The translations under genes were made by a program, and so were the position numbers. The notes under the pieces were generated by a model, which was not told the origin of the DNA, did no database searches, and saw only the letters and a list, made by a program, of their open reading frames with translations. A stretch of DNA of 64,000 nucleotides, from assembly GCF_032598905.1 (NCBI RefSeq), contig NZ_CP122458.1, positions 1,488,001-1,552,000 of the forward strand, read 5' to 3'. Position 1 is the stretch's first letter. Every line of letters starts with the position of its first letter. This stretch comes from Streptomyces sp. 11x1 (lineage in GTDB: Bacteria > Actinomycetota > Actinomycetes > Streptomycetales > Streptomycetaceae). This document shows, piece after piece, positions 1 through 64,000 of the stretch.

Positions 1-757
1 CGGTGCCGACCTTGTCCATCCAGTTCAGTTCGCGAAAGCCCGAGCCGATCTGGAGGGCACCGAGGCCCAGGGAGGCCGCCGAACCGAAGATCGTGGCGAT
101 GATCGCCAGGATGTCGATGGCCCGGCCGACGGTGCCGCCTGCGCGCTTCTCGCCGATCAGCGGGGTGAAGACGGCACTGATGGTCTGACGGCGCTGCTTG
201 CGGAAGGTGCTGTAGGCGATGCCGAGGCCGACCACCGCGTAGATCGCCCAGGGGTGCAGCGTCCAGTGGAACAGGGTGGTCGCCATCGCCGTTTCCATGC
301 GCTCGCCGGAGCCCTGGGGGCCGGTGCCCGGCGGGGGCGAGGTGTAGTGGGCGAGGGGCTCACTCACGCCGTAGAACATCAGGCCGATGCCCATGCCGGC
401 GCTGAACATCATGGCGACCCAGGAGACCGTGCGGAACTCGGGTTTCTCGCCCTCGACGCCGAGGTGGATGCGGCCGTAGCGGCTGACCGCGAGCCACAGG
501 GCGAAGACGACGAAGCAGGAGGCGGCCAGCATGAACGCCCAGCCACCGTTGTGGATGAGGCCGTTCAGCATCTTGCCGGAGACGGTTTCGAGCGCGTCGG
601 TCCAGATGGCGCCCCAGAGCACGAAGGCCAGGGTGAGGGCCGCCGTCACACCGAACACTACGGGGTCCGTCCGGGGCCGCCCGCCGCCGGGGAGACCCGC
701 CTCCGAGCCTGGAAGCGCGCCTCCCCCGTGGTGGGTGGTGCGATGATCGTGCGTCAC
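1..757 (-). CDS. BCCT-family betaine/carnitine/choline transporter (3' end outside window)
   Basis: Secondary transporter for quaternary ammonium osmolytes, acting in the cytoplasmic membrane. The minus-strand frame stays open to the left edge, so only the N-terminal part (about 252 residues) is here. A polar, His/Gly/Pro-rich N-terminus is followed by hydrophobic helices. The family signature is visible in pieces such as GMGIGLMFYGVSEPLAHY and, near the edge, RAIDILAIIATIFGSAASLG, which matches the conserved BCCT core. The start is a GTG at 757 preceded by GAAAGG; this frame starts VTHDHRTTHH. The substrate cannot be assigned from this part. The next gene leftward is unknown. Confidence 0.88.
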   Translation of the reverse strand, partial: MTHDHRTTHHGGGALPGSEAGLPGGGRPRTDPVVFGVTAALTLAFVLWGAIWTDALETVSGKMLNGLIHNGGWAFMLAASCFVVFALWLAVSRYGRIHLGVEGEKPEFRTVSWVAMMFSAGMGIGLMFYGVSEPLAHYTSPPPGTGPQGSGERMETAMATTLFHWTLHPWAIYAVVGLGIAYSTFRKQRRQTISAVFTPLIGEKRAGGTVGRAIDILAIIATIFGSAASLGLGALQIGSGFRELNWMDKVGT

Positions 758-841
758 AGGTGGAACCTTTCAGCGAGTGGCTGGAACTGACCTTCTCCTG
801 CCCAGGAACCCCTACCACATGTGACTTCGATCCTTTCTCTT

Positions 842-2119
842 TCAACAGTCGGCGTCGGGCACCCCTTCCGTCAGGCGGTACGGGGCCTGCGCGTCGAACA
901 GCAGCGGGACCAGCGCGCGGAACGGCTGGCGCAGCGGTACCAGGACGCCGCCCCCGTCGCCGTCGGTTTCCGGCCGTACGCGGACGCCGTGCAGCGCCAG
1001 CTCGTCGGCGACCTCCTCGTACTGCTGTGGGGTGAGCCGGTAGCCGCAGGGCGGGTCCTCGATCACCTCGGCGGGTTCGGCGGGGTCGTTGTCGGCGCCG
1101 CCGACATAGACCGGGCCGGTGTCGCGGAGGCCGGCCAGACGGGCCGCGCCGGTCACCCGGTCCACCTGTCGGCCGCGTTCGACGGCGAAGCCGAACAGGC
1201 CCTTCAGGGCGGCGAGTTGGGAGTACACCCGGCGCAGGTTGTTGACCGGCTCCGGGGTGTCGGCCGTCAGGGGTTCCACCCTGCTCTCGATCAGCAGCCC
1301 GACCGAGTGCTTGATTCCCGACATGTTGCGCAGAATGCGCTCCTGGCCGTCGCCGGCGACCTGGCGGATCGGGTCGCCGGTCACCGGGTCGGTCCAGATG
1401 CCGTAGGTGCCGGTCGAGTGGCCCGCGGCCCCGGCGGCCGGGCGTACGTGGCCGAGGGAGAGCGTGCGCGCCTCAGCGTGGACGGCCGGGTCGGTGTTGA
1501 GGTTGCGCGGCCAGAGGTCGAAGAGATCCTTGTCGTAGTACTGCGGGGTGGCGCCGTATTCGTGCAGGTCGTAGACGATGTCGGGCCGGCGGTCGCGCAC
1601 GACGGCGGCGAGGGCCCGCGCCTCGGCGGTCCGCAGGGCGAGGTGGTCGCGGTTGATGTCGACGCCGTCGCCGTTGCCCCGGGTGCCGGCGGCCCGGCCG
1701 TCGGGGTTGGCGGTGGGGACGACGAGCACCGTGGTGGATCTCAGCAGCCGTTCGGTCCGCTCGTCCCTGGCGAAGGCGAGGTCGCGCAGGGTGGTGAGGC
1801 AGGCCTCGCGGCCGGAGGGCTCGTCGCCGTGCTGGCTGCAGATGAGCAGGACCGTGCGCGAGGTGGGGCGGGTGCCGATCCGGACGAGCTGGAGCGGACG
1901 GCCCTGCTCGGTGGTGCCGATCCGGGTCGTCGACACCCGGTCGCTCGCCCGGTCGACGGCGGCCAGGAAGGCCTGCTCCTCGGGCTGGCCGGTCCAGCGT
2001 GCACCGCCCGACCGCTCGAATCCGGTGCGTGGCAGAGCGGTGTCCGTCGCGTGCGCCGGAGTCGACAGCAGGGGCACTGCGAGGGCCGTGGCGAGCAGTG
2101 CCGCGATGCGGGCCCTCAC
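842..2119 (-). CDS. secreted M14-family zinc carboxypeptidase
   Basis: Metallo-carboxypeptidase predicted to be exported and to trim C-terminal residues from peptides. It has 425 residues. A Sec-type signal peptide is visible (MRARIAALL...TPAHA, cleavage near residue 24). Zinc ligands fit the M14 pattern: H97 and E100 in SQHGDE, and H186 in YDLHEY. The general-base Glu is E278 in LLIESR. The NPDGR and DINRDH segments that usually line the S1' pocket are also present. The GTG start overlaps the stop of the upstream X-Pro peptidase by 4 nt (GTGA), so the two are translationally coupled and probably cooperate in extracellular peptide breakdown. Confidence 0.9.
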
Positions 2120-4080
2120 ACGCCACCGCCCGGGACGCGGGCGGCCCGGCTCGGGTCGCGTACGCCGTCGAGGACCGAGGCCTCCGGGCGGGCGATGGTG
2201 CCCGAGGTGGCCTTCGCGAAGGCCGCGCCGCCGCCGACCAACGGGACCTGCGCGGAGGTGCGCTTGAGGTCGATGGTCAGGGTGGGCGTGCTGGACGGCG
2301 GGTCGATGAGGTCCTCGTCGGTGCCCGCGATGATCAGTGCGAGACGGTGTCCGGCCGGGACGACGTGATCGCTCGCGTGCAGGTCGAGGGTGATCGTGTA
2401 CGGGGTGCCGGGGGTGAGCGGGGCGCCCGTGGCGGAGGAGTGGTTGCCGAGGTCGGCCCAGCCGCGGCTGAAGATCGTGTAGTCGACGTCCGCGGTCTTG
2501 GCCTTCGTCTCCCGGAAGCAGGAGCTGTCACCGGTGGTGCTGGGGCCCCAGCAGGTGCGTTCGGTGAGGGTGGTGATGCCCTCGCCGGCGGTGGAGTAGT
2601 CGCGGATGGTGTCCGGGCCGAGGTCCACGAGGACCGCCGAGAGGTGGGCGCTTGAGGTGGTGGGCGTGGCGGTGACGGTCACCTTGGAGGAGCCGGAGAG
2701 CCGCAGGTCCTGTGTGAGGGGCGCGGTGACGAAGCCCGCCTTCTCCGGGGTGGACCTGTCGACGTGGGCGGCCCAGTCGGTCTCGTTCAGCGTGGGGTCG
2801 TCGGTGAAGGTCTCGGTGCCGGACCGCTTGCGCAGGCCGAGGGTGCCGACACCGGGCGCGGTGCCCTCGGCGGGGCGCAGGGTCGTGGCCTTGGTGGCGC
2901 GCGGCGGCCAGACCCTGGACGTCTCCCACTGGTCCGGGTGGCGTTCGATGTCGGCCATCGGCTCGTCGTCGATGCCGTTGTCGTAGCCGAGGAGTTCGTG
3001 GTCGAACCAGCGGTGCAGGGTGTCGACCCAGGCGGCGCGGCGGAAGTCGAAGGGGTCGACGTGGCCGACCTCGGAGAGCCAGATCTTCCGCTCGACGCCG
3101 TGCTTCGCGAGCGCGTCCCACCACTGGCCGAAGTGCTTGGGGCGGACGTTGAGGTCCTGCTGACCGTGGACGACGAAGACGCTGGCGTCGATCTTCCGCA
3201 CGTCCTTGACGTAGTCCCGCTCGGTCCACAGCGGGGTCCAGTCGCCGGTGCGCGGGGCGCCGTCGACGAGTCGCTGCTGGACATGGCCGCACTTGGCGCG
3301 GGCGACGGGGCTCTCGACGTAGTCGGAGAGCCACTCGGGGCCGGAGTTGTAGAGGGGGGCGCCCTTGGCGAAGTAGTAGTCGTACCAGGAGGAGATCGCG
3401 CCGATCGGCACGATGGTCTCCAGGCCCTCGACGCCGGTGGCGGCCACGCCGCCCGCGATCGTACCGTCGTAGCTCTTGCCGATCATGCCGGTCCTGCCGT
3501 TGGTCCAGCCGGCCCTGGTCTTGGTGCTTCCCGTACGGGTGGTGTACGCCCGGCCTCGGCCATTGAGCCAGTCGACCACCGCCTTGGCCGACTGGATGTC
3601 GGAGCGGCCGCCGACGTCCACACAGCCGTCGGAGCGGTTGGTTCCCGCGAGGTCGACGGCGACGAACGCGTAGCCGCGGGGCACGAAGTAGTTGTCGTAG
3701 AACAGCGGCATCTGAACGACGTTCCCGTTCGCGTCGTACGTCTTGCGCTGACTCTCGTTGCCGCGCCCACAGCAGGAGTAGTACGGGCTGGCGTCCATGA
3801 TCACCGGGATCTTCCGGCCTCGCAGGGCGGGTTCACTCGGGCGGACGATGTCGACGGCGACCCGGTCCGGCTTCCCGTCGCGGTCGCCGTCGAGCCCGGT
3901 GTCCACCCAGACGGATTCACGGACGGCGTTCTCGTACGAGTAGACCGGCTCACTCTTGCGGGGCTCCGGGGTGCCGGCGGCCGCCGGGGTGAGGATCGTG
4001 GCGGTGAGGGCGGCGGCCGTGGCGGCCGTCGCGAACGATCTCCAGGTCGTGAAGCGTGCACGTCGCACAGATATCGGCAT
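2116..4080 (-). CDS. secreted X-Pro dipeptidyl-peptidase (S15, CocE/NonD family)
   Basis: Serine peptidase expected to release X-Pro dipeptides from peptides outside the cell. It has 654 residues with a positively charged signal sequence ([10 protein letters not shown]...ATILTPAAA). The S15 alpha/beta-hydrolase domain carries a nucleophile elbow GKSYDG (S203), the acid D309 (VHGQQD) and the base H340 (EVGHVD). The C-terminal third is the beta-rich X-Pro/CocE C-terminal domain, with segments such as [17 protein letters not shown]. Its last codons overlap the carboxypeptidase start. Cocaine-esterase-like activity is the other annotation used for this fold, but the full-length layout and the peptidase partner favour the X-Pro peptidase reading. 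Confidence 0.88.
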
Positions 4081-4266
4081 GCGCGGACGGTACTGCGGTC
4101 AACTCCCGTGCGACAGAGGGACTTTTGGATACTCGTGGGACTTCGGCCAGGGTGTGGCCGGAAAGGAGCGTGGGGCCGGTCACTCGTGACGGCCGAATGG
4201 CGATCGTGTGACAGGGACGGCCATGGGCACCCGGACGGCGCTCGACCGCGGGTTCGTCGTGGCTTG

Positions 4267-4322
4267 TCGCGCAGTTCCCCGCGCCCCTGAAAGGTGGGCT
4301 TCGCCCTCTCTCAGGGGCGCGG
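4267..4322. repeat. Streptomyces intergenic hairpin repeat (CAGTTCCCCGCGCCCCT type)
   Basis: Contains TCGCGCAGTTCCCCGCGCCC followed by an inverted repeat with 12-bp arms (CCGCGCCCCTGA at 4279-4290 and TCAGGGGCGCGG at 4311-4322). The right arm overlaps the stop codon of the F0-b-like gene, so the hairpin can act as its terminator. Related copies lie at 6996, 38815 and 52533. Confidence 0.75.
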
Positions 4323-4787
4323 CTGGACCTTCGCCTCGACGTGCTCTCCGAGGATTCTGGTCGCCAGGTTCGCGGCCAGTTCGGTTACGTGGTCGTGGAG
4401 TTCGGCCTCGGCTCTTGCTCGGTCCGCGGCCAGGCGGGCGTGGCCCTCGGTGAGGAGGGTGGTGTACTCGCGTCGGCCGTCGGTGCGGGCCTCGGCGATC
4501 AGGGCGGTGCCCTTCTCGACGGCGCGCTGACGGATGCGGGCGGCCTCGTGCCGGGCTTCGGCCAGGGTCTGCGCCACCTCCGCCCGCTTGATCCGGGCCT
4601 GCTCCCGCAGGACTTCGGCCTCGGCCTCGGTCCCCTTCGTAACGGCCTCGCGTTCGTCCAGGACGCGCTGGATCCGGGGCACGAGCCGGACGAAGAAGAG
4701 GAACACGAGCGCGAACAGCACGGCCGCGACGACGAGTTCCCCCACGACGGGGTTCAACGGGCCGATGTCCATCGGGAGCAGATCCAT
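4311..4787 (-). CDS. solo F0F1 ATP synthase subunit b-like protein
   Basis: Has the architecture of an F0 b subunit: one N-terminal membrane helix (VVGELVVAAVLFALVFLFFV, about residues 14-33) followed by a long charged coiled-coil rich in Ala, Glu and Arg, and a C-terminal segment ELAANLATRILGEHVEA typical of the delta-binding end. It has 158 residues, close to the usual length. No other atp genes are in the window, so this is an orphan paralogue and not the housekeeping b subunit. Whether it joins an ATP synthase or serves another stator-like role cannot be told from sequence. The start is uncertain between the ATG at 4787 and an in-frame ATG five codons later. Confidence 0.82.
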   Translation of the reverse strand: MDLLPMDIGPLNPVVGELVVAAVLFALVFLFFVRLVPRIQRVLDEREAVTKGTEAEAEVLREQARIKRAEVAQTLAEARHEAARIRQRAVEKGTALIAEARTDGRREYTTLLTEGHARLAADRARAEAELHDHVTELAANLATRILGEHVEAKVQPRP

Positions 4788-4838
4788 ACGGGTGCCCTAC
4801 CCGTTCCCCGGCGTGCGGTACCGCGCGCCGGCCCCGGA

Positions 4839-5318
4839 TCAGTCCCCGTGGTCGTACACCGTCACCGCTGTTCCGCGCCGGACCAGCCGGTCGAGGATCA
4901 GGGGCTCGACCCGGGACCACTTGCCACCGGCGAGTCCGCAGCCGATGCGGGGCATGTGGACCGACGCGTCGAGTTCGAGGGCCTTGTCGGCGAGCAGACC
5001 GAGGGCCGTGTCGATGGCCTCGTAGCGAACGGGCGCCCCCTTGCTGCCGGTGCGGGTGCCGTGCTGGCCTATCAGGTTCGCCACCCAGGTGTGGCGGCCG
5101 ACCTGGACGAACTGGCCGGAGCCGAGCCCGAAGTCGTTGCTCGCGCGGTCGCGGTGCCAGGCACGGTAGGCGGCCTCCGGCTCCGGCCAGCGGCGGGACA
5201 GGGCGAGGACGAAGCCCTTGCCCCAGCCGCCCAGGTCGTTGCAGACATGGGCGATGACCTTGACGCCCTTGCCCAGCGGCACGGTCGCGTCGCCCCGGAC
5301 GTATGTGATCCCCGACAT
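4839..5318 (-). CDS. macrodomain (ADP-ribose-binding/hydrolase) protein
   Basis: Small 159-residue macrodomain of the ALC1-like/TARG1 type, expected to bind or hydrolyse ADP-ribose adducts in the cytoplasm. Diagnostic stretches are YVRGDATVPLGKGVKVIAHV near the N-terminus, CNDLGGWGKGF (the ribose-binding loop) and MPRIGCGLAGGKWSRVEPLI near the C-terminus (the diphosphate loop). The ATG at 5318 begins MSGITYVRGD. Longer readings of this frame run antisense through the MerR gene and are rejected. It is divergent from the MerR gene, with about 80 bp between the two starts, so they may share a regulatory region. Confidence 0.9.
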   Translation of the reverse strand: MSGITYVRGDATVPLGKGVKVIAHVCNDLGGWGKGFVLALSRRWPEPEAAYRAWHRDRASNDFGLGSGQFVQVGRHTWVANLIGQHGTRTGSKGAPVRYEAIDTALGLLADKALELDASVHMPRIGCGLAGGKWSRVEPLILDRLVRRGTAVTVYDHGD

Positions 5319-5399
5319 GACGCCACCGTACGGGGCGGCACTGACAGTCCGTGCCGGCCGAGGTGTCACGGCACTGGTGGGACAGCGATACTGCTGTGC

Positions 5400-6167
<768 letters not shown>

Positions 6168-6177
6168 GCCGCGGCGT

Positions 6178-6988
6178 TCACCGCACGGCCCGGTCCAGGT
6201 GGGCGATGACGGCGGGCACGTCGTCGCTCTCGGTGTTCCGGATCAGTTGCAGGGCGGGACGGACGAGGCCGCCGGGACGGGCGATCAGCCGGGCGAGGAC
6301 GGCGGCCCGGATGTCGAGCCGCTCGACGGTCGCCGCGCGCTCCTCCTCGTCCTGACCGGCCAGCAGCACCGCGTTGAACCAGGCCTCCTCTCTCGACCTC
6401 CGGACGCTGAAGTCGAGGATCCGCTCGTCGGTGCGGGCTCCGACCTGGTCCAGCAGCGACATCAGGGGCGAGAGGGCGCCTCTGCGAGTCCTGCACAGCC
6501 AGCACCACCCGCCCGAGGATGTCGTTGATGAGCAGGAAGTCGCGTCGTAGCGCGTGGATCTCTCCCCCCCCGGGCTGGTCCGGGCGGCGGCGACGGCCAG
6601 GTCCAGGTTGATGTGCGCGTTCACGCCGAGGAGCAGATGCTGGACGATGACGGTGTCGGCGTCGTCGAGCAGCCCGAACGTCTCGCGCCAGCAGCGCGGC
6701 CCGCTCCGGTCACGGCCCCAGGCGTCGTACGCCTCGAAGTAACGGTTGCCGAAGAGGGTGTCGAAGCGGTCCATCCGGGCGCCGTCGTCGAACAGCCCCT
6801 GGTGAATGGCCGTGCGGACCTCGACGGTCACCTGTCGGTACAGCGCCGCGAAGTACCCCCACCCGGCCACCGTCCCGGCGCGCCTCCCGCACCACCTGGG
6901 CGAGCCCGTCCACGACCTCGTCGATGTTCCCGGCCACCACCATGCCCAACTCCTCCCCACAGCCGCACAGTTCGACCAGCACTCCCAT
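6178..6988 (-). pseudogene. DUF5995-family gene with at least three frameshifts
   Basis: Pieces of one DUF5995 protein are spread over different frames. The N-terminal piece (MVVAGNIDEVVDGLAQVVRE) is in one frame. GYFAALYRQVTVEVR through QHLLLGVNAHINLDLAVAAA is in a second frame. A middle piece (LRRDFLLINDILGRVVLAVQ) is in a third. The C-terminal piece, from LSPLMSLLDQVGARTDE onward, is back in the second. The first shift coincides with a run of five G near 6860 and the second with a run of eight G at 6563-6570 (minus strand); the third is near 6485-6495. Either the gene is decaying or the assembly has homopolymer errors. Function of the family is unknown. The likely start is an ATG at 6988, or one at about 6943. 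Confidence 0.75.
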
Positions 6989-6995
6989 GAAAGGA

Positions 6996-7110
6996 CCGCG
7001 CCCCGTCAGGGGCGCGGGGAACTGCGCGAGAAGCCCCACCCAGCCGCGGACGTAGAACGCACCGAGGGGGTCGAAGGGGCGCAGCCCCTGGGGACGGGAA
7101 GGGTAGGGGC
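6996..7110. repeat. Streptomyces intergenic hairpin repeat, long form
   Basis: Arms CCGCGCCCC (6996-7004) and GGGGCGCGG (7009-7017) are followed by GGAACTGCGCGA and a tail containing GGGGCGCAGCCCCTGGGG. It sits between the DUF5995 fragment and fadB, where it could terminate transcription from both sides. It is an inverted-orientation copy of the element at 4267. Confidence 0.75.
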
Positions 7111-7148
7111 GGCGGGGGCGAAAGGAACGCCCCAGCCACCCCCCAACC

Positions 7149-9323
7149 TCACTCGTCCCCGAACCGCTCCCCCTTCTCCGCCTTCTCCACCAACAGCGCC
7201 GGCGGCTCGAACCGCTCCCCGTAACGCCCGGCCAGCTCACGCGCTCGCGCGACGAACCCGGGGAGCCCGCCCTCGTAACCGTTGATGTACTGCAGCACCC
7301 CACCGGTCCACCCGGGGAACCCGATCCCGAAGATCGACCCGATGTTGGCGTCGGCGACGGACGTCAGCACGCCCTCCTCCAGCAGCCGCACGGTGTCCAG
7401 CGCCTCCGAGAAGAGCATCCGCTCCTGCATGTCCCGGAAGGGAATCCGGTGCCCCGGCTTCGTGAAGTGCTCGCGCAGTCCGGGCCAGAGCTTGGCGCGG
7501 CGGCCGTCGGGCCCGTAGTCGTAGAACCCGGCGCCACCGCTGCGGCCGGGGCGGCCGAACTCGTCGACCATGCGGTCGATCACGGCCTCGGCAGGATGCA
7601 CGGTCCAGGTGCCGCCCGCCTCCTCCACGGCCCGCCGGGACTCGGCGCGGATCTTGCGGGGCAGGGTGAGGGTCAGCTCGTCCATGAGGGAGAGGACCTT
7701 GGCGGGGTAGCCCGCCTGGGCCGCCGCCTGTTCGACGGACGCGGGCTCGATGCCCTCACCGACCATCGCGACACCCTCGTCGATGAAGTGGCCGATGACC
7801 CGGGAGGTGAAGAAGCCGCGCGAGTCGTTGACGACGATCGGGGTCTTCTTGATCTGCCGGACCAGGTCGAAGGCGCGGGCCAGGGCCTCGTCGCCGGTCT
7901 GCTCACCCTTGATGATCTCGACGAGCGGCATCTTGTCGACGGGTGAGAAGAAGTGCAGGCCGATGAAGTCGGACCGGCGGACGACGCCCTCGGCCAACTC
8001 GGTGATGGGGAGGGTGGAGGTGTTGGAACAGAGCAGGGCGTCCGGTGCCACGATCCCCTCGATCTCCTGGAACACCTTGTGCTTGAGCTCGGTGTTCTCG
8101 AACACGGCTTCGATGACGGCGTCGCAGCCCGCGAGGTCGGCCGGGTCGGCGGTGGGGGTGATCAGGGCGAGGAGGGCGTCGGCCTTCTCCTGGGTGGTGC
8201 GGCCCTTGGCGACCGCCTTGGCGCAGAGCTTCTCCGAGTACCCCTTGCCCTTCGCGGCCGCTTCGGGCGTCACGTCCTTCAGGACGACCTCGATGCCCGC
8301 GCGGGCACAGGAGTACGCGATGCCGGCGCCCATCATCCCGGCGCCGAGGACGGCGACCCTGTGGACCTTGCGGGGCTCGATGCCCCGGGGGCGGTTCGCG
8401 CCGGAGTTCACGGCCTGGAGGTCGAAGAAGAACGCCTGGATCATGTTCTTCGAGGTCTGGCCGGCGGCCAGCTCCACGAAGTAGCGGGCCTCGATGACCT
8501 GGGCGGTCTCGAAGTCGACCTGGGCGCCCTCGACGGCGGCGGCGAGGATCCTGCGCGGCGCCGGGTAGGGCGCGCCGCCCGTCTGCTTGCGCAGGGTGGC
8601 GGGGAAGGCGGGCAGGTTCGCCGCGAACTTCGGGTGGGCGGGGGTGCCGCCGGGGATGCGGTAGCCGGGCTTGTCCCAGGGCTGCTGCGACTCGGGGTTG
8701 GCGTCGATGAAGGCGCGGGCCTTGTCCATCAACTCCTCCCGGGTGGCGGCCACTTCATGGATCAGGCCGTTGTCCAGGGCGCGCCGCGGGGAGTACTGGG
8801 TGCCCTGGAGCAGCACCTTCAGCAGGGCGTCGGTGATGCCCAGCAGCCGGACGGTGCGGACCACGCCGCCGCCTCCGGGGAGGAGGCCGAGGGTGACCTC
8901 GGGGCAGCCGATCTTGGAGCCGGGGGCGTCGAGGGCGACGCGGTGGTGGCAGGCGAGCGCCAGCTCGTAACCGCCGCCGAGGGCGGCGCCGTTGATCGCC
9001 GCGACGACCGGCTTGCCGAGGGTCTCGATGCGGCGGAGGTTGCGCTTGATCTCCAGGCCGCCGTCGAACAGCTGCTGTGCGGTGTCGGGGGTGACCTTGA
9101 TGAGGTCGCGGAGGTCGCCGCCGGCGAAGAAGGTCTTCTTGGCGGAGGTGATGATGACACCGCGGATGGTGTCCTTCTCGGCCTCCAGCCGGTCGGTGGT
9201 CACCGCGAGGGAGTCGCGGAATGCCTGGTTCATGGTGTTCGCGGACTGGTCGGGGTCGTCGATGACGAGGGTGACGAGGCCCGTGCGGTCCTGTTCCCAG
9301 CGGATGGTGGTGCTCTCGGTCAT
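7149..9323 (-). CDS. fadB: multifunctional fatty-acid oxidation protein (enoyl-CoA hydratase / 3-hydroxyacyl-CoA dehydrogenase)
   Basis: Carries out the hydration and NAD-dependent oxidation steps of beta-oxidation. It has 724 residues. An N-terminal crotonase domain has the oxyanion loop INGAALGGGYE and the catalytic Glu pair E120 and E142 (CPEVTLGLLPGGGG). The dehydrogenase domain starts near residue 322 with the Rossmann motif VLGAGMMGAG and has catalytic H457 (GLHFFSPVDKMPLVE) with partner E469. The C-terminal HAD domain ends near FGIGFPGWTGGVLQYINGYE. The start is ATG at 9323, 41 bp after the thiolase stop, so fadA and fadB form an operon with the upstream racemase gene. Confidence 0.95.
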   Translation of the reverse strand: MTESTTIRWEQDRTGLVTLVIDDPDQSANTMNQAFRDSLAVTTDRLEAEKDTIRGVIITSAKKTFFAGGDLRDLIKVTPDTAQQLFDGGLEIKRNLRRIETLGKPVVAAINGAALGGGYELALACHHRVALDAPGSKIGCPEVTLGLLPGGGGVVRTVRLLGITDALLKVLLQGTQYSPRRALDNGLIHEVAATREELMDKARAFIDANPESQQPWDKPGYRIPGGTPAHPKFAANLPAFPATLRKQTGGAPYPAPRRILAAAVEGAQVDFETAQVIEARYFVELAAGQTSKNMIQAFFFDLQAVNSGANRPRGIEPRKVHRVAVLGAGMMGAGIAYSCARAGIEVVLKDVTPEAAAKGKGYSEKLCAKAVAKGRTTQEKADALLALITPTADPADLAGCDAVIEAVFENTELKHKVFQEIEGIVAPDALLCSNTSTLPITELAEGVVRRSDFIGLHFFSPVDKMPLVEIIKGEQTGDEALARAFDLVRQIKKTPIVVNDSRGFFTSRVIGHFIDEGVAMVGEGIEPASVEQAAAQAGYPAKVLSLMDELTLTLPRKIRAESRRAVEEAGGTWTVHPAEAVIDRMVDEFGRPGRSGGAGFYDYGPDGRRAKLWPGLREHFTKPGHRIPFRDMQERMLFSEALDTVRLLEEGVLTSVADANIGSIFGIGFPGWTGGVLQYINGYEGGLPGFVARARELAGRYGERFEPPALLVEKAEKGERFGDE

Positions 9324-9364
9324 AGCGGGGGTCTCCGTAGAAGTCTCTTGGTTCCGCCGGGGTT

Positions 9365-10579
<1,215 letters not shown>

Positions 10580-10625
10580 GAGTCTGGCCTTTCGGTGGCG
10601 GGAGGGTGCGGCCCGGGGGCCGGTG

Positions 10626-11837
10626 TCAGTCGGTGTCCTTCGCGGCGACGGCCTCGGCGGACGCGTCTGCGGTGGCGACGGCCGTGTCGGCGGCGGTCTC
10701 GGCGGACGCGTCGGGCAGGAGGCCCGCTATGCCCCAGTCGTGGGCGACGTCCGCCGTGTCGGCGCCCGGCTGGGCGGGTCCGGTGCGCACCGAGGTGTGG
10801 GTGGCGGAGAAGCGGGGCGCCGGGGCGGGCTGGGTGATGCCGCCGAAGTCGGTGAAGGTGCCCCGGGCCGCGAGATGCGCGTGGTGCGGCGCCTCGCGCA
10901 GGGACAGGACGGGGGCCACACAGGCGTCGGAGCCCTCGAACACGGCCGTCCACTCGTCCCTCGTACGGGTCTTGAAGCGGGCCGCGATCGTCTCGCGCAG
11001 ATCGCCCCAGGCGGCCGTGTCCTTGCGGGCCGGGGCCCGGTCCCCGATGCCCAGGAGCTCGACGAACTCTTCGTAGAACTGCTGCTCCAGGGCGCCCACG
11101 GCGACGTACTGGCCGTCGGCGGTCTCGTAGGTGCCGTAGAAGGGGCAGCCGCCGTCCAGGAGGTTGGCGGCGCGGCGGTCCTGCCAGCCGCCCGCGGCGA
11201 GCATGCCGTGGAGCATCGCGGACAGGTGCGAGGCGCCGTCGACGATGGCCGCGTCCACGACCTGCCCGGCGCCGGTCGCGCGGGCGTGGTGGAGGGCGGC
11301 GAGGACGCCGACGACGAGATAGAGGGAGCCACCTGCGTAGTCGCCGAGGAGGTTGGCGGGGGCGACGGGCGGCGTGCCGGGGGCCCCGGTCATGCCGAGG
11401 GTGCCGGTCAGGGCGAGGTAGGCGATGTCGTGGCCGGCGCGCTGGGCGAGCGGGCCCTGCTGGCCCCAGCCGGTCATCCGGCCGTAGACCAGCCTCGGGT
11501 TGCGGGTGTGGCAGGTCTCGGGGCCGACGCCGAGGCGTTCGGCGACGCCCGGCCGGTAGCCCTCGATCAGGATGTCGGCGCGTTCGGCGAGGTCGAGGAC
11601 GGTGTCCGGGCCGCCAGGGGACTTCAGGTCGACGATCACCGAACGCTTGTTGCGGTTGGTGACGTCGTACAGCGGGTTCACCGCGAGGCCCGCGCCGCCC
11701 GGTCGGTCGACGCGGACGACGTCGGCGCCGAGATCACCGAGGAGCATCGCGGCGAACGGTCCCGGGCCGATGCCCGCGAGTTCGACCACGCGCACACCGG
11801 CGAGCGGACCGTGCCCAGGCGTCTTCGCCACTGACAT
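10626..11837 (-). CDS. alpha-methylacyl-CoA racemase (CaiB/BaiF class III family)
   Basis: Member of the family III CoA-transferase fold with the racemase signature. It converts (2R)- to (2S)-methyl-branched acyl-CoA so these can enter beta-oxidation. The catalytic pair known from the mycobacterial enzyme is present: H136 ([12 protein letters not shown]) and D166 ([10 protein letters not shown]). It has 403 residues, longer than the usual ~360 because of an Ala/Asp-rich tail ([20 protein letters not shown]) after residue ~378. The start ATG at 11837 gives [10 protein letters not shown]; longer readings run into the promoter. First gene of the fadA-fadB operon, which points to use of methyl-branched fatty acids. 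Confidence 0.88.
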
Positions 11838-11865
11838 CGAGCCCCCAGCTCTGTGACACAAATGA

Positions 11866-11886
11866 TGTAACACCAGTGATGTTAAA
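11866..11886. promoter_or_regulatory. palindromic operator candidate upstream of the beta-oxidation operon
   Basis: TGTAACA and TGTTAAA form a near-perfect 7-bp inverted repeat around CCAGTGA, about 30 bp upstream of the racemase start in an unusually AT-rich spot. Position and symmetry suit a TetR- or GntR-type repressor. The regulator is not in the window. Confidence 0.5.
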
Positions 11887-11991
11887 ACGTGTTCCACTCC
11901 GCACAAGCCCCGAATGAGCAAACGCTTAGTCATTGTGCCCCCAGTCGTGGCGGGTGTCAGCCCGGCGGCCACCAGGTCCCCGGCACCGCCC

Positions 11992-12372
11992 TCAGCGGGC
12001 CTCCAGCTCCGCTATGAGCCGCTTCGGGGCGATCACGCGGTAGCTCTCCTCGACCCAGTCGCACAGCAGCTCCGCGCCCGGAGCGCCCTTCTCCTCCAGC
12101 GGCACGCGCACCCAGCCGGACCTGCCCAGGCCGTACCCCGCCGGTTCGGCGCCGGGGCAGGTCAGGGCGTGGGCGTGGGTCTCCTCGTCCTTGAGCTTCA
12201 CGGTGACGCCCAGCGGATAGCCGCCGTCATCCGTCCCGAGGAACACGAACACCTTCCTGTTGACCTTCGCGACGCTCTCGCCCCACGGGAACTCCTCGAC
12301 CGCGCCGGGCATCCCGAGGGCGAACTCGCGCACCTTCTCCCATTTTTTCAGGGCGCTCTTCGGTACGGTCAC
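11992..12372 (-). CDS. MmcQ/YjbR family protein
   Basis: 126-residue CyaY-like-fold protein of the MmcQ/YjbR family, whose role is still unclear (often annotated as DNA-binding). Characteristic segments are ALKKWEKVREFALGMPGAVE, FPWGESVAKVNRKVFVFLG, VTVKLKDEE and the C-terminal WVEESYRVIAPKRLIAELEA. The GTG at 12372 is chosen because GGAGG lies 5 nt upstream and because a longer start would overlap the divergent dehydrogenase gene. No operon partner. Confidence 0.82.
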   Translation of the reverse strand: MTVPKSALKKWEKVREFALGMPGAVEEFPWGESVAKVNRKVFVFLGTDDGGYPLGVTVKLKDEETHAHALTCPGAEPAGYGLGRSGWVRVPLEEKGAPGAELLCDWVEESYRVIAPKRLIAELEAR

Positions 12373-12475
12373 GGCCACCTCCGGATCCCGCGCACGCGGC
12401 TGCTCGTCCCTCACGCTAGCCTCAGCGACCGACAACGGCGCGTGGACGGGCCGTGGGCGAGTGCTGAGGGGTTCC

Positions 12476-13657
12476 ATGAGCAACGGGCAGGACAGGGCGG
12501 AGCGGGCGTACGACATCGTGCTCTACGGGGCCACGGGGTTCGTCGGGGAGCTCACCGCGGAGTATCTCGCCGCCAACGCGCCCGAAGGGCTGCGCTGGGC
12601 GATCGCCGGGCGCAACGCGGAGAAGCTCGCCGCGCTGCGCGAGCGGCTGCCCGGCGGCGCGGGGATCGGTGTGCTCCGGGCGGACGGGTCCGATCCGGAC
12701 GCCGTGCGCGAACTCGCCCGTCAGGCACGGGTGGTGGCCACGACCGTCGGTCCGTACATCACCCACGGCGAGGAGTTGGTGGCCGCCTGCGCGGACGAGG
12801 GAACCGACTATCTGGATCTCACCGGCGAACCCGAGTTCGTCGATCTGACGTTCGTCCGGCACGACGCCCGCGCGCGGGAGACCGGCGCCCGCATCGTGCA
12901 CGCCGCCGGCTTCGACTCGATACCGCACGACCTGGGCGCGTACTTCACGGTGTGTCAGCTCCCGGACGACGTGCCGATCACCGTGGACGGATTCGTGCGC
13001 GCCGAGGGCATGTTCTCGGGCGGCACGTTCAACTCCGCGCTCACCGGGTTCTCCCGCGGCCGGGAGACGATGGCCGCCGCACGGGACCGCAAGCGGCACG
13101 AACCGCGGCTGGTGGGACGCCGGGCGTACGCGCCGGTGAGCGCCCCCCGGTTCGCCAAGGAGGTCGGGGCGTGGGCGTTGCCGCTGCCGACCATCGACGC
13201 GCAGGTGGTGCAGCGCTCGGCGCGCGCCCTGCGGCGCTACGGGCCGGACTTCCGCTACCGCCACTACGCGGCCGTCAAAACGCTGCCCTTCGCGGTGGGC
13301 GGCGTCGCGTTCGTCGGCGCGGTCGTCGCCGCCGCCCAGGTGCCCCCCGTGCGGCGCTGGCTGGGCGACCGGCTCAAGCCGGGCGAGGGCCCGAGCGCGG
13401 ACAAGCGGGCGAGGAGCTGGTTCTCGGTGCGGTTCGTCGGCGAGGGCGGCGGACGCCGGGTCTTCACGGAGGTCGCGGGCGGCGATCCCGGCTACGGCGA
13501 GACGGCGAAGATGTTCGCCGAGTCCGCCCTGTGCCTGGCCCTCGACGACCTCCCGGCCACGGCGGGTCAGGTCACGACGGCGGTCGCGATGGGCGACGCG
13601 CTGATCGAGCGGCTCCGCGCGGCGGGGATCACGTTCCGGGTGGCGGCGACCCGGTGA
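12476..13657 (+). CDS. saccharopine dehydrogenase-like NAD(P)-binding oxidoreductase (possible trans-acting enoyl reductase)
   Basis: Protein of 393 residues with an N-terminal Rossmann motif DIVLYGATGFVGELTAEYLA and the family core VVATTVGPYITHGEELVAAC and GFDSIPHDLGA. This is the saccharopine dehydrogenase-like family that in mycobacteria includes trans-acting enoyl reductases of lipid synthesis. The lysine-catabolic saccharopine enzyme itself is less likely. A hydrophobic stretch near residues 272-290 (LPFAVGGVAFVGAVVAAAQV) suggests membrane contact. GAGGGG precedes the ATG at 12476. The substrate is not known. Confidence 0.8.
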   Translation: MSNGQDRAERAYDIVLYGATGFVGELTAEYLAANAPEGLRWAIAGRNAEKLAALRERLPGGAGIGVLRADGSDPDAVRELARQARVVATTVGPYITHGEELVAACADEGTDYLDLTGEPEFVDLTFVRHDARARETGARIVHAAGFDSIPHDLGAYFTVCQLPDDVPITVDGFVRAEGMFSGGTFNSALTGFSRGRETMAAARDRKRHEPRLVGRRAYAPVSAPRFAKEVGAWALPLPTIDAQVVQRSARALRRYGPDFRYRHYAAVKTLPFAVGGVAFVGAVVAAAQVPPVRRWLGDRLKPGEGPSADKRARSWFSVRFVGEGGGRRVFTEVAGGDPGYGETAKMFAESALCLALDDLPATAGQVTTAVAMGDALIERLRAAGITFRVAATR

Positions 13658-13678
13658 CAGGGTGAGGCGCCGACCGGT

Positions 13679-13825
13679 CTACTGCGCCCACCCGGTCAGC
13701 GTGTAGACCATCCCGGCGATCCAGGCCAGTCCGGCGAACACGGCGAGGAGCAGGCCGGTCGTCACGGCACGCTCGACCGACTGGGTGGGGCCGGCGGCGG
13801 GCTTCGGGGCTCGGTGCGTCGTCAT
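13679..13825 (-). CDS. small single-span membrane protein (48 aa)
   Basis: MTTHRAPKPAAGPTQSVERA is followed by one transmembrane helix (TTGLLLAVFAGLAWIAGMVY) and a short tail TLTGWAQ. Codon usage shows normal Streptomyces G/C bias at third positions, and the reading frame fills the gap between its neighbours. Similar tiny hypothetical membrane proteins are common in Streptomyces; no function is known. Confidence 0.7.
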   Translation of the reverse strand: MTTHRAPKPAAGPTQSVERAVTTGLLLAVFAGLAWIAGMVYTLTGWAQ

Positions 13826-13916
13826 ACGGCACAGCCTGCCGATCATGACGACGCACCGGCATCCGTACAGGTACTCAGTTCGTACTCAAGCCTCTTGCGC
13901 GACCCCCGGCTTCGCG

Positions 13917-14606
13917 TCAGGACGTCGTCGTCCGGAGGGCTTCGCGGCACAGGGAGTCGGCCCTGCGGGTGGTCTCCGGGAGGCGGTAGGACGGGGTGAG
14001 GGCGAGGGTGTGGGCGCAGGCGTTGTCCAGGTCGACGCGGTGGCCGACGGAGACGAAGACCGGCTTGACGGCGTCGCGGGTGCGCAGCGCGCGGCCCACC
14101 TCCTCGGTGCCCGCGAGGAGCGGGGACGCGCTGCCGCGCGCGGCGCCCGGGTCGTCGTAGGTGAAGGTGAAGGGGTTCTTGGCGACGCCGATCGTGGGGA
14201 GGCCGGTCAGGACGCCGAGGTGCGCGGCGAGGCCGAAGCGGCGCGGATGCGCGAGGCCGTAGCCGTCGCAGACGACGAGGCCGGGGTCGCACGGCAGCGC
14301 GTCGAGCGCGGCCAGCACCGTCGGGATCTCGCGGAAGGCCAGCAGGCCGGGGACGTAGGGGAAGGAGACCTGCCCGGTCGCCGTGGCCTCGGCGACCACG
14401 TCGAGCGTGGCCGCGTCCAGCACCACGGCCGCCGCCGCGACCACGTTCCGCTCGTCGTCGTACGCCACGTCGACGCCGGTGACCCGGCCGCTGCCCGGCG
14501 GTGGTCCGGTCTCGTCGAGCACCACCCTCCCCCGCAACTCGTCCTGCACGGCGAGGGCTTGCTCTTCGGTGGCGGGCCAGCCCGCCGGGATGCGTACGGT
14601 CGTCAT
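13917..14606 (-). CDS. nfi: endonuclease V (deoxyinosine 3' endonuclease)
   Basis: Repair nuclease that nicks DNA (or RNA) one base 3' of inosine. It has 229 residues. Metal and wedge residues typical of the family are all present: D46 in GVDVAYDDERN, the wedge segment FPYVPGLLAFRE with Y84 and E93, D114 in VVCDGYGLAHPRR, and the FGLAAHLGVLTGLPTIGVAK core. The ATG at 14606 (MTTVRIPAGW) is preferred over one seven codons upstream because the latter adds residues not expected in the family. Stands alone on the minus strand. Confidence 0.93.
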   Translation of the reverse strand: MTTVRIPAGWPATEEQALAVQDELRGRVVLDETGPPPGSGRVTGVDVAYDDERNVVAAAAVVLDAATLDVVAEATATGQVSFPYVPGLLAFREIPTVLAALDALPCDPGLVVCDGYGLAHPRRFGLAAHLGVLTGLPTIGVAKNPFTFTYDDPGAARGSASPLLAGTEEVGRALRTRDAVKPVFVSVGHRVDLDNACAHTLALTPSYRLPETTRRADSLCREALRTTTS

Positions 14607-14652
14607 GGTGCCGACGAGCGTACGCATCCCGTCACGGGCGCGCCGCCCCGGG

Positions 14653-14979
14653 CTACTTGTCGCCCAGGGCGCGCTTGAGCTGGCTCTTGTTCATGTCCGA
14701 ACGGCCCTGGATGTTGCGCCGCTTCGCCTCGGCGTAGAGCTGGTCGTACGTGGGTCCCTCGGATCCCTTGTGCGAACGTTGCCCGCCACGCTTGCTCGAC
14801 GACATGTCCTGGGTGGAGGTGCGGCTCGCGGTCTTGGACTCCCCGGAGCGGGCGCGTTCCTTGTTGACGGTCCGGGCGGCGATCTCCTTGGCGCGCGACT
14901 CGCTCTCACCGCGGTCCTCGGCGCTCTCCTTGATGTGCTCGTACTGGCGTTCCCTCTTCGGGCTCGAACCGCGTGGCAT
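14653..14979 (-). CDS. small basic protein of the type annotated 'plasmid stabilization protein'
   Basis: A 108-residue, Lys/Arg/Ser-rich, mostly disordered N-terminus (MPRGSSPKRERQYEHIKESA) is followed by a C-terminal SAP/Rho-N-like helix-turn segment (PTYDQLYAEAKRRNIQGRS followed by KSQLKRALGDK) that may touch nucleic acid. Highly conserved in Streptomyces and usually annotated as plasmid stabilization protein without experimental support; I see nothing that supports a plasmid role here. Confidence 0.75.
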   Translation of the reverse strand: MPRGSSPKRERQYEHIKESAEDRGESESRAKEIAARTVNKERARSGESKTASRTSTQDMSSSKRGGQRSHKGSEGPTYDQLYAEAKRRNIQGRSDMNKSQLKRALGDK

Positions 14980-15077
14980 GACCGATCACTCCTTCCGTGA
15001 TTCGAACACGCCACAAGTACCCCTCTCGGCGGGAACAACCCCGTACCCGCCCACCTGGCGGAACGCCGCCGCGCGCG

Positions 15078-16172
15078 TCAGTTCTCCAGCCGGGCCACCC
15101 GTCCCCGCTCCCCCGCCGCCCAGCAGCCCCGGTCCGGCGTGCAGTCGACCGTGTCGTACGACCCGGTGTCGACCGTGCGCCAGGTGCGGCCGCCGTCGGT
15201 GGTGAGGTCGGTCCCCGTGGGGCCGACGGCGAAAGCGGTCGTACGGCTGTACGGGAGCCAGGCGACGCCGGAGCGGTAGGCGGGCGGGGGCTGCGCGGCG
15301 GGCGTCCAGGTGCGGCCCGCGTCGCCGGTGGTGGCCGCGGCCTGCGGTGACGGCTGGTCCGCGCGGTAGTCGCCGCCGACGGCGATGCCGTGCGCCCGGT
15401 CGCGGAAGGCCAGCGCGAAGACGCCCCGGGCCGGGTCGCCGGCCGGTACGGGGGTGTCGGCGACCGTCCAGGTGCGCCCCCGGTCGGCGGAGTGCAGCAC
15501 GCGCGCGCGGGCCGCCCCTCCGGTCGCCAGCCACACATCGCGCGGCCCCGAGCTGACCAGGCACTGCCCGCTCGCCGCGAAGCCCGCCTCCCCCTCCAGG
15601 GCCGGGGGCATGCCCTCGTTCGGCAGGACCTCCCAGGAGCGGCCGCCGTCCTCGGTGGACAGGATGCGGAACCTGCCGTCGACCGGGTCGCTCATGGCCA
15701 GCCCGTGGCGGGGGTCGAAGAAGGTGAGGCAGTCGTAGAAGGCGCGCGGGTCGGTGTTGCGGAAGGACTCGGTCCAGGTCTCGCCGCCGTCGTCCGTGCG
15801 GTACACACGGGAGGCCTCGCCCTCGCCGATGGCCAGGACGACCGCCCGGCGTGCGTCGAATGCCTCGACGTCCCGGAACTGCAGTTCCTGTGCGCCGGGC
15901 GGTGAGACATTGCGCCAGGTCCTGCCCCCGTCGCCGGTGCGGAGCACGGTGCCGGCGGAACCCGCCAGCCACGCGCTGTTCCGGCTGACCGCGGCCAGCC
16001 CGCGAAAGCGCACGTCGGTGCCGGTCTCCTTCAGTTCCCAGTGCGGGGGACGGCCGTCCCCGTGTGCCTGCGCGGGCACCGCCAGGGCGGCGGCGAGTGC
16101 CGCCGCGGCCAGTCCCGTCGTCATCGTCCGACTCGTCCGACTCGTCCTTCTCGACTGCCCCATGCCCCTCAT
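15078..16172 (-). CDS. secreted BNR/Ycf48-like beta-propeller protein
   Basis: Exported protein made of repeated Asp-box-like units such as TGDGGRTWRN, TDDGGETWTE, TEDGGRSWEV, DRGRTWTV and TDGGRTWRT, which form a sialidase/Ycf48-type beta-propeller. No sialidase active site is evident. A signal peptide is present (MTTGLAAAALAAALAVPAQA). The start is uncertain: ATG at 16172, 16163 or 16124 all keep a basic n-region and none has a convincing ribosome site. Often annotated as an oxidoreductase, without a catalytic motif to justify it. Confidence 0.8.
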   Translation of the reverse strand: MRGMGQSRRTSRTSRTMTTGLAAAALAAALAVPAQAHGDGRPPHWELKETGTDVRFRGLAAVSRNSAWLAGSAGTVLRTGDGGRTWRNVSPPGAQELQFRDVEAFDARRAVVLAIGEGEASRVYRTDDGGETWTESFRNTDPRAFYDCLTFFDPRHGLAMSDPVDGRFRILSTEDGGRSWEVLPNEGMPPALEGEAGFAASGQCLVSSGPRDVWLATGGAARARVLHSADRGRTWTVADTPVPAGDPARGVFALAFRDRAHGIAVGGDYRADQPSPQAAATTGDAGRTWTPAAQPPPAYRSGVAWLPYSRTTAFAVGPTGTDLTTDGGRTWRTVDTGSYDTVDCTPDRGCWAAGERGRVARLEN

Positions 16173-16284
16173 GGCGGGCGAAGCTAGTGCAGCGACGAGG
16201 TGCCGTCCAGATGGCCTCGGCCGGGAACCACCGGGCGGCGTCCGGTGTCCTCTCCCATATCCCGGGACACGGGATGAGAAATGG

Positions 16285-16320
16285 ATCACCCCAGTGATTG
16301 GGCCCGGTGACAGAGGTCAC
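16285..16320. promoter_or_regulatory. two small palindromes upstream of the SsgA-like gene
   Basis: ATCAC-ccca-GTGAT (16285-16298) and GTGAC-agag-GTCAC (16307-16320) are both perfect 5-bp inverted repeats with 4-bp spacers, and their starts are 22 bp apart (two helical turns). They are placed about 100-130 bp before the ssg start codon, so they could be tandem sites for a dimeric regulator. Confidence 0.35.
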
Positions 16321-16418
16321 TCGAACCTCATGTGCACGGATCGGCCCGATCCGGCGTCTTTGCATATGCCCGGCCGCAGTATCCGGAATCCGTCCACCCG
16401 TCACAAGGGAGCAAGGCG

Positions 16419-16835
16419 TTGTCCACCGTCATCGAGCAGCCCGTAGAGGCCCGTCTCGTCGCCGCCGCGCCGCGGATGCCGAGCATTCCCGCCACGCTCC
16501 ACTACGACCGCAGCGACCCGTTCGCCGTCCGTATGACCTTCCCCGCCCCGGCCACGCTGGAGGGGGTCGAGGTCTGCTGGACCTTCGCCCGCGAACTGCT
16601 CGTCACCGGTATGGAGGACCCGGTCGGCTACGGCGACGTACGCGTCCGCCCGTACGGCTACGACCGGCTGGTCCTGGAGTTCCACGCCCCGGAGGGCACG
16701 GCCGTGGTGCACGTGCACGCCGACGAGGTACGGCGCTTCCTGGAGCGGTCGATGGATCTGGTGCCGCTCGGCCTGGAACACCACCAGGTGGACCTGGACC
16801 ACGATCTGGCCGAGCTGATGCGCGACGCCTGCTGA
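16419..16835 (+). CDS. ssgD: SsgA-like sporulation/cell-division protein (SALP)
   Basis: SsgA-like proteins steer septum placement and cell-wall events in sporulating actinomycetes. The protein has 138 residues, the normal SALP size. The conserved core is clear: ATLHYDRSDPFAVRMTF, VCWTFARELLVTGMEDPVGY and GDVRVRP, and the C-terminal acidic helix VDLDHDLAELMRDAC. The start is a TTG at 16419 preceded by AAGGGAG at good spacing. The assignment to ssgD rather than another ssg paralogue rests on recalled sequence similarity and on the neighbourhood, so the symbol is tentative. Confidence 0.82.
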   Translation: MSTVIEQPVEARLVAAAPRMPSIPATLHYDRSDPFAVRMTFPAPATLEGVEVCWTFARELLVTGMEDPVGYGDVRVRPYGYDRLVLEFHAPEGTAVVHVHADEVRRFLERSMDLVPLGLEHHQVDLDHDLAELMRDAC

Positions 16836-16964
16836 GGCCCCGGACCTCTGAGGCCCCGGACCTCTGAGGCCCCGACCCGCTGAGGGCCCGCCCCGCTGAG
16901 GGCCCACCCCCAGACGCCGCCCCGCTCCGCCGGGGGCGGCCGATCCGGGTGCCGCTTAATTGCG

Positions 16965-16993
16965 TTGACACCCCCACGGCCCCTCCGTACTTT
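16965..16993 (+). promoter_or_regulatory. strong vegetative promoter for the ABC-F gene
   Basis: A consensus -35 box TTGACA (16965-16970) and a -10 box TACTTT (16988-16993) are separated by 17 bp. Transcription would start near 17000, leaving a leader of about 220 nt before the ABC-F start codon. Confidence 0.75.
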
Positions 16994-17019
16994 GTTCCAC
17001 GGTCCTGTTGCCGTCGATT

Positions 17020-17132
17020 GGAGAAGGACGTTGCTCGTCTGAGGTCCTGAGACACCGCGTCACACAGCCCGCCGTATGCCGGCGCCCCTGTGTGCGTAGC
17101 GTGCGACCTCGGCGTACAGCCGTCCCTTCGGC
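17020..17132 (+). promoter_or_regulatory. leader region with three-codon uORF and hairpins (candidate attenuator)
   Basis: A good ribosome site GGAGAAGGA (17020-17028) precedes TTG CTC GTC TGA (17031-17042), a Met-Leu-Val-stop mini-ORF. It is followed by a hairpin CACACAG/CTGTGTG (17061-17067 and 17088-17094) with an inner GCCG/CGGC pair, and a second small hairpin at 17119-17132. Antibiotic-resistance ABC-F genes are often controlled by ribosome stalling on a tiny leader ORF, and this layout fits. No terminator with a T-run is visible. Confidence 0.5.
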
Positions 17133-17223
17133 AGCGGGCCTTCTCTCGCCCCCGTCGTATGTCGCCCTCGCGGTGTTTCGAACGCGTCGCCCCTGGCCGC
17201 TTCCCTCACCCGCGAGGTTCCTC

Positions 17224-18852
17224 ATGTCTACTCCCCTTTCCCTCACCTGCGCCTCCCTGTCCTTCGCCTGGCCCGACGGCACCCTGGTCTTCGAGGATCT
17301 GCAGATGGCGTTCGGCCCCGGCCGGACCGGACTCGTCGGCGTCAACGGGTCGGGTAAATCAACCCTGTTGAAGCTGATCGCCGGTGAACTCACCCCGTCC
17401 GACGGCACCGTGCGGGTGGCCGGCGAGGTCGGCTACCTGCCGCAGAACGTCACGCTCGACACCGGCCTGAGAGTCGACGAGGCGCTCGGCATCGCCACCG
17501 CCCGCGCCGCGCTGCACGCCATCGAGGCCGGTGACGTGGCCGAGGAGCACTTCGCGGCGATCGGCGACGACTGGGACGTCGAGGAACGCGCACTGGCGAC
17601 CCTCGGCGGGCTCGGGCTGGGCCACGTCGATCTGGACCGCACCATCGGCGAGGTCTCGGGCGGCGAGTCGGTGCTGCTGCGGCTGGCCGCGCTGCTGCTG
17701 CGCCGCCCCGACGTCCTCCTGCTGGACGAGCCGACCAACAACCTGGACCTGTACGCGCGGCGCAGGCTGTACGACGCGGTCGAGGCGTGGTCCGGGGTGC
17801 TGGTCGTGGTCAGCCACGACCGTGAACTCCTGGACCTGGTCGACCAGATCGCCGATCTGCACTCCGGCGAGGTCACCTGGTACGGCGGCAACTTCTCCGC
17901 GTACGAGGAGGCACTCGCCGTCGAACAGGAGGCGGCCGAAAGGATGGTGCGGGTCGCCGAGACGGATCTGAAGAAGCAGAAGCGCGAACTGGTCGACGCA
18001 CAGGTCAAGTTGGCCCGGCGCAAGCGGTTCGGGCAGAAGATGCAGGACCAGAAGCGGGTGCCGAAGATCGTCGCGCACGCGCGCAAGCGGGCGGCCCAGG
18101 AGTCCGCCGGCAAGCACCGCATCCTGCACGAGGAGCGGCTCGCCGGGGCGAGGGAACGCCTCGACGAGGCGGTGGAGGCCGTACGGGACGAGGACGAGAT
18201 CCGCGTCGAGCTGCCGTACACGGCCGTACCTCCGGGCCGTACCGTGCTCACCCTGCTGGACCTGGAACTGAGGTACGGAGCCCGGGTGACGGGCGGCCTC
18301 GATCTGCGCGGCCCGGAGCGGATCGCGTTGGTCGGCCGCAACGGCTCGGGCAAGACCACGCTGCTGCGGACCATCGCGGGCGAGCTGGAGCCGGTGAGCG
18401 GCGAGTCGAGGGCGCACGTCCCGACGCGGTTCCTGCCGCAGCGGCTCGACGTTCTCGACGACAGGCTGACGGTCGCCGAGAACGTGGCCCGGTTCGCGCC
18501 GGACGCGACCAACAACCGGATCCGGGCGCGCCTCGCCCGCTTCCTGTTCCGGGGCGCCCGGGCCGACCAGCAGGCAGCCACGCTCTCCGGCGGGGAGCGC
18601 TTCCGCGCCGCCCTGGCCGCCCTGATGCTCGCCGAGCCCGCCCCGCAGCTGCTGATGCTGGACGAGCCGACGAACAATCTCGACATGGCGAGCGTGCGAC
18701 AGCTGACGACCGCGTTGGAGGGGTACGAGGGCGCACTGATCGTGGCCAGCCACGACCTGCCGTTCCTGGAGTCGATCGGGATCACACGGTGGCTGCTGAT
18801 GGAGGAGGGAGAGCTGCGGGCGACCACCCCGGAGGAACTCTGGGCCGACTGA
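17224..18852 (+). CDS. ABC-F family ATPase (ribosome-associated)
   Basis: Cytoplasmic protein of 542 residues with two ATPase domains and no membrane segments, as in ABC-F ribosome-protection and translation factors. Domain 1 has Walker A GVNGSGKST, signature EVSGGES and Walker B VLLLDEPTNNLD. A charged linker follows (RVAETDLKKQKRELVDAQVK and neighbours). Domain 2 has GRNGSGKTT, TLSGGERF and LLMLDEPTNNLD. Start ATG at 17224 after a leader with its own promoter and mini-ORF, which suggests control by translation stress. Whether it confers antibiotic resistance or acts as a general translation factor cannot be decided from the sequence. Confidence 0.92.
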   Translation: MSTPLSLTCASLSFAWPDGTLVFEDLQMAFGPGRTGLVGVNGSGKSTLLKLIAGELTPSDGTVRVAGEVGYLPQNVTLDTGLRVDEALGIATARAALHAIEAGDVAEEHFAAIGDDWDVEERALATLGGLGLGHVDLDRTIGEVSGGESVLLRLAALLLRRPDVLLLDEPTNNLDLYARRRLYDAVEAWSGVLVVVSHDRELLDLVDQIADLHSGEVTWYGGNFSAYEEALAVEQEAAERMVRVAETDLKKQKRELVDAQVKLARRKRFGQKMQDQKRVPKIVAHARKRAAQESAGKHRILHEERLAGARERLDEAVEAVRDEDEIRVELPYTAVPPGRTVLTLLDLELRYGARVTGGLDLRGPERIALVGRNGSGKTTLLRTIAGELEPVSGESRAHVPTRFLPQRLDVLDDRLTVAENVARFAPDATNNRIRARLARFLFRGARADQQAATLSGGERFRAALAALMLAEPAPQLLMLDEPTNNLDMASVRQLTTALEGYEGALIVASHDLPFLESIGITRWLLMEEGELRATTPEELWAD

Positions 18853-19419
18853 TCTGGGCGGCGCCGGAGGCCGGCCGACCTGGGCTCTCGCCGACCGGCC
18901 GACTACCGCCGAGTAACTCAGGAGGACCACAGCCTGCCCCGGGGTTGGCAACTGCTCACCCAGGAGCGCGCACAAGACCGCTTTGGCTCGATCGTGTGAT
19001 GGTCGGCTTCCTGCCATGCCGTGCACTGGGCCATCCGGGCTGACGTGATCGCGCGATCCAGGACGCGGATACGGCGCCTGGGGCACCCCCGGCGGTAGCC
19101 GGCGGGTGCGGGGCCCCCGCTCCACCGGAGTGATGGTTCGGGCCCTCCCCGTCGCCTCTGGCCCTACCCGCCTGCCCAGATCGCACAGGGAACCGGCCTC
19201 CCGGGCTCGGACCACGCACAGGATGCGTGTCGCTGCCTCGGGGTTGAGTACGTCGGGGACCGGCACGCCCAGGACCGTTCGGGGCGCACGGCTGAGTCAG
19301 ACTCACACCTGCCCAGTCCTCAGGAACGGTTTTGTCCTGGTGGGCCGGGACTGCATGATGGCGGACCGGCGTCGCTTCACGGGCGCCGGAAAACCGTCGT
19401 TCGATTCGGAGTCACCCAC
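18853..19419. other. 567-bp intergenic region without a supported gene
   Basis: Between the ABC-F and DDAH genes. Open frames on both strands (for example 18956-19306 minus) give Pro/Arg/Gly-rich low-complexity translations and no recognisable motif. I see no RNA gene or clear terminator. It may hold gene remnants. Confidence 0.4.
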
Positions 19420-20196
19420 GTGCCCAGCAAGAAGGCTCTAGTCCGCCGCCCCAGCCCCCGCCTGGCCGAGGGCCTCGTCACGCACGTCGAACGCACGGAG
19501 GTGGATGTCGACCTGGCGGTCGAGCAGTGGGAGGCGTACGGCGAGGCCCTGCGCGACCACGGCTGGGAGACGATCGAGGTGGACCCGGCCGACGACTGCC
19601 CGGACTCGGTGTTCGTCGAGGACACCGTCGTCATGTACAAGAACGTGGCGCTGATCGCGCGCCCCGGCGCCGAGTCCCGGCGGGCCGAGACCGAGGGGAT
19701 CGAGGAGGCCGTGGCCGCGCTCGGCTGCTCGGTGAACTGGGTCTGGGAGCCGGGCACGCTGGAGGGCGGCGACGTCCTGAAGGTCGGCGACACCGTGTTC
19801 GTGGGCCGGGGCGGGCGCACCAACGCGGCCGGCGTCCAGCAGCTGCGGGCCGCGTTCGAGCCGCTCGGGGCGCGAGTGGTCTCCGCCCCGGTGAGCAAGG
19901 TGCTGCATCTGAAGTCGGCGGTCACGGCGCTGCCCGACGGCACGGTCGTCGGGTACATCCCGAAGATGGACACCCCGTCGCTGTTCGGGCGCTTCCTGCC
20001 GGTGCCGGAGGAGGCCGGGGCGCACGTGGTGCTCCTCGGCGGCGACAAGCTGCTGATGGCGGCGAGCGCGCCGAAGACCGCCGAGCTGTACTCCGACCTC
20101 GGCTATGAGCCCGTCGTGGTCGACATCAGCGAGTTCGAGAAGCTCGAGGGCTGTGTGACATGCCTCTCGGTGCGGCTGCGTGGACTGTACGCCTGA
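19420..20196 (+). CDS. ddaH: dimethylarginine dimethylaminohydrolase (DDAH)
   Basis: Hydrolyses N-methylated arginines to citrulline and methylamines. It has 258 residues, matching the bacterial enzyme length. The pentein-fold catalytic set is in place: E115 (GTLEGGDVL), H163 (KVLHLKSAV) and the nucleophile C248 in GCVTCLSV near the C-terminus. PDSVFVEDTVVMY is the usual substrate-binding loop. GTG start at 19420. Monocistronic as far as can be seen. Confidence 0.92.
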   Translation: MPSKKALVRRPSPRLAEGLVTHVERTEVDVDLAVEQWEAYGEALRDHGWETIEVDPADDCPDSVFVEDTVVMYKNVALIARPGAESRRAETEGIEEAVAALGCSVNWVWEPGTLEGGDVLKVGDTVFVGRGGRTNAAGVQQLRAAFEPLGARVVSAPVSKVLHLKSAVTALPDGTVVGYIPKMDTPSLFGRFLPVPEEAGAHVVLLGGDKLLMAASAPKTAELYSDLGYEPVVVDISEFEKLEGCVTCLSVRLRGLYA

Positions 20197-20308
20197 CGGG
20201 TGATCGCTTCCCCTCTTCGACCCCGGGACCTGCGGGTCCACGGGGCCTTCGGCATGCCCGCCGAGCCCTCGGGGGACGCCGCTGATCAGCGGTCTTTACA
20301 GCGCACTT

Positions 20309-20358
20309 AACCTACGGCATCGTAACCTACGGCTTCGTAGCCTACGATGCCGTAGGTT
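20309..20358. promoter_or_regulatory. 50-bp palindromic triple operator upstream of the desaturase gene
   Basis: Three 12-bp boxes, TACGGCATCGTA (20313), TACGGCTTCGTA (20328) and TACGATGCCGTA (20343), repeat every 15 bp. Together they make a larger palindrome whose 16-bp arms run from AACCTACGGC at the left to GCCGTAGGTT at the right. Each box is itself a TACG...CGTA dyad, the form bound by TetR-family regulators of fatty-acid desaturation. No such regulator gene adjoins. Confidence 0.75.
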
Positions 20359-20420
20359 CAGGTCGCCCGCCTGAGGCAGCCCCGAACGTCCCGTTCCCTG
20401 TACGTCCCCCTGGAGCATCT

Positions 20421-21398
20421 GTGTCGATCACTTCTCCCCACCTCGGCAGCCCGTCCGGCGAATGGACCGACGCGCGGCTGCTGTACGCACTGGAGGAAGT
20501 CGTCGAGAAGGAACTCAACCGGCACCTGAAGGTCACCAAGGACTGGATGCCGCACGAGTACGTGCCTTGGAGCGACGGCCGCAACTTCCCCGGCTTCTTC
20601 GAGGACGGCGAGGCCTGGGAGAAGGGGCAGTCGAAGGTCTCCGAGGTGGGCCGGATCGCCCTCGTGGTGAACCTGCTGACCGAGGACAACCTGCCCAGCT
20701 ACCACCACGAGATCGCCACCCTCTTCGGCCGGGACGGCGCCTGGGGCACCTGGGTGCACCGCTGGACCGCGGAGGAGGGCCGGCACGGCATCGTGATGCG
20801 CGACTACCTGCTCGCCTCGCGCGCGGTGGACCCGGACAAGCTCGAAGAGTTCCGGATGTCCCACATGAGCGAGGGCTTCGAGTCGGACAACCGGCACTCG
20901 ATGCTGCACACGGTCGCCTACGTCGCCTTCCAGGAACTCGCCACGCGCGTGTCGCACCGCAACACCGGCCACCACTCCGGTGACCCCGTCTGCGACCGCA
21001 TGCTGGCGCGCATCGCGACCGACGAGAACCTGCACATGATCTTCTACCGGAACCTGCTGAAGGCCGCGTTCGAGTTCGCGCCCGACCTCACCATGCAGGC
21101 CGTCCGCGACGTCGTCGTGAACTTCCGGATGCCCGGCCACGGGATGCCCGGCTTCGAGCGGGCCGCCGCGCAGATGGCCATCGGCGAGGTCTACAACATG
21201 CGCATCCACCACGACGACGTCCTCGCGCCCGTCATCCGCTTCCTGAAGATCATGGAGATCGACGGTCTCGGCCCCGACGGCATGAAGGCGCAGGAGGAAC
21301 TCGGCCTCTACATGGGCGGACTCGACGCGGAGGCCCGCAAGTTCGACGAGAAGCTGGCGGCGCGCAAGGCACGGATGGCGGCGCGGGCCGGGGCCTGA
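20421..21398 (+). CDS. acyl-ACP desaturase (soluble di-iron, stearoyl-ACP desaturase family)
   Basis: Introduces a double bond into acyl chains for membrane fluidity. It has 325 residues. Di-iron ligands of the ferritin-like helical bundle are recognisable: E88 (TEDNLPSYHHE), E119 and H122 (AEEGRH), E172 (FQELATRVSHR), and E202 and H205 (DENLHMIFYR). GTG start at 20421 with GGAG upstream. The triple TACG operator 63 bp upstream implies tight repression, probably responsive to acyl-CoA. Single gene. Confidence 0.93.
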   Translation: MSITSPHLGSPSGEWTDARLLYALEEVVEKELNRHLKVTKDWMPHEYVPWSDGRNFPGFFEDGEAWEKGQSKVSEVGRIALVVNLLTEDNLPSYHHEIATLFGRDGAWGTWVHRWTAEEGRHGIVMRDYLLASRAVDPDKLEEFRMSHMSEGFESDNRHSMLHTVAYVAFQELATRVSHRNTGHHSGDPVCDRMLARIATDENLHMIFYRNLLKAAFEFAPDLTMQAVRDVVVNFRMPGHGMPGFERAAAQMAIGEVYNMRIHHDDVLAPVIRFLKIMEIDGLGPDGMKAQEELGLYMGGLDAEARKFDEKLAARKARMAARAGA

Positions 21399-21492
21399 CA
21401 GCCGCGCACCGCGGACGCTCGTGAGGCGCGGCGCGGACTCTAAGTGAGGCGCGGGGTGCCTGAGGCGGGGTGCCCCCGTGCGGCGCAGGGGG

Positions 21493-21566
21493 GCGGGGCG
21501 GCTGGATTCGAACCAGCGTGTTCCGGTTTTGGAGACCGGCGCGTCTGCCTCTGCGCTACGGCCCCG
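21493..21566 (-). tRNA. tRNA-Trp (anticodon CCA), atypical acceptor stem
   Basis: Cloverleaf on the minus strand: anticodon stem CCGGT/ACCGG with loop CTCCAAA (anticodon CCA), T arm GCTGG-TTCGAAT-CCAGC and D arm starting GTAGCGCAGAGGCAG. The acceptor 3' strand CGCCCCG would pair with CGGGGCG, but the 5' strand reads CGGGGCCG, so there is one extra C or a bulge, and the discriminator is C. It may be a degenerate copy. Confidence 0.7.
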
Positions 21567-21593
21567 CCCTTGCGGGGAGCCTAGTCGCTCCCC

Positions 21594-22952
21594 TCACCAC
21601 TCCGCCTCCCGATAATCCTTGAGGAACACTCCCGACACCGGGTCGCCGGTCTCGCCGCGCACGATCGGGTCGTAGACGCGCGCCGCGCCGTCGATGATGT
21701 CGAGCGGGGTGCGGAACCCGGCGCCTGCCATGCGGCCCTTCTTGGGCGCGGGGTTCTCGTCGGTGATCCAACCGGTGTCGACGGCGCACATGTGGACGCC
21801 CCGCTCCGCGAGTTCGGCGGCGCTGGTGCGGGTGAGCATGTTGAGGGCGGCCTTGGCCATGTTGGTGTGCGGATGCCCGGCCGTCTTGTTCCGCACGGCG
21901 AAACGGCCCTCGACGGCGGTCACGTTGACCACGTAACGGCGGGGGCGGGGGGCCGCGAGCAGCAGCGGCAGCAGGCGGTCGCAGAGGAGCGCCGGGGCCA
22001 GGGAGTTGACCAGCTGGGTCTCCAGGACCTCCGCCGGGTCCAGTTCACCCAGCCGCGCCGACCAGGAGTTCTCCGGGGCGGGGTCGGGCAGCAACCCGGC
22101 CTCGTCGGCCTCGCGCAACACGACGGGCAGGGTGGCGGCGCCGGCCCCCAGCATCCGCATCGGGGTGAACCCCGGTGCCTGCCGCGCCCCTTCGGGCAGC
22201 GCGTCGTACTCCCCGGCGGCCAGTAGCGCATACGACTCCGGCGGCCGCCGTACGGTCTGGGCCGCGTTGTTGACCAGGATGTCGAGGGGTTCACCCTCCT
22301 GCCGCAACTGCTCGCACAGGCCCAGTACTTGGCGCGGGTCCCGCAGGTCGACGGCGACGACGGTCAGCCGGTCGAGCCACTTCTCACTGCCGGGCTCGGC
22401 GCGGAAGCGGCGCACGGTGTCGTGCGGGAAGCGGCTGGTGACGAGCAGTTCGGCGCCGTCGCGCAGCATCATCAGCGCCAGCTGGAAGCCGATCTTCACC
22501 CGGCCGCCGGTGAGCAGCGCGCGGCGCCCGCTCAGGTCGGTGCCGAGGGCGCGGCGGGCGGTGTTGTCGGCGGCGCAGTCCGGGCACAGCCGGTGGTAGA
22601 AGGAGTCGACCTGTCGATAGGACGCCTTGCAGACATAGCAGTGGCGCGACTTGCGCAGAACTCCCCCGTCGCCCGCCGCCTGTTCCGACAGCGGGGCGTC
22701 CTCGCGCCGGTCCAGGGCTCCGGTGGCGGTCGCGGCCATCACGGCGGCGTCCGCGGCGGACTTCTCGGCGCCGAGTGCCTTGCGGCGGCGCTTCCACCCG
22801 TCGCGTGCGAAGGACGCGGCGACCCGCTCGGTCCGTAGCCGCACCGGGTCGTCCACGGGCAGCGCCTTCAGCCGGCCGACCGTACGGTGGAAGGCCGCCA
22901 GTTCTTCCTCGGTGATGCCGCCGTCGGCGCTGGTGCCGTCGTCGTCGCTCAT
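21594..22952 (-). CDS. SDR-family protein with N-terminal zinc-ribbon, catalytic Tyr missing
   Basis: Protein of 452 residues. A helical N-terminal region is followed by a four-Cys zinc ribbon (C105, C108 in CYVC; C123, C126 in CPDC) and then a Rossmann domain with LLTGGRVKIG (147-156) and LDILVNNAAQ. At the place of the SDR YxxxK motif the sequence is TNMAK (T363, K367), so the usual catalytic Tyr is absent, and the Ser position reads VNVTAVEGR. It could be an enzyme with altered chemistry or a binding protein. It lies between two tRNA-like genes on the same strand. Function unknown. Confidence 0.85.
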   Translation of the reverse strand: MSDDDGTSADGGITEEELAAFHRTVGRLKALPVDDPVRLRTERVAASFARDGWKRRRKALGAEKSAADAAVMAATATGALDRREDAPLSEQAAGDGGVLRKSRHCYVCKASYRQVDSFYHRLCPDCAADNTARRALGTDLSGRRALLTGGRVKIGFQLALMMLRDGAELLVTSRFPHDTVRRFRAEPGSEKWLDRLTVVAVDLRDPRQVLGLCEQLRQEGEPLDILVNNAAQTVRRPPESYALLAAGEYDALPEGARQAPGFTPMRMLGAGAATLPVVLREADEAGLLPDPAPENSWSARLGELDPAEVLETQLVNSLAPALLCDRLLPLLLAAPRPRRYVVNVTAVEGRFAVRNKTAGHPHTNMAKAALNMLTRTSAAELAERGVHMCAVDTGWITDENPAPKKGRMAGAGFRTPLDIIDGAARVYDPIVRGETGDPVSGVFLKDYREAEW

Positions 22953-23065
22953 GCGTGCCCCGCCCCGCGTGTCCCGTGCCGTGTCGCGGCTGTCCCCCGG
23001 CCCACGCGGTCCCCGAAGCGGCGCGGCGCCGTGCGTCGGGCGCGGTGCGCCACTGTGAAGCGAGG

Positions 23066-23137
23066 TCCGGACGACCGGATTCGAACCGGCGTTTCCGCCC
23101 TGACAAGGCGGTGCGCCTGCCTCTGCGCTACGTCCGG
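23066..23137 (-). tRNA. tRNA with GTC anticodon (Asp by anticodon), atypical identity elements
   Basis: Complete cloverleaf: acceptor CCGGACG/CGTCCGG with discriminator A, D arm GCGC-AGAGGCAG-GCGC, anticodon stem CCGCC/GGCGG with loop TTGTCAG, and T arm GCCGG-TTCGAAT-CCGGT. The first pair C1-G72, the C2-G71 pair and A73 differ from usual tRNA-Asp identity (G73, G2-C71). The D-arm sequence is the same as in the tRNA at 21493. Confidence 0.8.
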
Positions 23138-23245
23138 ACCGCGCCCCCGGATCCTATGCGGCCACTCCGGGCGAGCCCCACCGATTTTATGACCGGTCCG
23201 ACAGGTGGCCGCGCCGAGCCGGCACCGCGTTCACCGGCGGCCCGG

Positions 23246-23503
23246 TCAGCCGTTCTCGGTGCGCCGCAGACGCAGTCTCTCCTTCTCGGAGAGCCCGCCC
23301 CAGACACCGAACCGTTCGTCGTTGGACAGCGCGTACTCGAGACACGCGGTGCGCATCTCGCACATACCGCAGATGCGCTTCGCCTCACGCACCGAGCTGC
23401 CGGGCTCGGGAAAGAAGAAGTCTGCCCCCGTCTGCGCACACAGCGCCCGCTCCTGCCAGGCACGGTCGATCGGGGTGATCGTGTCGTTGTGCATGCCCAG
23501 CAT
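23246..23503 (-). CDS. WhiB-like (Wbl) iron-sulfur regulator
   Basis: Small actinobacterial Fe-S transcription factor that works with the primary sigma factor. Counting from the ATG at 23494 (MHNDTITPID), the four cluster cysteines are C19, C42, C45 and C51 (RALCAQTGADFF, then ICGMCEMRTACLEYAL). The Wbl turn GVWGG follows at 63-67, then the basic tail EKERLRLRRTENG. An in-frame ATG at 23503 adds three residues and is included here; neither start has a clear ribosome site. By location it may be the counterpart of S. coelicolor wblJ, but I cannot confirm that. Confidence 0.92.
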   Translation of the reverse strand: MLGMHNDTITPIDRAWQERALCAQTGADFFFPEPGSSVREAKRICGMCEMRTACLEYALSNDERFGVWGGLSEKERLRLRRTENG

Positions 23504-23768
23504 CGTGCCGGGCACCGAAAAACGTTCGATCAACGCGCCATCAACGCGGCGCTCCGGGGCTCCGGGGCTCCGGGGCTCCATGGTCCCCTCGCCGACCAGG
23601 GGGACACACGGCGGCGCGCTGGAGGCGGCGTACGGGAGGCGGCGTGCGCCCGCTTCCACTGCGCGTCCGGGGCGCGTCCGGCCGATGCGCGGGCGGTCGC
23701 GCGTACGCGGTGCCAGACCCGGCACCACGGGCAACCGGCCCCTCGGACCTCTGCAGAGGAGCGCAGTC

Positions 23769-24560
23769 ATGCTCACCACCCGCCATGTCACCGGCGCCCC
23801 GAACTGGGTCGGCCTCGGGACCCCCGGCATCGAGGGCGCCGTCTCCTTCTTCCACCACCTCTTCGGCTGGCGGTTCGAGTCGGCCGGCCCCGAGCTGGGC
23901 GGCTTCGGCTTCTTGCGGCTCGACGGCCGTACCGCCGCGGCGGGCATGCAGAATCCCCCGGAGCAGGGCCCGCCGTCCTGGAACATCTACTTCCGCACGC
24001 CCGACGCGGACGCCACGGCCGAGGCGGTCGAGCAGGCCCGTGGTTCCGTGCGGATGCGGCCCATGGACGTGGCGGACGAGGGCCGTATGGCGATCCTCGC
24101 CGACCGGGCGGGGGTGCCCTTCGGCGTGTGGCAGCCCCGCCGCGTCCAGGGGCTCGACGTCGTCACGGACCCGGGCGCGCTGTGCTGGCTGGAGCTGTAC
24201 ACACCGGATCTGCCCGCGGCGGCCGGGTTCTTCAACTCCGTTTTCGGCTGGGAGACCTCGGCGATCGACGTGGGCGGCGGCAGCTACATCTGTGTGCACC
24301 CGGCGGGTGCCGAACCGGGTTCGATGTTCGCCGGCATCGTGCCGATCGACGAGGACCCGAGCCAGGCGGGGTCCGGACCGTACTGGCTGGCGTACTTCGA
24401 GGTGGCGGACGCGGACGCCGCGGTGAGCCGGGCGCTGGAGCACGGCGGCGGCGTCCGGCCGCCGGCCAACGACCTCCCGGGCGCGGGGCGTTTCGCCAAG
24501 CTCACCGACCCGTACGGGGCGCGGTTCGCGGTCATCAAGAGCGAGCAGCCGCAGGGATAG
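23769..24560 (+). CDS. two-domain VOC (glyoxalase/bleomycin-resistance fold) protein
   Basis: Protein of 263 residues with two vicinal-oxygen-chelate modules. The first runs from GAPNWVGLGTPGIEGAVSFF to GVPFGVWQP. The second starts at ALCWLELYTPDLPAAAGFFN and ends GARFAVIKS. This is the common CFP-30B-like arrangement, where metal ligands are often incomplete and the substrate is not known. Start ATG at 23769 preceded by GAGGAG. Related proteins are annotated as hydroxylases or glyoxalases without proof. Confidence 0.88.
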   Translation: MLTTRHVTGAPNWVGLGTPGIEGAVSFFHHLFGWRFESAGPELGGFGFLRLDGRTAAAGMQNPPEQGPPSWNIYFRTPDADATAEAVEQARGSVRMRPMDVADEGRMAILADRAGVPFGVWQPRRVQGLDVVTDPGALCWLELYTPDLPAAAGFFNSVFGWETSAIDVGGGSYICVHPAGAEPGSMFAGIVPIDEDPSQAGSGPYWLAYFEVADADAAVSRALEHGGGVRPPANDLPGAGRFAKLTDPYGARFAVIKSEQPQG

Positions 24561-24645
24561 GACCGCCGCGAGGCCGGGACTCCGCCTCACCGTGAGGCCG
24601 AACGCCGTTCGACTTGTCGTCAGTTCATGAACTCAGCCATGTTCT

Positions 24646-24659
24646 TGAGAGCGCTCTCA
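24646..24659. promoter_or_regulatory. LacI-family operator TGAGAGCGCTCTCA
   Basis: Perfect 14-bp palindrome about 100 bp upstream of the GH64 glucanase start. LacI-type sugar repressors of Streptomyces bind GAGAGCGCTCTC-like sites. A second, slightly imperfect copy lies before the LacI gene at 27105. A further perfect palindrome AGTTCATGAACT sits just upstream at 24622. Confidence 0.82.
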
Positions 24660-24762
24660 GTCATAAGTCTTGACGACTCAACTTCCCCTGGGAACAGTGG
24701 GGGAACCACAGCAGGGGCCCCGTCCGCTGTGCCTCCACTCCCCCACGTCCCAGGAGGCCATC

Positions 24763-25980
24763 GTGATCTCCCGCCGTACGTTCCTGTCCACGGCCGCCGG
24801 CGCCGTCGGCGCCACCGCCGTCGGTGGTGCCCTCGGCTCACCCGCCCAGGCCGCGCCCGCGACCTGCCAACTCGTCCTGCGCAATGCCTCGTTGCCAGGC
24901 ACGGTCCGCGCATACGTCACCGGGCACGAGCAGTCGACGGGCGCCTGGGTGCTGCTGCGGGCCGACGGGAGCGTCTACCGGCCGACCTCACCGTCGGCAC
25001 CCCAGACGCCGCTTCCGGTCGACTGCGCGATCCCGCTCGGCGCGGCGGGCTCGGCACCCAAGGTGCTGACGCTTCCTCAGATGTTCGGCGCGCGGGTCTA
25101 CTTCGTGCGGGACAGCAGCCTGGAGTTCTTCCTCAACCCGGGGCCCGCCCTGGTCGAGCCCGCCTTCGCGACGCCCGCCGACGCCAACTACGGCAAGACC
25201 TGGTCGTTCTGCGAGTTCACGTTCAACCCCACGCAACTGTTCGCCAACATCAGCTACGTCGACCTGGTGACGGCCCTCCCGATCGGGCTGACGCTGGAGG
25301 GCGACGGCACGCACACGGTCGCCCCGCTGCCCGACGGGGCGGTGGAACGGATCGCCGCCGATCTGGTGGCGCAGGCGGCGCGGGACGGTCAGCCCTGGGA
25401 CCGGCTCGTCATCCGGCGCGGTGACGGCAGGGTGCTGCGGGTCGTCTCACCGCAGAACCTGATGGCCCCGTACTTCGACCGGCCCGACCAGATGCCGTTC
25501 CGCTCCTACTGGAACTCCTACATCGACCAGGTGTGGGCGAAGTACCGGACGCAGGACCTGAGGATCGACCTCCAGGGCGGCCGGGGCGTCCTCACCGGGC
25601 GGGTCTCCGGCGACACCCTCACCTTCGCCGGCGGCCACTCCTTCACCAAGCCGACCTCGAAGGACATCTTCACCTGCAACCACGGCCCGTTCGCCAACAA
25701 CCCCGGCGACCCCGACACCAGGAAGGCCCTGCTCGCCCGGCTCGCCGCAGGCTTCAACCGCTCGATCATGCTCACCCACCCCACCCAGCCGAACGGGGTG
25801 ACGGCCGCCGACTACTACCAGGGGGCGGTGACGAACCACTGGTCACGCGTGGTGCACGCCAACTCGCCCATCGGGTACGCCTTTCCGTACGACGACGTAC
25901 GGCCCGACGGGCAGCCCGACGTGTCGGGCGCGGCCCACGACGGCAATCCGCGCCGGTTCACGGTGACGGTGGGCGCCTGA
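24763..25980 (+). CDS. secreted GH64 endo-beta-1,3-glucanase
   Basis: Glycoside hydrolase family 64 enzyme, which cleaves beta-1,3-glucan (laminarin, fungal walls) to oligosaccharides. It has 405 residues. The N-terminus carries a twin-arginine-type signal (ISRRTFLSTAAGAVGATAV, cleavage near SPAQA). The family core includes WSFCEFTFNPTQLFANISYV, the region that holds the catalytic acids, and FTCNHGPFANN. The start is GTG at 24763, directly after a strong AGGAGG; an upstream in-frame start would put 31 residues before the Tat motif. The operator upstream and the adjoining convergent LacI gene indicate sugar-dependent repression. Confidence 0.92.
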   Translation: MISRRTFLSTAAGAVGATAVGGALGSPAQAAPATCQLVLRNASLPGTVRAYVTGHEQSTGAWVLLRADGSVYRPTSPSAPQTPLPVDCAIPLGAAGSAPKVLTLPQMFGARVYFVRDSSLEFFLNPGPALVEPAFATPADANYGKTWSFCEFTFNPTQLFANISYVDLVTALPIGLTLEGDGTHTVAPLPDGAVERIAADLVAQAARDGQPWDRLVIRRGDGRVLRVVSPQNLMAPYFDRPDQMPFRSYWNSYIDQVWAKYRTQDLRIDLQGGRGVLTGRVSGDTLTFAGGHSFTKPTSKDIFTCNHGPFANNPGDPDTRKALLARLAAGFNRSIMLTHPTQPNGVTAADYYQGAVTNHWSRVVHANSPIGYAFPYDDVRPDGQPDVSGAAHDGNPRRFTVTVGA

Positions 25981-25990
25981 GCCGGGCGGC

Positions 25991-27049
25991 CTACGCGGAG
26001 GCGCGCCGTACCAGGGTGGTCGGCAGGACCACGCTGGTCGGCGTGCCGGCCGGGCCCCGACCGGCCTGTTCGTCGGGGGCTCGCCGTTCGAGGCCCCGCA
26101 GCAGCAGTCGGGCCATCAACCGGCCCATCTCCTCTATGTCCTGACGGACCGTCGTCAACGGTGGGTCGGACTGCTCGGCCACCGGCAGCATGTCGTCGAA
26201 GCCCACCACGGCGACGTCCTCGGGAACCCGGCGCCCGAGTTCCCGCAGGACCCGCAGCGCGCCGGACGCGGAGACGTCGTTGGCGGCGAAGACCGCGTCC
26301 AACTCGGGGCAGCGGCCGAGGAGTTCCCGCATCGCCCGCTCCCCGCCCGCCGGGGTGAAGTCGCCCTCCACGATCAGCCGGGGGTCGGCGTCCACCATGA
26401 CGTCCCGGAACCCGTCGAGCCGGTCCACGGCGGAGGTCTGGTCCAGGGGCCCGGTGATGTGGGCGATCCGGGTGCGGCCGAGGCCGACGAGATGGCGTAC
26501 GGCGTCCCGCGCGCCGCCCCGGTTGTCGCTGTCGACGTACACGGTGGTCGTGTCGCCGCGTGCGCCGTCCGCCCAGCCGGGACGGCCGCCGAACACGGTG
26601 GGGACGCCGGCGCCCCGGATCAGCGCGGGCAGCGGATCGTCGAGGTGCAGCGAGAACGCGAGCGCCCCGTCGACGTGTCCGCCCGCCAGATACCGCCCCA
26701 CCCGGGCGTAGTCCTCGGGGCCCTCGGTGAGCAGCAGCACGAGCTGTGAGTCGTGCGCGGTCAGTTCCTTGCTGATGCCCCGGAGTTGCAGGGCGAAGAA
26801 GGGATCGGCGAAGACCCGGGTCTCCGGCTCGGCGATCACCACGGCCACGGCGTCGTGTCGTCGGGTGACGAGGCTGCGGGCGGCCTGGTTGGGCACGTAT
26901 CCGAGCTCCTCGACCGCCTTCCGCACCCGCTCGACCAGGGGTTCCCGCACGCCCTCGCCGCCGTTGACGACCCGCGAGACGGTTGCCCTGGACACCCCGG
27001 CGCGCGCGGCCACGGCCTCCAACGTGGGACGCGACGCTGTCTCGGTCAC
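25991..27049 (-). CDS. LacI-family transcriptional repressor
   Basis: Sugar-responsive repressor of 352 residues. N-terminal HTH TLEAVAARAGVSRATVSRVV with hinge VPNQAARSLVTRR, then a periplasmic-binding-like effector domain (DPFFALQLRGISKELTAHD, LDAVFAANDVSASGALRVLR, VAVVGFDDM). The start is GTG at 27049 with GAGGAG upstream. Its own promoter region has an operator at 27105 and the convergent GH64 gene has a perfect copy, so it probably controls both. The inducer is likely a beta-glucan oligosaccharide, by context. Confidence 0.92.
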   Translation of the reverse strand: MTETASRPTLEAVAARAGVSRATVSRVVNGGEGVREPLVERVRKAVEELGYVPNQAARSLVTRRHDAVAVVIAEPETRVFADPFFALQLRGISKELTAHDSQLVLLLTEGPEDYARVGRYLAGGHVDGALAFSLHLDDPLPALIRGAGVPTVFGGRPGWADGARGDTTTVYVDSDNRGGARDAVRHLVGLGRTRIAHITGPLDQTSAVDRLDGFRDVMVDADPRLIVEGDFTPAGGERAMRELLGRCPELDAVFAANDVSASGALRVLRELGRRVPEDVAVVGFDDMLPVAEQSDPPLTTVRQDIEEMGRLMARLLLRGLERRAPDEQAGRGPAGTPTSVVLPTTLVRRASA

Positions 27050-27104
27050 TGCGGAACACTCCTCGGGGCGGCTCCGCCCAGGATAGCCCCGGGCAGGAGT
27101 CCCC

Positions 27105-27118
27105 TGAGAGCGCTCCCG
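27105..27118. promoter_or_regulatory. LacI-family operator, imperfect copy (autoregulation)
   Basis: TGAGAGCGCTCCCG, the same 14-bp operator as at 24646 with two changes, located 56 bp upstream of the lacI start codon. Confidence 0.7.
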
Positions 27119-27140
27119 ACGGCGGCCGTCCGCCGAGGGC

Positions 27141-28202
27141 TCAGTGGTGGTGCGACCCGCCGGACCCCGCCGCCTCGTCGGCCCCATCCGCCCCGTCGGC
27201 GACGTCGGCCCCGCCCGCCTGTTGCTCGCCGTGCGGCGTGTGCGGCTCGTACCCCGGGATCGTGCCGTCCGTCCTGCGCACCAGGAACAGGCCGACCATG
27301 CCCATGTCGGAGTGGCTCTGGACGTGGCAGTGGTACATCCAGGCGCCCGCTCCCACCCCTTCGCCCGCGATGACCTGGAAGCCGAAGGAGTCGGCGGGGC
27401 CGACGATCTTGTTGTCGATGACCTGGCTGGGGTCGTCGGGGCCGGTGAGCATGCCGGTGCGGTTGTCGGCCCAGCGGTGACCGTGCAGGTGGAAGGTGTG
27501 GTAGTACTCGCCGTGCGTGATGACGACGAACTCGACCCGGTCGCCCACGGTCGCGTCGAAGTTGGGCCCGGAGTGCGCGGGCTTGTTGTTGATGAGCAGG
27601 TCGTTGAAGACGACCGTGACGGTCTTGTCGGGCAGCACATCGCCCTTGCGGCGGACGATGACAGGGCCGTAGAGACCCTTGCGGACGCCGACCGTGCCGT
27701 GTTCGGTGCCGACGACATGGTCGTGGTAGTGCCAGTAACCGGCGCTGCCCGCACGCCAGGTGCCGTCCTTGCGTGCGCCGGGGGCGTGGGTGCGCCAGGT
27801 GTAGGTGCGGGTGCCGCCGGGTTCGACGTCGCTCCGGTTCTGCCTGGTGCCGTCGCTGGAGATCTCGTAGTCCAGGCCGTGGACGTGCAGGCTCGCCGCC
27901 ACATCCATCGTGTTCTCGAACTCGATGTGCAGGGTGTCACCCTCGTTGAGCTCGATCAGCGGACCCGGTATCGAGGCCTTGCCCTTCTCCAGGCCGTAGC
28001 CCATCTGTCCGTCGGGCAGCTTCTCGGCGTACATCTTGATGTGCCGGACCACGCCGCCCGCCGGGGCCGTCCTCGCCTGCGTGGCGGCGCTCGCGGACCC
28101 GGAGGTGCCGACGGTCTCGACGGCCACGGACAACGATGTCGCGGCGGCCGCTCCACCCAGCAGCATCCGCCGGTTGAACCCTCGTCTGTCCATTCCGTCC
28201 AT
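27141..28202 (-). CDS. slac: two-domain small laccase (multicopper oxidase), Tat-exported
   Basis: Extracellular copper oxidase that oxidises phenolics with O2 reduction. It has 353 residues in the two-domain form, which works as a trimer. Tat signal [18 protein letters not shown]. Copper ligands are complete: H106/H108 (HVHG), H158/H160/H162 (HYHDH), H235/H238/H240 (HTFHLHGH), and H291-C292-H293 with H297 ([10 protein letters not shown]). Very close to S. coelicolor SLAC in remembered sequence. The ATG at 28202 with GGGGAG upstream is preferred. The C-terminal tail is Gly/Ala/Asp-rich and ends in three His. Divergent from the ThuA-dehydrogenase gene. Confidence 0.95.
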
Positions 28203-28328
28203 GCGGAACTCCCCACGCCGATACGGATCTTGCGGAGACGCAGCTGTGATCAACCTGTGAGACGGTAGCGGCCGCGCGACCGTTTATCCACACCCAGGAC
28301 AAAGTTCAGACCATTCCGGTCATAGCTC

Positions 28329-28358
28329 TTGGCGAGTCGCGTCGAAGCGGGCTAGCTT
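28329..28358 (+). promoter_or_regulatory. promoter candidate for the ThuA-dehydrogenase operon
   Basis: TTGGCG (28329-28334) and TAGCTT (28353-28358) spaced by 18 bp, ending 34 bp before the start codon. Confidence 0.5.
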
Positions 28359-28392
28359 CCTTGGCGCTGTTGCTGTGACCGAGGAGGTGCCC

Positions 28393-30873
28393 ATGTACTT
28401 ACGAGGGTTGAGCGACGCGAAGAGACGGGCCTGGGCGGCCACCCTGACCGCCTCGGTCGTCACCGCGGGACTTCTGTCGGGCCCCGCGGCCCAGGCGCGA
28501 CCGGCGCCGGAACCACCGCTGACAACGATGTCGATCAAGTCTCCGCCGGGCGGCTCCGGCCCTCGGGTGCTGATCTTCCACGGCTCCGCGGCCCCCGGGG
28601 AGGAGTCGCCCGTCGTGAACGCCGGGATCGAGGCGATCGAACGGATCGGGCTGTCCGGACCGGCCGCGGAGCGCTTCGGGGTCGTCGCCACCGACGACGC
28701 CTCCGTCTTCACCGACGAGACCCGGCTGAGCGGCTTCAACGCCGTCGTCTTCCTGACCGGCGGCGGTGACGTCCTGGATCCCGAGCAGGAGGCGGGCCTC
28801 GAGACCTATATGGAGGCGGGCGGCGGTTTCGTCGGCGTCCATGACGCGGCCCGCGCCGAACCGTACTCGGACTGGTTCACCGGGCTGATCGGTGCCCGTC
28901 CGGCGGCGTCCAGCCCGACGGCCGTACAGCGGGCGACGGTCGAGGTCGGTGACCGGCGGCACCCGGCCACCAAGGACCTGCCGGCACAGTGGAAACGGCC
29001 CGACAAGTGGCTCAACTGGACGAAGAACCCCTCGGGTTCCGTGCACACCGTGGCCCGGGTCCGCGAGTCGACCTACCAGCCGGGCACCGGCGCCAACGGC
29101 TGGGACCACCCGGTGAGTTGGTGCCGCGACTACGACGGCGGCCGTTCCTTCTACACGGGCATGGGCGGAACCGTCTCCGCGTACGACGAGACCGACTTCC
29201 GTACACATCTGCGCGGCGCCCTGCTGTGGACCTCCCGCCTCGCGCGGGCGGACTGCAAGGCGACCATCACCGCCAACTACAAGGCGGAGCGGCTGACCCG
29301 GCCCAACCAGCCCGGGCAGAACGACCAGATCGGTGAACCGCACGGCCTGGTCACCGCACCCGACGGGCGGGTCCTGTACATCGGCCGGGGCGGCGCCGAC
29401 TCCTCCCAGCCCGTGGTCACCGACTGGAACGACCCCGACATCGGCAAGGGCAAGGGCGAGGTCCACGTCTACGACCCGCGGACGAAGAAGGTCACCCTCG
29501 CGGGCGCCCTCACCGTCTTCGGCAACAAGGGCGGCGGCGACGAGCTGATCAAGGTCGAGGAGGGCCTGCTGGGCATCGAGCTGGACCCCGGCTTCCAACA
29601 GAACGGCTGGGTGTACCTGCACTACACACCGCACGCGCGGATCGATCGTGACACCCGGATGGCCGAGCGCCGCGTCTCCCGCTTCACCCTCGACCTCGCG
29701 AACAACAAGCTGGACCTGGGCAGCGAGAAGGTCCTGCTCAAGTGGCCGGTGCAGATCCACAGTTGCTGTCACGCGGGCGGCGGGATGAGCTTCGACTCCA
29801 AGGGCAACCTGTACATCGCGACGGGAGACAACAACTCCAGCGGCTTCAGCGCCGGTTACTCGGGCAACAATCCCCAGCCCAACTACAAGGGCGTCTCCTT
29901 CGCCGACGCGCGCCGCACCGCCGGCAACACCAACAACCTCAACGGCAAGATCCTCCGCATCCATCCGGAGCCCGACGGCACCTACACCCTGCCCGCCGGG
30001 AACCTCTTCACCGGCAAGGAGACCGCCGAGGGCGGCGGCAAGACCCGCGGCGAGATCTACGTGATGGGCGTCAGGAACCCCGCCCGGATCTTCGTCGACC
30101 GGCAGACCGACGTCCTCTACGCCGGCTGGGTCGGCCCGGACGCGAGCGCGCCGTCGACGACCTGGGGACCCGCCAAGTACGACACCTTCGCCGCCATCAC
30201 CGAGGCGGGCAACCGGGGCTGGCCGTACTGCATGGGCAACAAGCAGCCCTACCGGGACCGCAACCTGCCGGACCCGTCGCAGCCGCTCGGCTGGTACGAC
30301 TGCGACCACCCGAAGAACGAGTCCCCGAACAACGACGGGCTGGTCAACCTGCCCCCGGTGACCGGCAACAACATCTGGTACGCACCGCAGGGCGGCGCCC
30401 CGGACTTCCCCCGGGACGCCAGCGGCATCCCCTCCTACAAGAACGAGGAGGCCACGTACCTGCTGCCGTGGCTCAAGGGCGGCGGCCAGGCCACCATGAA
30501 CGGTCCGGTCTACCGGTACTCCGAGTCGGGCGACAACTCCGTCCGTTGGCCCGCCTACTGGGACGGCAAGTGGTTCGTCGGCGACTTCTACGACGCCGAC
30601 CAGCCGCGCCACGCGGTGGTCATGGACCCGAAGAACCAGGGCGGCGGCGGGCTCCCGGTCCACGCGGAGTCCCTGAAGAAGATCGTGCCGGTCGGTGCCG
30701 ACGGCATCAGGAACCTCATGGACTGGAAGTTCGGTCCGGACGGCGCGCTGTACGTCCTGGACTACGGGCGCGGCTTCTTCACCTCGGACGCCAAGTCGGC
30801 GTTGTGGCGCGTCACCTACACGGGCGGCGGTCCGACACCGGCGGCCGACGAGCTGGCGAGGAAGGCGGAGTGA
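28393..30873 (+). CDS. secreted ThuA-domain / glucose-sorbosone dehydrogenase fusion
   Basis: Exported protein of 826 residues. After a signal peptide (MYLRGLSDAKRRAWAATLTA through AQA) comes a ThuA-like class-I amidotransferase fold (PRVLIFHGSAAP, FNAVVFLTGGGDVL, GGGFVGVHDAA, about residues 57-280). It is followed by a glucose/sorbosone dehydrogenase-type beta-propeller (GEPHGLVTAPDGRVLYIGRG, GLLGIELDPGFQQNGWVYLH, SFDSKGNLYIATGDN, YVMGVRNPARIF), which may bind PQQ. ATG at 28393 follows GAGGAGG. The third codon is TTA, so translation should depend on the bldA tRNA and be linked to development. Its stop overlaps the start of the next gene by one base (TGATG). Confidence 0.88.
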   Translation: MYLRGLSDAKRRAWAATLTASVVTAGLLSGPAAQARPAPEPPLTTMSIKSPPGGSGPRVLIFHGSAAPGEESPVVNAGIEAIERIGLSGPAAERFGVVATDDASVFTDETRLSGFNAVVFLTGGGDVLDPEQEAGLETYMEAGGGFVGVHDAARAEPYSDWFTGLIGARPAASSPTAVQRATVEVGDRRHPATKDLPAQWKRPDKWLNWTKNPSGSVHTVARVRESTYQPGTGANGWDHPVSWCRDYDGGRSFYTGMGGTVSAYDETDFRTHLRGALLWTSRLARADCKATITANYKAERLTRPNQPGQNDQIGEPHGLVTAPDGRVLYIGRGGADSSQPVVTDWNDPDIGKGKGEVHVYDPRTKKVTLAGALTVFGNKGGGDELIKVEEGLLGIELDPGFQQNGWVYLHYTPHARIDRDTRMAERRVSRFTLDLANNKLDLGSEKVLLKWPVQIHSCCHAGGGMSFDSKGNLYIATGDNNSSGFSAGYSGNNPQPNYKGVSFADARRTAGNTNNLNGKILRIHPEPDGTYTLPAGNLFTGKETAEGGGKTRGEIYVMGVRNPARIFVDRQTDVLYAGWVGPDASAPSTTWGPAKYDTFAAITEAGNRGWPYCMGNKQPYRDRNLPDPSQPLGWYDCDHPKNESPNNDGLVNLPPVTGNNIWYAPQGGAPDFPRDASGIPSYKNEEATYLLPWLKGGGQATMNGPVYRYSESGDNSVRWPAYWDGKWFVGDFYDADQPRHAVVMDPKNQGGGGLPVHAESLKKIVPVGADGIRNLMDWKFGPDGALYVLDYGRGFFTSDAKSALWRVTYTGGGPTPAADELARKAE

Positions 30874-33077
30874 TGCGGGAAAGACGTTTGTGGGCAGCTC
30901 TGTTGGCGGCCCTGCTGATGGTCCTGGGGCTCACGTCGACGCCCGCGTCCGGCCGCACGGACGGGGTGCGGGAGAAGGCCGCCGCCCAGGTGCTCACCTG
31001 GACCGCCGGTGACGACATCACCAAGTACCTGACGGCGCCGCGGACCGCGGTGGCGGGTCCGGCCACCGTCGTGTTCGAGAACAGCAAGGCGACCGGCAAC
31101 ACCATGGGGATGCCGCACACGTTGACGTTCGACGTCTCCGACCCGGAGTACAACAACGACGTGCCGCTCAACATCCTCGCCAACCCCGGGGACGACCAGG
31201 GCGGCCGCCACACCGCCGAGGTCACGCTCGCCCCCGGCCGCTACCGCTACTACTGCACGATCCCGGGCCACGGACAGATGCAGGGCATCCTGGTGGTGAC
31301 CGAGGGCACCGGCGAGGACACCACCGCGCCGGAGACCTCGGCGAAGGTCACCGGAACGCAGAACTCCCAGGGCGCGTACGTCGGTTCGGCGTCCGTGGCG
31401 GTGAGCGCGACCGACACCGGCGGTTCGGGGGTCGAGCGGGTCGAGTACGCGATCGGTGACGCCGGGGCCTGGCTGCCGTACACCACGCCCGTGGTGATCG
31501 ACCAGGTCGGCACGCACAAGGTCCGCTACCGGGCGGTCGACAAGGCGGGCAACACGGCGGCCGAGAAGAGCGTCGGGTTCACGGTCGTGGCGCCGCCGAC
31601 CGACGACACGACCGCGCCGGAGACCTCGGCGACGGTGGCCGGTGAGAGGAACCCCCAGGGCGACTACGTCTCGATGGCGACGGTCACCGTCTCCGCCTCG
31701 GACACCGGGTCGGGAGTCAACACCATCGAGTACGCGCTCGGCGACTCGGGGGCCTGGCAGCCGTACACCGCGCCCGTGATGGTGCACGACGTCGGCACGC
31801 ACAAGGTGCGCTACCGGGCCACCGACAAGGCGGGGAACGTGGCGGCGGAGAAGAGCGTCGGCTTCACCGTCGTCGCCCCACCGACCGAGGACACCACTGC
31901 CCCGGTGACGGGCGTGACCGTCGAGGGCGACCGGAACTCCGCCGGCGCGTACCTGAGGAGCGCCAAGGTCACCGTCAGCGCCACGGACCACGGCGGGTCC
32001 GGTGTCGCGGCCGTCGAGTACTCGCTGGACGGCGGCCCCTACCTCGCGTACTCCGCGCCCGTGGTGGTCGACCGGGCGGGCACCCACACGGTCGCGTACC
32101 GGGCGAGCGACAAGGCGGGCAACACGGCCGCCGCGCGCTCGGTCAGCTTCACCGTCGTCGCAGGCGGCGGGGTTCCCACGCCCAACTGCGCCGAGTACGA
32201 CGAGCGGTTGACGGTCTTCGTCGGCACGGTCGACTCGGGGGTGCCGAACCGGGTCACGAACAACCGGTGCCGGATCAACGAGTTGATCGAGGACGAGAAG
32301 GAGTGGACCTCCCACGCCCTGTTCCTGAAGCACGTGGACACCGTTCTCGACAAACTGTTCCGGGAAGGGGTCGTCGACCTGCGTGAGCACACGGCCGTGA
32401 AGGAGGCGGCGGAGGAGTCCGGGATCGGCAGGCCCGGCCAGACGGAGGGCTACCGCACGATCCTCGACGGCACGGCCGAGTCGTTCGCCAAGTGGCAGCA
32501 GGTGGGCGGCGGTTCGTTCGGCCTGAACGGCGACGGCTCGATCACCTCGGGGACCACGAAGGCCGGGCTCGGCATGCTGTGGTTCCCGGAGCGGAAGTAC
32601 GGCGACTTCTCTCTGCGCCTCCAGTGGCGGGACGACGCACCCGGCACCGGCAACGCCAACTCCGGTGTGTTCGTGCGCTTCCCGTCGGTCCTCGACCATC
32701 CGGAGGAGTCGCGGCCGGAGTGGGTGGCCATCAAGTACGGCCATGAGGTGCAGGTCCTGGACCGGCCCGACGGCGACATGTACAAGACGGGGTCGGTATA
32801 CGGCTTCGACCGGGTCGGGCTCGCCGGTGCGGGCGTCACCCAGAAGGGCACCTGGAACGACTACGAGATCAGGGTGGTCGACCAGCACTACTCGGTCTAC
32901 CGCAACGGTGTCCTGATCAACGAGTTCGACAACACCGGCGGCCAGGACTTCACCCCGCCCCGCTCGGACGACCCGGGCACGGACGGACGACGGTTCGCCT
33001 CCGGCTACCTCGGACTCCAGGTGCACGGCACGACGGACGTCGTCTCCTACCGGGACATCCGGATCAAGGAACTGTAG
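30873..33077 (+). CDS. secreted cupredoxin / Ig-like repeat / DUF1080 multidomain protein
   Basis: Exported protein of 734 residues. After the signal peptide (RRLWAALLAALLMVLGLTST) there is a plastocyanin-like domain with a full type-1 copper set: H82 (MPHTLTF), C128, H133 and M136 (YYCTIPGHGQM). Three tandem ~85-residue OmpL47/Ig-like repeats follow, each opening near DTTAPET/V and ending near DKAGNxAAxxSVxFTVV. After a linker comes a C-terminal DUF1080 lectin-like domain (WQQVGGGSFGLNGDGSITSG, FSLRLQWRDDAPGTGNANSG, SGYLGLQVHG), a fold that includes 3-keto-disaccharide hydrolases. Translationally coupled to the ThuA-dehydrogenase gene. The mix suggests electron transfer joined to glycan binding or cleavage. 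Confidence 0.88.
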   Translation: MRERRLWAALLAALLMVLGLTSTPASGRTDGVREKAAAQVLTWTAGDDITKYLTAPRTAVAGPATVVFENSKATGNTMGMPHTLTFDVSDPEYNNDVPLNILANPGDDQGGRHTAEVTLAPGRYRYYCTIPGHGQMQGILVVTEGTGEDTTAPETSAKVTGTQNSQGAYVGSASVAVSATDTGGSGVERVEYAIGDAGAWLPYTTPVVIDQVGTHKVRYRAVDKAGNTAAEKSVGFTVVAPPTDDTTAPETSATVAGERNPQGDYVSMATVTVSASDTGSGVNTIEYALGDSGAWQPYTAPVMVHDVGTHKVRYRATDKAGNVAAEKSVGFTVVAPPTEDTTAPVTGVTVEGDRNSAGAYLRSAKVTVSATDHGGSGVAAVEYSLDGGPYLAYSAPVVVDRAGTHTVAYRASDKAGNTAAARSVSFTVVAGGGVPTPNCAEYDERLTVFVGTVDSGVPNRVTNNRCRINELIEDEKEWTSHALFLKHVDTVLDKLFREGVVDLREHTAVKEAAEESGIGRPGQTEGYRTILDGTAESFAKWQQVGGGSFGLNGDGSITSGTTKAGLGMLWFPERKYGDFSLRLQWRDDAPGTGNANSGVFVRFPSVLDHPEESRPEWVAIKYGHEVQVLDRPDGDMYKTGSVYGFDRVGLAGAGVTQKGTWNDYEIRVVDQHYSVYRNGVLINEFDNTGGQDFTPPRSDDPGTDGRRFASGYLGLQVHGTTDVVSYRDIRIKEL

Positions 33078-33144
33078 GGAACGTCGACATCAAGGAAGTG
33101 CGGGAACGTCGGTGGCCCGTACCCGCGCCGGGTGCGGGCCACCG

Positions 33145-34155
33145 TCACGCCTTCTTCGCCCTGCTCGGCTGCACCCGCTTGGGCTCGCCCGGCATCTTCG
33201 GGTACTCCGGCGGATACGGCAGGTCCCCCAGCCCGTGGTCGTGTTCGTCCCGCGCCGCCAGTTCCAGCAGCGCCTCCAGGGAGAACGCGTGCTCGTCCAT
33301 GTCGGCGTGGACGTCACCGACCTCGGCGAACCGCCCCGGCATCGTCCCCAGGTCGAAGTCGCGCGGTACGGCGACACCCACCTCGTCCCAGGTGAGGGGC
33401 GCGGACACGGGGGCGTGCGGGCGGGGGCGTACGGAGTAGGCGGAGGCGATGGTCCGGTCGCGGGCGGTTTGGTTGTAGTCGACGAAGATCTTCGCGCCGC
33501 GTTCCTCCTTCCACCAGGCCGTGGTCACCTGCTCCGGCATCCGGCGCTCCAGTTCGCGGGCGACGGCGATGGCCGACCGGCGTACCTGGGTGAAGGTCCA
33601 GTCGGGCCGGATCGGTACGAAGACGTGCAGGCCGCGGCCGCCGGAGGTCTTGGGCCAGCCGCGCAGACCGCCGTATTCGTGCAGGACCTCCCGCAGTTCG
33701 TGCGCGGCGCGGACCGCGTCGGCGTAGTCGGTGCCGGGCTGCGGGTCGAGGTCGATGCGGAGTTCGTCGGGGCGGTCGACGTCAGCGCGGCGGACGGGCC
33801 AGGGGTGGAAGGTGAGCGTGCCGAACTGGGCGGCCCAGACGACGGCGGCGACCTCGGTGGGACACATCTCGTCCGCGCTGCGGCCGCTGGGGAAGGTGAT
33901 GTGCGCGGTGGGGATCCAGTCGGGCATGTTCTTGGGGGCGCGCTTCTGGAAGAAGTTCTCGCCCGTCACGCCCTCGGGGTAGCGCTCCAGGGTGGTGGGC
34001 CGGTCGCGCAGGGCCCGCAGGATGCCGGGGCCGACGGCGATGTAGTACCGGGCGAGGTCCAGCTTGGTGAAGCCGCGCTCCGGGAAGAAGATCTTGCCCG
34101 GGCTGGACAGCCGTACCGTCCGCCCCGCCGCCTCCAGGTCCACCGCTTCACCCAT
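33145..34155 (-). CDS. ligD: LigD-type NHEJ polymerase (primase-fold) domain protein
   Basis: Stand-alone polymerase domain of bacterial non-homologous end joining, filling DNA ends with (ribo)nucleotides. It has 336 residues. Catalytic acids D135 and D137 (LRIDLDPQPG) and the SGGRGLHVFVP motif with H177 are present, as are the N-terminal LSSPGKIFFPERGFTKLDLA and ENFFQKRAPKNMPDW typical of LigD-Pol. The ATG at 34155 gives MGEAVDLEAA. Divergent from the ligase gene across a 19-bp inverted repeat. No Ku gene in the window. Confidence 0.93.
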   Translation of the reverse strand: MGEAVDLEAAGRTVRLSSPGKIFFPERGFTKLDLARYYIAVGPGILRALRDRPTTLERYPEGVTGENFFQKRAPKNMPDWIPTAHITFPSGRSADEMCPTEVAAVVWAAQFGTLTFHPWPVRRADVDRPDELRIDLDPQPGTDYADAVRAAHELREVLHEYGGLRGWPKTSGGRGLHVFVPIRPDWTFTQVRRSAIAVARELERRMPEQVTTAWWKEERGAKIFVDYNQTARDRTIASAYSVRPRPHAPVSAPLTWDEVGVAVPRDFDLGTMPGRFAEVGDVHADMDEHAFSLEALLELAARDEHDHGLGDLPYPPEYPKMPGEPKRVQPSRAKKA

Positions 34156-34184
34156 GCGAGCCACGGTAGGCGGAAGGACCGAAT

Positions 34185-34230
34185 GCCGCATACCGGGACC
34201 TTCGACTCACTGAAGGTCCCGGTATGCGGC
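34185..34230. promoter_or_regulatory. 19-bp perfect inverted repeat between the NHEJ genes
   Basis: Left arm 34185-34203 (GCCGCATACCGGGACCTTC), 8-bp spacer, right arm 34212-34230. It lies 30 bp from the polymerase start and 46 bp from the ligase start. It could be a shared operator or a strong hairpin in either transcript; no T-run follows. Confidence 0.75.
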
Positions 34231-34276
34231 GAAGTTCGCCGCGCGGCGACTCCCTGGCGGTCGCAGAATCGAAGGC

Positions 34277-35356
34277 ATGGATCTTCCGGTGATGCCGCCC
34301 GTGAAACCGATGCTCGCCAAGTCCGTGGCGAAGATCCCGCCGGACATGCACTACGAGGCGAAGTGGGACGGGTTCCGGGCGATCGTGTTTCGCGACGGGG
34401 ACGAAGTCGAGATCGGCAGCCGTACCGGCAAGACGCTGACCAGGTACTTCCCCGAGCTGGTGGCGGCCCTGCGGGAGCGGCTGCCGACGCGCTGCGTGCT
34501 GGACGGCGAGATCGTGATCGTCCGCGACGGGCGGCGGCTGGACTTCGACGCCCTCACCGAGCGGATCCACCCCGCGGACTCCCGCGTCCGGATGCTGGCG
34601 GGGACGACCCCGGCCTCCTTCATCGCCTTCGACCTGCTCGCACTGAACGACGAGTCGCTGCTCGACGTCCGGCTCACCGACCGGCGCGCCCTGCTGGAGC
34701 TCGCCCTGGCCGGGGTGAGCGCCCCGGTGCACCTCGCACCGGCGACCACGGACCGCAAGCTGGCCGAACAGTGGTTCGAGCAGTACGAGGGGGCGGGCCT
34801 GGACGGGGTGATCGCCAAGCCGCTCACCCTGCTCTACCGGCAGGACGAGCGGGCCATGTTCAAGATCAAGCACGAGCGGACAGCGGACGTGGTGGTCGCC
34901 GGGTACCGCTTCCACAAGAGCGGACCGGTGGTCGGCTCGCTGCTGCTGGGCCTCTACGACGACGGGGGCACGCTCCAGCACATCGGCGTGTGCGCGGCCT
35001 TTCCCATGAAGCGGCGCGCGGAGCTGGTGCAGGAGCTGGAGCCGCTGCGGCTGGAGGACGTCCGGGAACACCCCTGGGCCGCCTGGGCCGAGGAGGCGGC
35101 GCACGAGACGGCGCGGCTGCCCGGCGCCCCGAGCCGGTGGTCCACGAAGAAGGACTTCTCCTGGGTGCCGCTGCGCCCCGACCACGTCGCCGAGGTGGCG
35201 TACGACCACATGGAGAACGGTGTCCGTTTCCGCCACACGGCCCGCTTCCGGCGCTGGCGCCCGGACCGCACGGCGGAGAGCTGCACCTACGCGCAGCTGG
35301 AGGAGCCGGTGAACTACGACCTGGCGCGGATCCTCGGCCCCGGCACGAACCGGTGA
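34277..35356 (+). CDS. ligC: ATP-dependent DNA ligase (LigC-type)
   Basis: Ligase of 359 residues using a Lys-AMP intermediate to seal nicks, here most likely in NHEJ. Motif I has K29 (MHYEAKWDGFRAIVF). Other nucleotidyltransferase motifs: GSRTGKTLTRYFPEL, VLDGEIVI, SFIAFDLLA, GLDGVIAKPL and MFKIKHERTADVVVAGYR. The OB-fold follows to about residue 310, ending FRHTARFRRWRPDRTAESCT. ATG at 34277. Divergent partner is the polymerase gene. Confidence 0.93.
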   Translation: MDLPVMPPVKPMLAKSVAKIPPDMHYEAKWDGFRAIVFRDGDEVEIGSRTGKTLTRYFPELVAALRERLPTRCVLDGEIVIVRDGRRLDFDALTERIHPADSRVRMLAGTTPASFIAFDLLALNDESLLDVRLTDRRALLELALAGVSAPVHLAPATTDRKLAEQWFEQYEGAGLDGVIAKPLTLLYRQDERAMFKIKHERTADVVVAGYRFHKSGPVVGSLLLGLYDDGGTLQHIGVCAAFPMKRRAELVQELEPLRLEDVREHPWAAWAEEAAHETARLPGAPSRWSTKKDFSWVPLRPDHVAEVAYDHMENGVRFRHTARFRRWRPDRTAESCTYAQLEEPVNYDLARILGPGTNR

Positions 35357-35359
35357 CGC

Positions 35360-36550
35360 TCAGGGCTCCATCAGTACCTTGACCGCCCCGTCCTGCTTGC
35401 GCTGGAACATCTCGTAGGCGTGCGGGGCGTCGGTGAGCGGCACCCGGTGGGTGGCGAAGTCGTCGACGCCCAGGGGGTCGTCGTCCGTGAGCAGGGGCAG
35501 GATGTCGTCGCTCCAGGTACGGACGTTGGCCTGGCCCATGCGCAGCCGGATCTGCTTGTCGAACAGAGTGAGCAGGGGCAGCGGGTCGACCTTGCCGCCG
35601 TAGACGCCGGAGAGGGAGATCGTGCCGCCGCGTCGTACGAGTTCGATGGCGGTGTAGACGGCGGCGAGCCGGTCCACGCCGAGGCGCTCCGTGAGCCGTG
35701 AGCCGATGGCCCGGGGCAGCAGTCCGGTCGCGTTCTGGGCTAGCCGGGCGGCCGCGCTGCCATGGGCCTCGGTGCCGACGGCGTCGATCACGGAGTCGGG
35801 GCCGCGGCCGGCGGTCCGGTCCTGGATGGCACCGACCAGTTCCTTCTCGTTGTCGAAGTCCCTGAGGTCGAAGGTCTCCACGCCCCGCTCGCGCGCCCGG
35901 CTGAGCCGCTCGGGCACCAGATCCACCCCGAACACCTGCTCGGCTCCGCGCTGGAGAGCCACCCGGCAGGCCATGTCGCCGATGGGCCCGAGGCCGAGCA
36001 CCGCGACGCTGCCGCCGGGCGGGACGTGTGCGTACTCGACCGCCTGCCAAGCGGTGGGAAGCACGTCGGAGAGGTAGAGGAAGCGGTCGTCGGGCGGCCC
36101 CTCCGGCACCTTGATCGGTCCGAACTGGGCCTGCGGGACGCGCAGGTACTCGGCCTGGGCCCCGGGGACCGAGCCGTACAGCCGGGTGTAGCCGAAGAGG
36201 GCCGCGCCCATGCCCTCGCCGGTGCACTGGGTGGTCTCGCACTGGGTGGGGAGCCCGGTGAGACACATCCAGCAGCTGCCGCAGGCGATCTGGAACGGTA
36301 CGACCACCCGGTCACCGGCCGCCAGATCGGGGACCCCCGCACCGACCTCCTCGACGATGCCCATGGGTTCGTGACCGAGGATGTCGCCCGGCGTCATGAA
36401 CGGAGTGAGCACCTCGTACAGGTGCAGGTCGGAGCCGCAGAGCCCGGTGGAGGTGATCCGGATGATCGCGTCGGTCGGCTCCTTCAGCACCGGATCGGGC
36501 ACGTTCTCCACCCGCACGTCCCGCTTGCCCTGCCAGGTCACTGCCTTCAT
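35360..36550 (-). CDS. zinc-dependent alcohol dehydrogenase family protein (formaldehyde-dehydrogenase-like)
   Basis: Medium-chain dehydrogenase of 396 residues. Catalytic zinc region LCGSDLHLYE and GHEPMGIVEEVG, structural zinc cysteines in ACGSCWMCLTGLPTQC, and the NAD site AVLGLGPIGDMACRVALQRG. The long insert relative to simple alcohol dehydrogenases is typical of the formaldehyde-dehydrogenase-like branch. ATG at 36550 (MKAVTWQGKR) is preferred to an upstream start. Convergent with ligC, whose stop is 4 bp away. Substrate not known. Confidence 0.88.
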   Translation of the reverse strand: MKAVTWQGKRDVRVENVPDPVLKEPTDAIIRITSTGLCGSDLHLYEVLTPFMTPGDILGHEPMGIVEEVGAGVPDLAAGDRVVVPFQIACGSCWMCLTGLPTQCETTQCTGEGMGAALFGYTRLYGSVPGAQAEYLRVPQAQFGPIKVPEGPPDDRFLYLSDVLPTAWQAVEYAHVPPGGSVAVLGLGPIGDMACRVALQRGAEQVFGVDLVPERLSRARERGVETFDLRDFDNEKELVGAIQDRTAGRGPDSVIDAVGTEAHGSAAARLAQNATGLLPRAIGSRLTERLGVDRLAAVYTAIELVRRGGTISLSGVYGGKVDPLPLLTLFDKQIRLRMGQANVRTWSDDILPLLTDDDPLGVDDFATHRVPLTDAPHAYEMFQRKQDGAVKVLMEP

Positions 36551-36745
36551 CGTGCCCACACTCCGTTCCCGCACCTCGGTCAGCAGGTTTCCGCCCGAGT
36601 ACCCGACCCCTCACCCCCGAACCAGTCAGAAACAATCCACTATGGCCATTGATAAACAGATAAGTGCACAATCGGATGCATCATGAGCGGGATGAGTGAG
36701 ATGAGTGGGACAAGCCGGATGGTCGGGATGGGCGGAAGGGGCACG

Positions 36746-37735
36746 GTGTGCAAGGGGTCCTGGACGCGGCGCGCCCGGCGCGGCGCGACCGCGGGGGCAC
36801 TGCTCGCCGCGGTGGTCGCGGGCACCCTGCTGGCAGGCTGCACCACGACCGGGAGCGACGACGACGGACAGGGGCAGGGCAGCGATCGCAGGGACGACCG
36901 GACCGGCGCCCCGCCGGCCGGGTCCGCGCTCGCCGTGAAGATCGACAACGTCTCCGCCGCCCGCCCCCAGACCGGCCTCGACGCCGCGGACATCGTCTAC
37001 GCCGAGCAGGTAGAGGGCGGCCTCAGCCGGCTGATGGCCGTGTACGCCACCCGGTTCCCCGAGGTGGTCGGACCGGTGCGCAGCGCCCGCGAATCCGACC
37101 TGGAGCTGCTGCGCCAGTTCGACGAGCCGACCCTGGCCTTCTCGGGAGCGCAGAGCAAGCTCCTGCCGCTGATCGGCAGGGCGCCCCTGCACGCGAAGAC
37201 CCCCGAGGACGCCGGAGCCGCCTACTTCCGGGGCGACGACAAGCCCGCGCCGCACAACCTGTACCTGCGCCCCGGGAAGCTCCTCGATGCCCCGCCCGGC
37301 GCCGACGCCCTCACCACCGGTTTCCGCTACGGCCCCGCCCCCTCGGGCGGCACCCCCGAGGACTCCCGCACCGTCCGCTATCCGGCCGCCCGCTTCACCT
37401 TCACCTGGTCCGACGACAGCCGCCGCTGGCAGGTCTCGATGGACGGCAGACCGACGGTCACCACCGACGACGTCCGTGTCGCCCCGGCCACGGTGGTCGT
37501 CCAGCACGTGACCGTCCGCCCGTCGCAGTTCCGCGACTTCCTCGGCAACAACACCCCGTACACGGAGACGGTCGGCTCGGGCCGCGCGGAGGTCCTGCGG
37601 GACGGCAAGATCTTCGACGCGGACTGGGAGCGGAGGACGGCGAACGACGGCACACGGTTCACGACGACGGAAGGCGAGCCGATGAATTTCGCCGAGGGCC
37701 AGGTATGGGTGGTGTACACCGCCGACCGCTCGTAG
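36746..37735 (+). CDS. DUF3048 (YerB-like) lipoprotein
   Basis: Membrane-anchored lipoprotein. After a basic n-region (KGSWTRRARRGATAG) the lipobox TLLAGC gives the lipidated Cys. The mature part holds the DUF3048 N- and C-terminal halves (LAVKIDNVSAARPQTGLDAA, VYAEQVEGGLSRLMAVY, PVRSARESD; AEGQVWVVYTADRS at the end). GTG at 36746 is chosen because GGAAGGGG precedes it; ATGs from 36683 give an odd Met/Ser/Gly-rich repeat (MSGMSEMSG) with no ribosome site. The family role is unknown. Confidence 0.85.
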   Translation: MCKGSWTRRARRGATAGALLAAVVAGTLLAGCTTTGSDDDGQGQGSDRRDDRTGAPPAGSALAVKIDNVSAARPQTGLDAADIVYAEQVEGGLSRLMAVYATRFPEVVGPVRSARESDLELLRQFDEPTLAFSGAQSKLLPLIGRAPLHAKTPEDAGAAYFRGDDKPAPHNLYLRPGKLLDAPPGADALTTGFRYGPAPSGGTPEDSRTVRYPAARFTFTWSDDSRRWQVSMDGRPTVTTDDVRVAPATVVVQHVTVRPSQFRDFLGNNTPYTETVGSGRAEVLRDGKIFDADWERRTANDGTRFTTTEGEPMNFAEGQVWVVYTADRS

Positions 37736-37782
37736 CCGAACGCCTGGCGGAGCCGGCGGAGGGCTCGGCGGGGCCGACGGGG

Positions 37783-38238
37783 CTAGCGGAGCGCCTCCGT
37801 CGGGCTGCGCAGTTCCTCCGCCGCGTCGGCCACCCGCCGGATCAGCTCGAAGAACACGCCCTGCTCCTCCGCCGACAACGGGGCCAGGAACACCTGGTTC
37901 ATCCGCGCCGTCCGCACCGTGAGCCGACGATGGATCCGCAGCCCGTCGTCCGTGAGCCGCAGCAGGAACCGTCGCCCGTCCTGCGGATCACGCACCTTGT
38001 CGAGGAGCCCCCGGCGCCCGAGGCGGCTGATGACCTCGGACATCGTGGACCGGTCGAGCCCCACCCGCTCCCCCACCGTGCGCTGGTCGAGCCCCGGTTC
38101 GGCGACGAGGGTGTTGAGGACCGCGAACTGCGGCGAGGTGATCTCCTCGGAGACCATCACGTTCCACAGCAGATAGTGGGCCTGCTGCAGCCGTCGGGCC
38201 AGGTGCCCGGGGTGGGTGGAGAGGTCCACCGCGGCCAT
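37783..38238 (-). CDS. pcaV: MarR-family regulator of protocatechuate catabolism
   Basis: Winged-helix repressor of 151 residues that in S. coelicolor binds protocatechuate and releases the pca operon. The core SPQFAVLNTLVAEPGLDQRT, VGERVGLDRSTMSEVISRLG and the wing DPQDGRRFLLRLTDDG are typical. It is divergent from the pca genes, as in S. coelicolor. ATG at 38238 after GAGGAG. Here the divergent operon has lost its first three genes, so the regulator may now control a shortened transcription unit. Confidence 0.9.
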   Translation of the reverse strand: MAAVDLSTHPGHLARRLQQAHYLLWNVMVSEEITSPQFAVLNTLVAEPGLDQRTVGERVGLDRSTMSEVISRLGRRGLLDKVRDPQDGRRFLLRLTDDGLRIHRRLTVRTARMNQVFLAPLSAEEQGVFFELIRRVADAAEELRSPTEALR

Positions 38239-38269
38239 GTGCACTCCTCGACTCGGGCTCGGCAATTCA

Positions 38270-38281
38270 TCCGTGCACTGA
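38270..38281. promoter_or_regulatory. palindrome candidate for PcaV operator
   Basis: TCCGTGCACTGA is a 12-bp dyad around GTGCAC with one mismatched pair, 32 bp upstream of the pcaV start, in the region shared with the former pcaI promoter. It is a plausible MarR-type site. Another palindrome, GTGAAG-gaaa-CTTCAC, lies at 38378-38393. Confidence 0.45.
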
Positions 38282-38455
38282 ACGATACCCGCCACGCCTC
38301 GACGTCTGTCCATATGGCGTACGGATCCGACCTGGCCTTTTTCGCAGCTCTTGACGAGGGAGCCGACGAGTGGCAGCGTGAAGGAAACTTCACCCAAATG
38401 CTCAGTGCCCTGATTAACCGGTCACCGGGTGCGCGGACGAGATGGGGCCTCACGG

Positions 38456-38776
38456 ATGGACAAGGTGGTCGCCACAGCCCTGGAGGCGGTGGCCGATGTG
38501 CCGGACGGCGCGACGCCCCCGGCGTCGTCTCGAACAACCGTGGGGCCATTCGAGCATCAGGGCGAACGACGGCCACGACGGCCACGACGGCGTCTCGCCG
38601 GCCTCGCCGCCCAAGGCGGTCCGCGAGTTCGTCGGGGGCGCGACCGGCCGGAACCATCGCGCATGCGACCGGCCGGAACCGTCGCGCATCAGCCGACCCA
38701 CAAGGGCTCGGGCGTCTGTGCCGCCACGCTGTGCATCGGCGTGGGGCAAGGGCTCGCCCGCGTTCTGCGGCGCTGA
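38456..38776 (+). pseudogene. pcaI-pcaJ-pcaF deletion remnant (pcaI 5' end joined to pcaF 3' end)
   Basis: Starting at ATG 38456 the frame reads MDKVVATALEAVADVPDGAT, the N-terminus of 3-oxoadipate CoA-transferase subunit A (PcaI). After about 20 codons the match ends and low-complexity Arg/Pro-rich sequence follows. The same frame ends GVCAATLCIGVGQGLARVLR plus a last R and stop at 38776, the characteristic C-terminus of beta-ketoadipyl-CoA thiolase (PcaF; CIGVGQG). The order pcaV-pcaI-J-F-H is that of S. coelicolor, so pcaJ and most of pcaI and pcaF appear deleted and partly replaced by repeats. No function expected. Confidence 0.8.
38640..38689. repeat. 25-bp tandem duplication inside the pca scar
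   Basis: Two adjacent 25-bp units (38640-38664 and 38665-38689, each starting GCGACCGGCCGGAACC) differ at a single base. Shorter GACGGCCAC repeats lie just upstream near 38570-38590. Confidence 0.9.
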
Positions 38777-38814
38777 GCCGTGTCCGCGACTGCCGGTCGT
38801 TCATCACCGGTAAC

Positions 38815-38843
38815 GCAGTTCCCCGCGCCCCTCAGGGGCGCCG
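38815..38843. repeat. Streptomyces intergenic hairpin repeat upstream of pcaH
   Basis: GCAGTTCCCCGCGCCCC followed by TCAGGGGCGC forms the same hairpin as at 4267. It lies between the pcaF remnant and pcaH, where an intact operon would not be expected to carry a terminator-like element. Confidence 0.75.
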
Positions 38844-38895
38844 CACCCATCCCGCCTTTTGACGTGAACGTCAGGAACCCCCAGGGACACCACTC

Positions 38896-39669
38896 ATGAC
38901 CCTCACCCAGCACGACATCGACCAGGAAATCGCCGTCGAACACACGGCCTACGAGAAGCGGGTCGCCGGCGGGGCGCCGGTCGAGCACCATCCGCGCCGC
39001 GACTACACGCCCTACCGGTCCTCGGTGCTGCGGCACCCGAAGCAGCCGCCGATCTCCATCGACGTCACCAAGGACCCGGAGCTGGTGGAGCTGTTCTCCC
39101 CCGCCTTCGGGGAGCGGGACATCACCGAGATCGACAACGATCTGACCCGGCAGCACAGCGGCGAGCCGATCGGTGAGCGGATCACGCTCACTGGCCGCCT
39201 CCTCGACCGCGACGGCCGCCCGCTGCGCGGCCAGCTGGTGGAGATCTGGCAGTCCAACTCGGCGGGCCGCTACGCCCACCAGCGCGAGCAGCACGACGCG
39301 CCGCTGGACCCGAACTTCACCGGCGTGGGCCGCACGCTGACGGACGACGACGGCCGTTACCACTTCACGACGATCCAGCCGGGCCCCTACCCGTGGCGCA
39401 ACCACCTCAACGCCTGGCGGCCGGCCCACATCCACTTCTCGATGTTCGGCACGGCGTTCACCCAACGGCTCGTGACACAGATGTACTTCCCGAGCGACCC
39501 GCTCTTCCCCTACGACCCCATCATCCAGTCGGTCACCGACGACGCCGCCCGGCAGCGGCTGGTCGCGACGTACGACCACAGCCTGTCCGTACCGGAGTTC
39601 TCGATGGGCTACGTCTGGGACATCGTCCTCGACGGCCCGAAGGCCACCTGGATCGAAGAAGGGCGCTGA
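38896..39669 (+). CDS. pcaH: protocatechuate 3,4-dioxygenase beta subunit
   Basis: Fe(III)-carrying subunit that, with PcaG, performs intradiol cleavage of protocatechuate to 3-carboxy-cis,cis-muconate. It has 257 residues. Iron ligands are spaced exactly as in the Pseudomonas enzyme: Y126 (SAGRYAHQ), Y165 (GPYPWRN), H178 and H180 (RPAHIHFS). ATG at 38896. First intact gene after the deletion scar; the next gene, pcaG, starts 6 bp after its stop. Confidence 0.96.
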   Translation: MTLTQHDIDQEIAVEHTAYEKRVAGGAPVEHHPRRDYTPYRSSVLRHPKQPPISIDVTKDPELVELFSPAFGERDITEIDNDLTRQHSGEPIGERITLTGRLLDRDGRPLRGQLVEIWQSNSAGRYAHQREQHDAPLDPNFTGVGRTLTDDDGRYHFTTIQPGPYPWRNHLNAWRPAHIHFSMFGTAFTQRLVTQMYFPSDPLFPYDPIIQSVTDDAARQRLVATYDHSLSVPEFSMGYVWDIVLDGPKATWIEEGR

Positions 39670-39675
39670 CCTGCC

Positions 39676-40281
39676 ATGACGAAGATCGACACCAGTCGTC
39701 CGGAGACCGTCCTCCCGACCCCGTCGCACACGGTCGGGCCCTTCTACGGCCACGCCCTGCCCTTCCCCGGCGGCGACGACATCGCTCCCCTCGGCCACCC
39801 CGACACCATCTCCCTCCAGGGCCACATCCTGGACGGCGAGGGCAACCCGCTGCCGGACGCCTTCCTGGAGCTGTGGGGTCCCGACCCGGACGGCAACGTC
39901 CCCCGCGTCGACGGGTCCATGCGCCGCGACGCCGCGAGCGGTGGCTTCCTGGGCCGCAACGGTGTGGAGTTCACCGGCTGGGGCCGCGTCCAGGCCGACG
40001 CGAGCGGTCACTGGACCGCGCGTACGCTGCGGCCCGGCGCGCGCGGGCGGAACGCGCCCTACCTCAGCGTGTGCGTCTTCGCCCGGGGCCTGCTGGTCCA
40101 CCTGTTCACCCGGATCTACCTGCCGGGCGACGACGCCGCACTGGCCGCGGACCCGCTGCTGTCCCGTGTGGACGAGGCGCGCCGGGGCACGCTGATCGCC
40201 GAGGACCGGGGCAACGGCACCTACCGTTTCGACATCCGCCTTCAGGGCGAAGGCGAAACGGTCTTCCTGGAGTTCCAGTGA
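39676..40281 (+). CDS. pcaG: protocatechuate 3,4-dioxygenase alpha subunit
   Basis: Structural and substrate-binding subunit of the dioxygenase, 201 residues, sharing the intradiol fold but without the full iron ligand set. Typical segments are TPSHTVGPFYGHALPFPGGD, LELWGPDPDGN and LVHLFTRIYLPGD. The following pcaB start overlaps its stop by 4 nt (GTGA). Confidence 0.95.
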   Translation: MTKIDTSRPETVLPTPSHTVGPFYGHALPFPGGDDIAPLGHPDTISLQGHILDGEGNPLPDAFLELWGPDPDGNVPRVDGSMRRDAASGGFLGRNGVEFTGWGRVQADASGHWTARTLRPGARGRNAPYLSVCVFARGLLVHLFTRIYLPGDDAALAADPLLSRVDEARRGTLIAEDRGNGTYRFDIRLQGEGETVFLEFQ

Positions 40282-41609
40282 CTTCTGCTGACGCCGACAC
40301 CGGTCTGCTCTCCCCCGGGTGGGCCGGTTCCCCGGCCGCGGCCGCGACGAGCGACACCGCCCATCTGCGGGCGCTGCTCGACGCCGAGGCCGCGCTGACC
40401 CGCGCCCAGGCCACGCTGGGGCTGGTCCCCGCCGCGGCCGGGCCCGCGGTGACCTCGGCGGCGGACGCCGCGACCCCGGACGTCCGCTCCCTCGCGGAAC
40501 GCGCGCGCGGCGGCGGCAACCCGGTGATCCCACTGGTGGCGGACCTCACCGAGGCGGTCGGCCCCGAGTACGGTCCGTACGTGCACCGGGGTGCCACCAG
40601 CCAGGACATCATGGACACGGCGACGATGCTGGTCGCCGCGCGCACCCTCGACCTGGTCCTGGCCGACCTCGGCCGTACGGAGTCCGCGCTGGCCGCGCTC
40701 GCCGCCGCGCACCGGGACACGGCGATGCCGGGCCGCACCCTCACCCAGCACGCCGTGCCCACCACCTTCGGTCTGAAGGCGGCCGGCTGGCGCTCGCTGC
40801 TCCTGGACGCCCGGGACCGGCTCGCCGTCGTACGGGCGACACTGCCGGCCCAACTCGGGGGCGCGGCAGGTACCTTGGCGGCGTTCACGGTCTTCGGGGC
40901 GGCCGACACCCAGGCCCTGACCGCCGCCTACGCCCGTGAACTCGGCCTCCACGCACCCGAGTTGCCCTGGCACACCCTGCGCACCCCGATCGCGGACCTG
41001 GCCGGAGCTCTGGCGTTCACCGCCGGCGCCCTGGGCAAGCTCGCGGTGGACGTGCTCACCCTGGCCCGTACCGAGATCGCGGAGGTCGCCGAGGGCAGCG
41101 GGGGCGGTTCGTCGGCGATGCCGCACAAGGCGAACCCGGTACGGTCGACGCTCATCGCGGCGGCGGCCCGGCGGGCGCCCCACCTGGCGGCGACGCTGTA
41201 CGGGGCGCTGGCGGCCGAGGACGAGCGGCCGGCCGGGGCGTGGCACGCGGAGTGGGAGCCGTTGCGCGAGCTGCTCCGGCTGGTCGGAGGCGCCGCCCGG
41301 GACGCGGTGGAGCTCACGCAGGGGCTCCGGGTGGACCCCGGCGCGATGCGCCGGCACCTGGACCTCACCCACGGGCTGATCGTCTCGGAGCGGCTGGCCG
41401 CCGCGCTGGCCCCGGTGCTGGGCAGGGCCCGCGCCAAGGAACTGCTGACCCGGACCGCCGAGCGCGTCTACGCGGAGGGGCGCTCGCTGGGTGAACTCCT
41501 CGCCGAGGAGCCGGAGTTGAAGGACCTCGACCTCACGGACCTCACGGATCCCACCCGTTACACCGGCTCCGCCGGATCCCTCACCGACCGTGCACTGGAG
41601 CGACGTTGA
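40278..41609 (+). CDS. pcaB: 3-carboxy-cis,cis-muconate cycloisomerase
   Basis: Converts 3-carboxy-cis,cis-muconate to 4-carboxymuconolactone. It has 443 residues of the fumarase/aspartase superfamily, with the signature GSSAMPHKANPV and the conserved HRGATSQDIMDTATM and RTLTQHAVPTTFGLK regions. GTG start overlapping pcaG; its own stop overlaps the TTG start of pcaL (TTGA), so pcaG-B-L are translationally coupled. The last ~30 residues are Leu/Asp/Thr-rich (ELKDLDLTDLTDPTRYTG). Confidence 0.94.
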   Translation: MTSADADTGLLSPGWAGSPAAAATSDTAHLRALLDAEAALTRAQATLGLVPAAAGPAVTSAADAATPDVRSLAERARGGGNPVIPLVADLTEAVGPEYGPYVHRGATSQDIMDTATMLVAARTLDLVLADLGRTESALAALAAAHRDTAMPGRTLTQHAVPTTFGLKAAGWRSLLLDARDRLAVVRATLPAQLGGAAGTLAAFTVFGAADTQALTAAYARELGLHAPELPWHTLRTPIADLAGALAFTAGALGKLAVDVLTLARTEIAEVAEGSGGGSSAMPHKANPVRSTLIAAAARRAPHLAATLYGALAAEDERPAGAWHAEWEPLRELLRLVGGAARDAVELTQGLRVDPGAMRRHLDLTHGLIVSERLAAALAPVLGRARAKELLTRTAERVYAEGRSLGELLAEEPELKDLDLTDLTDPTRYTGSAGSLTDRALERR

Positions 41610-42739
41610 CCGACAAGCTGCTCGACCACCGTGCGGAAGGCCCGACTTCCGCCCCTCCCCTGCTGCTCGGCCCCTCCCTCGGCACGTCCACCCGGCTCTG
41701 GGACAAGGTGGCGCCCGAGCTGTCGATCACGCACCGGGTGGTCCGCTGGGACCTGCCGGGGCACGGCGACTCCTCCGCCGGGCTGATCGGGCCGGGGGCG
41801 ACGGTGGCCGACCTGGGTGCCCTGGTGCTGGGCCTGGCGGACGCGCTGGGTGTCGAACGGTTCGCGTACGCGGGGGTCTCCCTGGGCGGTGCGGTCGGTC
41901 TGTGGCTGGCGGCGCACCACCCGGAGCGGGTCTCCTCCCTGGCCGTGCTCTGTTCCTCGGCCCACTTCAACGGTGCCAAGCCGTGGCGGGAGCGGGCGGA
42001 GCTGGTGCGCCGGGAGGGGCGGCAGGGGCTGGCCGGGCTCGCGGAGACGGCCGACTCGCGGTGGTTCACGCCCGGGTTCACCGTGCCGGAGCTGGTGGAG
42101 GACCACCGCCGGGCCGATCCGGAGGCCTATGCCGCGTGCTGCGACGCGCTCGCCGCGTTCGACATCCGCGAGGAGCTGGCCGGGATCACCGCGCCCACAC
42201 TCCTCGTCGCCGGCCGACAGGATCCGGCGACGCCGCCCGCGCATCTGCGGGAGATCGCGGACGCGGTGCCCGGGGCGACGCTCACCGAGATCGCGGGGGC
42301 GTCGCATCTCGCCCCGGCGGAGCGGCCGGAGGCCGTACTGGCCGCGCTGCGCGGGCACTTCGACGGGTACGCGCGGCGCGGGATGGAGGTGCGGCGCCAG
42401 GTGCTCGGCGATGCGCACGTGGACCGCGCCCAGTCCCGGCAGACCCCGTTCACGGCCCGGTTCCAGGACTTCATCTCCCGCTACGCGTGGGGCGAGATCT
42501 GGACCGATCCGACGCTGTCGCGCCGCGAACGCAGCATGATCACACTCACCGCGCTGATCGCCCACGGCCACTACGACGAACTGTCCATGCACATCCGCGC
42601 GGCCCGCCGAAACGGCCTCACCCCGGAGGACATCGCCGCCGTCCTCCTCCAGTCGGCGGTCTACTGCGGCGTCCCGGCGGCGAACTCGGCGTTCGCGGCG
42701 GCGCAGCGAGTGTTGGCGGAGGAGGAGGGGCAGGACTGA
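41606..42739 (+). CDS. pcaL: fused 3-oxoadipate enol-lactonase / 4-carboxymuconolactone decarboxylase
   Basis: Bifunctional protein, 377 residues. The N-terminal alpha/beta-hydrolase (PcaD part) has the catalytic triad S92 (GVSLGGA), D206 (GRQDPATP) and H234 (GASHLAP). The C-terminal carboxymuconolactone decarboxylase (PcaC part, from about 255) has FQDFISRYAWGEIWTDPTLS and EDIAAVLLQSAVYCGVPAAN. The fusion is common in actinomycetes. It forms 3-oxoadipate, but the CoA-transferase and thiolase that would use it are missing from this locus. Confidence 0.94.
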   Translation: MTDKLLDHRAEGPTSAPPLLLGPSLGTSTRLWDKVAPELSITHRVVRWDLPGHGDSSAGLIGPGATVADLGALVLGLADALGVERFAYAGVSLGGAVGLWLAAHHPERVSSLAVLCSSAHFNGAKPWRERAELVRREGRQGLAGLAETADSRWFTPGFTVPELVEDHRRADPEAYAACCDALAAFDIREELAGITAPTLLVAGRQDPATPPAHLREIADAVPGATLTEIAGASHLAPAERPEAVLAALRGHFDGYARRGMEVRRQVLGDAHVDRAQSRQTPFTARFQDFISRYAWGEIWTDPTLSRRERSMITLTALIAHGHYDELSMHIRAARRNGLTPEDIAAVLLQSAVYCGVPAANSAFAAAQRVLAEEEGQD

Positions 42740-42746
42740 CCGGGCC

Positions 42747-42810
42747 TCGGACGGGACTTCGCGTCGAGACGCCCGACCGCGGACGGGACCTCGTATCGCG
42801 GCGCCCGATC
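42747..42810. repeat. 32-bp imperfect tandem duplication
   Basis: Two adjacent 32-bp units, each starting CGGACGGGAC, between pcaL and the convergent ATPase gene, followed by a third partial CGGACG. No obvious role. Confidence 0.7.
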
Positions 42811-42843
42811 GCGGACGCCCGGCGTGGCCCCGGCCCCCACTCC

Positions 42844-45516
42844 CTACCCGAGCCGGGCGAGTTCCTCCCGTGCCTGCCTGGCCAGTCCGTCGGCACCGCA
42901 GGACTCGGCGAGCGTCAGCCCCCGGTTGAGTTCGGAGACCGAGCGGCCGGCGGTGCCGTACTCGACGCGGGCCGCGGCGTGCTCGTACGCGGAGGGCGAG
43001 GCCGCCAGGTACGTGACCGCCTGGGCGTAGAGCGAGACGGCCGTGCGGCCGGTGGCGAGGGACGCCTCGACGCGCAGGGCCTCGCCGATGGCGGTGGCCG
43101 TACCGAAGCGTTCGGCACGGCGGCGGACGCTCGCGGCGAGTTCGGCGGCACGGCGCGGGTCCTCGGTGGCGAGGGCCCGTGCGAGGGCACTGCCCCAGGT
43201 GGCGGAGACGGGGTTGCGGTGGCCCCGGGCCGCCGTCGCCTTCTCGGCGGCCTCCAGTTCGTTGATGCCCTCCTTGGTGCGCCCCATGGCGAGCAGCAGC
43301 CGCCCTCGTACGGAGCGCGGTTCGGGCAGCACGATGGTGGACGGGTACGGCGGCGCGAAGTTGTACTGCTCGGCGACCGCCCAGGCCTCCTCGACGTGGC
43401 CGCGCACGAGCAGCGTGTCGACGAGGTTGGCGGTCGTGGTCCAGTACAGGGGCAGTCCGCGGCCGACTCCCTCGGCGAGCACGAGCGACTGGCGCAGCGC
43501 GGCCTCGGCGTCCCTGAGCCGGCCCCGCATGCGGTGGCCGAGCCCGACGTAGGCGTGGGCCAGCGCGAGGTGGCCTCCGCTCCAGCCGGCGGACTCGTAG
43601 GTGCGCAGGGCTTCGGTGTACAGGCTCTCGGCCCGGTCGAGGCGGTCCGCGTAGGCGTACGCGGTGGCCAGCATCAGGAGCAGTTCGATGCCCCACTCGG
43701 TGTCGGTCCAGCCGAGTCCGGGCGCGAGGCGGCCGTTGACGAGGGCTCGGTCGCAGAACTCGACCACCTCCTCGGCGTTCTCGCCCCGTGTCATCGCGTC
43801 GAAGCCCCGGAGGATGAGCAGCGCGCGTTCGGAGTTGTCCCGGCCTGTGCAGGTCGCCGCGAGGTCGGCGAGTTCCTGGGAATGGGTCGGTGGGAGTTCC
43901 TCGCCGGCGTGGACGCCTTCCCACATGTAGCGCGCGGCCTGCAGCCGCATCCGGGAGGGTCCGGGGTCCAGCCGGCCGATCTCCGCGTCCAGCGTACGGA
44001 CGGCCTCGTGCAACTGGTCGTTGTGGAGCAGCACCTGGGAGAGGCGGAAGACCGCGTCCACGCGCTCGGCGCTGTCGAGGCCCGGCGCGGCAAGTGCCGA
44101 GCGGAGGTATTCGATCGTGGTGGAGGGCGAGGTCAGGAGGGTGGCGCAGCCCAGTTCGTAGAGCACGCGGACCCGGACGTCCGGCTGCGGCGGCTCCTTC
44201 AGGGCGCGCTCCAGACAGCGGCGGGCGGCCTCGGGGGCTCCCACGGCCAGATGTTCCGCCGCCGCGGCACGCAACTGCTCGACCAGCTCGGCCTCGCCGT
44301 CCGGATGCACCTCGATGAGGTGGCGGGAGGCCGCGGCGGCGCCGCGCCCGGACTCGGTGACGGCCGTCGCGGCGACTCCGTGGAACGCGGTGCGGATGCC
44401 CGCGGGGATCGAGTCGTAGACGGCGGTGGCGATCAGCGGGTGGACGAACTCCAACTCCCCGGCGTTCGCCTGACGGTTGGCCGGATCCGGCGCGGTGAGG
44501 ATGCGGGCCGCGGTCAGCAACTCGGCGCACTGCGCGGCCGAGGCCCGGGACAGGCTGGCGAGACGGGCCACGATGTCGACGGTGATCCCGGTGTGGAGGA
44601 TGGCCGCGGCCCACGCGAACCGTGTGGCCTCGACCCCCAGTTCCTCCAGGCGGGCGACGAGGCCGGTGCCGCGCGCCGAGCGGTTCAGGGCGCGCAGTTC
44701 GCCGGCTGAGTCCTCGACCGGATCCAGTCCGCAGTCCTTCACCTTGGCGAGCAGTTCGACGGTGTTGTACGCGTTGCCACCGGTGACCGCCCACACCTCC
44801 CGGCAGAAGGGGTCGTCGGCGTGCCGGCCGAGCGTGGCGCGGGTGAGCCCCGCGGTGGCCTTCGGGGTGAGCGCCTGGAGTGTGGTGACGGGGCGTGCCT
44901 TGGCGGCGATCCGGCTGAGGTGGCGAGCGCGCTCGCCGGTGGCCTCGCCGGGCCGGCGGGCCACCACGACCAGGACGCACATCTCGGTCAGACGGTCGGC
45001 CAGGGTGGACAGCCAGTGCAACGTCTCCTGATCGGCCCAGTGGACGTCGTCGATCAGCAGGACGAGCGGCCAGGCGCGGCGCACGAGGCGGTTCACGGCG
45101 GCGACGAGGCCCGCGCACACGCCCTGCGGGTCCGCCTGGCCCTCGCCCGGCTCGGCCAGCCCGAGGGCGGGTCCGGCGATGTCGTACCAGTCGCCCAGAT
45201 ACTCGCGCGTCTCCTCCTCCATCAGGCCCATCAGTCCGGGCTGCAGCAACTGCCGTACGACGTGGAAGGGAACGGAGGTGACGGTCTCGCCGCCGCGTGC
45301 GTACCAGACGTGGCAGCCGCGCTCCTCGGCGATCCGGCGGGCCTCGGTGAGGAGAGCGGTCTTGCCGACGCCCGCCTCACCGGTGAAGACCAGCACACTG
45401 CCGGGGGACGCCTTGTCGACGCACAGTTCGTCGATCGCCTCCGTGACGGCGGTGATCTCCGCGTCGCGCTCCCACAGGGAAGCCGAGGCTGCCCCGTCGG
45501 GCCGAGCCTCCGTCAT
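42844..45516 (-). CDS. LAL-like AAA ATPase/TPR protein lacking the LuxR HTH
   Basis: Protein of 890 residues. N-terminal P-loop ATPase with Walker A GEAGVGKT (46-53) and Walker B LVLLIDDVHWAD, followed by a winged region and a long helical TPR-like half (AERVDAVFRLSQVLLHNDQL, GHLALAHAYVGLGHRMRGRL). This is the layout of large LuxR-family (LAL) activators, but it stops at ESCGADGLARQAREELARLG, just where the C-terminal LuxR helix-turn-helix would follow. I looked in all frames of the 100 bp beyond and saw no HTH. ATG at 45516 after GGGAGG. Either a truncated activator or a signalling ATPase. Confidence 0.85.
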   Translation of the reverse strand: MTEARPDGAASASLWERDAEITAVTEAIDELCVDKASPGSVLVFTGEAGVGKTALLTEARRIAEERGCHVWYARGGETVTSVPFHVVRQLLQPGLMGLMEEETREYLGDWYDIAGPALGLAEPGEGQADPQGVCAGLVAAVNRLVRRAWPLVLLIDDVHWADQETLHWLSTLADRLTEMCVLVVVARRPGEATGERARHLSRIAAKARPVTTLQALTPKATAGLTRATLGRHADDPFCREVWAVTGGNAYNTVELLAKVKDCGLDPVEDSAGELRALNRSARGTGLVARLEELGVEATRFAWAAAILHTGITVDIVARLASLSRASAAQCAELLTAARILTAPDPANRQANAGELEFVHPLIATAVYDSIPAGIRTAFHGVAATAVTESGRGAAAASRHLIEVHPDGEAELVEQLRAAAAEHLAVGAPEAARRCLERALKEPPQPDVRVRVLYELGCATLLTSPSTTIEYLRSALAAPGLDSAERVDAVFRLSQVLLHNDQLHEAVRTLDAEIGRLDPGPSRMRLQAARYMWEGVHAGEELPPTHSQELADLAATCTGRDNSERALLILRGFDAMTRGENAEEVVEFCDRALVNGRLAPGLGWTDTEWGIELLLMLATAYAYADRLDRAESLYTEALRTYESAGWSGGHLALAHAYVGLGHRMRGRLRDAEAALRQSLVLAEGVGRGLPLYWTTTANLVDTLLVRGHVEEAWAVAEQYNFAPPYPSTIVLPEPRSVRGRLLLAMGRTKEGINELEAAEKATAARGHRNPVSATWGSALARALATEDPRRAAELAASVRRRAERFGTATAIGEALRVEASLATGRTAVSLYAQAVTYLAASPSAYEHAAARVEYGTAGRSVSELNRGLTLAESCGADGLARQAREELARLG

Positions 45517-45759
45517 TCCGTTACCTCCCCGTGTCGTCCGCAACGATGCACAGGTCATTGAGCGTAGCCCTCTGGCAGCCGAAGTGGAGGCCGGTCGGGG
45601 TACCTATGGCCATGTCGGGTGACATCGGGCGGCCGGGTGGCGACGCATCCAGCCGCCCACCTCGCGCGTTGAAGGTGATGGACAGTCAACTTCCCGTGCT
45701 CGACGGCCGATTTTGCGGTTTTCGGTGGCGGGCCGTTCCCACTCCGCGAAGGAGACGGC

Positions 45760-47067
45760 ATGACAGCGCCCGCCCCCGGCCCGGGGCCCCGTTCCGTGCG
45801 GGCCGGGGGGTCTCGCAGGGCCCTGTTCGCGGGGGCCGTGGGGAACTTCATCGAGTGGTACGAGTTCGGGGTGTACGGGTACTTCGCGACGATCATCGCC
45901 GCGCGCTTCTTCACACCGGAGGGCGGCGGCGAGGCCGAGGCGCTCGTGCGGACGTACGCCTCGTTCGCGCTGGCGTTCTTCTTCCGGCCGGTGGGCGCCG
46001 CCCTGTTCGGCAGGCTCGGTGACCGTGTCGGCCGCCGTCCGGTGCTGGTGCTGGTGATCGTCCTGATGACGGTCGCGACGACGCTGATCGGCGCGCTCCC
46101 CACGTACGACACCGTCGGCGCGGCCGCGCCCTGGCTGCTGACGCTGCTCCGGGTGCTCCAAGGGCTGTCGGCGGGCGGGGAGTTCGGCGGCGCGGTGTCG
46201 GTGCTGACGGAGTCCGCGCCGGCCGGCAGGAGGGGACTGTACGGGGCGTGGCAGTCGTTCACGGTGGCACTGGGGCTGCTCGGCGGGGCGGGGGCCGCCG
46301 CGTTCCTCGCCACCGTCCTCTCCCCCGCGGCACTGGAGTCGTGGGGATGGCGGCTGCCGTTCCTGGCCACCCTGCCGCTCGGCCTCGGCGCGCTGTGGCT
46401 GCGGTTGCGGCTGGACGAGACGCCGGCCTTCCGGCGGGAGAACGAGGAGGGAACGGCGCCGGTCCGGCCGCCGGTCCGCGAGACCGCCCGGGCCATCGCG
46501 CTCGGTGCCGGTCGCGTCATGAGCTGGGCGGCGGCCGGTTACACCTTCCTGGTCGTGCTGCCCTCCTACCTCCAGAACAGTCTGGATGCCACCTTCCGGC
46601 AGGCGCTGCTGGCCACTGTGCTCGCCAATCTCGGCTTCGCGGCCACGATCCTCCCGGCCGGCCGGCTCAGCGACCGGGTGGGCCGGCGGCCCGTCATGCT
46701 CACGGGCGCCCTGTCGGTGACCGTGCTGGCGCTGCCGCTGCTCAACCTCCTCCAGGCCCCCGGTACTTCGACCGTGGCGAAGGGGCTCGCCGTCTGCGCG
46801 GCGGGCGCGGTCGTCGGGCTGATGGCGGGGCCCGGTCCGGCCATGCTCTCCGAGATGTTCCCGACGAGCGTGCGCTACACCGGACTGGGACTCGCCTACG
46901 CCCTGTCCAATGCGGTGTTCTCGGGCTGCGCGGGCCTCATCATCACGGAGACGATCAAACGGACGGGCAGCGTGGACATCCCGGCGTACTACGCGGCGGC
47001 GACCTGCGCGGTGAGCGCGGTCGCGCTGCTGACGTTCCGTAAGCCGACTGCCGGACAAGGGAGTTGA
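45760..47067 (+). CDS. MFS transporter, metabolite:H+ symporter (MHS) family
   Basis: Twelve-helix proton symporter of 435 residues. Marks of the MHS branch: GAVGNFIEWYEFGVYGYFAT at helix 1, FRPVGAALFGRLGDRVGRRP in the loop between helices 2 and 3, and RVLQGLSAGGEFGGAVSVL in helix 4. ATG at 45760 with AAGGAG. anmK follows immediately (stop at 47067, start at 47068), so both are probably one transcript and the substrate may be a wall sugar or an organic acid. Proximity to the pca genes alternatively suggests an aromatic acid; sequence alone does not decide. Confidence 0.88.
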   Translation: MTAPAPGPGPRSVRAGGSRRALFAGAVGNFIEWYEFGVYGYFATIIAARFFTPEGGGEAEALVRTYASFALAFFFRPVGAALFGRLGDRVGRRPVLVLVIVLMTVATTLIGALPTYDTVGAAAPWLLTLLRVLQGLSAGGEFGGAVSVLTESAPAGRRGLYGAWQSFTVALGLLGGAGAAAFLATVLSPAALESWGWRLPFLATLPLGLGALWLRLRLDETPAFRRENEEGTAPVRPPVRETARAIALGAGRVMSWAAAGYTFLVVLPSYLQNSLDATFRQALLATVLANLGFAATILPAGRLSDRVGRRPVMLTGALSVTVLALPLLNLLQAPGTSTVAKGLAVCAAGAVVGLMAGPGPAMLSEMFPTSVRYTGLGLAYALSNAVFSGCAGLIITETIKRTGSVDIPAYYAAATCAVSAVALLTFRKPTAGQGS

Positions 47068-48351
47068 GTGGCCATGCGGGTGATCGGACTGATGTCCGGG
47101 ACGTCGTACGACGCCGTCGACGCCGCGGCGGCGGACCTCGACCTCGACGGCGACACGCTCACCCTCAGGCCGCTGGGGCGGATCAGTCAGGCGTACGACG
47201 ACGATCTCCACGGCGCGTTGGCGCGGGCGCTGCCGCCGGCCGCCACCACCGTGGGCGAGGTGTGCCGGCTGGACACCCGCATCGGACAGGCGTTCGCGGC
47301 CGTGGCGGTCGAGGCCGACCGGCAACTCTGCGACACAAAGGCCGAGTTGATCGCCTCCCACGGGCAGACGGTCTACCACTGGGTCGCGCGATGCGGGGAG
47401 GGCGCGCGCGAGAGGGGCACTCTCGCGCGCAGGGCGGGGGCGGGGGCGGTGCCCGGGACCACCGTGCTCGGCACGCTGCAGCTCGGGCAACCCGCGTGGA
47501 TCGCCGAAGCGACAGGGCTGCCCGTGGTCGCCGACTTCCGGGCCCGGGACATCGCCGCCGGCGGCCAGGGCGCGCCCCTGGTGAGCATGGTCGACCAGCT
47601 GTGGCTGCGTGGCCGCCCCGGCACCCCGGTCGCCCTGAACCTCGGCGGCATCGCCAACCTGACCGCGCCCGACGGCACCGCCTTCGACACCGGGCCCGCG
47701 AACGCGTTGCTCGACGCGGCCGTGCGGGACTCCACGGGCGGGCGGCTCCCGTACGACGTGGACGGTGCCCTGGCCGCTCGCGGCACCGTCCACCAGCCGC
47801 TGCTGCGACGCCTGCTCGGCGAGCCGTACTACGCGCTGCCCGCGCCGAAGACGACGGGCAAGGAGCTCTTCCACGCCGGTTATCTGCGCGCCGCGCTGAC
47901 CGGGTTCGCGGAGCTGTCCCCGGCGGACGTCGCGGCCACCCTCACCCGGCTCAGCGCCCGGACGGTGGCCGACGCGACCCGCGCGGTGGGGGCCACGGAG
48001 GTGATCGCGTCGGGGGGAGGCACACGCAATCCGACGCTGATGCGGATGTTGGGCGTCGAGCTGGCGGGTGTACCGCTGCGGGTGTCGGACGAGTGGGGGC
48101 TCCCGGCGGACGCGAAGGAGGCGTACGCCTTCGCCGTGCTGGGCTTCCTGACCGTCCACGGAGTGCCGGGCACCGCGCCGCCGAGCACGGGGGCCCGCCA
48201 CCCGAGCGTGCTGGGGTCGGTGACACCGGGCCGCCACGGCTTCCCCCGCCCGGGCGGCGACACCATGTCCGGCCACGGGCGGGCGCGGGGACGCTCTGCT
48301 CCGCCCCACACTCCTCGACGGCCGACGCGACTCGTCGTCGAGACAGACTGA
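47068..48351 (+). CDS. anmK: anhydro-N-acetylmuramic acid kinase
   Basis: Phosphorylates and opens 1,6-anhydro-MurNAc during cell-wall recycling. It has 427 residues. ATP and sugar motifs: GLMSGTSYDAVDAA, IASHGQTVYHW, GTLQLGQPAWIAE, VADFRARDIAAGGQGAPLV, NLGGIANLT and FDTGPANALLD. Between HWV and GTLQLG there is an insert of about 22 extra residues (region RCGEGARERGTLARRAGAGA) compared with what I expect for the family, encoded over a perfect GC hairpin. The C-terminus also carries a polar extension. Start at GTG 47068 or ATG 47074. Confidence 0.92.
   Translation: MAMRVIGLMSGTSYDAVDAAAADLDLDGDTLTLRPLGRISQAYDDDLHGALARALPPAATTVGEVCRLDTRIGQAFAAVAVEADRQLCDTKAELIASHGQTVYHWVARCGEGARERGTLARRAGAGAVPGTTVLGTLQLGQPAWIAEATGLPVVADFRARDIAAGGQGAPLVSMVDQLWLRGRPGTPVALNLGGIANLTAPDGTAFDTGPANALLDAAVRDSTGGRLPYDVDGALAARGTVHQPLLRRLLGEPYYALPAPKTTGKELFHAGYLRAALTGFAELSPADVAATLTRLSARTVADATRAVGATEVIASGGGTRNPTLMRMLGVELAGVPLRVSDEWGLPADAKEAYAFAVLGFLTVHGVPGTAPPSTGARHPSVLGSVTPGRHGFPRPGGDTMSGHGRARGRSAPPHTPRRPTRLVVETD
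47404..47430. repeat. 11-bp perfect inverted repeat inside anmK
   Basis: GCGCGCGAGAG (47404-47414), loop GGGCA, CTCTCGCGCGC (47420-47430). It lies in the codons of the atypical insert, suggesting that the insert arose by a small palindromic insertion or duplication. Confidence 0.85.
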
Positions 48352-48577
48352 GCCGCCTGAACGACCGCACAGCCGGGGCTACCGGGCCACCGGACTGCCG
48401 GGCCGCCGGGCCGCCGGACGACAGCCCTTGGACAGCCCACCGGTTGGCCGGACAGCCGGGCGTCCGGACCTCCGAACACCTTCGGGCGACCCCCGAACGC
48501 CCCCGGAACTGCGGCGGGCGCGCGTGAATATCCGCCCCTCTCATCCGGTTTTCACTCCGGCCTCATACGGTTGCCCC

Positions 48578-49612
48578 ATGACGCAGGTGACTCCTCCCGG
48601 CTGGTACCCCGACCCCGGCCAGACAAGTGACGCGCCCGCCACCGAGCGCTGGTGGGACGGCAAGGCGTGGACGGACCAGATCCGCCCCGTCGGCTCGGCC
48701 GCGGGGTTCGGTCCGCCGGCCTACCCGCCAGGCACCGGACCCTACCCGCAGGGGCCCGGGGGCCACCCCGGGTACCCCGGCTACCCGGCCCCGGCTCCCA
48801 CCCCCAGGCGCGGCCTGCGCACCGGGATAGCCGTGGCCGTGGCCGCCGCGGTGCTGGCCAGCATCGGCGTGGGCGTGTACGCGCTGACCAGCAACGACGG
48901 TGGTAGCGAAGGCAGTACGACGTCCCAGGGACGCGGTGGACAGAACGGCGGGCGGGGCGACGACGGCGGCCAGGGAGGACCAGGCGGCAACGGCGGCCAA
49001 GGCGGGCCCGGTGGCTCCGGCGGTTCCGGTGGTCAGACGCCGGCGCCGGGCGGGTCGGGGCAGCCGCCGCAGGAGGAGGGGTACGCCACCGACACGACCA
49101 GCGGCATCAGCATCCCCGTGCCCGAGGGCTGGGTCACCTCACCGTTGCAGGTCGGCGCGCAGGTGACGACCGAGGCGTCGTACGACTGCCCGGCCGACCC
49201 GACGAAGACGTGCACGCGCGGCGGCGCCTACTCGACCCCCGCCGAGCTGTTGAAGCTGAAGGCCACGACGGCCGAGGCGGCCGCCAAGGAGGACATCGCC
49301 CAGGCCGCCGAGGACGCCTACGGCACCGAGGGCTACGGCAAGATCACCTCGCACGAGGAGCTGGCCTCGAAGGCGGTGACCGTGGCCGGCGAGAAGGGCT
49401 ACTACGTCCGCTGGAAGGTGATCACGGGCAAGGGTGACGACGGCTATGTCGAGTCGCTCGTCTTCCCCTCCCCCGCCGACTCCTCACGGCTCGTCGTCGT
49501 CCGCTTCGGCATCGACGTGAGCGACAAGGCACCCGAGCAGTCGGTCATCGACGAGATCACCAACGGCATCAAGAAGGCGTCGATCAGCGGGGGCAGCGGC
49601 CAGGACGTGTGA
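48578..49612 (+). CDS. DUF2510 membrane-anchored protein with extracellular domain
   Basis: Protein of 344 residues. An N-terminal DUF2510 motif (TPPGWYPDPGQTSDAPATER followed by WWDGKAWTDQ), a Pro/Gly/Tyr-rich cytoplasmic linker, one transmembrane helix (GIAVAVAAAVLASIGVGVYA), then a Gly/Gln/Asn-rich spacer (GGQNGGRGDDGGQGGPGGNG). The extracellular C-terminal domain starts at SGISIPVPEGWV and contains ASYDCPADPTKTC, a pair of Cys that could form a disulfide. ATG at 48578. Family members are common in Streptomyces; role unknown. Confidence 0.85.
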   Translation: MTQVTPPGWYPDPGQTSDAPATERWWDGKAWTDQIRPVGSAAGFGPPAYPPGTGPYPQGPGGHPGYPGYPAPAPTPRRGLRTGIAVAVAAAVLASIGVGVYALTSNDGGSEGSTTSQGRGGQNGGRGDDGGQGGPGGNGGQGGPGGSGGSGGQTPAPGGSGQPPQEEGYATDTTSGISIPVPEGWVTSPLQVGAQVTTEASYDCPADPTKTCTRGGAYSTPAELLKLKATTAEAAAKEDIAQAAEDAYGTEGYGKITSHEELASKAVTVAGEKGYYVRWKVITGKGDDGYVESLVFPSPADSSRLVVVRFGIDVSDKAPEQSVIDEITNGIKKASISGGSGQDV

Positions 49613-49648
49613 GCCACCGGCCTCAGCCCCGCCCCGGCGGAAAACAGT

Positions 49649-49695
49649 CGGCCGGGTGGGATTCCTCTCCGCTCCAGAGGAACCCCACCCGGCCG
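49649..49695. terminator. strong bidirectional terminator hairpin
   Basis: 20-bp arms (49649-49668 and 49676-49695, starting CGGCCGGGTGGG and ending CCCACCCGGCCG) with one mismatch and a 7-nt loop, between the convergent DUF2510 and TetR genes. AAAACAG just to the left reads as a U-rich stretch for the minus-strand transcript. Confidence 0.85.
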
Positions 49696-49775
49696 GGGAT
49701 ACGCGCCGCCCCCGTCCCCACGGTGCGGCGCGATCAGGTCGTCGTCCGGTCGGTTCACGGACGGCGGCCTGAGCC

Positions 49776-50390
49776 CTACACGAGGCCGAGCGTCGGGAGC
49801 ACGGCCGCCTCCATGAACTTGATGATGTACGTCTCGTCCGCGTCCCGGCCCTCCAGCACCGGCCGGGCCCGCAGGACGCCGAAGATCTGCGCCGGGACGA
49901 ACTCCAGCGCCGGGTGGTCGGCCGGGACCTCGCCTCGTGCCACCCCGCGGGCGATCATCGCCCGGAGCGCGTCGATCTCCGGCTCCACCAGCGCGTCGCG
50001 CAGAGCCGCCTTCAGCTCCTCGTCCTGCACGACCGCATGGCCGAGGGCTTGCAACAGCCGTCCCTCCAGAACGTAGCCCTCCCCGGCGTGCCGGGCCACC
50101 TCACGAAGGTCCCCGGCGAGGGTGCCGGTGTCGATGCCCGCGAAGCGGACACTGCGGCGCGCGCGCAGCGCGGCCGCCACGAACTGCGGTTTCGTCCGCC
50201 ACTGCCGGTAGAGCGTCGACTTGCTGCAGCGGGTGCTGGCGGCGACGCCCTCCATGGTCACCGAGTCGTAACCGCACTCCCGGATCTGTTCGAGCACAGC
50301 GTCGAAGAGCTCCTGCTCGCGCTCGGGCGTGAGCTTGGAGCGGCGCGAGGCGACGGCCGTCTCCGGCCCGTCCGCTGCCTGCGACGTCAT
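49776..50390 (-). CDS. TetR-family transcriptional regulator
   Basis: Repressor of 204 residues. The N-terminal HTH reads ELFDAVLEQIRECGYDSVTM then EGVAASTRCSKSTLYRQWRT; the C-terminal ligand domain is of the TetR_C type seen in efflux regulators (AAALRARRSVRFAGIDTGTL, LRARPVLEGRDADETYI). ATG at 50390 after AAGGAG. Divergent from the PAP2 gene, with the phased GTATCGGTAC array between them; the array is the obvious candidate target for this protein. Confidence 0.9.
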   Translation of the reverse strand: MTSQAADGPETAVASRRSKLTPEREQELFDAVLEQIRECGYDSVTMEGVAASTRCSKSTLYRQWRTKPQFVAAALRARRSVRFAGIDTGTLAGDLREVARHAGEGYVLEGRLLQALGHAVVQDEELKAALRDALVEPEIDALRAMIARGVARGEVPADHPALEFVPAQIFGVLRARPVLEGRDADETYIIKFMEAAVLPTLGLV

Positions 50391-50444
50391 GACTCGTGTC
50401 TCCTTCGGTCGTCCCCATGCCGAAAGGCCTGTCGAAACGCCACT

Positions 50445-50566
50445 GTACCGGAACGCCTTCGTATCGGTACAGTGCCGTATCGATACCCACTCGTTTCGGT
50501 ACAGCGGCGTATCGGTACACTCCCGTATCGGTACCAGCTCGTATCGGTACGACGTCGTATCGATCG
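50445..50566. repeat. eight GTATCGGTAC-like boxes at exact 16-bp period (operator array)
   Basis: Box starts at 50445, 50461, 50477, 50493, 50509, 50525, 50541 and 50557, always 16 bp apart. Sequences: GTACCGGAAC, GTATCGGTAC, GTATCGATAC (a perfect palindrome), GTTTCGGTAC, GTATCGGTAC three times, and GTATCGATCG. The six bases between boxes vary. It fills the space between the divergent TetR and PAP2 starts, so it is most likely a cooperative operator. Confidence 0.9.
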
Positions 50567-50620
50567 TCTGTGCCTCCAAGGGAATCAGCGCCACCAGCGC
50601 CGTCAGTGAAAGGGCCGGGG

Positions 50621-51418
50621 ATGGAATGCCGCACCGCGCCTGCGGAAGAGCCGGCCGCCGCGATACCACGGCCGCCCCTCGTCCGTGAGTTCCTGCTCGT
50701 CGCAGGGCTCTTCCTCGTCTACAAGTTCGGTCGGCTGCTGGCCAACGGGCACACCGCCGAGGCCTTCCGCAACGCCCACGACGTATGGGACTGGGAGCGC
50801 GCCCTGGGACTGCCGGGCGAGGGCTCCGTGCAGTCCGCGCTGCTGCACGGCGACCTCGTCCACGTCGCGAACGTCTACTACGCGACCGTCCACTTCCCCG
50901 CCACCGCGGCCTTCCTGGTCTGGCTGTACCTGCGGCGCCCCGGGCACTACGTCTGGGCCCGCCGGGTCCTCGCCGCGCTCACCGCCGCCGCGCTGCTGCT
51001 GCACCTCGCGTTCCCGCTGGCCCCGCCGCGGATGCTGGACGGCGCGCACCTCATCGACACCGGACAGGTGTACGGGCCGACGGTCTACTCGGCGACGCCG
51101 GCGACCGACTCGCTGGCGAATCAGTTCGCGGCGATGCCATCACTGCACTTCGGCTGGGCGCTGATGGTCGCGGTCGGCCTGATCGCCGCCACCCGCTCCC
51201 GCCTGCGCCGCCTGTGGCTGCTGCACCCGCTGGTGACCCTGGTGGTGATCGTCGGCACCGCGAACCACTACTGGCTCGACGCGATCGTCGCCGGTGTCCT
51301 GCTGGCCGCCGTCCTCGCCGTGATCCAGCTTCCGCAGCGCACGGCCACCACCGCCGGGCAGCGCTCCGGGGCCCTCGTCGCGGCCGAGGAGCCCGTCCTG
51401 GCCGGAGCGGGACGATGA
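50621..51418 (+). CDS. PAP2-superfamily membrane protein (Aur1/inositol-phosphoryl transferase-like)
   Basis: Integral membrane protein of 265 residues with about six hydrophobic segments. PAP2 motifs: AMPSLHFGWALM (the SxxH motif) and ANHYWLDAIVAG (the HxxxxD motif); GLPGEGSVQSALLHGD and NVYYATVHFPATAAFLVWL resemble the Aur1/PAP2_3 branch that handles lipid headgroups. ATG at 50621 after AAAGGG. Its stop overlaps the start of the next membrane protein (ATGA), so the two are coupled. Likely controlled by the divergent TetR. Confidence 0.87.
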   Translation: MECRTAPAEEPAAAIPRPPLVREFLLVAGLFLVYKFGRLLANGHTAEAFRNAHDVWDWERALGLPGEGSVQSALLHGDLVHVANVYYATVHFPATAAFLVWLYLRRPGHYVWARRVLAALTAAALLLHLAFPLAPPRMLDGAHLIDTGQVYGPTVYSATPATDSLANQFAAMPSLHFGWALMVAVGLIAATRSRLRRLWLLHPLVTLVVIVGTANHYWLDAIVAGVLLAAVLAVIQLPQRTATTAGQRSGALVAAEEPVLAGAGR

Positions 51419-52362
51419 ACGCCACCCTCGTCGCCGTCGCCCTCTCCCTGGTCTCCGCCGTCGCGTACGCGGCCGCTGCCGTGGCCCAGGAGCGGCTCGC
51501 CGCGCGCAGCACCGACTCCGGCGTACGGCGGATGCTCGCCAGCGGCGCCTGGTGGAGTTCGGTCGCGCTGAACGCGGGCGCCGCGCTGCTGCACGTCGTC
51601 GCCCTCAAGTACGGCCCCCTCACGGTGGTGCAGCCGCTGGGCGCGCTCACGCTCGTGGCCGCGGTGCCGCTGGGCGCGCGGGTGGCCGGACGCCGGGTAA
51701 CAGGGGCGGAGTGGCGGGGTACCGCGCTCACGCTGGCGGGTCTCGCCGCGATCCTGATCGTCGCGTCCGGGCCCGTCCCGGACGACGTGCTGAGTCTGCC
51801 GGAGGCGGTCGCCGTGGCAGGCGCGACCGTCGCCCTGGTCGGTCTGCTCTCCCGGCCCGGTGCCAGGCCCGGACTGCGCCACGCCGGTGCCTCCGGCATG
51901 GCCTCGGGTGTCGCCTCCGCACTCACCCAGACCGTCACGGTCGCCGCGACGGACCACTCGGGGTCCCTCCTCGACGTGGAGGTCGTCGGGGTGGCCCTGC
52001 TGGTCGCCACGTTCGCCGTGGGCGGGCTGCTGCTCTCCCAGACGGCGTACCGAGGGGGTCTGGGGGCGCCGCTCGCGGTCGTGACCCTGTCGAACCCGCT
52101 GGCCGCCGCGGTGATCGGCCTCTCCCTCCTCGGAGAGGGCCTGCGGGGCGGGGCGGCGGGGGCGCTGCTCGCGGTGGCGGGGGCCGTGGTGGCGGCACGG
52201 GGTGTGGTGCTGCTGACCCGGGTGACGGCTCCCACCCCGGTGGGCGAGGACCACCCGGTAGCGGCCGTCCTGGCCCTGGAGCCCCACCACGCCCCCACGG
52301 AACCGTCGTTGCTACCGCGTCGCCCGGGCTCCCCCTCACCCGGGCACCTCACCCCCCTCTGA
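51415..52362 (+). CDS. DMT-superfamily (EamA-like) membrane protein
   Basis: 315 residues with about nine or ten hydrophobic helices (VALSLVSAVAYAAAAVAQER at the start, PLTVVQPLGALTLVAAVPLG, GAPLAVVTLSNPLAAAVIGL) and a polar Pro-rich C-terminal tail. The fold is that of small drug/metabolite transporters. Because it is coupled to the PAP2 protein it may export or flip a lipid-linked or small substrate; this is inference. A hairpin over the stop codon ends the unit. Confidence 0.85.
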   Translation: MNATLVAVALSLVSAVAYAAAAVAQERLAARSTDSGVRRMLASGAWWSSVALNAGAALLHVVALKYGPLTVVQPLGALTLVAAVPLGARVAGRRVTGAEWRGTALTLAGLAAILIVASGPVPDDVLSLPEAVAVAGATVALVGLLSRPGARPGLRHAGASGMASGVASALTQTVTVAATDHSGSLLDVEVVGVALLVATFAVGGLLLSQTAYRGGLGAPLAVVTLSNPLAAAVIGLSLLGEGLRGGAAGALLAVAGAVVAARGVVLLTRVTAPTPVGEDHPVAAVLALEPHHAPTEPSLLPRRPGSPSPGHLTPL

Positions 52363-52373
52363 GCAGGGGGGTG
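52350..52373 (+). terminator. terminator hairpin at the end of the PAP2-DMT unit
   Basis: CACCCCCCT and AGGGGGGTG are perfect 9-bp arms around a 6-nt loop that contains the TGA stop of the DMT gene. Confidence 0.8.
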
Positions 52374-52473
52374 GGAGGCGCTCACCGGCGCTGACAGGGT
52401 GCCGCCCGCGCCCACCCGCCGCCCCAGCGGCACGATTGCCCGCGGCTGGGGAGGGCGGGAGCGGACGCGCCCC

Positions 52474-52544
52474 TGGGGCCGCGGCCTTCGGGGCCGCAGG
52501 CCCTCAGGGCCGCGGGCCCTCAGGGCCGCGGGGAACTGCGCGAT
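52474..52544. repeat. GC-rich hairpin/tandem cluster ending in the intergenic repeat
   Basis: Two perfect tandem copies of CCCTCAGGGCCGCGGG (52501-52516 and 52517-52532) follow a GGGGCCGCGG run and lead straight into GAACTGCGCGA, the tail of the Streptomyces intergenic repeat. It sits between a convergent gene pair. No gene is seen in the whole 52363-52650 interval. Confidence 0.75.
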
Positions 52545-52650
52545 CTGCCACGTACGACCGGTGGCCGCCCGATCACAGATCCCGCCGAGCCGGTAGGCGC
52601 TCCGAGTCACCGGCCCCCGACCGACCCGGCACCCCAGGTCACCCGGCGCC

Positions 52651-54696
52651 CTACTGCCGCCCCAGCGCCGGATCACTCACCCCGACACGCCCGTTCTCCA
52701 CGTGTCCGGCGAACCTCCGGAGAAACCCCCCGTCGGCGGTGACCGTCAGGTCGTACCACCGTCGGCTGGAGCGCAGGTCGACGACCTCGCGGACGGTGGC
52801 CCCGGCCCGCACCCGGACCGTACGGGCCCGGCCGCCGTACGCGTTCGCGATCTTGAGGCTCACCGCGGTGGCCCTCTTGTTGGTGAAGGTCAGCTCCACG
52901 TCGTCGCCGACGTGCCGCGCGGTGACCTCGGGCCCACGAACCGTCCCCGGCTCCTCGAAGACCCGCAGGAAGCCATTCGGCCCGTGCACCGTGAGGTCGT
53001 ACGACCCCCCGGAGGCCGCGGAGCTCCACGTGTCCGAGACGGACTTGCCCGCCTCGGTCGTGTACACCCACGGCCCGTCCGTACGGTTGCCGGACGTGAC
53101 CAGGAACGCCGCCCCCGCCCTGCCGCCCGAGGCGAACGTGAGGGTGAGGGTCCCGGCCATCGGATCGGCCGAACCGTCCACCCGGGGCGCGTACTTCAGG
53201 GGCCGGGCGGGACGCAGTCCCCGTTCCTGCCGCGGCATGCTCGGGTCCGGCGGCACGGCGGGCCGGTAGTCGGGGTGCCGCTCCCGGTCCGGCGGCTCGT
53301 ACGCGTCGGTGTCCGGCAGCGCGGCGGGCCGGCTGTCCTTGCGGGAGAAGTCGAACGCCGAGGTCAGGTCACCGCAGACGGCCCGCCGCCATGGCGAGAT
53401 GTTGGGCTCGCGCACCCCGAACCGCCGCTCCATGAAACGCAGGATCGAGGTGTGGTCGAGGGTCTCCGAGCAGACGTAACCGCCCTTGCTCCAGGGGGAG
53501 ACGACCAGCATCGGCACGCGCGGGCCGAGCCCGTACGGACCGGCGACATGGGTGGGGCTGCCCGCGAAGAGGTCCGGGCCGACCTCCACCGTCGACTTGC
53601 CGCGGGAGGCGTCGCGCGGCGGCAGTGGCGGCACGAGGTGGTCGAAGAAGCCGTCGTTCTCGTCGTACGTGATGAACAGCGCGGTCTTCGCCCAGACCGC
53701 CGGGTTGGAGGTGAGGGCGTCGAGGACCTGGGAGATGTACCAGGCGCCGTAGTTCGAGGGCCAGTTGGAGTGCTCGGAGAACGCCTCGGGCGCGGCGATC
53801 CAGGAGATCTGCGGGAGCTTCCCAGTCTTGACGTCGGCCCGCAGCCGGTCGAAGTAGCCGTCGCCGGCCTTGACGTTCGTGCCGGTCCGGGCCTTGTCGT
53901 ACCAGGGGTCCCCGGGCTTGGCGCCCCGGTACTTGTTGAAGTAGAGCAGCGAGTTGTCGCCGTAGTTGCCCCGGTAGGCGTCGGCTATCCAGCCCCAGGA
54001 ACCGGCCGCGTCCAGGCCGTCGCCGATGTCCTGGTAGATCTTCCAGGAGATCCCGGCCGCTTCGAGCCGTTCGGGGTAGGTCGTCCAGTCGTAGCCGACC
54101 TCGTCGTTGCCGAGGACGGGGCCGCCGCCCTTGCCGTCGTTGCCCGTGTGTCCCGTCCACATGTAGTAGCGGTTGGGGTCCGTGGAGCCGATGAACGAGC
54201 AGTGGTAGGCGTCGCAGACGGTGAACGTGTCGGCGAGAGCGTAGTGGAACGGGATGTCCTCACGGGTCAGGTACGCCATCGTCGTGGTGCCCTTGGCCGG
54301 TACCCACTTGTCGTACTTGCCACCGTTGTAGGCGGCGTGCCCGTCGGGCCAGCCGTGCGGCAGGCCCTCCAGGAACTGCATGCCGAGATCGTCGGCCTCG
54401 GGGTGGAACGGCAGCACGTCCCTCGTGCCGTCCGACTGGTGCCACACGCTCCTGCCGTTGTCCAGCGTCACCGGATGCGGGTCGCCGAAGCCGCGTACGC
54501 CTCTCAGCGAGCCGAAGTAGTGGTCGAAGGACCGGTTCTCCTGCATGAGGACGACGATGTGCTCGACGTCCTCGATGGTGCCGGAACGATGGTGCGCGGG
54601 CAGCGCCGCGGCCCGCTCGATACTGGCCGACAGTGCGCTGAACGCCGTAGTGGCGCCCGCGACCTGGAGGAATCGCCGCCGGTTGACTTCAGGCAT
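52651..54696 (-). CDS. Tat-exported phosphocholine-specific phospholipase C
   Basis: Secreted non-specific phospholipase C of 681 residues. Tat signal VNRRRFLQVAGATTAFSALS; catalytic phosphoesterase domain opening with EHIVVLMQENRSFDHYFGSL, then FTVCDAYHCSFIGSTDPNR, FITYDENDGFFDHL and VPMLVVSPWSKGGYVCSETL with DHTSILRFMERRFGV, the typical metal and active-site regions. Two C-terminal DUF756-type beta domains follow (SGGSYDLTVHGPNGFLRVFE and SRRWYDLTVTADGGFLRRFA). Such enzymes are often phosphate-regulated; no clear PHO box was found in the 520 bp upstream. Confidence 0.94.
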   Translation of the reverse strand: MPEVNRRRFLQVAGATTAFSALSASIERAAALPAHHRSGTIEDVEHIVVLMQENRSFDHYFGSLRGVRGFGDPHPVTLDNGRSVWHQSDGTRDVLPFHPEADDLGMQFLEGLPHGWPDGHAAYNGGKYDKWVPAKGTTTMAYLTREDIPFHYALADTFTVCDAYHCSFIGSTDPNRYYMWTGHTGNDGKGGGPVLGNDEVGYDWTTYPERLEAAGISWKIYQDIGDGLDAAGSWGWIADAYRGNYGDNSLLYFNKYRGAKPGDPWYDKARTGTNVKAGDGYFDRLRADVKTGKLPQISWIAAPEAFSEHSNWPSNYGAWYISQVLDALTSNPAVWAKTALFITYDENDGFFDHLVPPLPPRDASRGKSTVEVGPDLFAGSPTHVAGPYGLGPRVPMLVVSPWSKGGYVCSETLDHTSILRFMERRFGVREPNISPWRRAVCGDLTSAFDFSRKDSRPAALPDTDAYEPPDRERHPDYRPAVPPDPSMPRQERGLRPARPLKYAPRVDGSADPMAGTLTLTFASGGRAGAAFLVTSGNRTDGPWVYTTEAGKSVSDTWSSAASGGSYDLTVHGPNGFLRVFEEPGTVRGPEVTARHVGDDVELTFTNKRATAVSLKIANAYGGRARTVRVRAGATVREVVDLRSSRRWYDLTVTADGGFLRRFAGHVENGRVGVSDPALGRQ

Positions 54697-55172
54697 GGGT
54701 GGATGACCTCTTGTCCTGACGTGGTGCGTCGGATGTGACCTGCGCGCTGGAGGTGCTTCGAGTGTCCCGGGGCATGGTCCAAGAGGAACGAACGGCGGGG
54801 AAGGGGCCGTGGCGCGGGTGTGACGCGGCGGGGGCCGCCTCGCGAACAGCGTCGGGCGGGTGCGTCACGGCCGGGCAAAGCGGTTCTTCCGTACGGCGAA
54901 GGCGGCAGTGCCCGGGGTCGTGCGCGGCCGGGTATGTGGTGGCACGCGGGGTGACGTGGCTCCGCTCACAGGGTTCTCACTGTTCTGACCTGCCAGGACG
55001 GGTTGCGGAGGCGATCGGAGGCAGTCAGAGGAGACCGCTCTGATTCCAGCGTGCACCTCATTCTGCTCGGCGGCCTCACCGGCCGTTACGCCACCGGCAG
55101 TTGCAGCAGGCTTGCCGCCGACGGCGGGACGGTGGCCATGCGCGCAGACGGGCAGAGTCCGCCAGCACGCGC
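54697..55172. other. 476-bp intergenic region without a supported gene
   Basis: Upstream of both the phospholipase C (minus) and the MarR gene (plus). Open frames here (for example 54865-55176 minus) have no recognisable domain and no ribosome site. CTCACAGGGTTCTCAC near 54968 contains a short direct repeat. No RNA gene is seen. Confidence 0.4.
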
Positions 55173-55214
55173 TCAATCAGTATATTGACATAGGTTTCTC
55201 ATCGTAGGTAACTT
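55173..55214 (+). promoter_or_regulatory. promoter and MarR operator for a leaderless marR transcript
   Basis: TTGACA (55185-55190) and TAACTT (55209-55214) with an 18-bp spacer place transcription start close to the GTG at 55221, so the mRNA is probably leaderless. An inverted repeat TCAAT-N6-ATTGA (55173-55188) overlaps the -35 box and fits autorepression. Confidence 0.7.
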
Positions 55215-55220
55215 GCCGGC

Positions 55221-55700
55221 GTGACCGGAATCAGTGAGGCCCGGAGGAGCCAGGGCGTCGACGAGGTGGCCGCGGGCCTCGTGGCGTGCCTCCCCGCGCT
55301 GAACCGGCTCCTCAAGCAGAGCATCGACCAGCAGTTGCCCTATCCCAAGCTGCCCGAGCGGCAGTTGGCCCTGCTTCAGTACGTCGCCGAGCACGACGGC
55401 GCCACCGTCCACAAGGCCGCCGAGGCGCTGCGGATGGTGCCGAACAACGTCAGCGCCCTGGTCACCCGCCTCACGAAAGCGGGCCTGCTGGAGCGGCATC
55501 AGGACGACACCGACAAGCGCGTGGCACACCTGCGCGTCACCGCCGTGGCGCGTCAGCGCATCGACGAGGTGGAGAACTTCGCGGCAGCGCAGCTCGCGTC
55601 CGCGCTGCGGACCCTCACCGACGGCGACCGCGGCGCCCTCGGCTCGGCGCTCGGCGCACTCGAGGCGCTCACCCGGCGCCTGCGTGACCACTCCGCCTGA
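55221..55700 (+). CDS. MarR-family transcriptional regulator
   Basis: Winged-helix regulator of 159 residues: LPERQLALLQYVAEHDGATV, HKAAEALRMVPNNVSALVTR and the wing DDTDKRVAHLRVT. GTG start at 55221. It precedes a DHA2 efflux gene on the same strand by 134 bp, a common arrangement in which the MarR protein represses the pump and a toxic ligand relieves it. An inverted repeat in its own promoter suggests autoregulation. Confidence 0.9.
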   Translation: MTGISEARRSQGVDEVAAGLVACLPALNRLLKQSIDQQLPYPKLPERQLALLQYVAEHDGATVHKAAEALRMVPNNVSALVTRLTKAGLLERHQDDTDKRVAHLRVTAVARQRIDEVENFAAAQLASALRTLTDGDRGALGSALGALEALTRRLRDHSA

Positions 55701-55834
55701 CTGGTCCAACTCCCCGCGCTCTTGTTGCCCTTGCCGTTTGCTGCGGCAGGGCCGGCTGTGCTGGTTCCGCACACAGCTCCTCACATAGTCCACGCGCCCC
55801 AGCCGCGCGCCAACGTCTCAAGGACGTCTCACAC

Positions 55835-57460
55835 GTGTCAGTCACCGCTGCGACCACAGCGCTCGGTTCCGTACCCGACCCCCGGCCCCGCGGTCCGCGG
55901 GCCAACCCGTGGCTGACGCTGGTCGCCGTCGCGCTCGGCCTGTTCATGGTCGGCCTCGACGGCTCCGTCGTCTCCGTCGCCAATGCCGAGATCGCCCGCG
56001 ACCTGAACGCCACCACCGCCGAACTGCAGTGGGTCACCAACTCCTACCTGCTCGCCCTCGCCGCCGCCCTCATCCTCGGCGGCAAGCTCGGCGACCGCTT
56101 GGGACGCCGCACCGTCTACCTCGTCGGCGTCGTCGGGTTCACCGTCGCGTCCGTCGCGATCGGCCTCGCCGGCTCGATCGAGGGCGTCATCGCCTTCCGC
56201 GCCGTGCAGGGCGCCTTCGGCGCGATGCTCATGCCCAACACCCTCGCCTTGCTGCGTGCCGTGTTCCCGCCGAAGAAGTTCGGCATGGCGGTCGGCATCT
56301 GGGCGATGGTCTCGTCCGTCTCCACCGCGCTCGGCCCGATCGTCGGCGGACTGCTCGTCGAGCACGTCAACTGGGAGTCCGTCTTCTACATCAACGCCCC
56401 CATCGGCGTCATCGCCCTCCTCTTCGGCCTGCTGGTCCTGCCGCAGTCCAGGAACGAGGCGGCCGCGAGCGAGAAGTTCGACGTGTCCGGCGTCATGCTG
56501 CTCGCCCTCGGACTGCTCGCCGTCGTCTTCGGCGTCGTCAAGGGCGAGACGTGGGGCTGGACTTCGGTCGGCACCCTCGGCTCGATCGCCGGGGGCGTCG
56601 TCGTCCTGGTCCTCTTCGGCCGGCACGAGACCCGCGTCGCGCACCCGCTCCTTCCCTTGCGCCTGTTCCGCAACCCGGCCCTGACCATCGGTACGGTCGT
56701 CACCGCGCTGATCTTCTTCATCCTGCTCGGCGTGATCTTCTTCGTGATGCTGTACCTGCAGAACGTACGCGGCTTCACGCCCGTCGAGTCCGGTGTGCGC
56801 ACCCTGCCGCTCAGCCTCGCCTCCATGGTGGCCTCGCCCCTCGGCGCGAAGCTCACCGAGAGGTTCGGCCCACGCCTGACCATGCCCCTGGGAATGGTGC
56901 TGCAGGCCGGCGCCGCGTTCACGATGCTCACCTGGAGCGCCGACTCCTCGTACCAGGCCCTGTGGCCGCCCTTCGTCGCGCTCGGCCTCGGCGTCGGCAT
57001 GGCGATGTCCGCGTCCTCCGACGCGATCGTCGGCAACGCCCCCGTCCAGGACGCGGGCGTCGCGGGTGGCCTGCAGGCCACCTCGCTCCAGTTCGGCGGC
57101 GCACTCGGCACATCGGTGCTGATCTCCCTGATCAGCAGCCGCGTCGGCTCCACGCTCGGCGACTCCCTGAACGACGCGGGGGTGCCGCACTCGGCCATCG
57201 CTCGCTTCGAAGAGGCGAAGGACGCGGTTGCCATGGGCGTCGCCCCGGTCTCCGAGGCGATGCCGGCCCAGCTCAGGGCCGCCGTGACGGACGGCAGTCA
57301 CACCGCCTTCATGAACGGCGTCCACACCGCCGTCCTCATCACCGGCGTTCTCGCCCTCGTCGGCGCCGCCCTCGGGGCGCTGGGCCTGCGTGGGCGCACC
57401 GACGAGAGCAGAGCGACAGCGCCGAGCCCGGTCGCCGCCTCGACCGGCACCGATCACTGA
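55835..57460 (+). CDS. MFS efflux pump, DHA2 (EmrB/QacA) family
   Basis: Drug:H+ antiporter of 541 residues with 14 predicted helices. Motifs: LFMVGLDGSVVSVANAEIAR (motif D1), GGKLGDRLGRRTVYL (motif A) and AFRAVQGAFGAMLMPNTLAL (motif B region). GTG start at 55835 with AAGGA upstream. Likely regulated by the MarR protein just upstream. Substrate not known. Confidence 0.92.
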   Translation: MSVTAATTALGSVPDPRPRGPRANPWLTLVAVALGLFMVGLDGSVVSVANAEIARDLNATTAELQWVTNSYLLALAAALILGGKLGDRLGRRTVYLVGVVGFTVASVAIGLAGSIEGVIAFRAVQGAFGAMLMPNTLALLRAVFPPKKFGMAVGIWAMVSSVSTALGPIVGGLLVEHVNWESVFYINAPIGVIALLFGLLVLPQSRNEAAASEKFDVSGVMLLALGLLAVVFGVVKGETWGWTSVGTLGSIAGGVVVLVLFGRHETRVAHPLLPLRLFRNPALTIGTVVTALIFFILLGVIFFVMLYLQNVRGFTPVESGVRTLPLSLASMVASPLGAKLTERFGPRLTMPLGMVLQAGAAFTMLTWSADSSYQALWPPFVALGLGVGMAMSASSDAIVGNAPVQDAGVAGGLQATSLQFGGALGTSVLISLISSRVGSTLGDSLNDAGVPHSAIARFEEAKDAVAMGVAPVSEAMPAQLRAAVTDGSHTAFMNGVHTAVLITGVLALVGAALGALGLRGRTDESRATAPSPVAASTGTDH

Positions 57461-57730
57461 CGCACCGCCCACCCCGACCGGGGACCGCCTGGCGCCCGAC
57501 CCCAGGTGCGTGGCCAGCGTGGGCTGGTCGGCCGGCACGCTGCCGCGGTCGCAACGGATCCGTCTGACATCGGCCCCATGTGCGCGGGGTTTGGACATGG
57601 CGCCCCTTGGCGGCATCGCCGCCTTGGGGAAATCATCAAGGCGGACAGCGTCACCGCCAAGAACCTGCCGACAGAAATGATGATCCCATCAGAGCTGCTG
57701 TCGTCATCGCCCCGAGGTTAGACTCTGTGC

Positions 57731-58366
57731 ATGCCTACGTCAGCCCCGCCCAGCAACCGGTTCGAGCGGCGCCGCGCCGAGACCCGTCGCGCGCTCATTC
57801 GCGCCGCCCGGCAGATACTCGCCGAAACCGGGGACACCAGCGCCAGCATCCAGGTGATCGCCGAGTGCGCCGACGTCGGTTTCGGCTCCTTCTACAACCA
57901 CTTCGAGTCCAAGACGGAGCTGTTCGAGGCAGCGGTGGTGGACGCCTTGGAGGAGTTCGGCCAGGCCTTCGACGAGCGCCTCGCGGGGATCGATGATCCC
58001 GCGGAACTCGTCGCGGCAGGCTTCCGGCTCAGCGCCCGCATGGCCGAGTCCCACCCGGAGTTGATGCAGGTCCTGCGCCGCCGCGGCATGGGCCATATCC
58101 ACTCGGACAACGGCCTGGCCCGACGGGCACTGCGCGACCTCGAGGCCGGCCTCGCCTCCGGCCGATTCACCCCCGTCGACCCGGCGGTCGCCCTGTCCGC
58201 CCTGGGCGGAACGCTGCTCTCCCTGGTGGAGCTGAGATTCGCCCGCCCCGACCTGGACGGCGACGAGGCCGCGGCGAACGTCGCCGAGATGGTCCTGCGC
58301 ATGCTGGGCGTCACACCGGCCGAAGCCCACGAGGTCGCCCGGCGCCCCCTGCCCGCCCCTGCCTGA
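57731..58366 (+). CDS. TetR-family transcriptional regulator
   Basis: 211 residues. HTH region FERRRAETRRALIRAARQIL, ASIQVIAECADVGFGSFYNH then FESKTELFEAAVVDALEEFG. C-terminal domain ends MVLRMLGVTPAEAHEVARRP. A TTAGACT box at about 57718-57724, close to the ATG at 57731, might be a -10 element of a leaderless transcript. The last residues resemble the fragment at 59566, implying that two paralogues once lay close together. Confidence 0.9.
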   Translation: MPTSAPPSNRFERRRAETRRALIRAARQILAETGDTSASIQVIAECADVGFGSFYNHFESKTELFEAAVVDALEEFGQAFDERLAGIDDPAELVAAGFRLSARMAESHPELMQVLRRRGMGHIHSDNGLARRALRDLEAGLASGRFTPVDPAVALSALGGTLLSLVELRFARPDLDGDEAAANVAEMVLRMLGVTPAEAHEVARRPLPAPA

Positions 58367-58856
58367 CCGGCCACTCCTGCGCGGTGAGCGATGAGCTCGG
58401 CCGGAAGGTGGCCGAGCGGCCGACGAAGTCGGCGCCGATCGCGTCCCGCCGGGGAACGACGGCGCGTGGGTGCGGCCCCTCGAATCGAGGACGTTCCGCA
58501 GCGGGAGGGTTTGCCAAGGAGTGATCCACCCTGTTCAGCAGCGCCTTCAGTGAAGGGAGCGGCTCGCCCTGGGCACTGCGGACGTCCGTGAAGGCGATGC
58601 GGTTTGCGGCCGCCCGCGAGACGGCGCGGCACGCCGGCCGACGTCAGTCTGCAAGGTGCCGAAGCCAACGATCTCCGGTCTACGTCGCGATCGGCCTGAT
58701 CGTGGTGGCCGAACTCGGCGGACTGTCCGTCAGGTCCCGTGACTCGCAGGCCCGCCCGGTACAGGGAGGCGGGCCAGGCCACCTGACCCGGCTCGCACCG
58801 GAGCGTCCCGCTGTGTCACCGCCGGGCCGGTTCGCGCCTCGTGCGCCCCTGCCGTG
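58367..58856. other. 490-bp region without an intact gene
   Basis: Minus-strand reading of 58311-58600 gives a protein-like stretch (IAFTDVRSAQGEPLPSLKAL) that I cannot assign. Plus-strand frames look random. Together with the fragments that follow, this looks like decayed accessory DNA. Confidence 0.4.
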
Positions 58857-59133
58857 TCAGGGGCGCACGGCGAAGTACCGGGCGATGCCCGCGATCCCCT
58901 CGCTCACGGCTCGCTCGACGATGGGCGCCAGGGCCTCGGGAAGGATCTCCTGGCTGTAGACCACGCGGGAGCCGTCCGCGTCAGGGAGCACGTCGATGGT
59001 GCCCAGGTGGAAGTCGATGGGCTGGGGCATGCCCTCGACGAACCGGTTCTGGAAGCGGCGCAGTGTGTCGTCCTTCGTCACCACGTGGGACTTCAGCGTG
59101 CCCTCGGCCGTGGTCAGGTGGCGGCAGGACGAA
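58857..59133 (-). pseudogene. C-terminal fragment of an SRPBCC (polyketide cyclase-like) protein
   Basis: The frame ending at 58857 carries a coherent C-terminal half: KDDTLRRFQNRFVEGMPQPI, HLGTIDVLPDADGSRVVYSQ and EILPEALAPIVERAVSEGIA. This is the end of a START/SRPBCC-fold protein. Upstream of LTTAEGTLKSH the frame loses similarity and runs into an oppositely oriented gene fragment, so the N-terminal half is missing. Confidence 0.7.
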
Positions 59134-59165
59134 GCCGATCCCCTCGATCGTGGCCATGCTCGCCC

Positions 59166-59483
59166 GAGACCCTCGTGCACGGCGAGGACATCCGCCGGCC
59201 GCTCGGCATCGAACGCGACTACCCCATTGGCACGTTGACCACCCTGGCCGACCACCACCAGCGCACCGATCTGCCCCTCTTCACCAAGTCCCGCATCCGC
59301 GGCCTGCGCCTGACCGCCACCGACAGCCCCTTCGCCACCGGCCAGGGGCCACGCGTGTCCAGCACGACCTTGGCCTTGATCATGGCGATGGCCGGTTGTG
59401 CGTTCTACTTCGATGCGCTCGACGGAGACGGCGTTGCCCTCCTTCGCGAGCGCCAGGCACACCACGGGCATGACGCCCCGTAA
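59166..59483 (+). pseudogene. C-terminal fragment of a maleylpyruvate-isomerase-family (TIGR03083) protein
   Basis: LVHGEDIRRPLGIERDYPIG, TKSRIRGLRLTATDSPFATG and LALIMAMAGCAFYFDALDGD match the C-terminal part of mycothiol-dependent maleylpyruvate-isomerase-like proteins. The DinB-type N-terminal half and its metal ligands are absent; sequence to the left belongs to the opposing SRPBCC fragment. Confidence 0.75.
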
Positions 59484-59565
59484 CACCGTGTGAAGCTCAA
59501 TGCCGCCGGTCCCGCTCGGGGCGGCGGCACCCTGATCCGATGGTCCGGCAGCGCAGGGTGAAGCG

Positions 59566-59643
59566 GCTGGCCGGCCGCGGGATGCTCGGCGTGCCCTTGG
59601 AGGACGCACACGAGGTCACCCGGCGCTCTCTGCCTGCCCTGGC
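59566..59643 (+). pseudogene. TetR C-terminal fragment
   Basis: GMLGVPLEDAHEVTRRSLPA closely resembles the last residues of the intact TetR at 57731 (MLGVTPAEAHEVARRPLPA). No upstream part survives. It overlaps, antisense, the end of the TetR gene at 59616. Confidence 0.6.
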
Positions 59644-60362
59644 CCGAACAAAGAGGCGTCCGTGCCGGTTTCCGTGCCGCCGGCAACGTCCAGGTCATGC
59701 GGACCCGAAGGTCCCTGCCGGGACTCGTGCAGAACGTCCCGAGCGCAGAGCGCAGCCAATTGTGGTGCTACGCCCGCGGCGACGAGGAACGCGGTCGCCG
59801 CAGCCTCGCCCGTGGGATCCGTCCAGGTGGACACGGAGTGCTCCTCGGCCAGGGCCAGCATCAGTGCTTCCAGCGCCTGGGCGAGGACATGAGCTGGGAT
59901 GTGGTGTGCGAACACGCCCTCGCGCTGACCACGTCGTATGGTCGCGATGGCCTCTTCGCGGGCCGGTGCCAGGGTGGTGCGGATCGTCTCGTGCCCCAGA
60001 TGGTGGCGCCCCAAGGAGACGAGCATGCGGTACTGGTCGCCCACCGCCCATGCCGCCAGAACCATCCGCGCCATCGCCTCCCGCGGGTCGGCATCCGGGA
60101 TACGGCTTGCTGCGAACGCCTGGCGGACCGCTTGGGCTGCTTCGAGCGTCAGGTCGGCGATCAGCACTTGCCGGTTGGAGAAGTGTCCGTAGAAGGTGCG
60201 CCGCGCGACGCCGGCTGCCAGAGCGATGCTGTCCAGGCTCGCGTCGGGGTCGTCGCGCAGCTTCTGCCGAGCGGTGGCGAGAATGCGTCTGCGGTTCGAA
60301 CGGGCATCACTGCGCTGCCGGGTGTCACTGCGCTGCGTAGTGGGGCCCAGGGTGTCGGTCAT
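59616..60362 (-). CDS. TetR-family transcriptional regulator with extended C-terminus
   Basis: 248 residues. HTH RRRILATARQKLRDDPDASL then DSIALAAGVARRTFYGHFSN. The ligand domain runs to about residue 215; the last ~30 residues (ESRQGPSGPHDLDVAGGTET and after) read through an antisense TetR fragment and are probably an added tail from loss of the original stop. ATG at 60362 is preferred, GGAG upstream. It follows the dehydrogenase and P450 genes on the same strand and may regulate them. Confidence 0.88.
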   Translation of the reverse strand: MTDTLGPTTQRSDTRQRSDARSNRRRILATARQKLRDDPDASLDSIALAAGVARRTFYGHFSNRQVLIADLTLEAAQAVRQAFAASRIPDADPREAMARMVLAAWAVGDQYRMLVSLGRHHLGHETIRTTLAPAREEAIATIRRGQREGVFAHHIPAHVLAQALEALMLALAEEHSVSTWTDPTGEAAATAFLVAAGVAPQLAALCARDVLHESRQGPSGPHDLDVAGGTETGTDASLFGPGQAESAG

Positions 60363-60481
60363 CTGTATGACTCCATCTCCACGGATTCCGGCTACGGCAC
60401 ATCCGTGGGCGCCAGTGCTCCCTCCAGCACCGGCGCCCACTCACCCCTGCCCGAGGTGGCTTGATGTCCTGGTGATCGGTG

Positions 60482-61528
60482 TCAGGGGACGAGGATGAGG
60501 CGGATCGGGTCGCCGATCTTGTTCTCCAGGCGGTTGACGGCGTCGGCGGCGTCGACGAGCGGGATGTGGTCGGTGATGGAGGGGGCCAGGTCGAGGCGGC
60601 CGGCCGCGGTCAACTGCACCAGCTCGGAGACGGACTCAGGGAATCCGCCATAGTGGCCGCGCACCTGCTTCTGCAGATAGTTGAAGGTCAGGCCCTCGGT
60701 GATGGTCAGTGGCCGGGGTGTGATGCCCACCAGGATCAGCGAGCCGCCCAGGCCGAGCACGGAGGCGGCCTGGGCGCGGACGGCGGGGACGCCGGCGCAG
60801 TCGAAGGCGAAGTCGAGGCCGCGTCCGCCAGTGGCTGCGCGGACTTGGTCGGCGAAGTCGGGGGTGGCCGGGTCGAGCGCGAGGTCCGCGCCGAAGGCCA
60901 GGGCGCGCTCGCGGGCGCTGGGCAGCGGGTCGACGGCGATGATCGGGGCGGCGCCGACCAGGCGGGCGAGGCGTACGTTGTGCGCGCCGACTCCACCCAC
61001 GCCCCAGACGCCGACGGACTGGGCGGCGCGGACGCCCGCGGTCGCGACGACTGCGGCGTAGGGGGTGGAGACCGCGTCGGGGATGATCGCGGCCTGGTCG
61101 AAGGGGAGGCTGTCAGGGATGGGTACGAGGGTGTCCTCGCGGGCGATGACGTACTCGGCCCAGCCGCCGTCGTAGTCGATGCCGGCGGTGAGCATCTGGG
61201 TGCAGGGGCGGTGGCGCACGCAGCCGGCGCACCGGCCGCAGGTCTTGCCGGCTTCCAGGGTGACGCGGGTGCCAACGGTCAGGCCGCGCTTGAGGTCGGG
61301 GCCGAGAGTGTGGATCATGCCGGAGACCTCGTGGCCGACGGTGACCGTGTCGGAGGTGGCGAACAGCGGGACGAGGGAGCCGTCGAGCAGGTGGACGTCG
61401 GAGAGGCAGACGCCGGCGGCCTTGACCTCGATGAGGACCTCGCCCGGGCCCGGCACGGGAATGGGAACCTCTTCCACGGCGAACTTCTTGCTGTCCAGGT
61501 GGAAGCGTCCGGCGAGCATGGTGTCCAT
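60482..61528 (-). CDS. zinc-dependent alcohol dehydrogenase (medium-chain)
   Basis: 348 residues. Catalytic-zinc region GVCLSDVHLLDGS and GHEVSGMIHTLG; structural-zinc cysteines in GKTCGRCAGCVRHRPC; NAD-binding GVWGVGGVGAHNVRLARLVG followed by a basic or small residue pattern that leaves NAD versus NADP open. ATG at 61528. Lies 153 bp after the P450-reductase gene on the same strand, so it may oxidise hydroxylated products of the P450; that link is inferred. Confidence 0.9.
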   Translation of the reverse strand: MDTMLAGRFHLDSKKFAVEEVPIPVPGPGEVLIEVKAAGVCLSDVHLLDGSLVPLFATSDTVTVGHEVSGMIHTLGPDLKRGLTVGTRVTLEAGKTCGRCAGCVRHRPCTQMLTAGIDYDGGWAEYVIAREDTLVPIPDSLPFDQAAIIPDAVSTPYAAVVATAGVRAAQSVGVWGVGGVGAHNVRLARLVGAAPIIAVDPLPSARERALAFGADLALDPATPDFADQVRAATGGRGLDFAFDCAGVPAVRAQAASVLGLGGSLILVGITPRPLTITEGLTFNYLQKQVRGHYGGFPESVSELVQLTAAGRLDLAPSITDHIPLVDAADAVNRLENKIGDPIRLILVP

Positions 61529-61608
61529 AGTGATCTGCTTTCTGTGAGCGGCACCGCCCGGCGGTTCGGGACATGGGGTGCCATGAGGTGTCTGACCGGC
61601 TGATGCGG

Positions 61609-61654
61609 CCGGGAGGCGTACGGCGGGCAGCGGGGGGTGCCGCACGCCTCCCGG
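61609..61654 (-). terminator. hairpin after the P450-reductase gene
   Basis: Perfect 11-bp arms CCGGGAGGCGT (61609-61619) and ACGCCTCCCGG (61644-61654) with a 24-nt loop, 28 bp downstream of the P450 stop codon. May separate or attenuate transcription into the dehydrogenase. Confidence 0.65.
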
Positions 61655-61681
61655 CGGCCGGAGGCACACGCCGTGCGGCGG

Positions 61682-64000
61682 TCAGGCGAAGACGTCCTGC
61701 TGGTAGCGCTCGTCCGCCTCCAGCTGGGCGAGCCACTGCTGGGCCCTCTCGTCGTCGCTGCCGGTCTTTTGGCGGTGGATGACGGCGAGTGCCTCGCGGA
61801 CGGCGGGGGCCATGCGCCGGCCGTCACCGCAGACGTAGACGTACGCGCCGTCCTCGATGGCCTGCCACACCGTGTCGGCCGCCTGGGCGATGGCGTTCTG
61901 CACGAACCGGGCCGGGTGGCCGCTCACCGCGGAGAAGGCGGTGTGGACCCGGGCGATGCCGGACAGCTCCCACGTCTCCATCTCGTCCCGGTAGAAGTAG
62001 TCGTGGTCCGGGTGGCGGCAGCCGACGAAGACCTGGGACAGGCCCACCTCCGTGCCGTTCTCGTACTGCCGGGCGCGCTCCTCCAGGAAGCCGCGCAGCG
62101 GTGCGATGCCGGTGCCGGGGCCGATGAGGACGAGCGGTGTCGTGGGGTCGGCGGGCGGGGCGAAGGTCGGGGAGGGCACGCGGACGTAGCCGTAGACGAC
62201 GTCTCCGGGCTCCAACCGCGCCATGTAGGAGGAGCAGGTGCCGCGGTACTGGCCGTCGCCGGACAGGGCCGGGCCTTCCAGCAGGCCGACAGTCAGGCGT
62301 ACCTGGCGCGGCTTGGCCAGCGGGGAGGAGGAGATGGAGTAGAAGCGCGGACGGATCGGGCCCATCATCTCCAGGTAGACCGCGAGCGGGAGTTCGACGG
62401 CGGGGAAGCGCTCCAGCAGGGTGAGCACGGAGACGCGCTTGTCGAGGATCTCCTTCTGGTACCGCTCTCCGGCTTCCTCGGTGTCGGCCGTGTACGCTTC
62501 CAACTGCGGCCTGGTCCAGGGGCACTCGGTGTACTCGGCCAGGGTCTGTATCTGGGAGAGGGTGGCCAGGTCCTGCAGTTCCAGGAACTCGGTGAGCAGC
62601 AGACCTGCGGTGACGGGCGTGCCCACCGGCAGGTGAGTCCGGCCTCCTGCGGGCTGCTCCAGCCGGAGCACCTGGTCGCGGTCGACGCCAAGCCGTGCGA
62701 GGGCGCGGTCGACCAGCGCGGGCTCGCTCTTGGCGAAGACGGCCAGGTGGTTGCCGGTGTCGTAGGTGACGCCCTCGGGCAGCTCGATGGTGATCGACTT
62801 CGCGGACGGGCGCGGCGGCTCGATGCTGAAGTCCCACAGCCCGGTCGCGTCGGACACGAGCTCCTCGTTGGCCACCACCGTCAGCGGGTAAGCCTGCTCG
62901 GAGACGATCGCAGGCCGTACGTCCGCCTCGGTCAGCAACTGCACTTCATAGCGCGGGCCGCTGGCCTCGGAGGTGTCGGCGGCGTACTCCTCGGCCAGGG
63001 TGGCCCACAGGCCGTCCATCCAGCGACTGGCCATGCCGTCGAAGTCCCCGGCGGCGTCCGCTATGCCGCGCTCGACGAGCGGCGTGGCACCGGCGGCCAG
63101 CAGTGCGGCTTCGATCCGCTTGGGGAACGCCTGGTAGGTCGCAACCCACTGGGTGTTGCCAGCCCCGAGCAGCGCGAATCGCACCCTGGACAGCGAGCCT
63201 TCGGGCAGTCCGGCGGCGATCAGCTCGTCGAAGCACTGGGCGTTGTCGGGCGCCTTGCCGTTGTAGCTGGCGGCGACGACGACCAGCAGCCCATCGGTGG
63301 GCAGGTTGTCGCCCAGCTCGTCCAGGCTCGTCAGCGTGGTGCCGAACCCTGAGCGCTCGCCGCGGTCGGCGATCGTGCGTGCCAGGTCCTCGCACGAGCC
63401 CAGGCTGGAGCCGTATGCGACGGTGAGATTCACGCCGACGCCGCTGACCACGGCCTGCTGCCGCTCGTTGTCGCTCCGGACGTCGGCGGCACCGAAGACG
63501 GTCCGCTCATGGTCCTGGCGGGTGCGTATGACGAGTTCGAAGTCGCCGGGCTTGCGGGTCAGCGCTTCCCGGACGTCCATCTTGTAGTCGTTCGGGTCGG
63601 CGAACTTGAACTTCTGCAACACCAGCGCCAGGGCCAGGCGGGCCTCGGTGAGCGCGAACTGCCGGCCGATGCAGGCGCGCACGCCGTTGCCGAACGGCTT
63701 GTAGGCGTGCGGGTGCTGCTGCACGCGGTTCTCCGGCAGCCACCGGTCGATGTCGAATTCCTCCGGCCGCTCCCATGCCTTTGGGTGGGTGTGCAGGGGG
63801 CCTTCGAGGATGAGGACCTTCGTGCCCTTCTTCAGCTCGTAGCAGCCACCGATGACCGTGTCCTCCCGCGCCGTCTTGCCGAACAGCGGGATGGGAGCCC
63901 ACAGGCGCAGGGTCTCCTCCAGGATCCGCGGGATCACGTCCAGCTGCATGATCGTGTCGTAGTCCGGGACGGTGTCGCCGGGCAGCAGGCGGTCCACCTC
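61682..64000 (-). CDS. self-sufficient cytochrome P450-reductase fusion (CYP102/P450BM3-like), N-terminus outside window
   Basis: Single-chain fatty-acid-type monooxygenase: P450 heme domain joined to a diflavin reductase. The visible ~772 residues begin inside the heme domain, before the K-helix ExxR (EETLRLW). The heme Cys is in FGNGVRACIGRQFALTEARL. A linker and FMN flavodoxin domain follow (LTVAYGSSLGSCEDLARTIA, VAASYNGKAPDNAQCF), then the FAD/NADPH domain (RPRFYSISSSPLAK, IGPGTGIAPLRGFLEERARQ, YVYVCGDGRRMAPAVREAL). It ends DERYQQDVFA, typical of this class. Transcribed toward the dehydrogenase and TetR genes. Confidence 0.95.
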   Translation of the reverse strand, partial: EVDRLLPGDTVPDYDTIMQLDVIPRILEETLRLWAPIPLFGKTAREDTVIGGCYELKKGTKVLILEGPLHTHPKAWERPEEFDIDRWLPENRVQQHPHAYKPFGNGVRACIGRQFALTEARLALALVLQKFKFADPNDYKMDVREALTRKPGDFELVIRTRQDHERTVFGAADVRSDNERQQAVVSGVGVNLTVAYGSSLGSCEDLARTIADRGERSGFGTTLTSLDELGDNLPTDGLLVVVAASYNGKAPDNAQCFDELIAAGLPEGSLSRVRFALLGAGNTQWVATYQAFPKRIEAALLAAGATPLVERGIADAAGDFDGMASRWMDGLWATLAEEYAADTSEASGPRYEVQLLTEADVRPAIVSEQAYPLTVVANEELVSDATGLWDFSIEPPRPSAKSITIELPEGVTYDTGNHLAVFAKSEPALVDRALARLGVDRDQVLRLEQPAGGRTHLPVGTPVTAGLLLTEFLELQDLATLSQIQTLAEYTECPWTRPQLEAYTADTEEAGERYQKEILDKRVSVLTLLERFPAVELPLAVYLEMMGPIRPRFYSISSSPLAKPRQVRLTVGLLEGPALSGDGQYRGTCSSYMARLEPGDVVYGYVRVPSPTFAPPADPTTPLVLIGPGTGIAPLRGFLEERARQYENGTEVGLSQVFVGCRHPDHDYFYRDEMETWELSGIARVHTAFSAVSGHPARFVQNAIAQAADTVWQAIEDGAYVYVCGDGRRMAPAVREALAVIHRQKTGSDDERAQQWLAQLEADERYQQDVFA

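Follow-up and report, generated by a model that had tools for sequence, protein, structure and literature searches.

Loss of pcaIJF from the protocatechuate operon of Streptomyces sp. 11x1 and its relatives goes with a second, LysR-linked pcaF-pcaI-pcaJ operon

Introduction

How can protocatechuate be broken down completely in a Streptomyces whose pca operon has no genes left for the CoA-transferase and the thiolase that consume 3-oxoadipate? The question is raised by the pca locus of Streptomyces sp. 11x1, which lies in the window analysed here, a stretch of 64,000 nucleotides (contig NZ_CP122458.1, positions 1,488,001 to 1,552,000). In S. coelicolor the order of the operon is pcaV-pcaIJFHGBL. 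In the window pcaV and pcaH are separated by a short open frame at 38456-38776. A first-pass annotation, made from the sequence alone, read this frame as the deletion scar of pcaI, pcaJ and pcaF in an operon of the usual Streptomyces order, and it named other copies in the genome as one possible consequence. No report of such a pattern of pcaIJF loss was found in the literature at the level of titles and beginnings of abstracts, nor in the passages of PMC6882365 and PMC5487221 that were consulted.

The scar between pcaV and pcaH

The frame 38456-38776 (plus strand) opens with the N-terminus of PcaI (20 residues, 95% identity to an intact PcaI) and is closed by the C-terminus of PcaF (36 residues, 72% identity), as the annotation had it; matches to the NCBIfam pcaF models span residues 79-115 of the ORF, which has 115 aa, with E values of 0.0023-0.012. 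DNA comparison resolves the scar into colinear shards of pcaI (nt 1-61, 141-170 and 404-472) followed by the 3' end of pcaF, and pcaJ is gone. Measured against genome G272, the closest intact relative by tree path and the reference for the block coordinates, about 2.6 kb has been reduced to 321 bp.

The stretch 38201-38516 corresponds to the promoter and pcaI nt 1-61, the 5' relic of pcaI being 38456-38516 by both DNA and protein comparison. It is followed by an internal relic of nt 141-170 at 38520-38549 (87% over 30 nt, E 1e-4, colinear with G272), possibly by nt 225-243 at 38549-38567, a weak match (E 7.9), and by nt 404-472 at 38572-38640 (88% over 69 nt, E 2e-20). The last relic is out of frame and was also detected in 13 of the 16 relatives compared. 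From 38665 to 38960 the sequence is the 3' end of pcaF running into pcaH (E 4e-60); the pcaF relic proper, recognised by profile match and DNA alignment, covers 38665-38776 and has kept its own stop codon. All these relics lie on the plus strand, as does a tandem duplication of 25 bp that marks the junction of the large deletion (38640-38689, copies 38640-38664 and 38665-38689) and that stood out in a repeat search of 38240-38900 among shorter and weaker pairs. The two ends proposed for the scar are therefore right, but the one clean joint between pcaI and pcaF is not, because there were several deletions, with internal pcaI shards and the tandem duplication.

The 16 relatives comprise ten with an intact operon, and all ten show the same three colinear blocks: pcaV, promoter and pcaI start; a 61-64 bp internal piece of pcaI at about 38572-38635; and the 3' end of pcaF. 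The other six have lost genes themselves, either all three (G013, G026 and G029) or pcaF (G016, G020 and G006). The intact close relatives G272, G252 and G278 align across the gap, and the alignment to intact relatives that had been suggested as a check gives significant matches to both pcaI and pcaF. With colinear remnants of the flanking genes, the middle lost and intact genes at the same place in close relatives, 38456-38776 is confirmed as a deletion pseudogene. An assembly error is unlikely because the contig is 10.54 Mb long and the remnants have diverged; as similar scars are found in other genomes, an artefact of this kind was ruled out. The 32 pcaV-pcaH intervals of full-loss loci (24 of the main sample and 8 from named genomes, see below) were read, and no mobile element was noticed in them. 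The stretch 38777-38851, which comes next to the pcaF relic on its downstream side, has similarity to short sequences at several other places in this genome and in other genomes of the genus and is an intergenic repeat.

The retained part of the locus

The repressor gene pcaV (37783-38238, minus strand; start codon picked by similarity) is intact, with a Pfam MarR match and 87% identity to the PcaV of a relative. Among the 13 protocatechuate-contact residues of PcaV listed in PMC6882365, 11 are conserved and two differ (Y38F and I110T). According to PMC5487221, the pca operon is repressed by PcaV and protocatechuate is the best inducer. A probable promoter of the operon, TTGACG ... CAGCGT, lies at 38351-38379 (plus strand), and the near-palindrome TCAGTGCCCTGA at 38402-38413 (plus strand) is a putative operator of the PcaV type. 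Exact TCAGTGCNCTGA sites number 4 in the whole genome, compared to 2 for a control pattern. These elements are retained where the genes have gone: in the 32 full-loss loci TTGAC is kept in 31 (the exception is G184), a -10-like hexamer in 29, and the operator as TCAGTGCNCTGA in 29 (6 of them by eye), with one mismatch in the other three.

The annotation was also right in calling the upper pathway intact, since each of its four genes, all on the plus strand, exceeds a family cut-off: pcaH (38896-39669, protocatechuate 3,4-dioxygenase beta; TIGR02422, 346.8 bits), pcaG (39676-40281, the alpha subunit; TIGR02423, 165.4 bits), pcaB (40317-41609, 3-carboxymuconate cycloisomerase; TIGR02426, 425 bits) and pcaL (41606-42739, a PcaDC fusion of enol-lactonase and decarboxylase; NF051488, 538 bits). 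It should be noted that pcaB scores higher, 543.3, with the nitrosuccinate lyase model NF052556, yet this is under the cut-off of 650 of that model. The CoA-transferase and the thiolase are missing at the locus as claimed, pcaI and pcaF being present as relics.

Loss of pcaIJF in the genus

We searched 295 genomes of the genus and found PcaH at E<=1e-60 in 184. The interval between pcaV and pcaH was read in 117 of these, the 11x1 genome included and the others mostly the best-ranked by PcaH. At 75 of the 117 loci pcaI, pcaJ and pcaF lie between pcaV and pcaH in the order that the annotation had given, which is also what makes the 11x1 locus a deletion. All three genes are absent from 24 loci (this one and 23 others) and pcaF alone from 17, and one locus, in G110, carries a different CoA-transferase. 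The deleted loci share with the ordinary Streptomyces operon the divergent pcaV, the promoter region, the operator and pcaHGBL.

On a locus tree built from pcaV and part of pcaH, unordered parsimony on the best tree gives 14 changes for full loss against the rest and 15 for loss of pcaF only. The scars vary in what they have kept, from pieces of both pcaI and pcaF in G165, a piece of pcaJ in G213 and a 44-aa PcaI-PcaF fusion in G132 to nothing recognisable of pcaIJF in G164 and G316. At the G154 locus (L173) the pcaI start and first codons are joined in frame to pcaH.

In the loci which have lost only pcaF (e.g., L048, L168, L179 and L182) N- or C-terminal stubs of pcaF often remain. A paaJ-type thiolase is found in 16 of these 17 genomes, and G006 has a 484-bit thiolase. 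A role of PaaJ as explanation for the loss of pcaF is consistent with this count, yet the PaaJ type is also found in 65 of the 75 intact genomes (p=0.68).

In G110 the pcaIJF genes have been swapped in place for a different CoA-transferase pair (L200:2938-4583), the alpha subunit of which matches glutaconate CoA-transferase 1poi (E 8e-33). An IclR-like gene, named by reading only, adjoins pcaV, and a single TIGR02428 gene of the operon type lies on a different contig of this genome. G110 is thus a displacement in place and a second full loss without the distant operon described in the next section.

A second pcaF-pcaI-pcaJ operon

The prediction of other copies was borne out. A complete pcaF-pcaI-pcaJ operon with a divergent LysR gene is located at G000:C1:10512495-10515018 (G000 is the 11x1 genome), approximately 26 kb from the end of the chromosome contig. 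We call this type class B. The identity of its enzymes to their operon-type counterparts in G009 is 45% (PcaI), 52% (PcaJ) and 59% (PcaF). PcaI and PcaJ exceed the cut-offs of TIGR02429 (356.9 vs 128.5 bits) and TIGR02428 (248.4 vs 243.55 bits), families which also cover other 3-oxoacid CoA-transferases. PcaF falls below the cut-off of TIGR02430 (418 vs 597 bits), which is exceeded in only 2 of the 117 genomes, intact operon copies of PcaF falling short as well; the closest to it of four thiolases compared is the operon PcaF.

Among 38 class-B loci read, pcaF is full-length in 36 (none was seen in G116, and it is partial in one G261 copy), a LysR match is present in 34 and it is divergent in 33. 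There are two main subtypes, about 89-97% and about 70-84% identical to the 11x1 copy, with two loci in between, and subtype 2 has another LysR than subtype 1. The class-B tree is discordant with the pca tree; the 11x1 class-B copy is sister to that of G213.

The genome holds two TIGR02428 genes. One belongs to class B and the other to a second pcaIJ pair at 8.806 Mb, which is of the operon type (76-77% identity to the G009 operon) and adjoins a gene of the fumarylacetoacetate-hydrolase family; this neighbour suggests that the pair serves the use of acetoacetate. A paaJ-type thiolase is present at 9.683 Mb in a phenylacetate cluster.

What class B is for is indicated by its relatives on plasmids, for which five of 595 matching plasmid records were opened. 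Gene surroundings of the beta-ketoadipate type were found in four of the five regions. In Mycobacterium adipatum pMYC1 a module of divergent LysR and thiolase-PcaI-PcaJ lies beside pcaL-pcaB-pcaG-pcaH. It has the gene order of the 11x1 operon with 82% (PcaI), 76% (PcaJ) and 57% (LysR) identity, whereas the thiolases are only 39% identical, that of 11x1 being nearer to the Streptomyces operon PcaF; a further difference is that the 11x1 class B is far from pcaHGBL. PcaIJ of the class-B type stands at the end of a pcaHGB-pcaC operon in Mycolicibacterium rufum, within ben-cat genes in Tsukamurella and after maleylacetate reductase in Pseudarthrobacter. The fifth region, in Cnuibacter, counts against this function, as the class-B-like pair is found there among acyl-CoA genes and not among aromatic genes. 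Among the 120 matches listed, the names include '3-oxoadipate CoA-transferase alpha subunit' and, less specifically, '3-oxoacid CoA-transferase subunit A'.

Association of the loss with class B

Class B was called by TIGR02428 score and reading of the locus, for G155 and G020 by score and an adjacent thiolase match, and for the named genomes by score alone; G128 was left out (a 65% relative at 274 bits whose thiolase is of another kind) and G116 was counted despite the pcaF not seen there. By these rules 23 of 24 full-loss genomes have class B, as do 14 of the 75 intact ones and 2 of the 17 that lack pcaF only. Fisher's test for 23/24 against 14/75, which ignores kinship, gives p=6e-12, and p=5e-11 when G110 is added as a full loss (23/25). 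A tree-aware pairs test gave about 5 pairs that agree, 0 that disagree and 5-7 without difference (p 0.03-0.38, median 0.0625). Genome size does not differ between full-loss and intact genomes (p=0.79). Ten of the 24 full-loss genomes have no TIGR02428 copy besides class B.

A second set consisted of named genomes with 80 loci (59 intact, 13 full loss, 5 lacking pcaF only, 2 cut by contig ends and 1 with a broken pcaI). Of the 17 loci that had probes in common with the first sample, 16 were removed and only S. torulosus was kept (one probe shared with G163); 61 usable loci remained and 50 genomes were searched. A class-B score was obtained in 8 of 8 full-loss genomes, 2 of 5 lacking pcaF only and 5-6 of 37 intact ones, one intact match being partial (p about 1e-5, full loss vs intact). 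Two further intact matches, at 273-279 bits, were judged from their scores to be G128-like and not included; if counted they raise the intact figure to 8/37. The eight losers are S. neyagawaensis, S. sp. MA5143a, S. stelliscabiei, S. torulosus, S. antibioticus, S. scabiei 87.22, S. violaceoruber NRRL S-981 and S. sp. HM190. They are not eight independent events because several share nearly one scar. Taken together, the data support that full loss of pcaIJF goes with the LysR-linked class B, the tree-aware test being the weaker one (median p 0.06).

Probable separate regulation of the two halves

Control of class B by PcaV was considered and rejected. With at most one mismatch TCAGTGCNCTGA gave 2 matches in 41 distal loci (38 of them class B), none in the gap between LysR and pcaF. 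In 20 class-B loci this gap is 71 nt long and holds a strongly conserved motif, ATATGCGTACTTCAGAATAT (L036:10026-10096 and relatives), probably the site of the LysR protein. None of the 32 full-loss pca promoters contains this subtype-1 motif, which speaks against their control by the class-B LysR of subtype 1. With neither site in the territory of the other regulator, the pcaHGBL and class-B halves are probably regulated separately.

Class B may also serve hydroxyquinol-type routes. At approximately 0.165 and 1.245 Mb (L343 and L344) the 11x1 chromosome has two similar clusters, each with an FAD monooxygenase, an intradiol dioxygenase and, downstream, a maleylacetate-reductase-like frame, the first and last names coming from frame reading. 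They are a possible second source of 3-oxoadipate, which would also need a sink. No catechol dioxygenase in the genome exceeds the TIGR02438 cut-off (best 146 bits vs 404).

A model for the loss

In xenologous, or non-orthologous, gene displacement a function passes to a gene set that is related to the old one but distinct from it, and the old copy erodes. We propose that the same has probably happened here: a xenologous LysR-pcaF-pcaI-pcaJ set elsewhere on the chromosome, class B, would have made the operon pcaIJF redundant, which then decayed in place. The case differs from the general one in that a three-gene lower pathway would be displaced in trans, and this many times over, with the other genes of the operon and its promoter left in place. 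Protocatechuate would release pcaHGBL from PcaV, and the enzymes would produce 3-oxoadipate. The class-B LysR, answering a pathway product such as 3-oxoadipate, would turn on class-B PcaFIJ, which would yield succinyl-CoA and acetyl-CoA. The pathway would in this way be split between two regulators, with the consumption of 3-oxoadipate passing from PcaV to the LysR protein.

The two versions might even be incompatible when expressed together, either by mixing of CoA-transferase subunits or since the operon copy drains the 3-oxoadipate meant to signal via LysR. A gain of LysR-pcaFIJ would then select for removal of the operon copy with PcaV control of the upper genes kept, and this conflict would have left its mark in the excisions that recur between the PcaV operator and pcaH. 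We regard this extension as speculative and rather improbable.

The order of events could be the reverse, the operon genes being lost first by chance or at a deletion-prone locus and class B gained later as a rescue. The discordant trees, which show that class B moved horizontally at least sometimes, are in favour of this. It is nevertheless rather unlikely, as both sets occur together in 14 intact genomes, including G272, G252 and G278, the three intact relatives closest to 11x1, which fits gain of class B first and loss later. Furthermore, only G029 among the 24 full-loss genomes is without class B, and it has an operon-type pcaIJ pair elsewhere (pcaI 89% identity); a TIGR02428-family CoA-transferase is present in all 117 genomes.

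Somewhat less likely still is that the pcaIJ pair at 8.806 Mb and the thiolase of the phenylacetate cluster take over and that class B is incidental. Both exist in the genome, and the 16 of 17 pcaF-only losers with a paaJ-type thiolase fit, but this type is about equally common in intact genomes. Extra operon-type copies are not enriched in full loss (14/24 vs 34/75 intact, p=0.35) and none is found in 10 of the 24 losers, and the neighbour of the pair points to acetoacetate.

That the fused frame from PcaI start to PcaF stop, of the 107-residue class, encodes a functional small protein, or is kept as a leader that couples translation to pcaH, appears improbable. A recognisable pcaI start is left in 8 of the 32 full-loss loci, and in seven of these the frame runs without interruption as far as the old pcaF stop or a point shortly before pcaH, or enters pcaH itself (G154); against this, no pcaI start was found in the other 24, the pcaF part is in another frame in G201 and S. 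violaceoruber, G165 has an early stop, and long open frames are expected at the G+C content here. Least probable of all is a dead pathway, with pcaHGBL on the way out or 3-oxoadipate released: CoA-transferase and thiolase are absent at the locus, but pcaHGBL is intact, TTGAC is kept in all but one of the losers, and at least one TIGR02428 gene over the cut-off is found elsewhere in 24/24 full-loss and 8/8 named genomes.

Concluding remarks

What began as one scar has become a natural experiment, in which the same three genes have been lost many times from a well-studied operon, and living species show the intermediates: both sets, shredded relics and clean joints. It would appear from this that Streptomyces can swap its lower beta-ketoadipate pathway in trans and bring it under a different regulator. 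An operon without pcaIJF does not mean that the pathway is missing, a warning relevant to the annotation of lignin-derived aromatic breakdown and to metabolic models.
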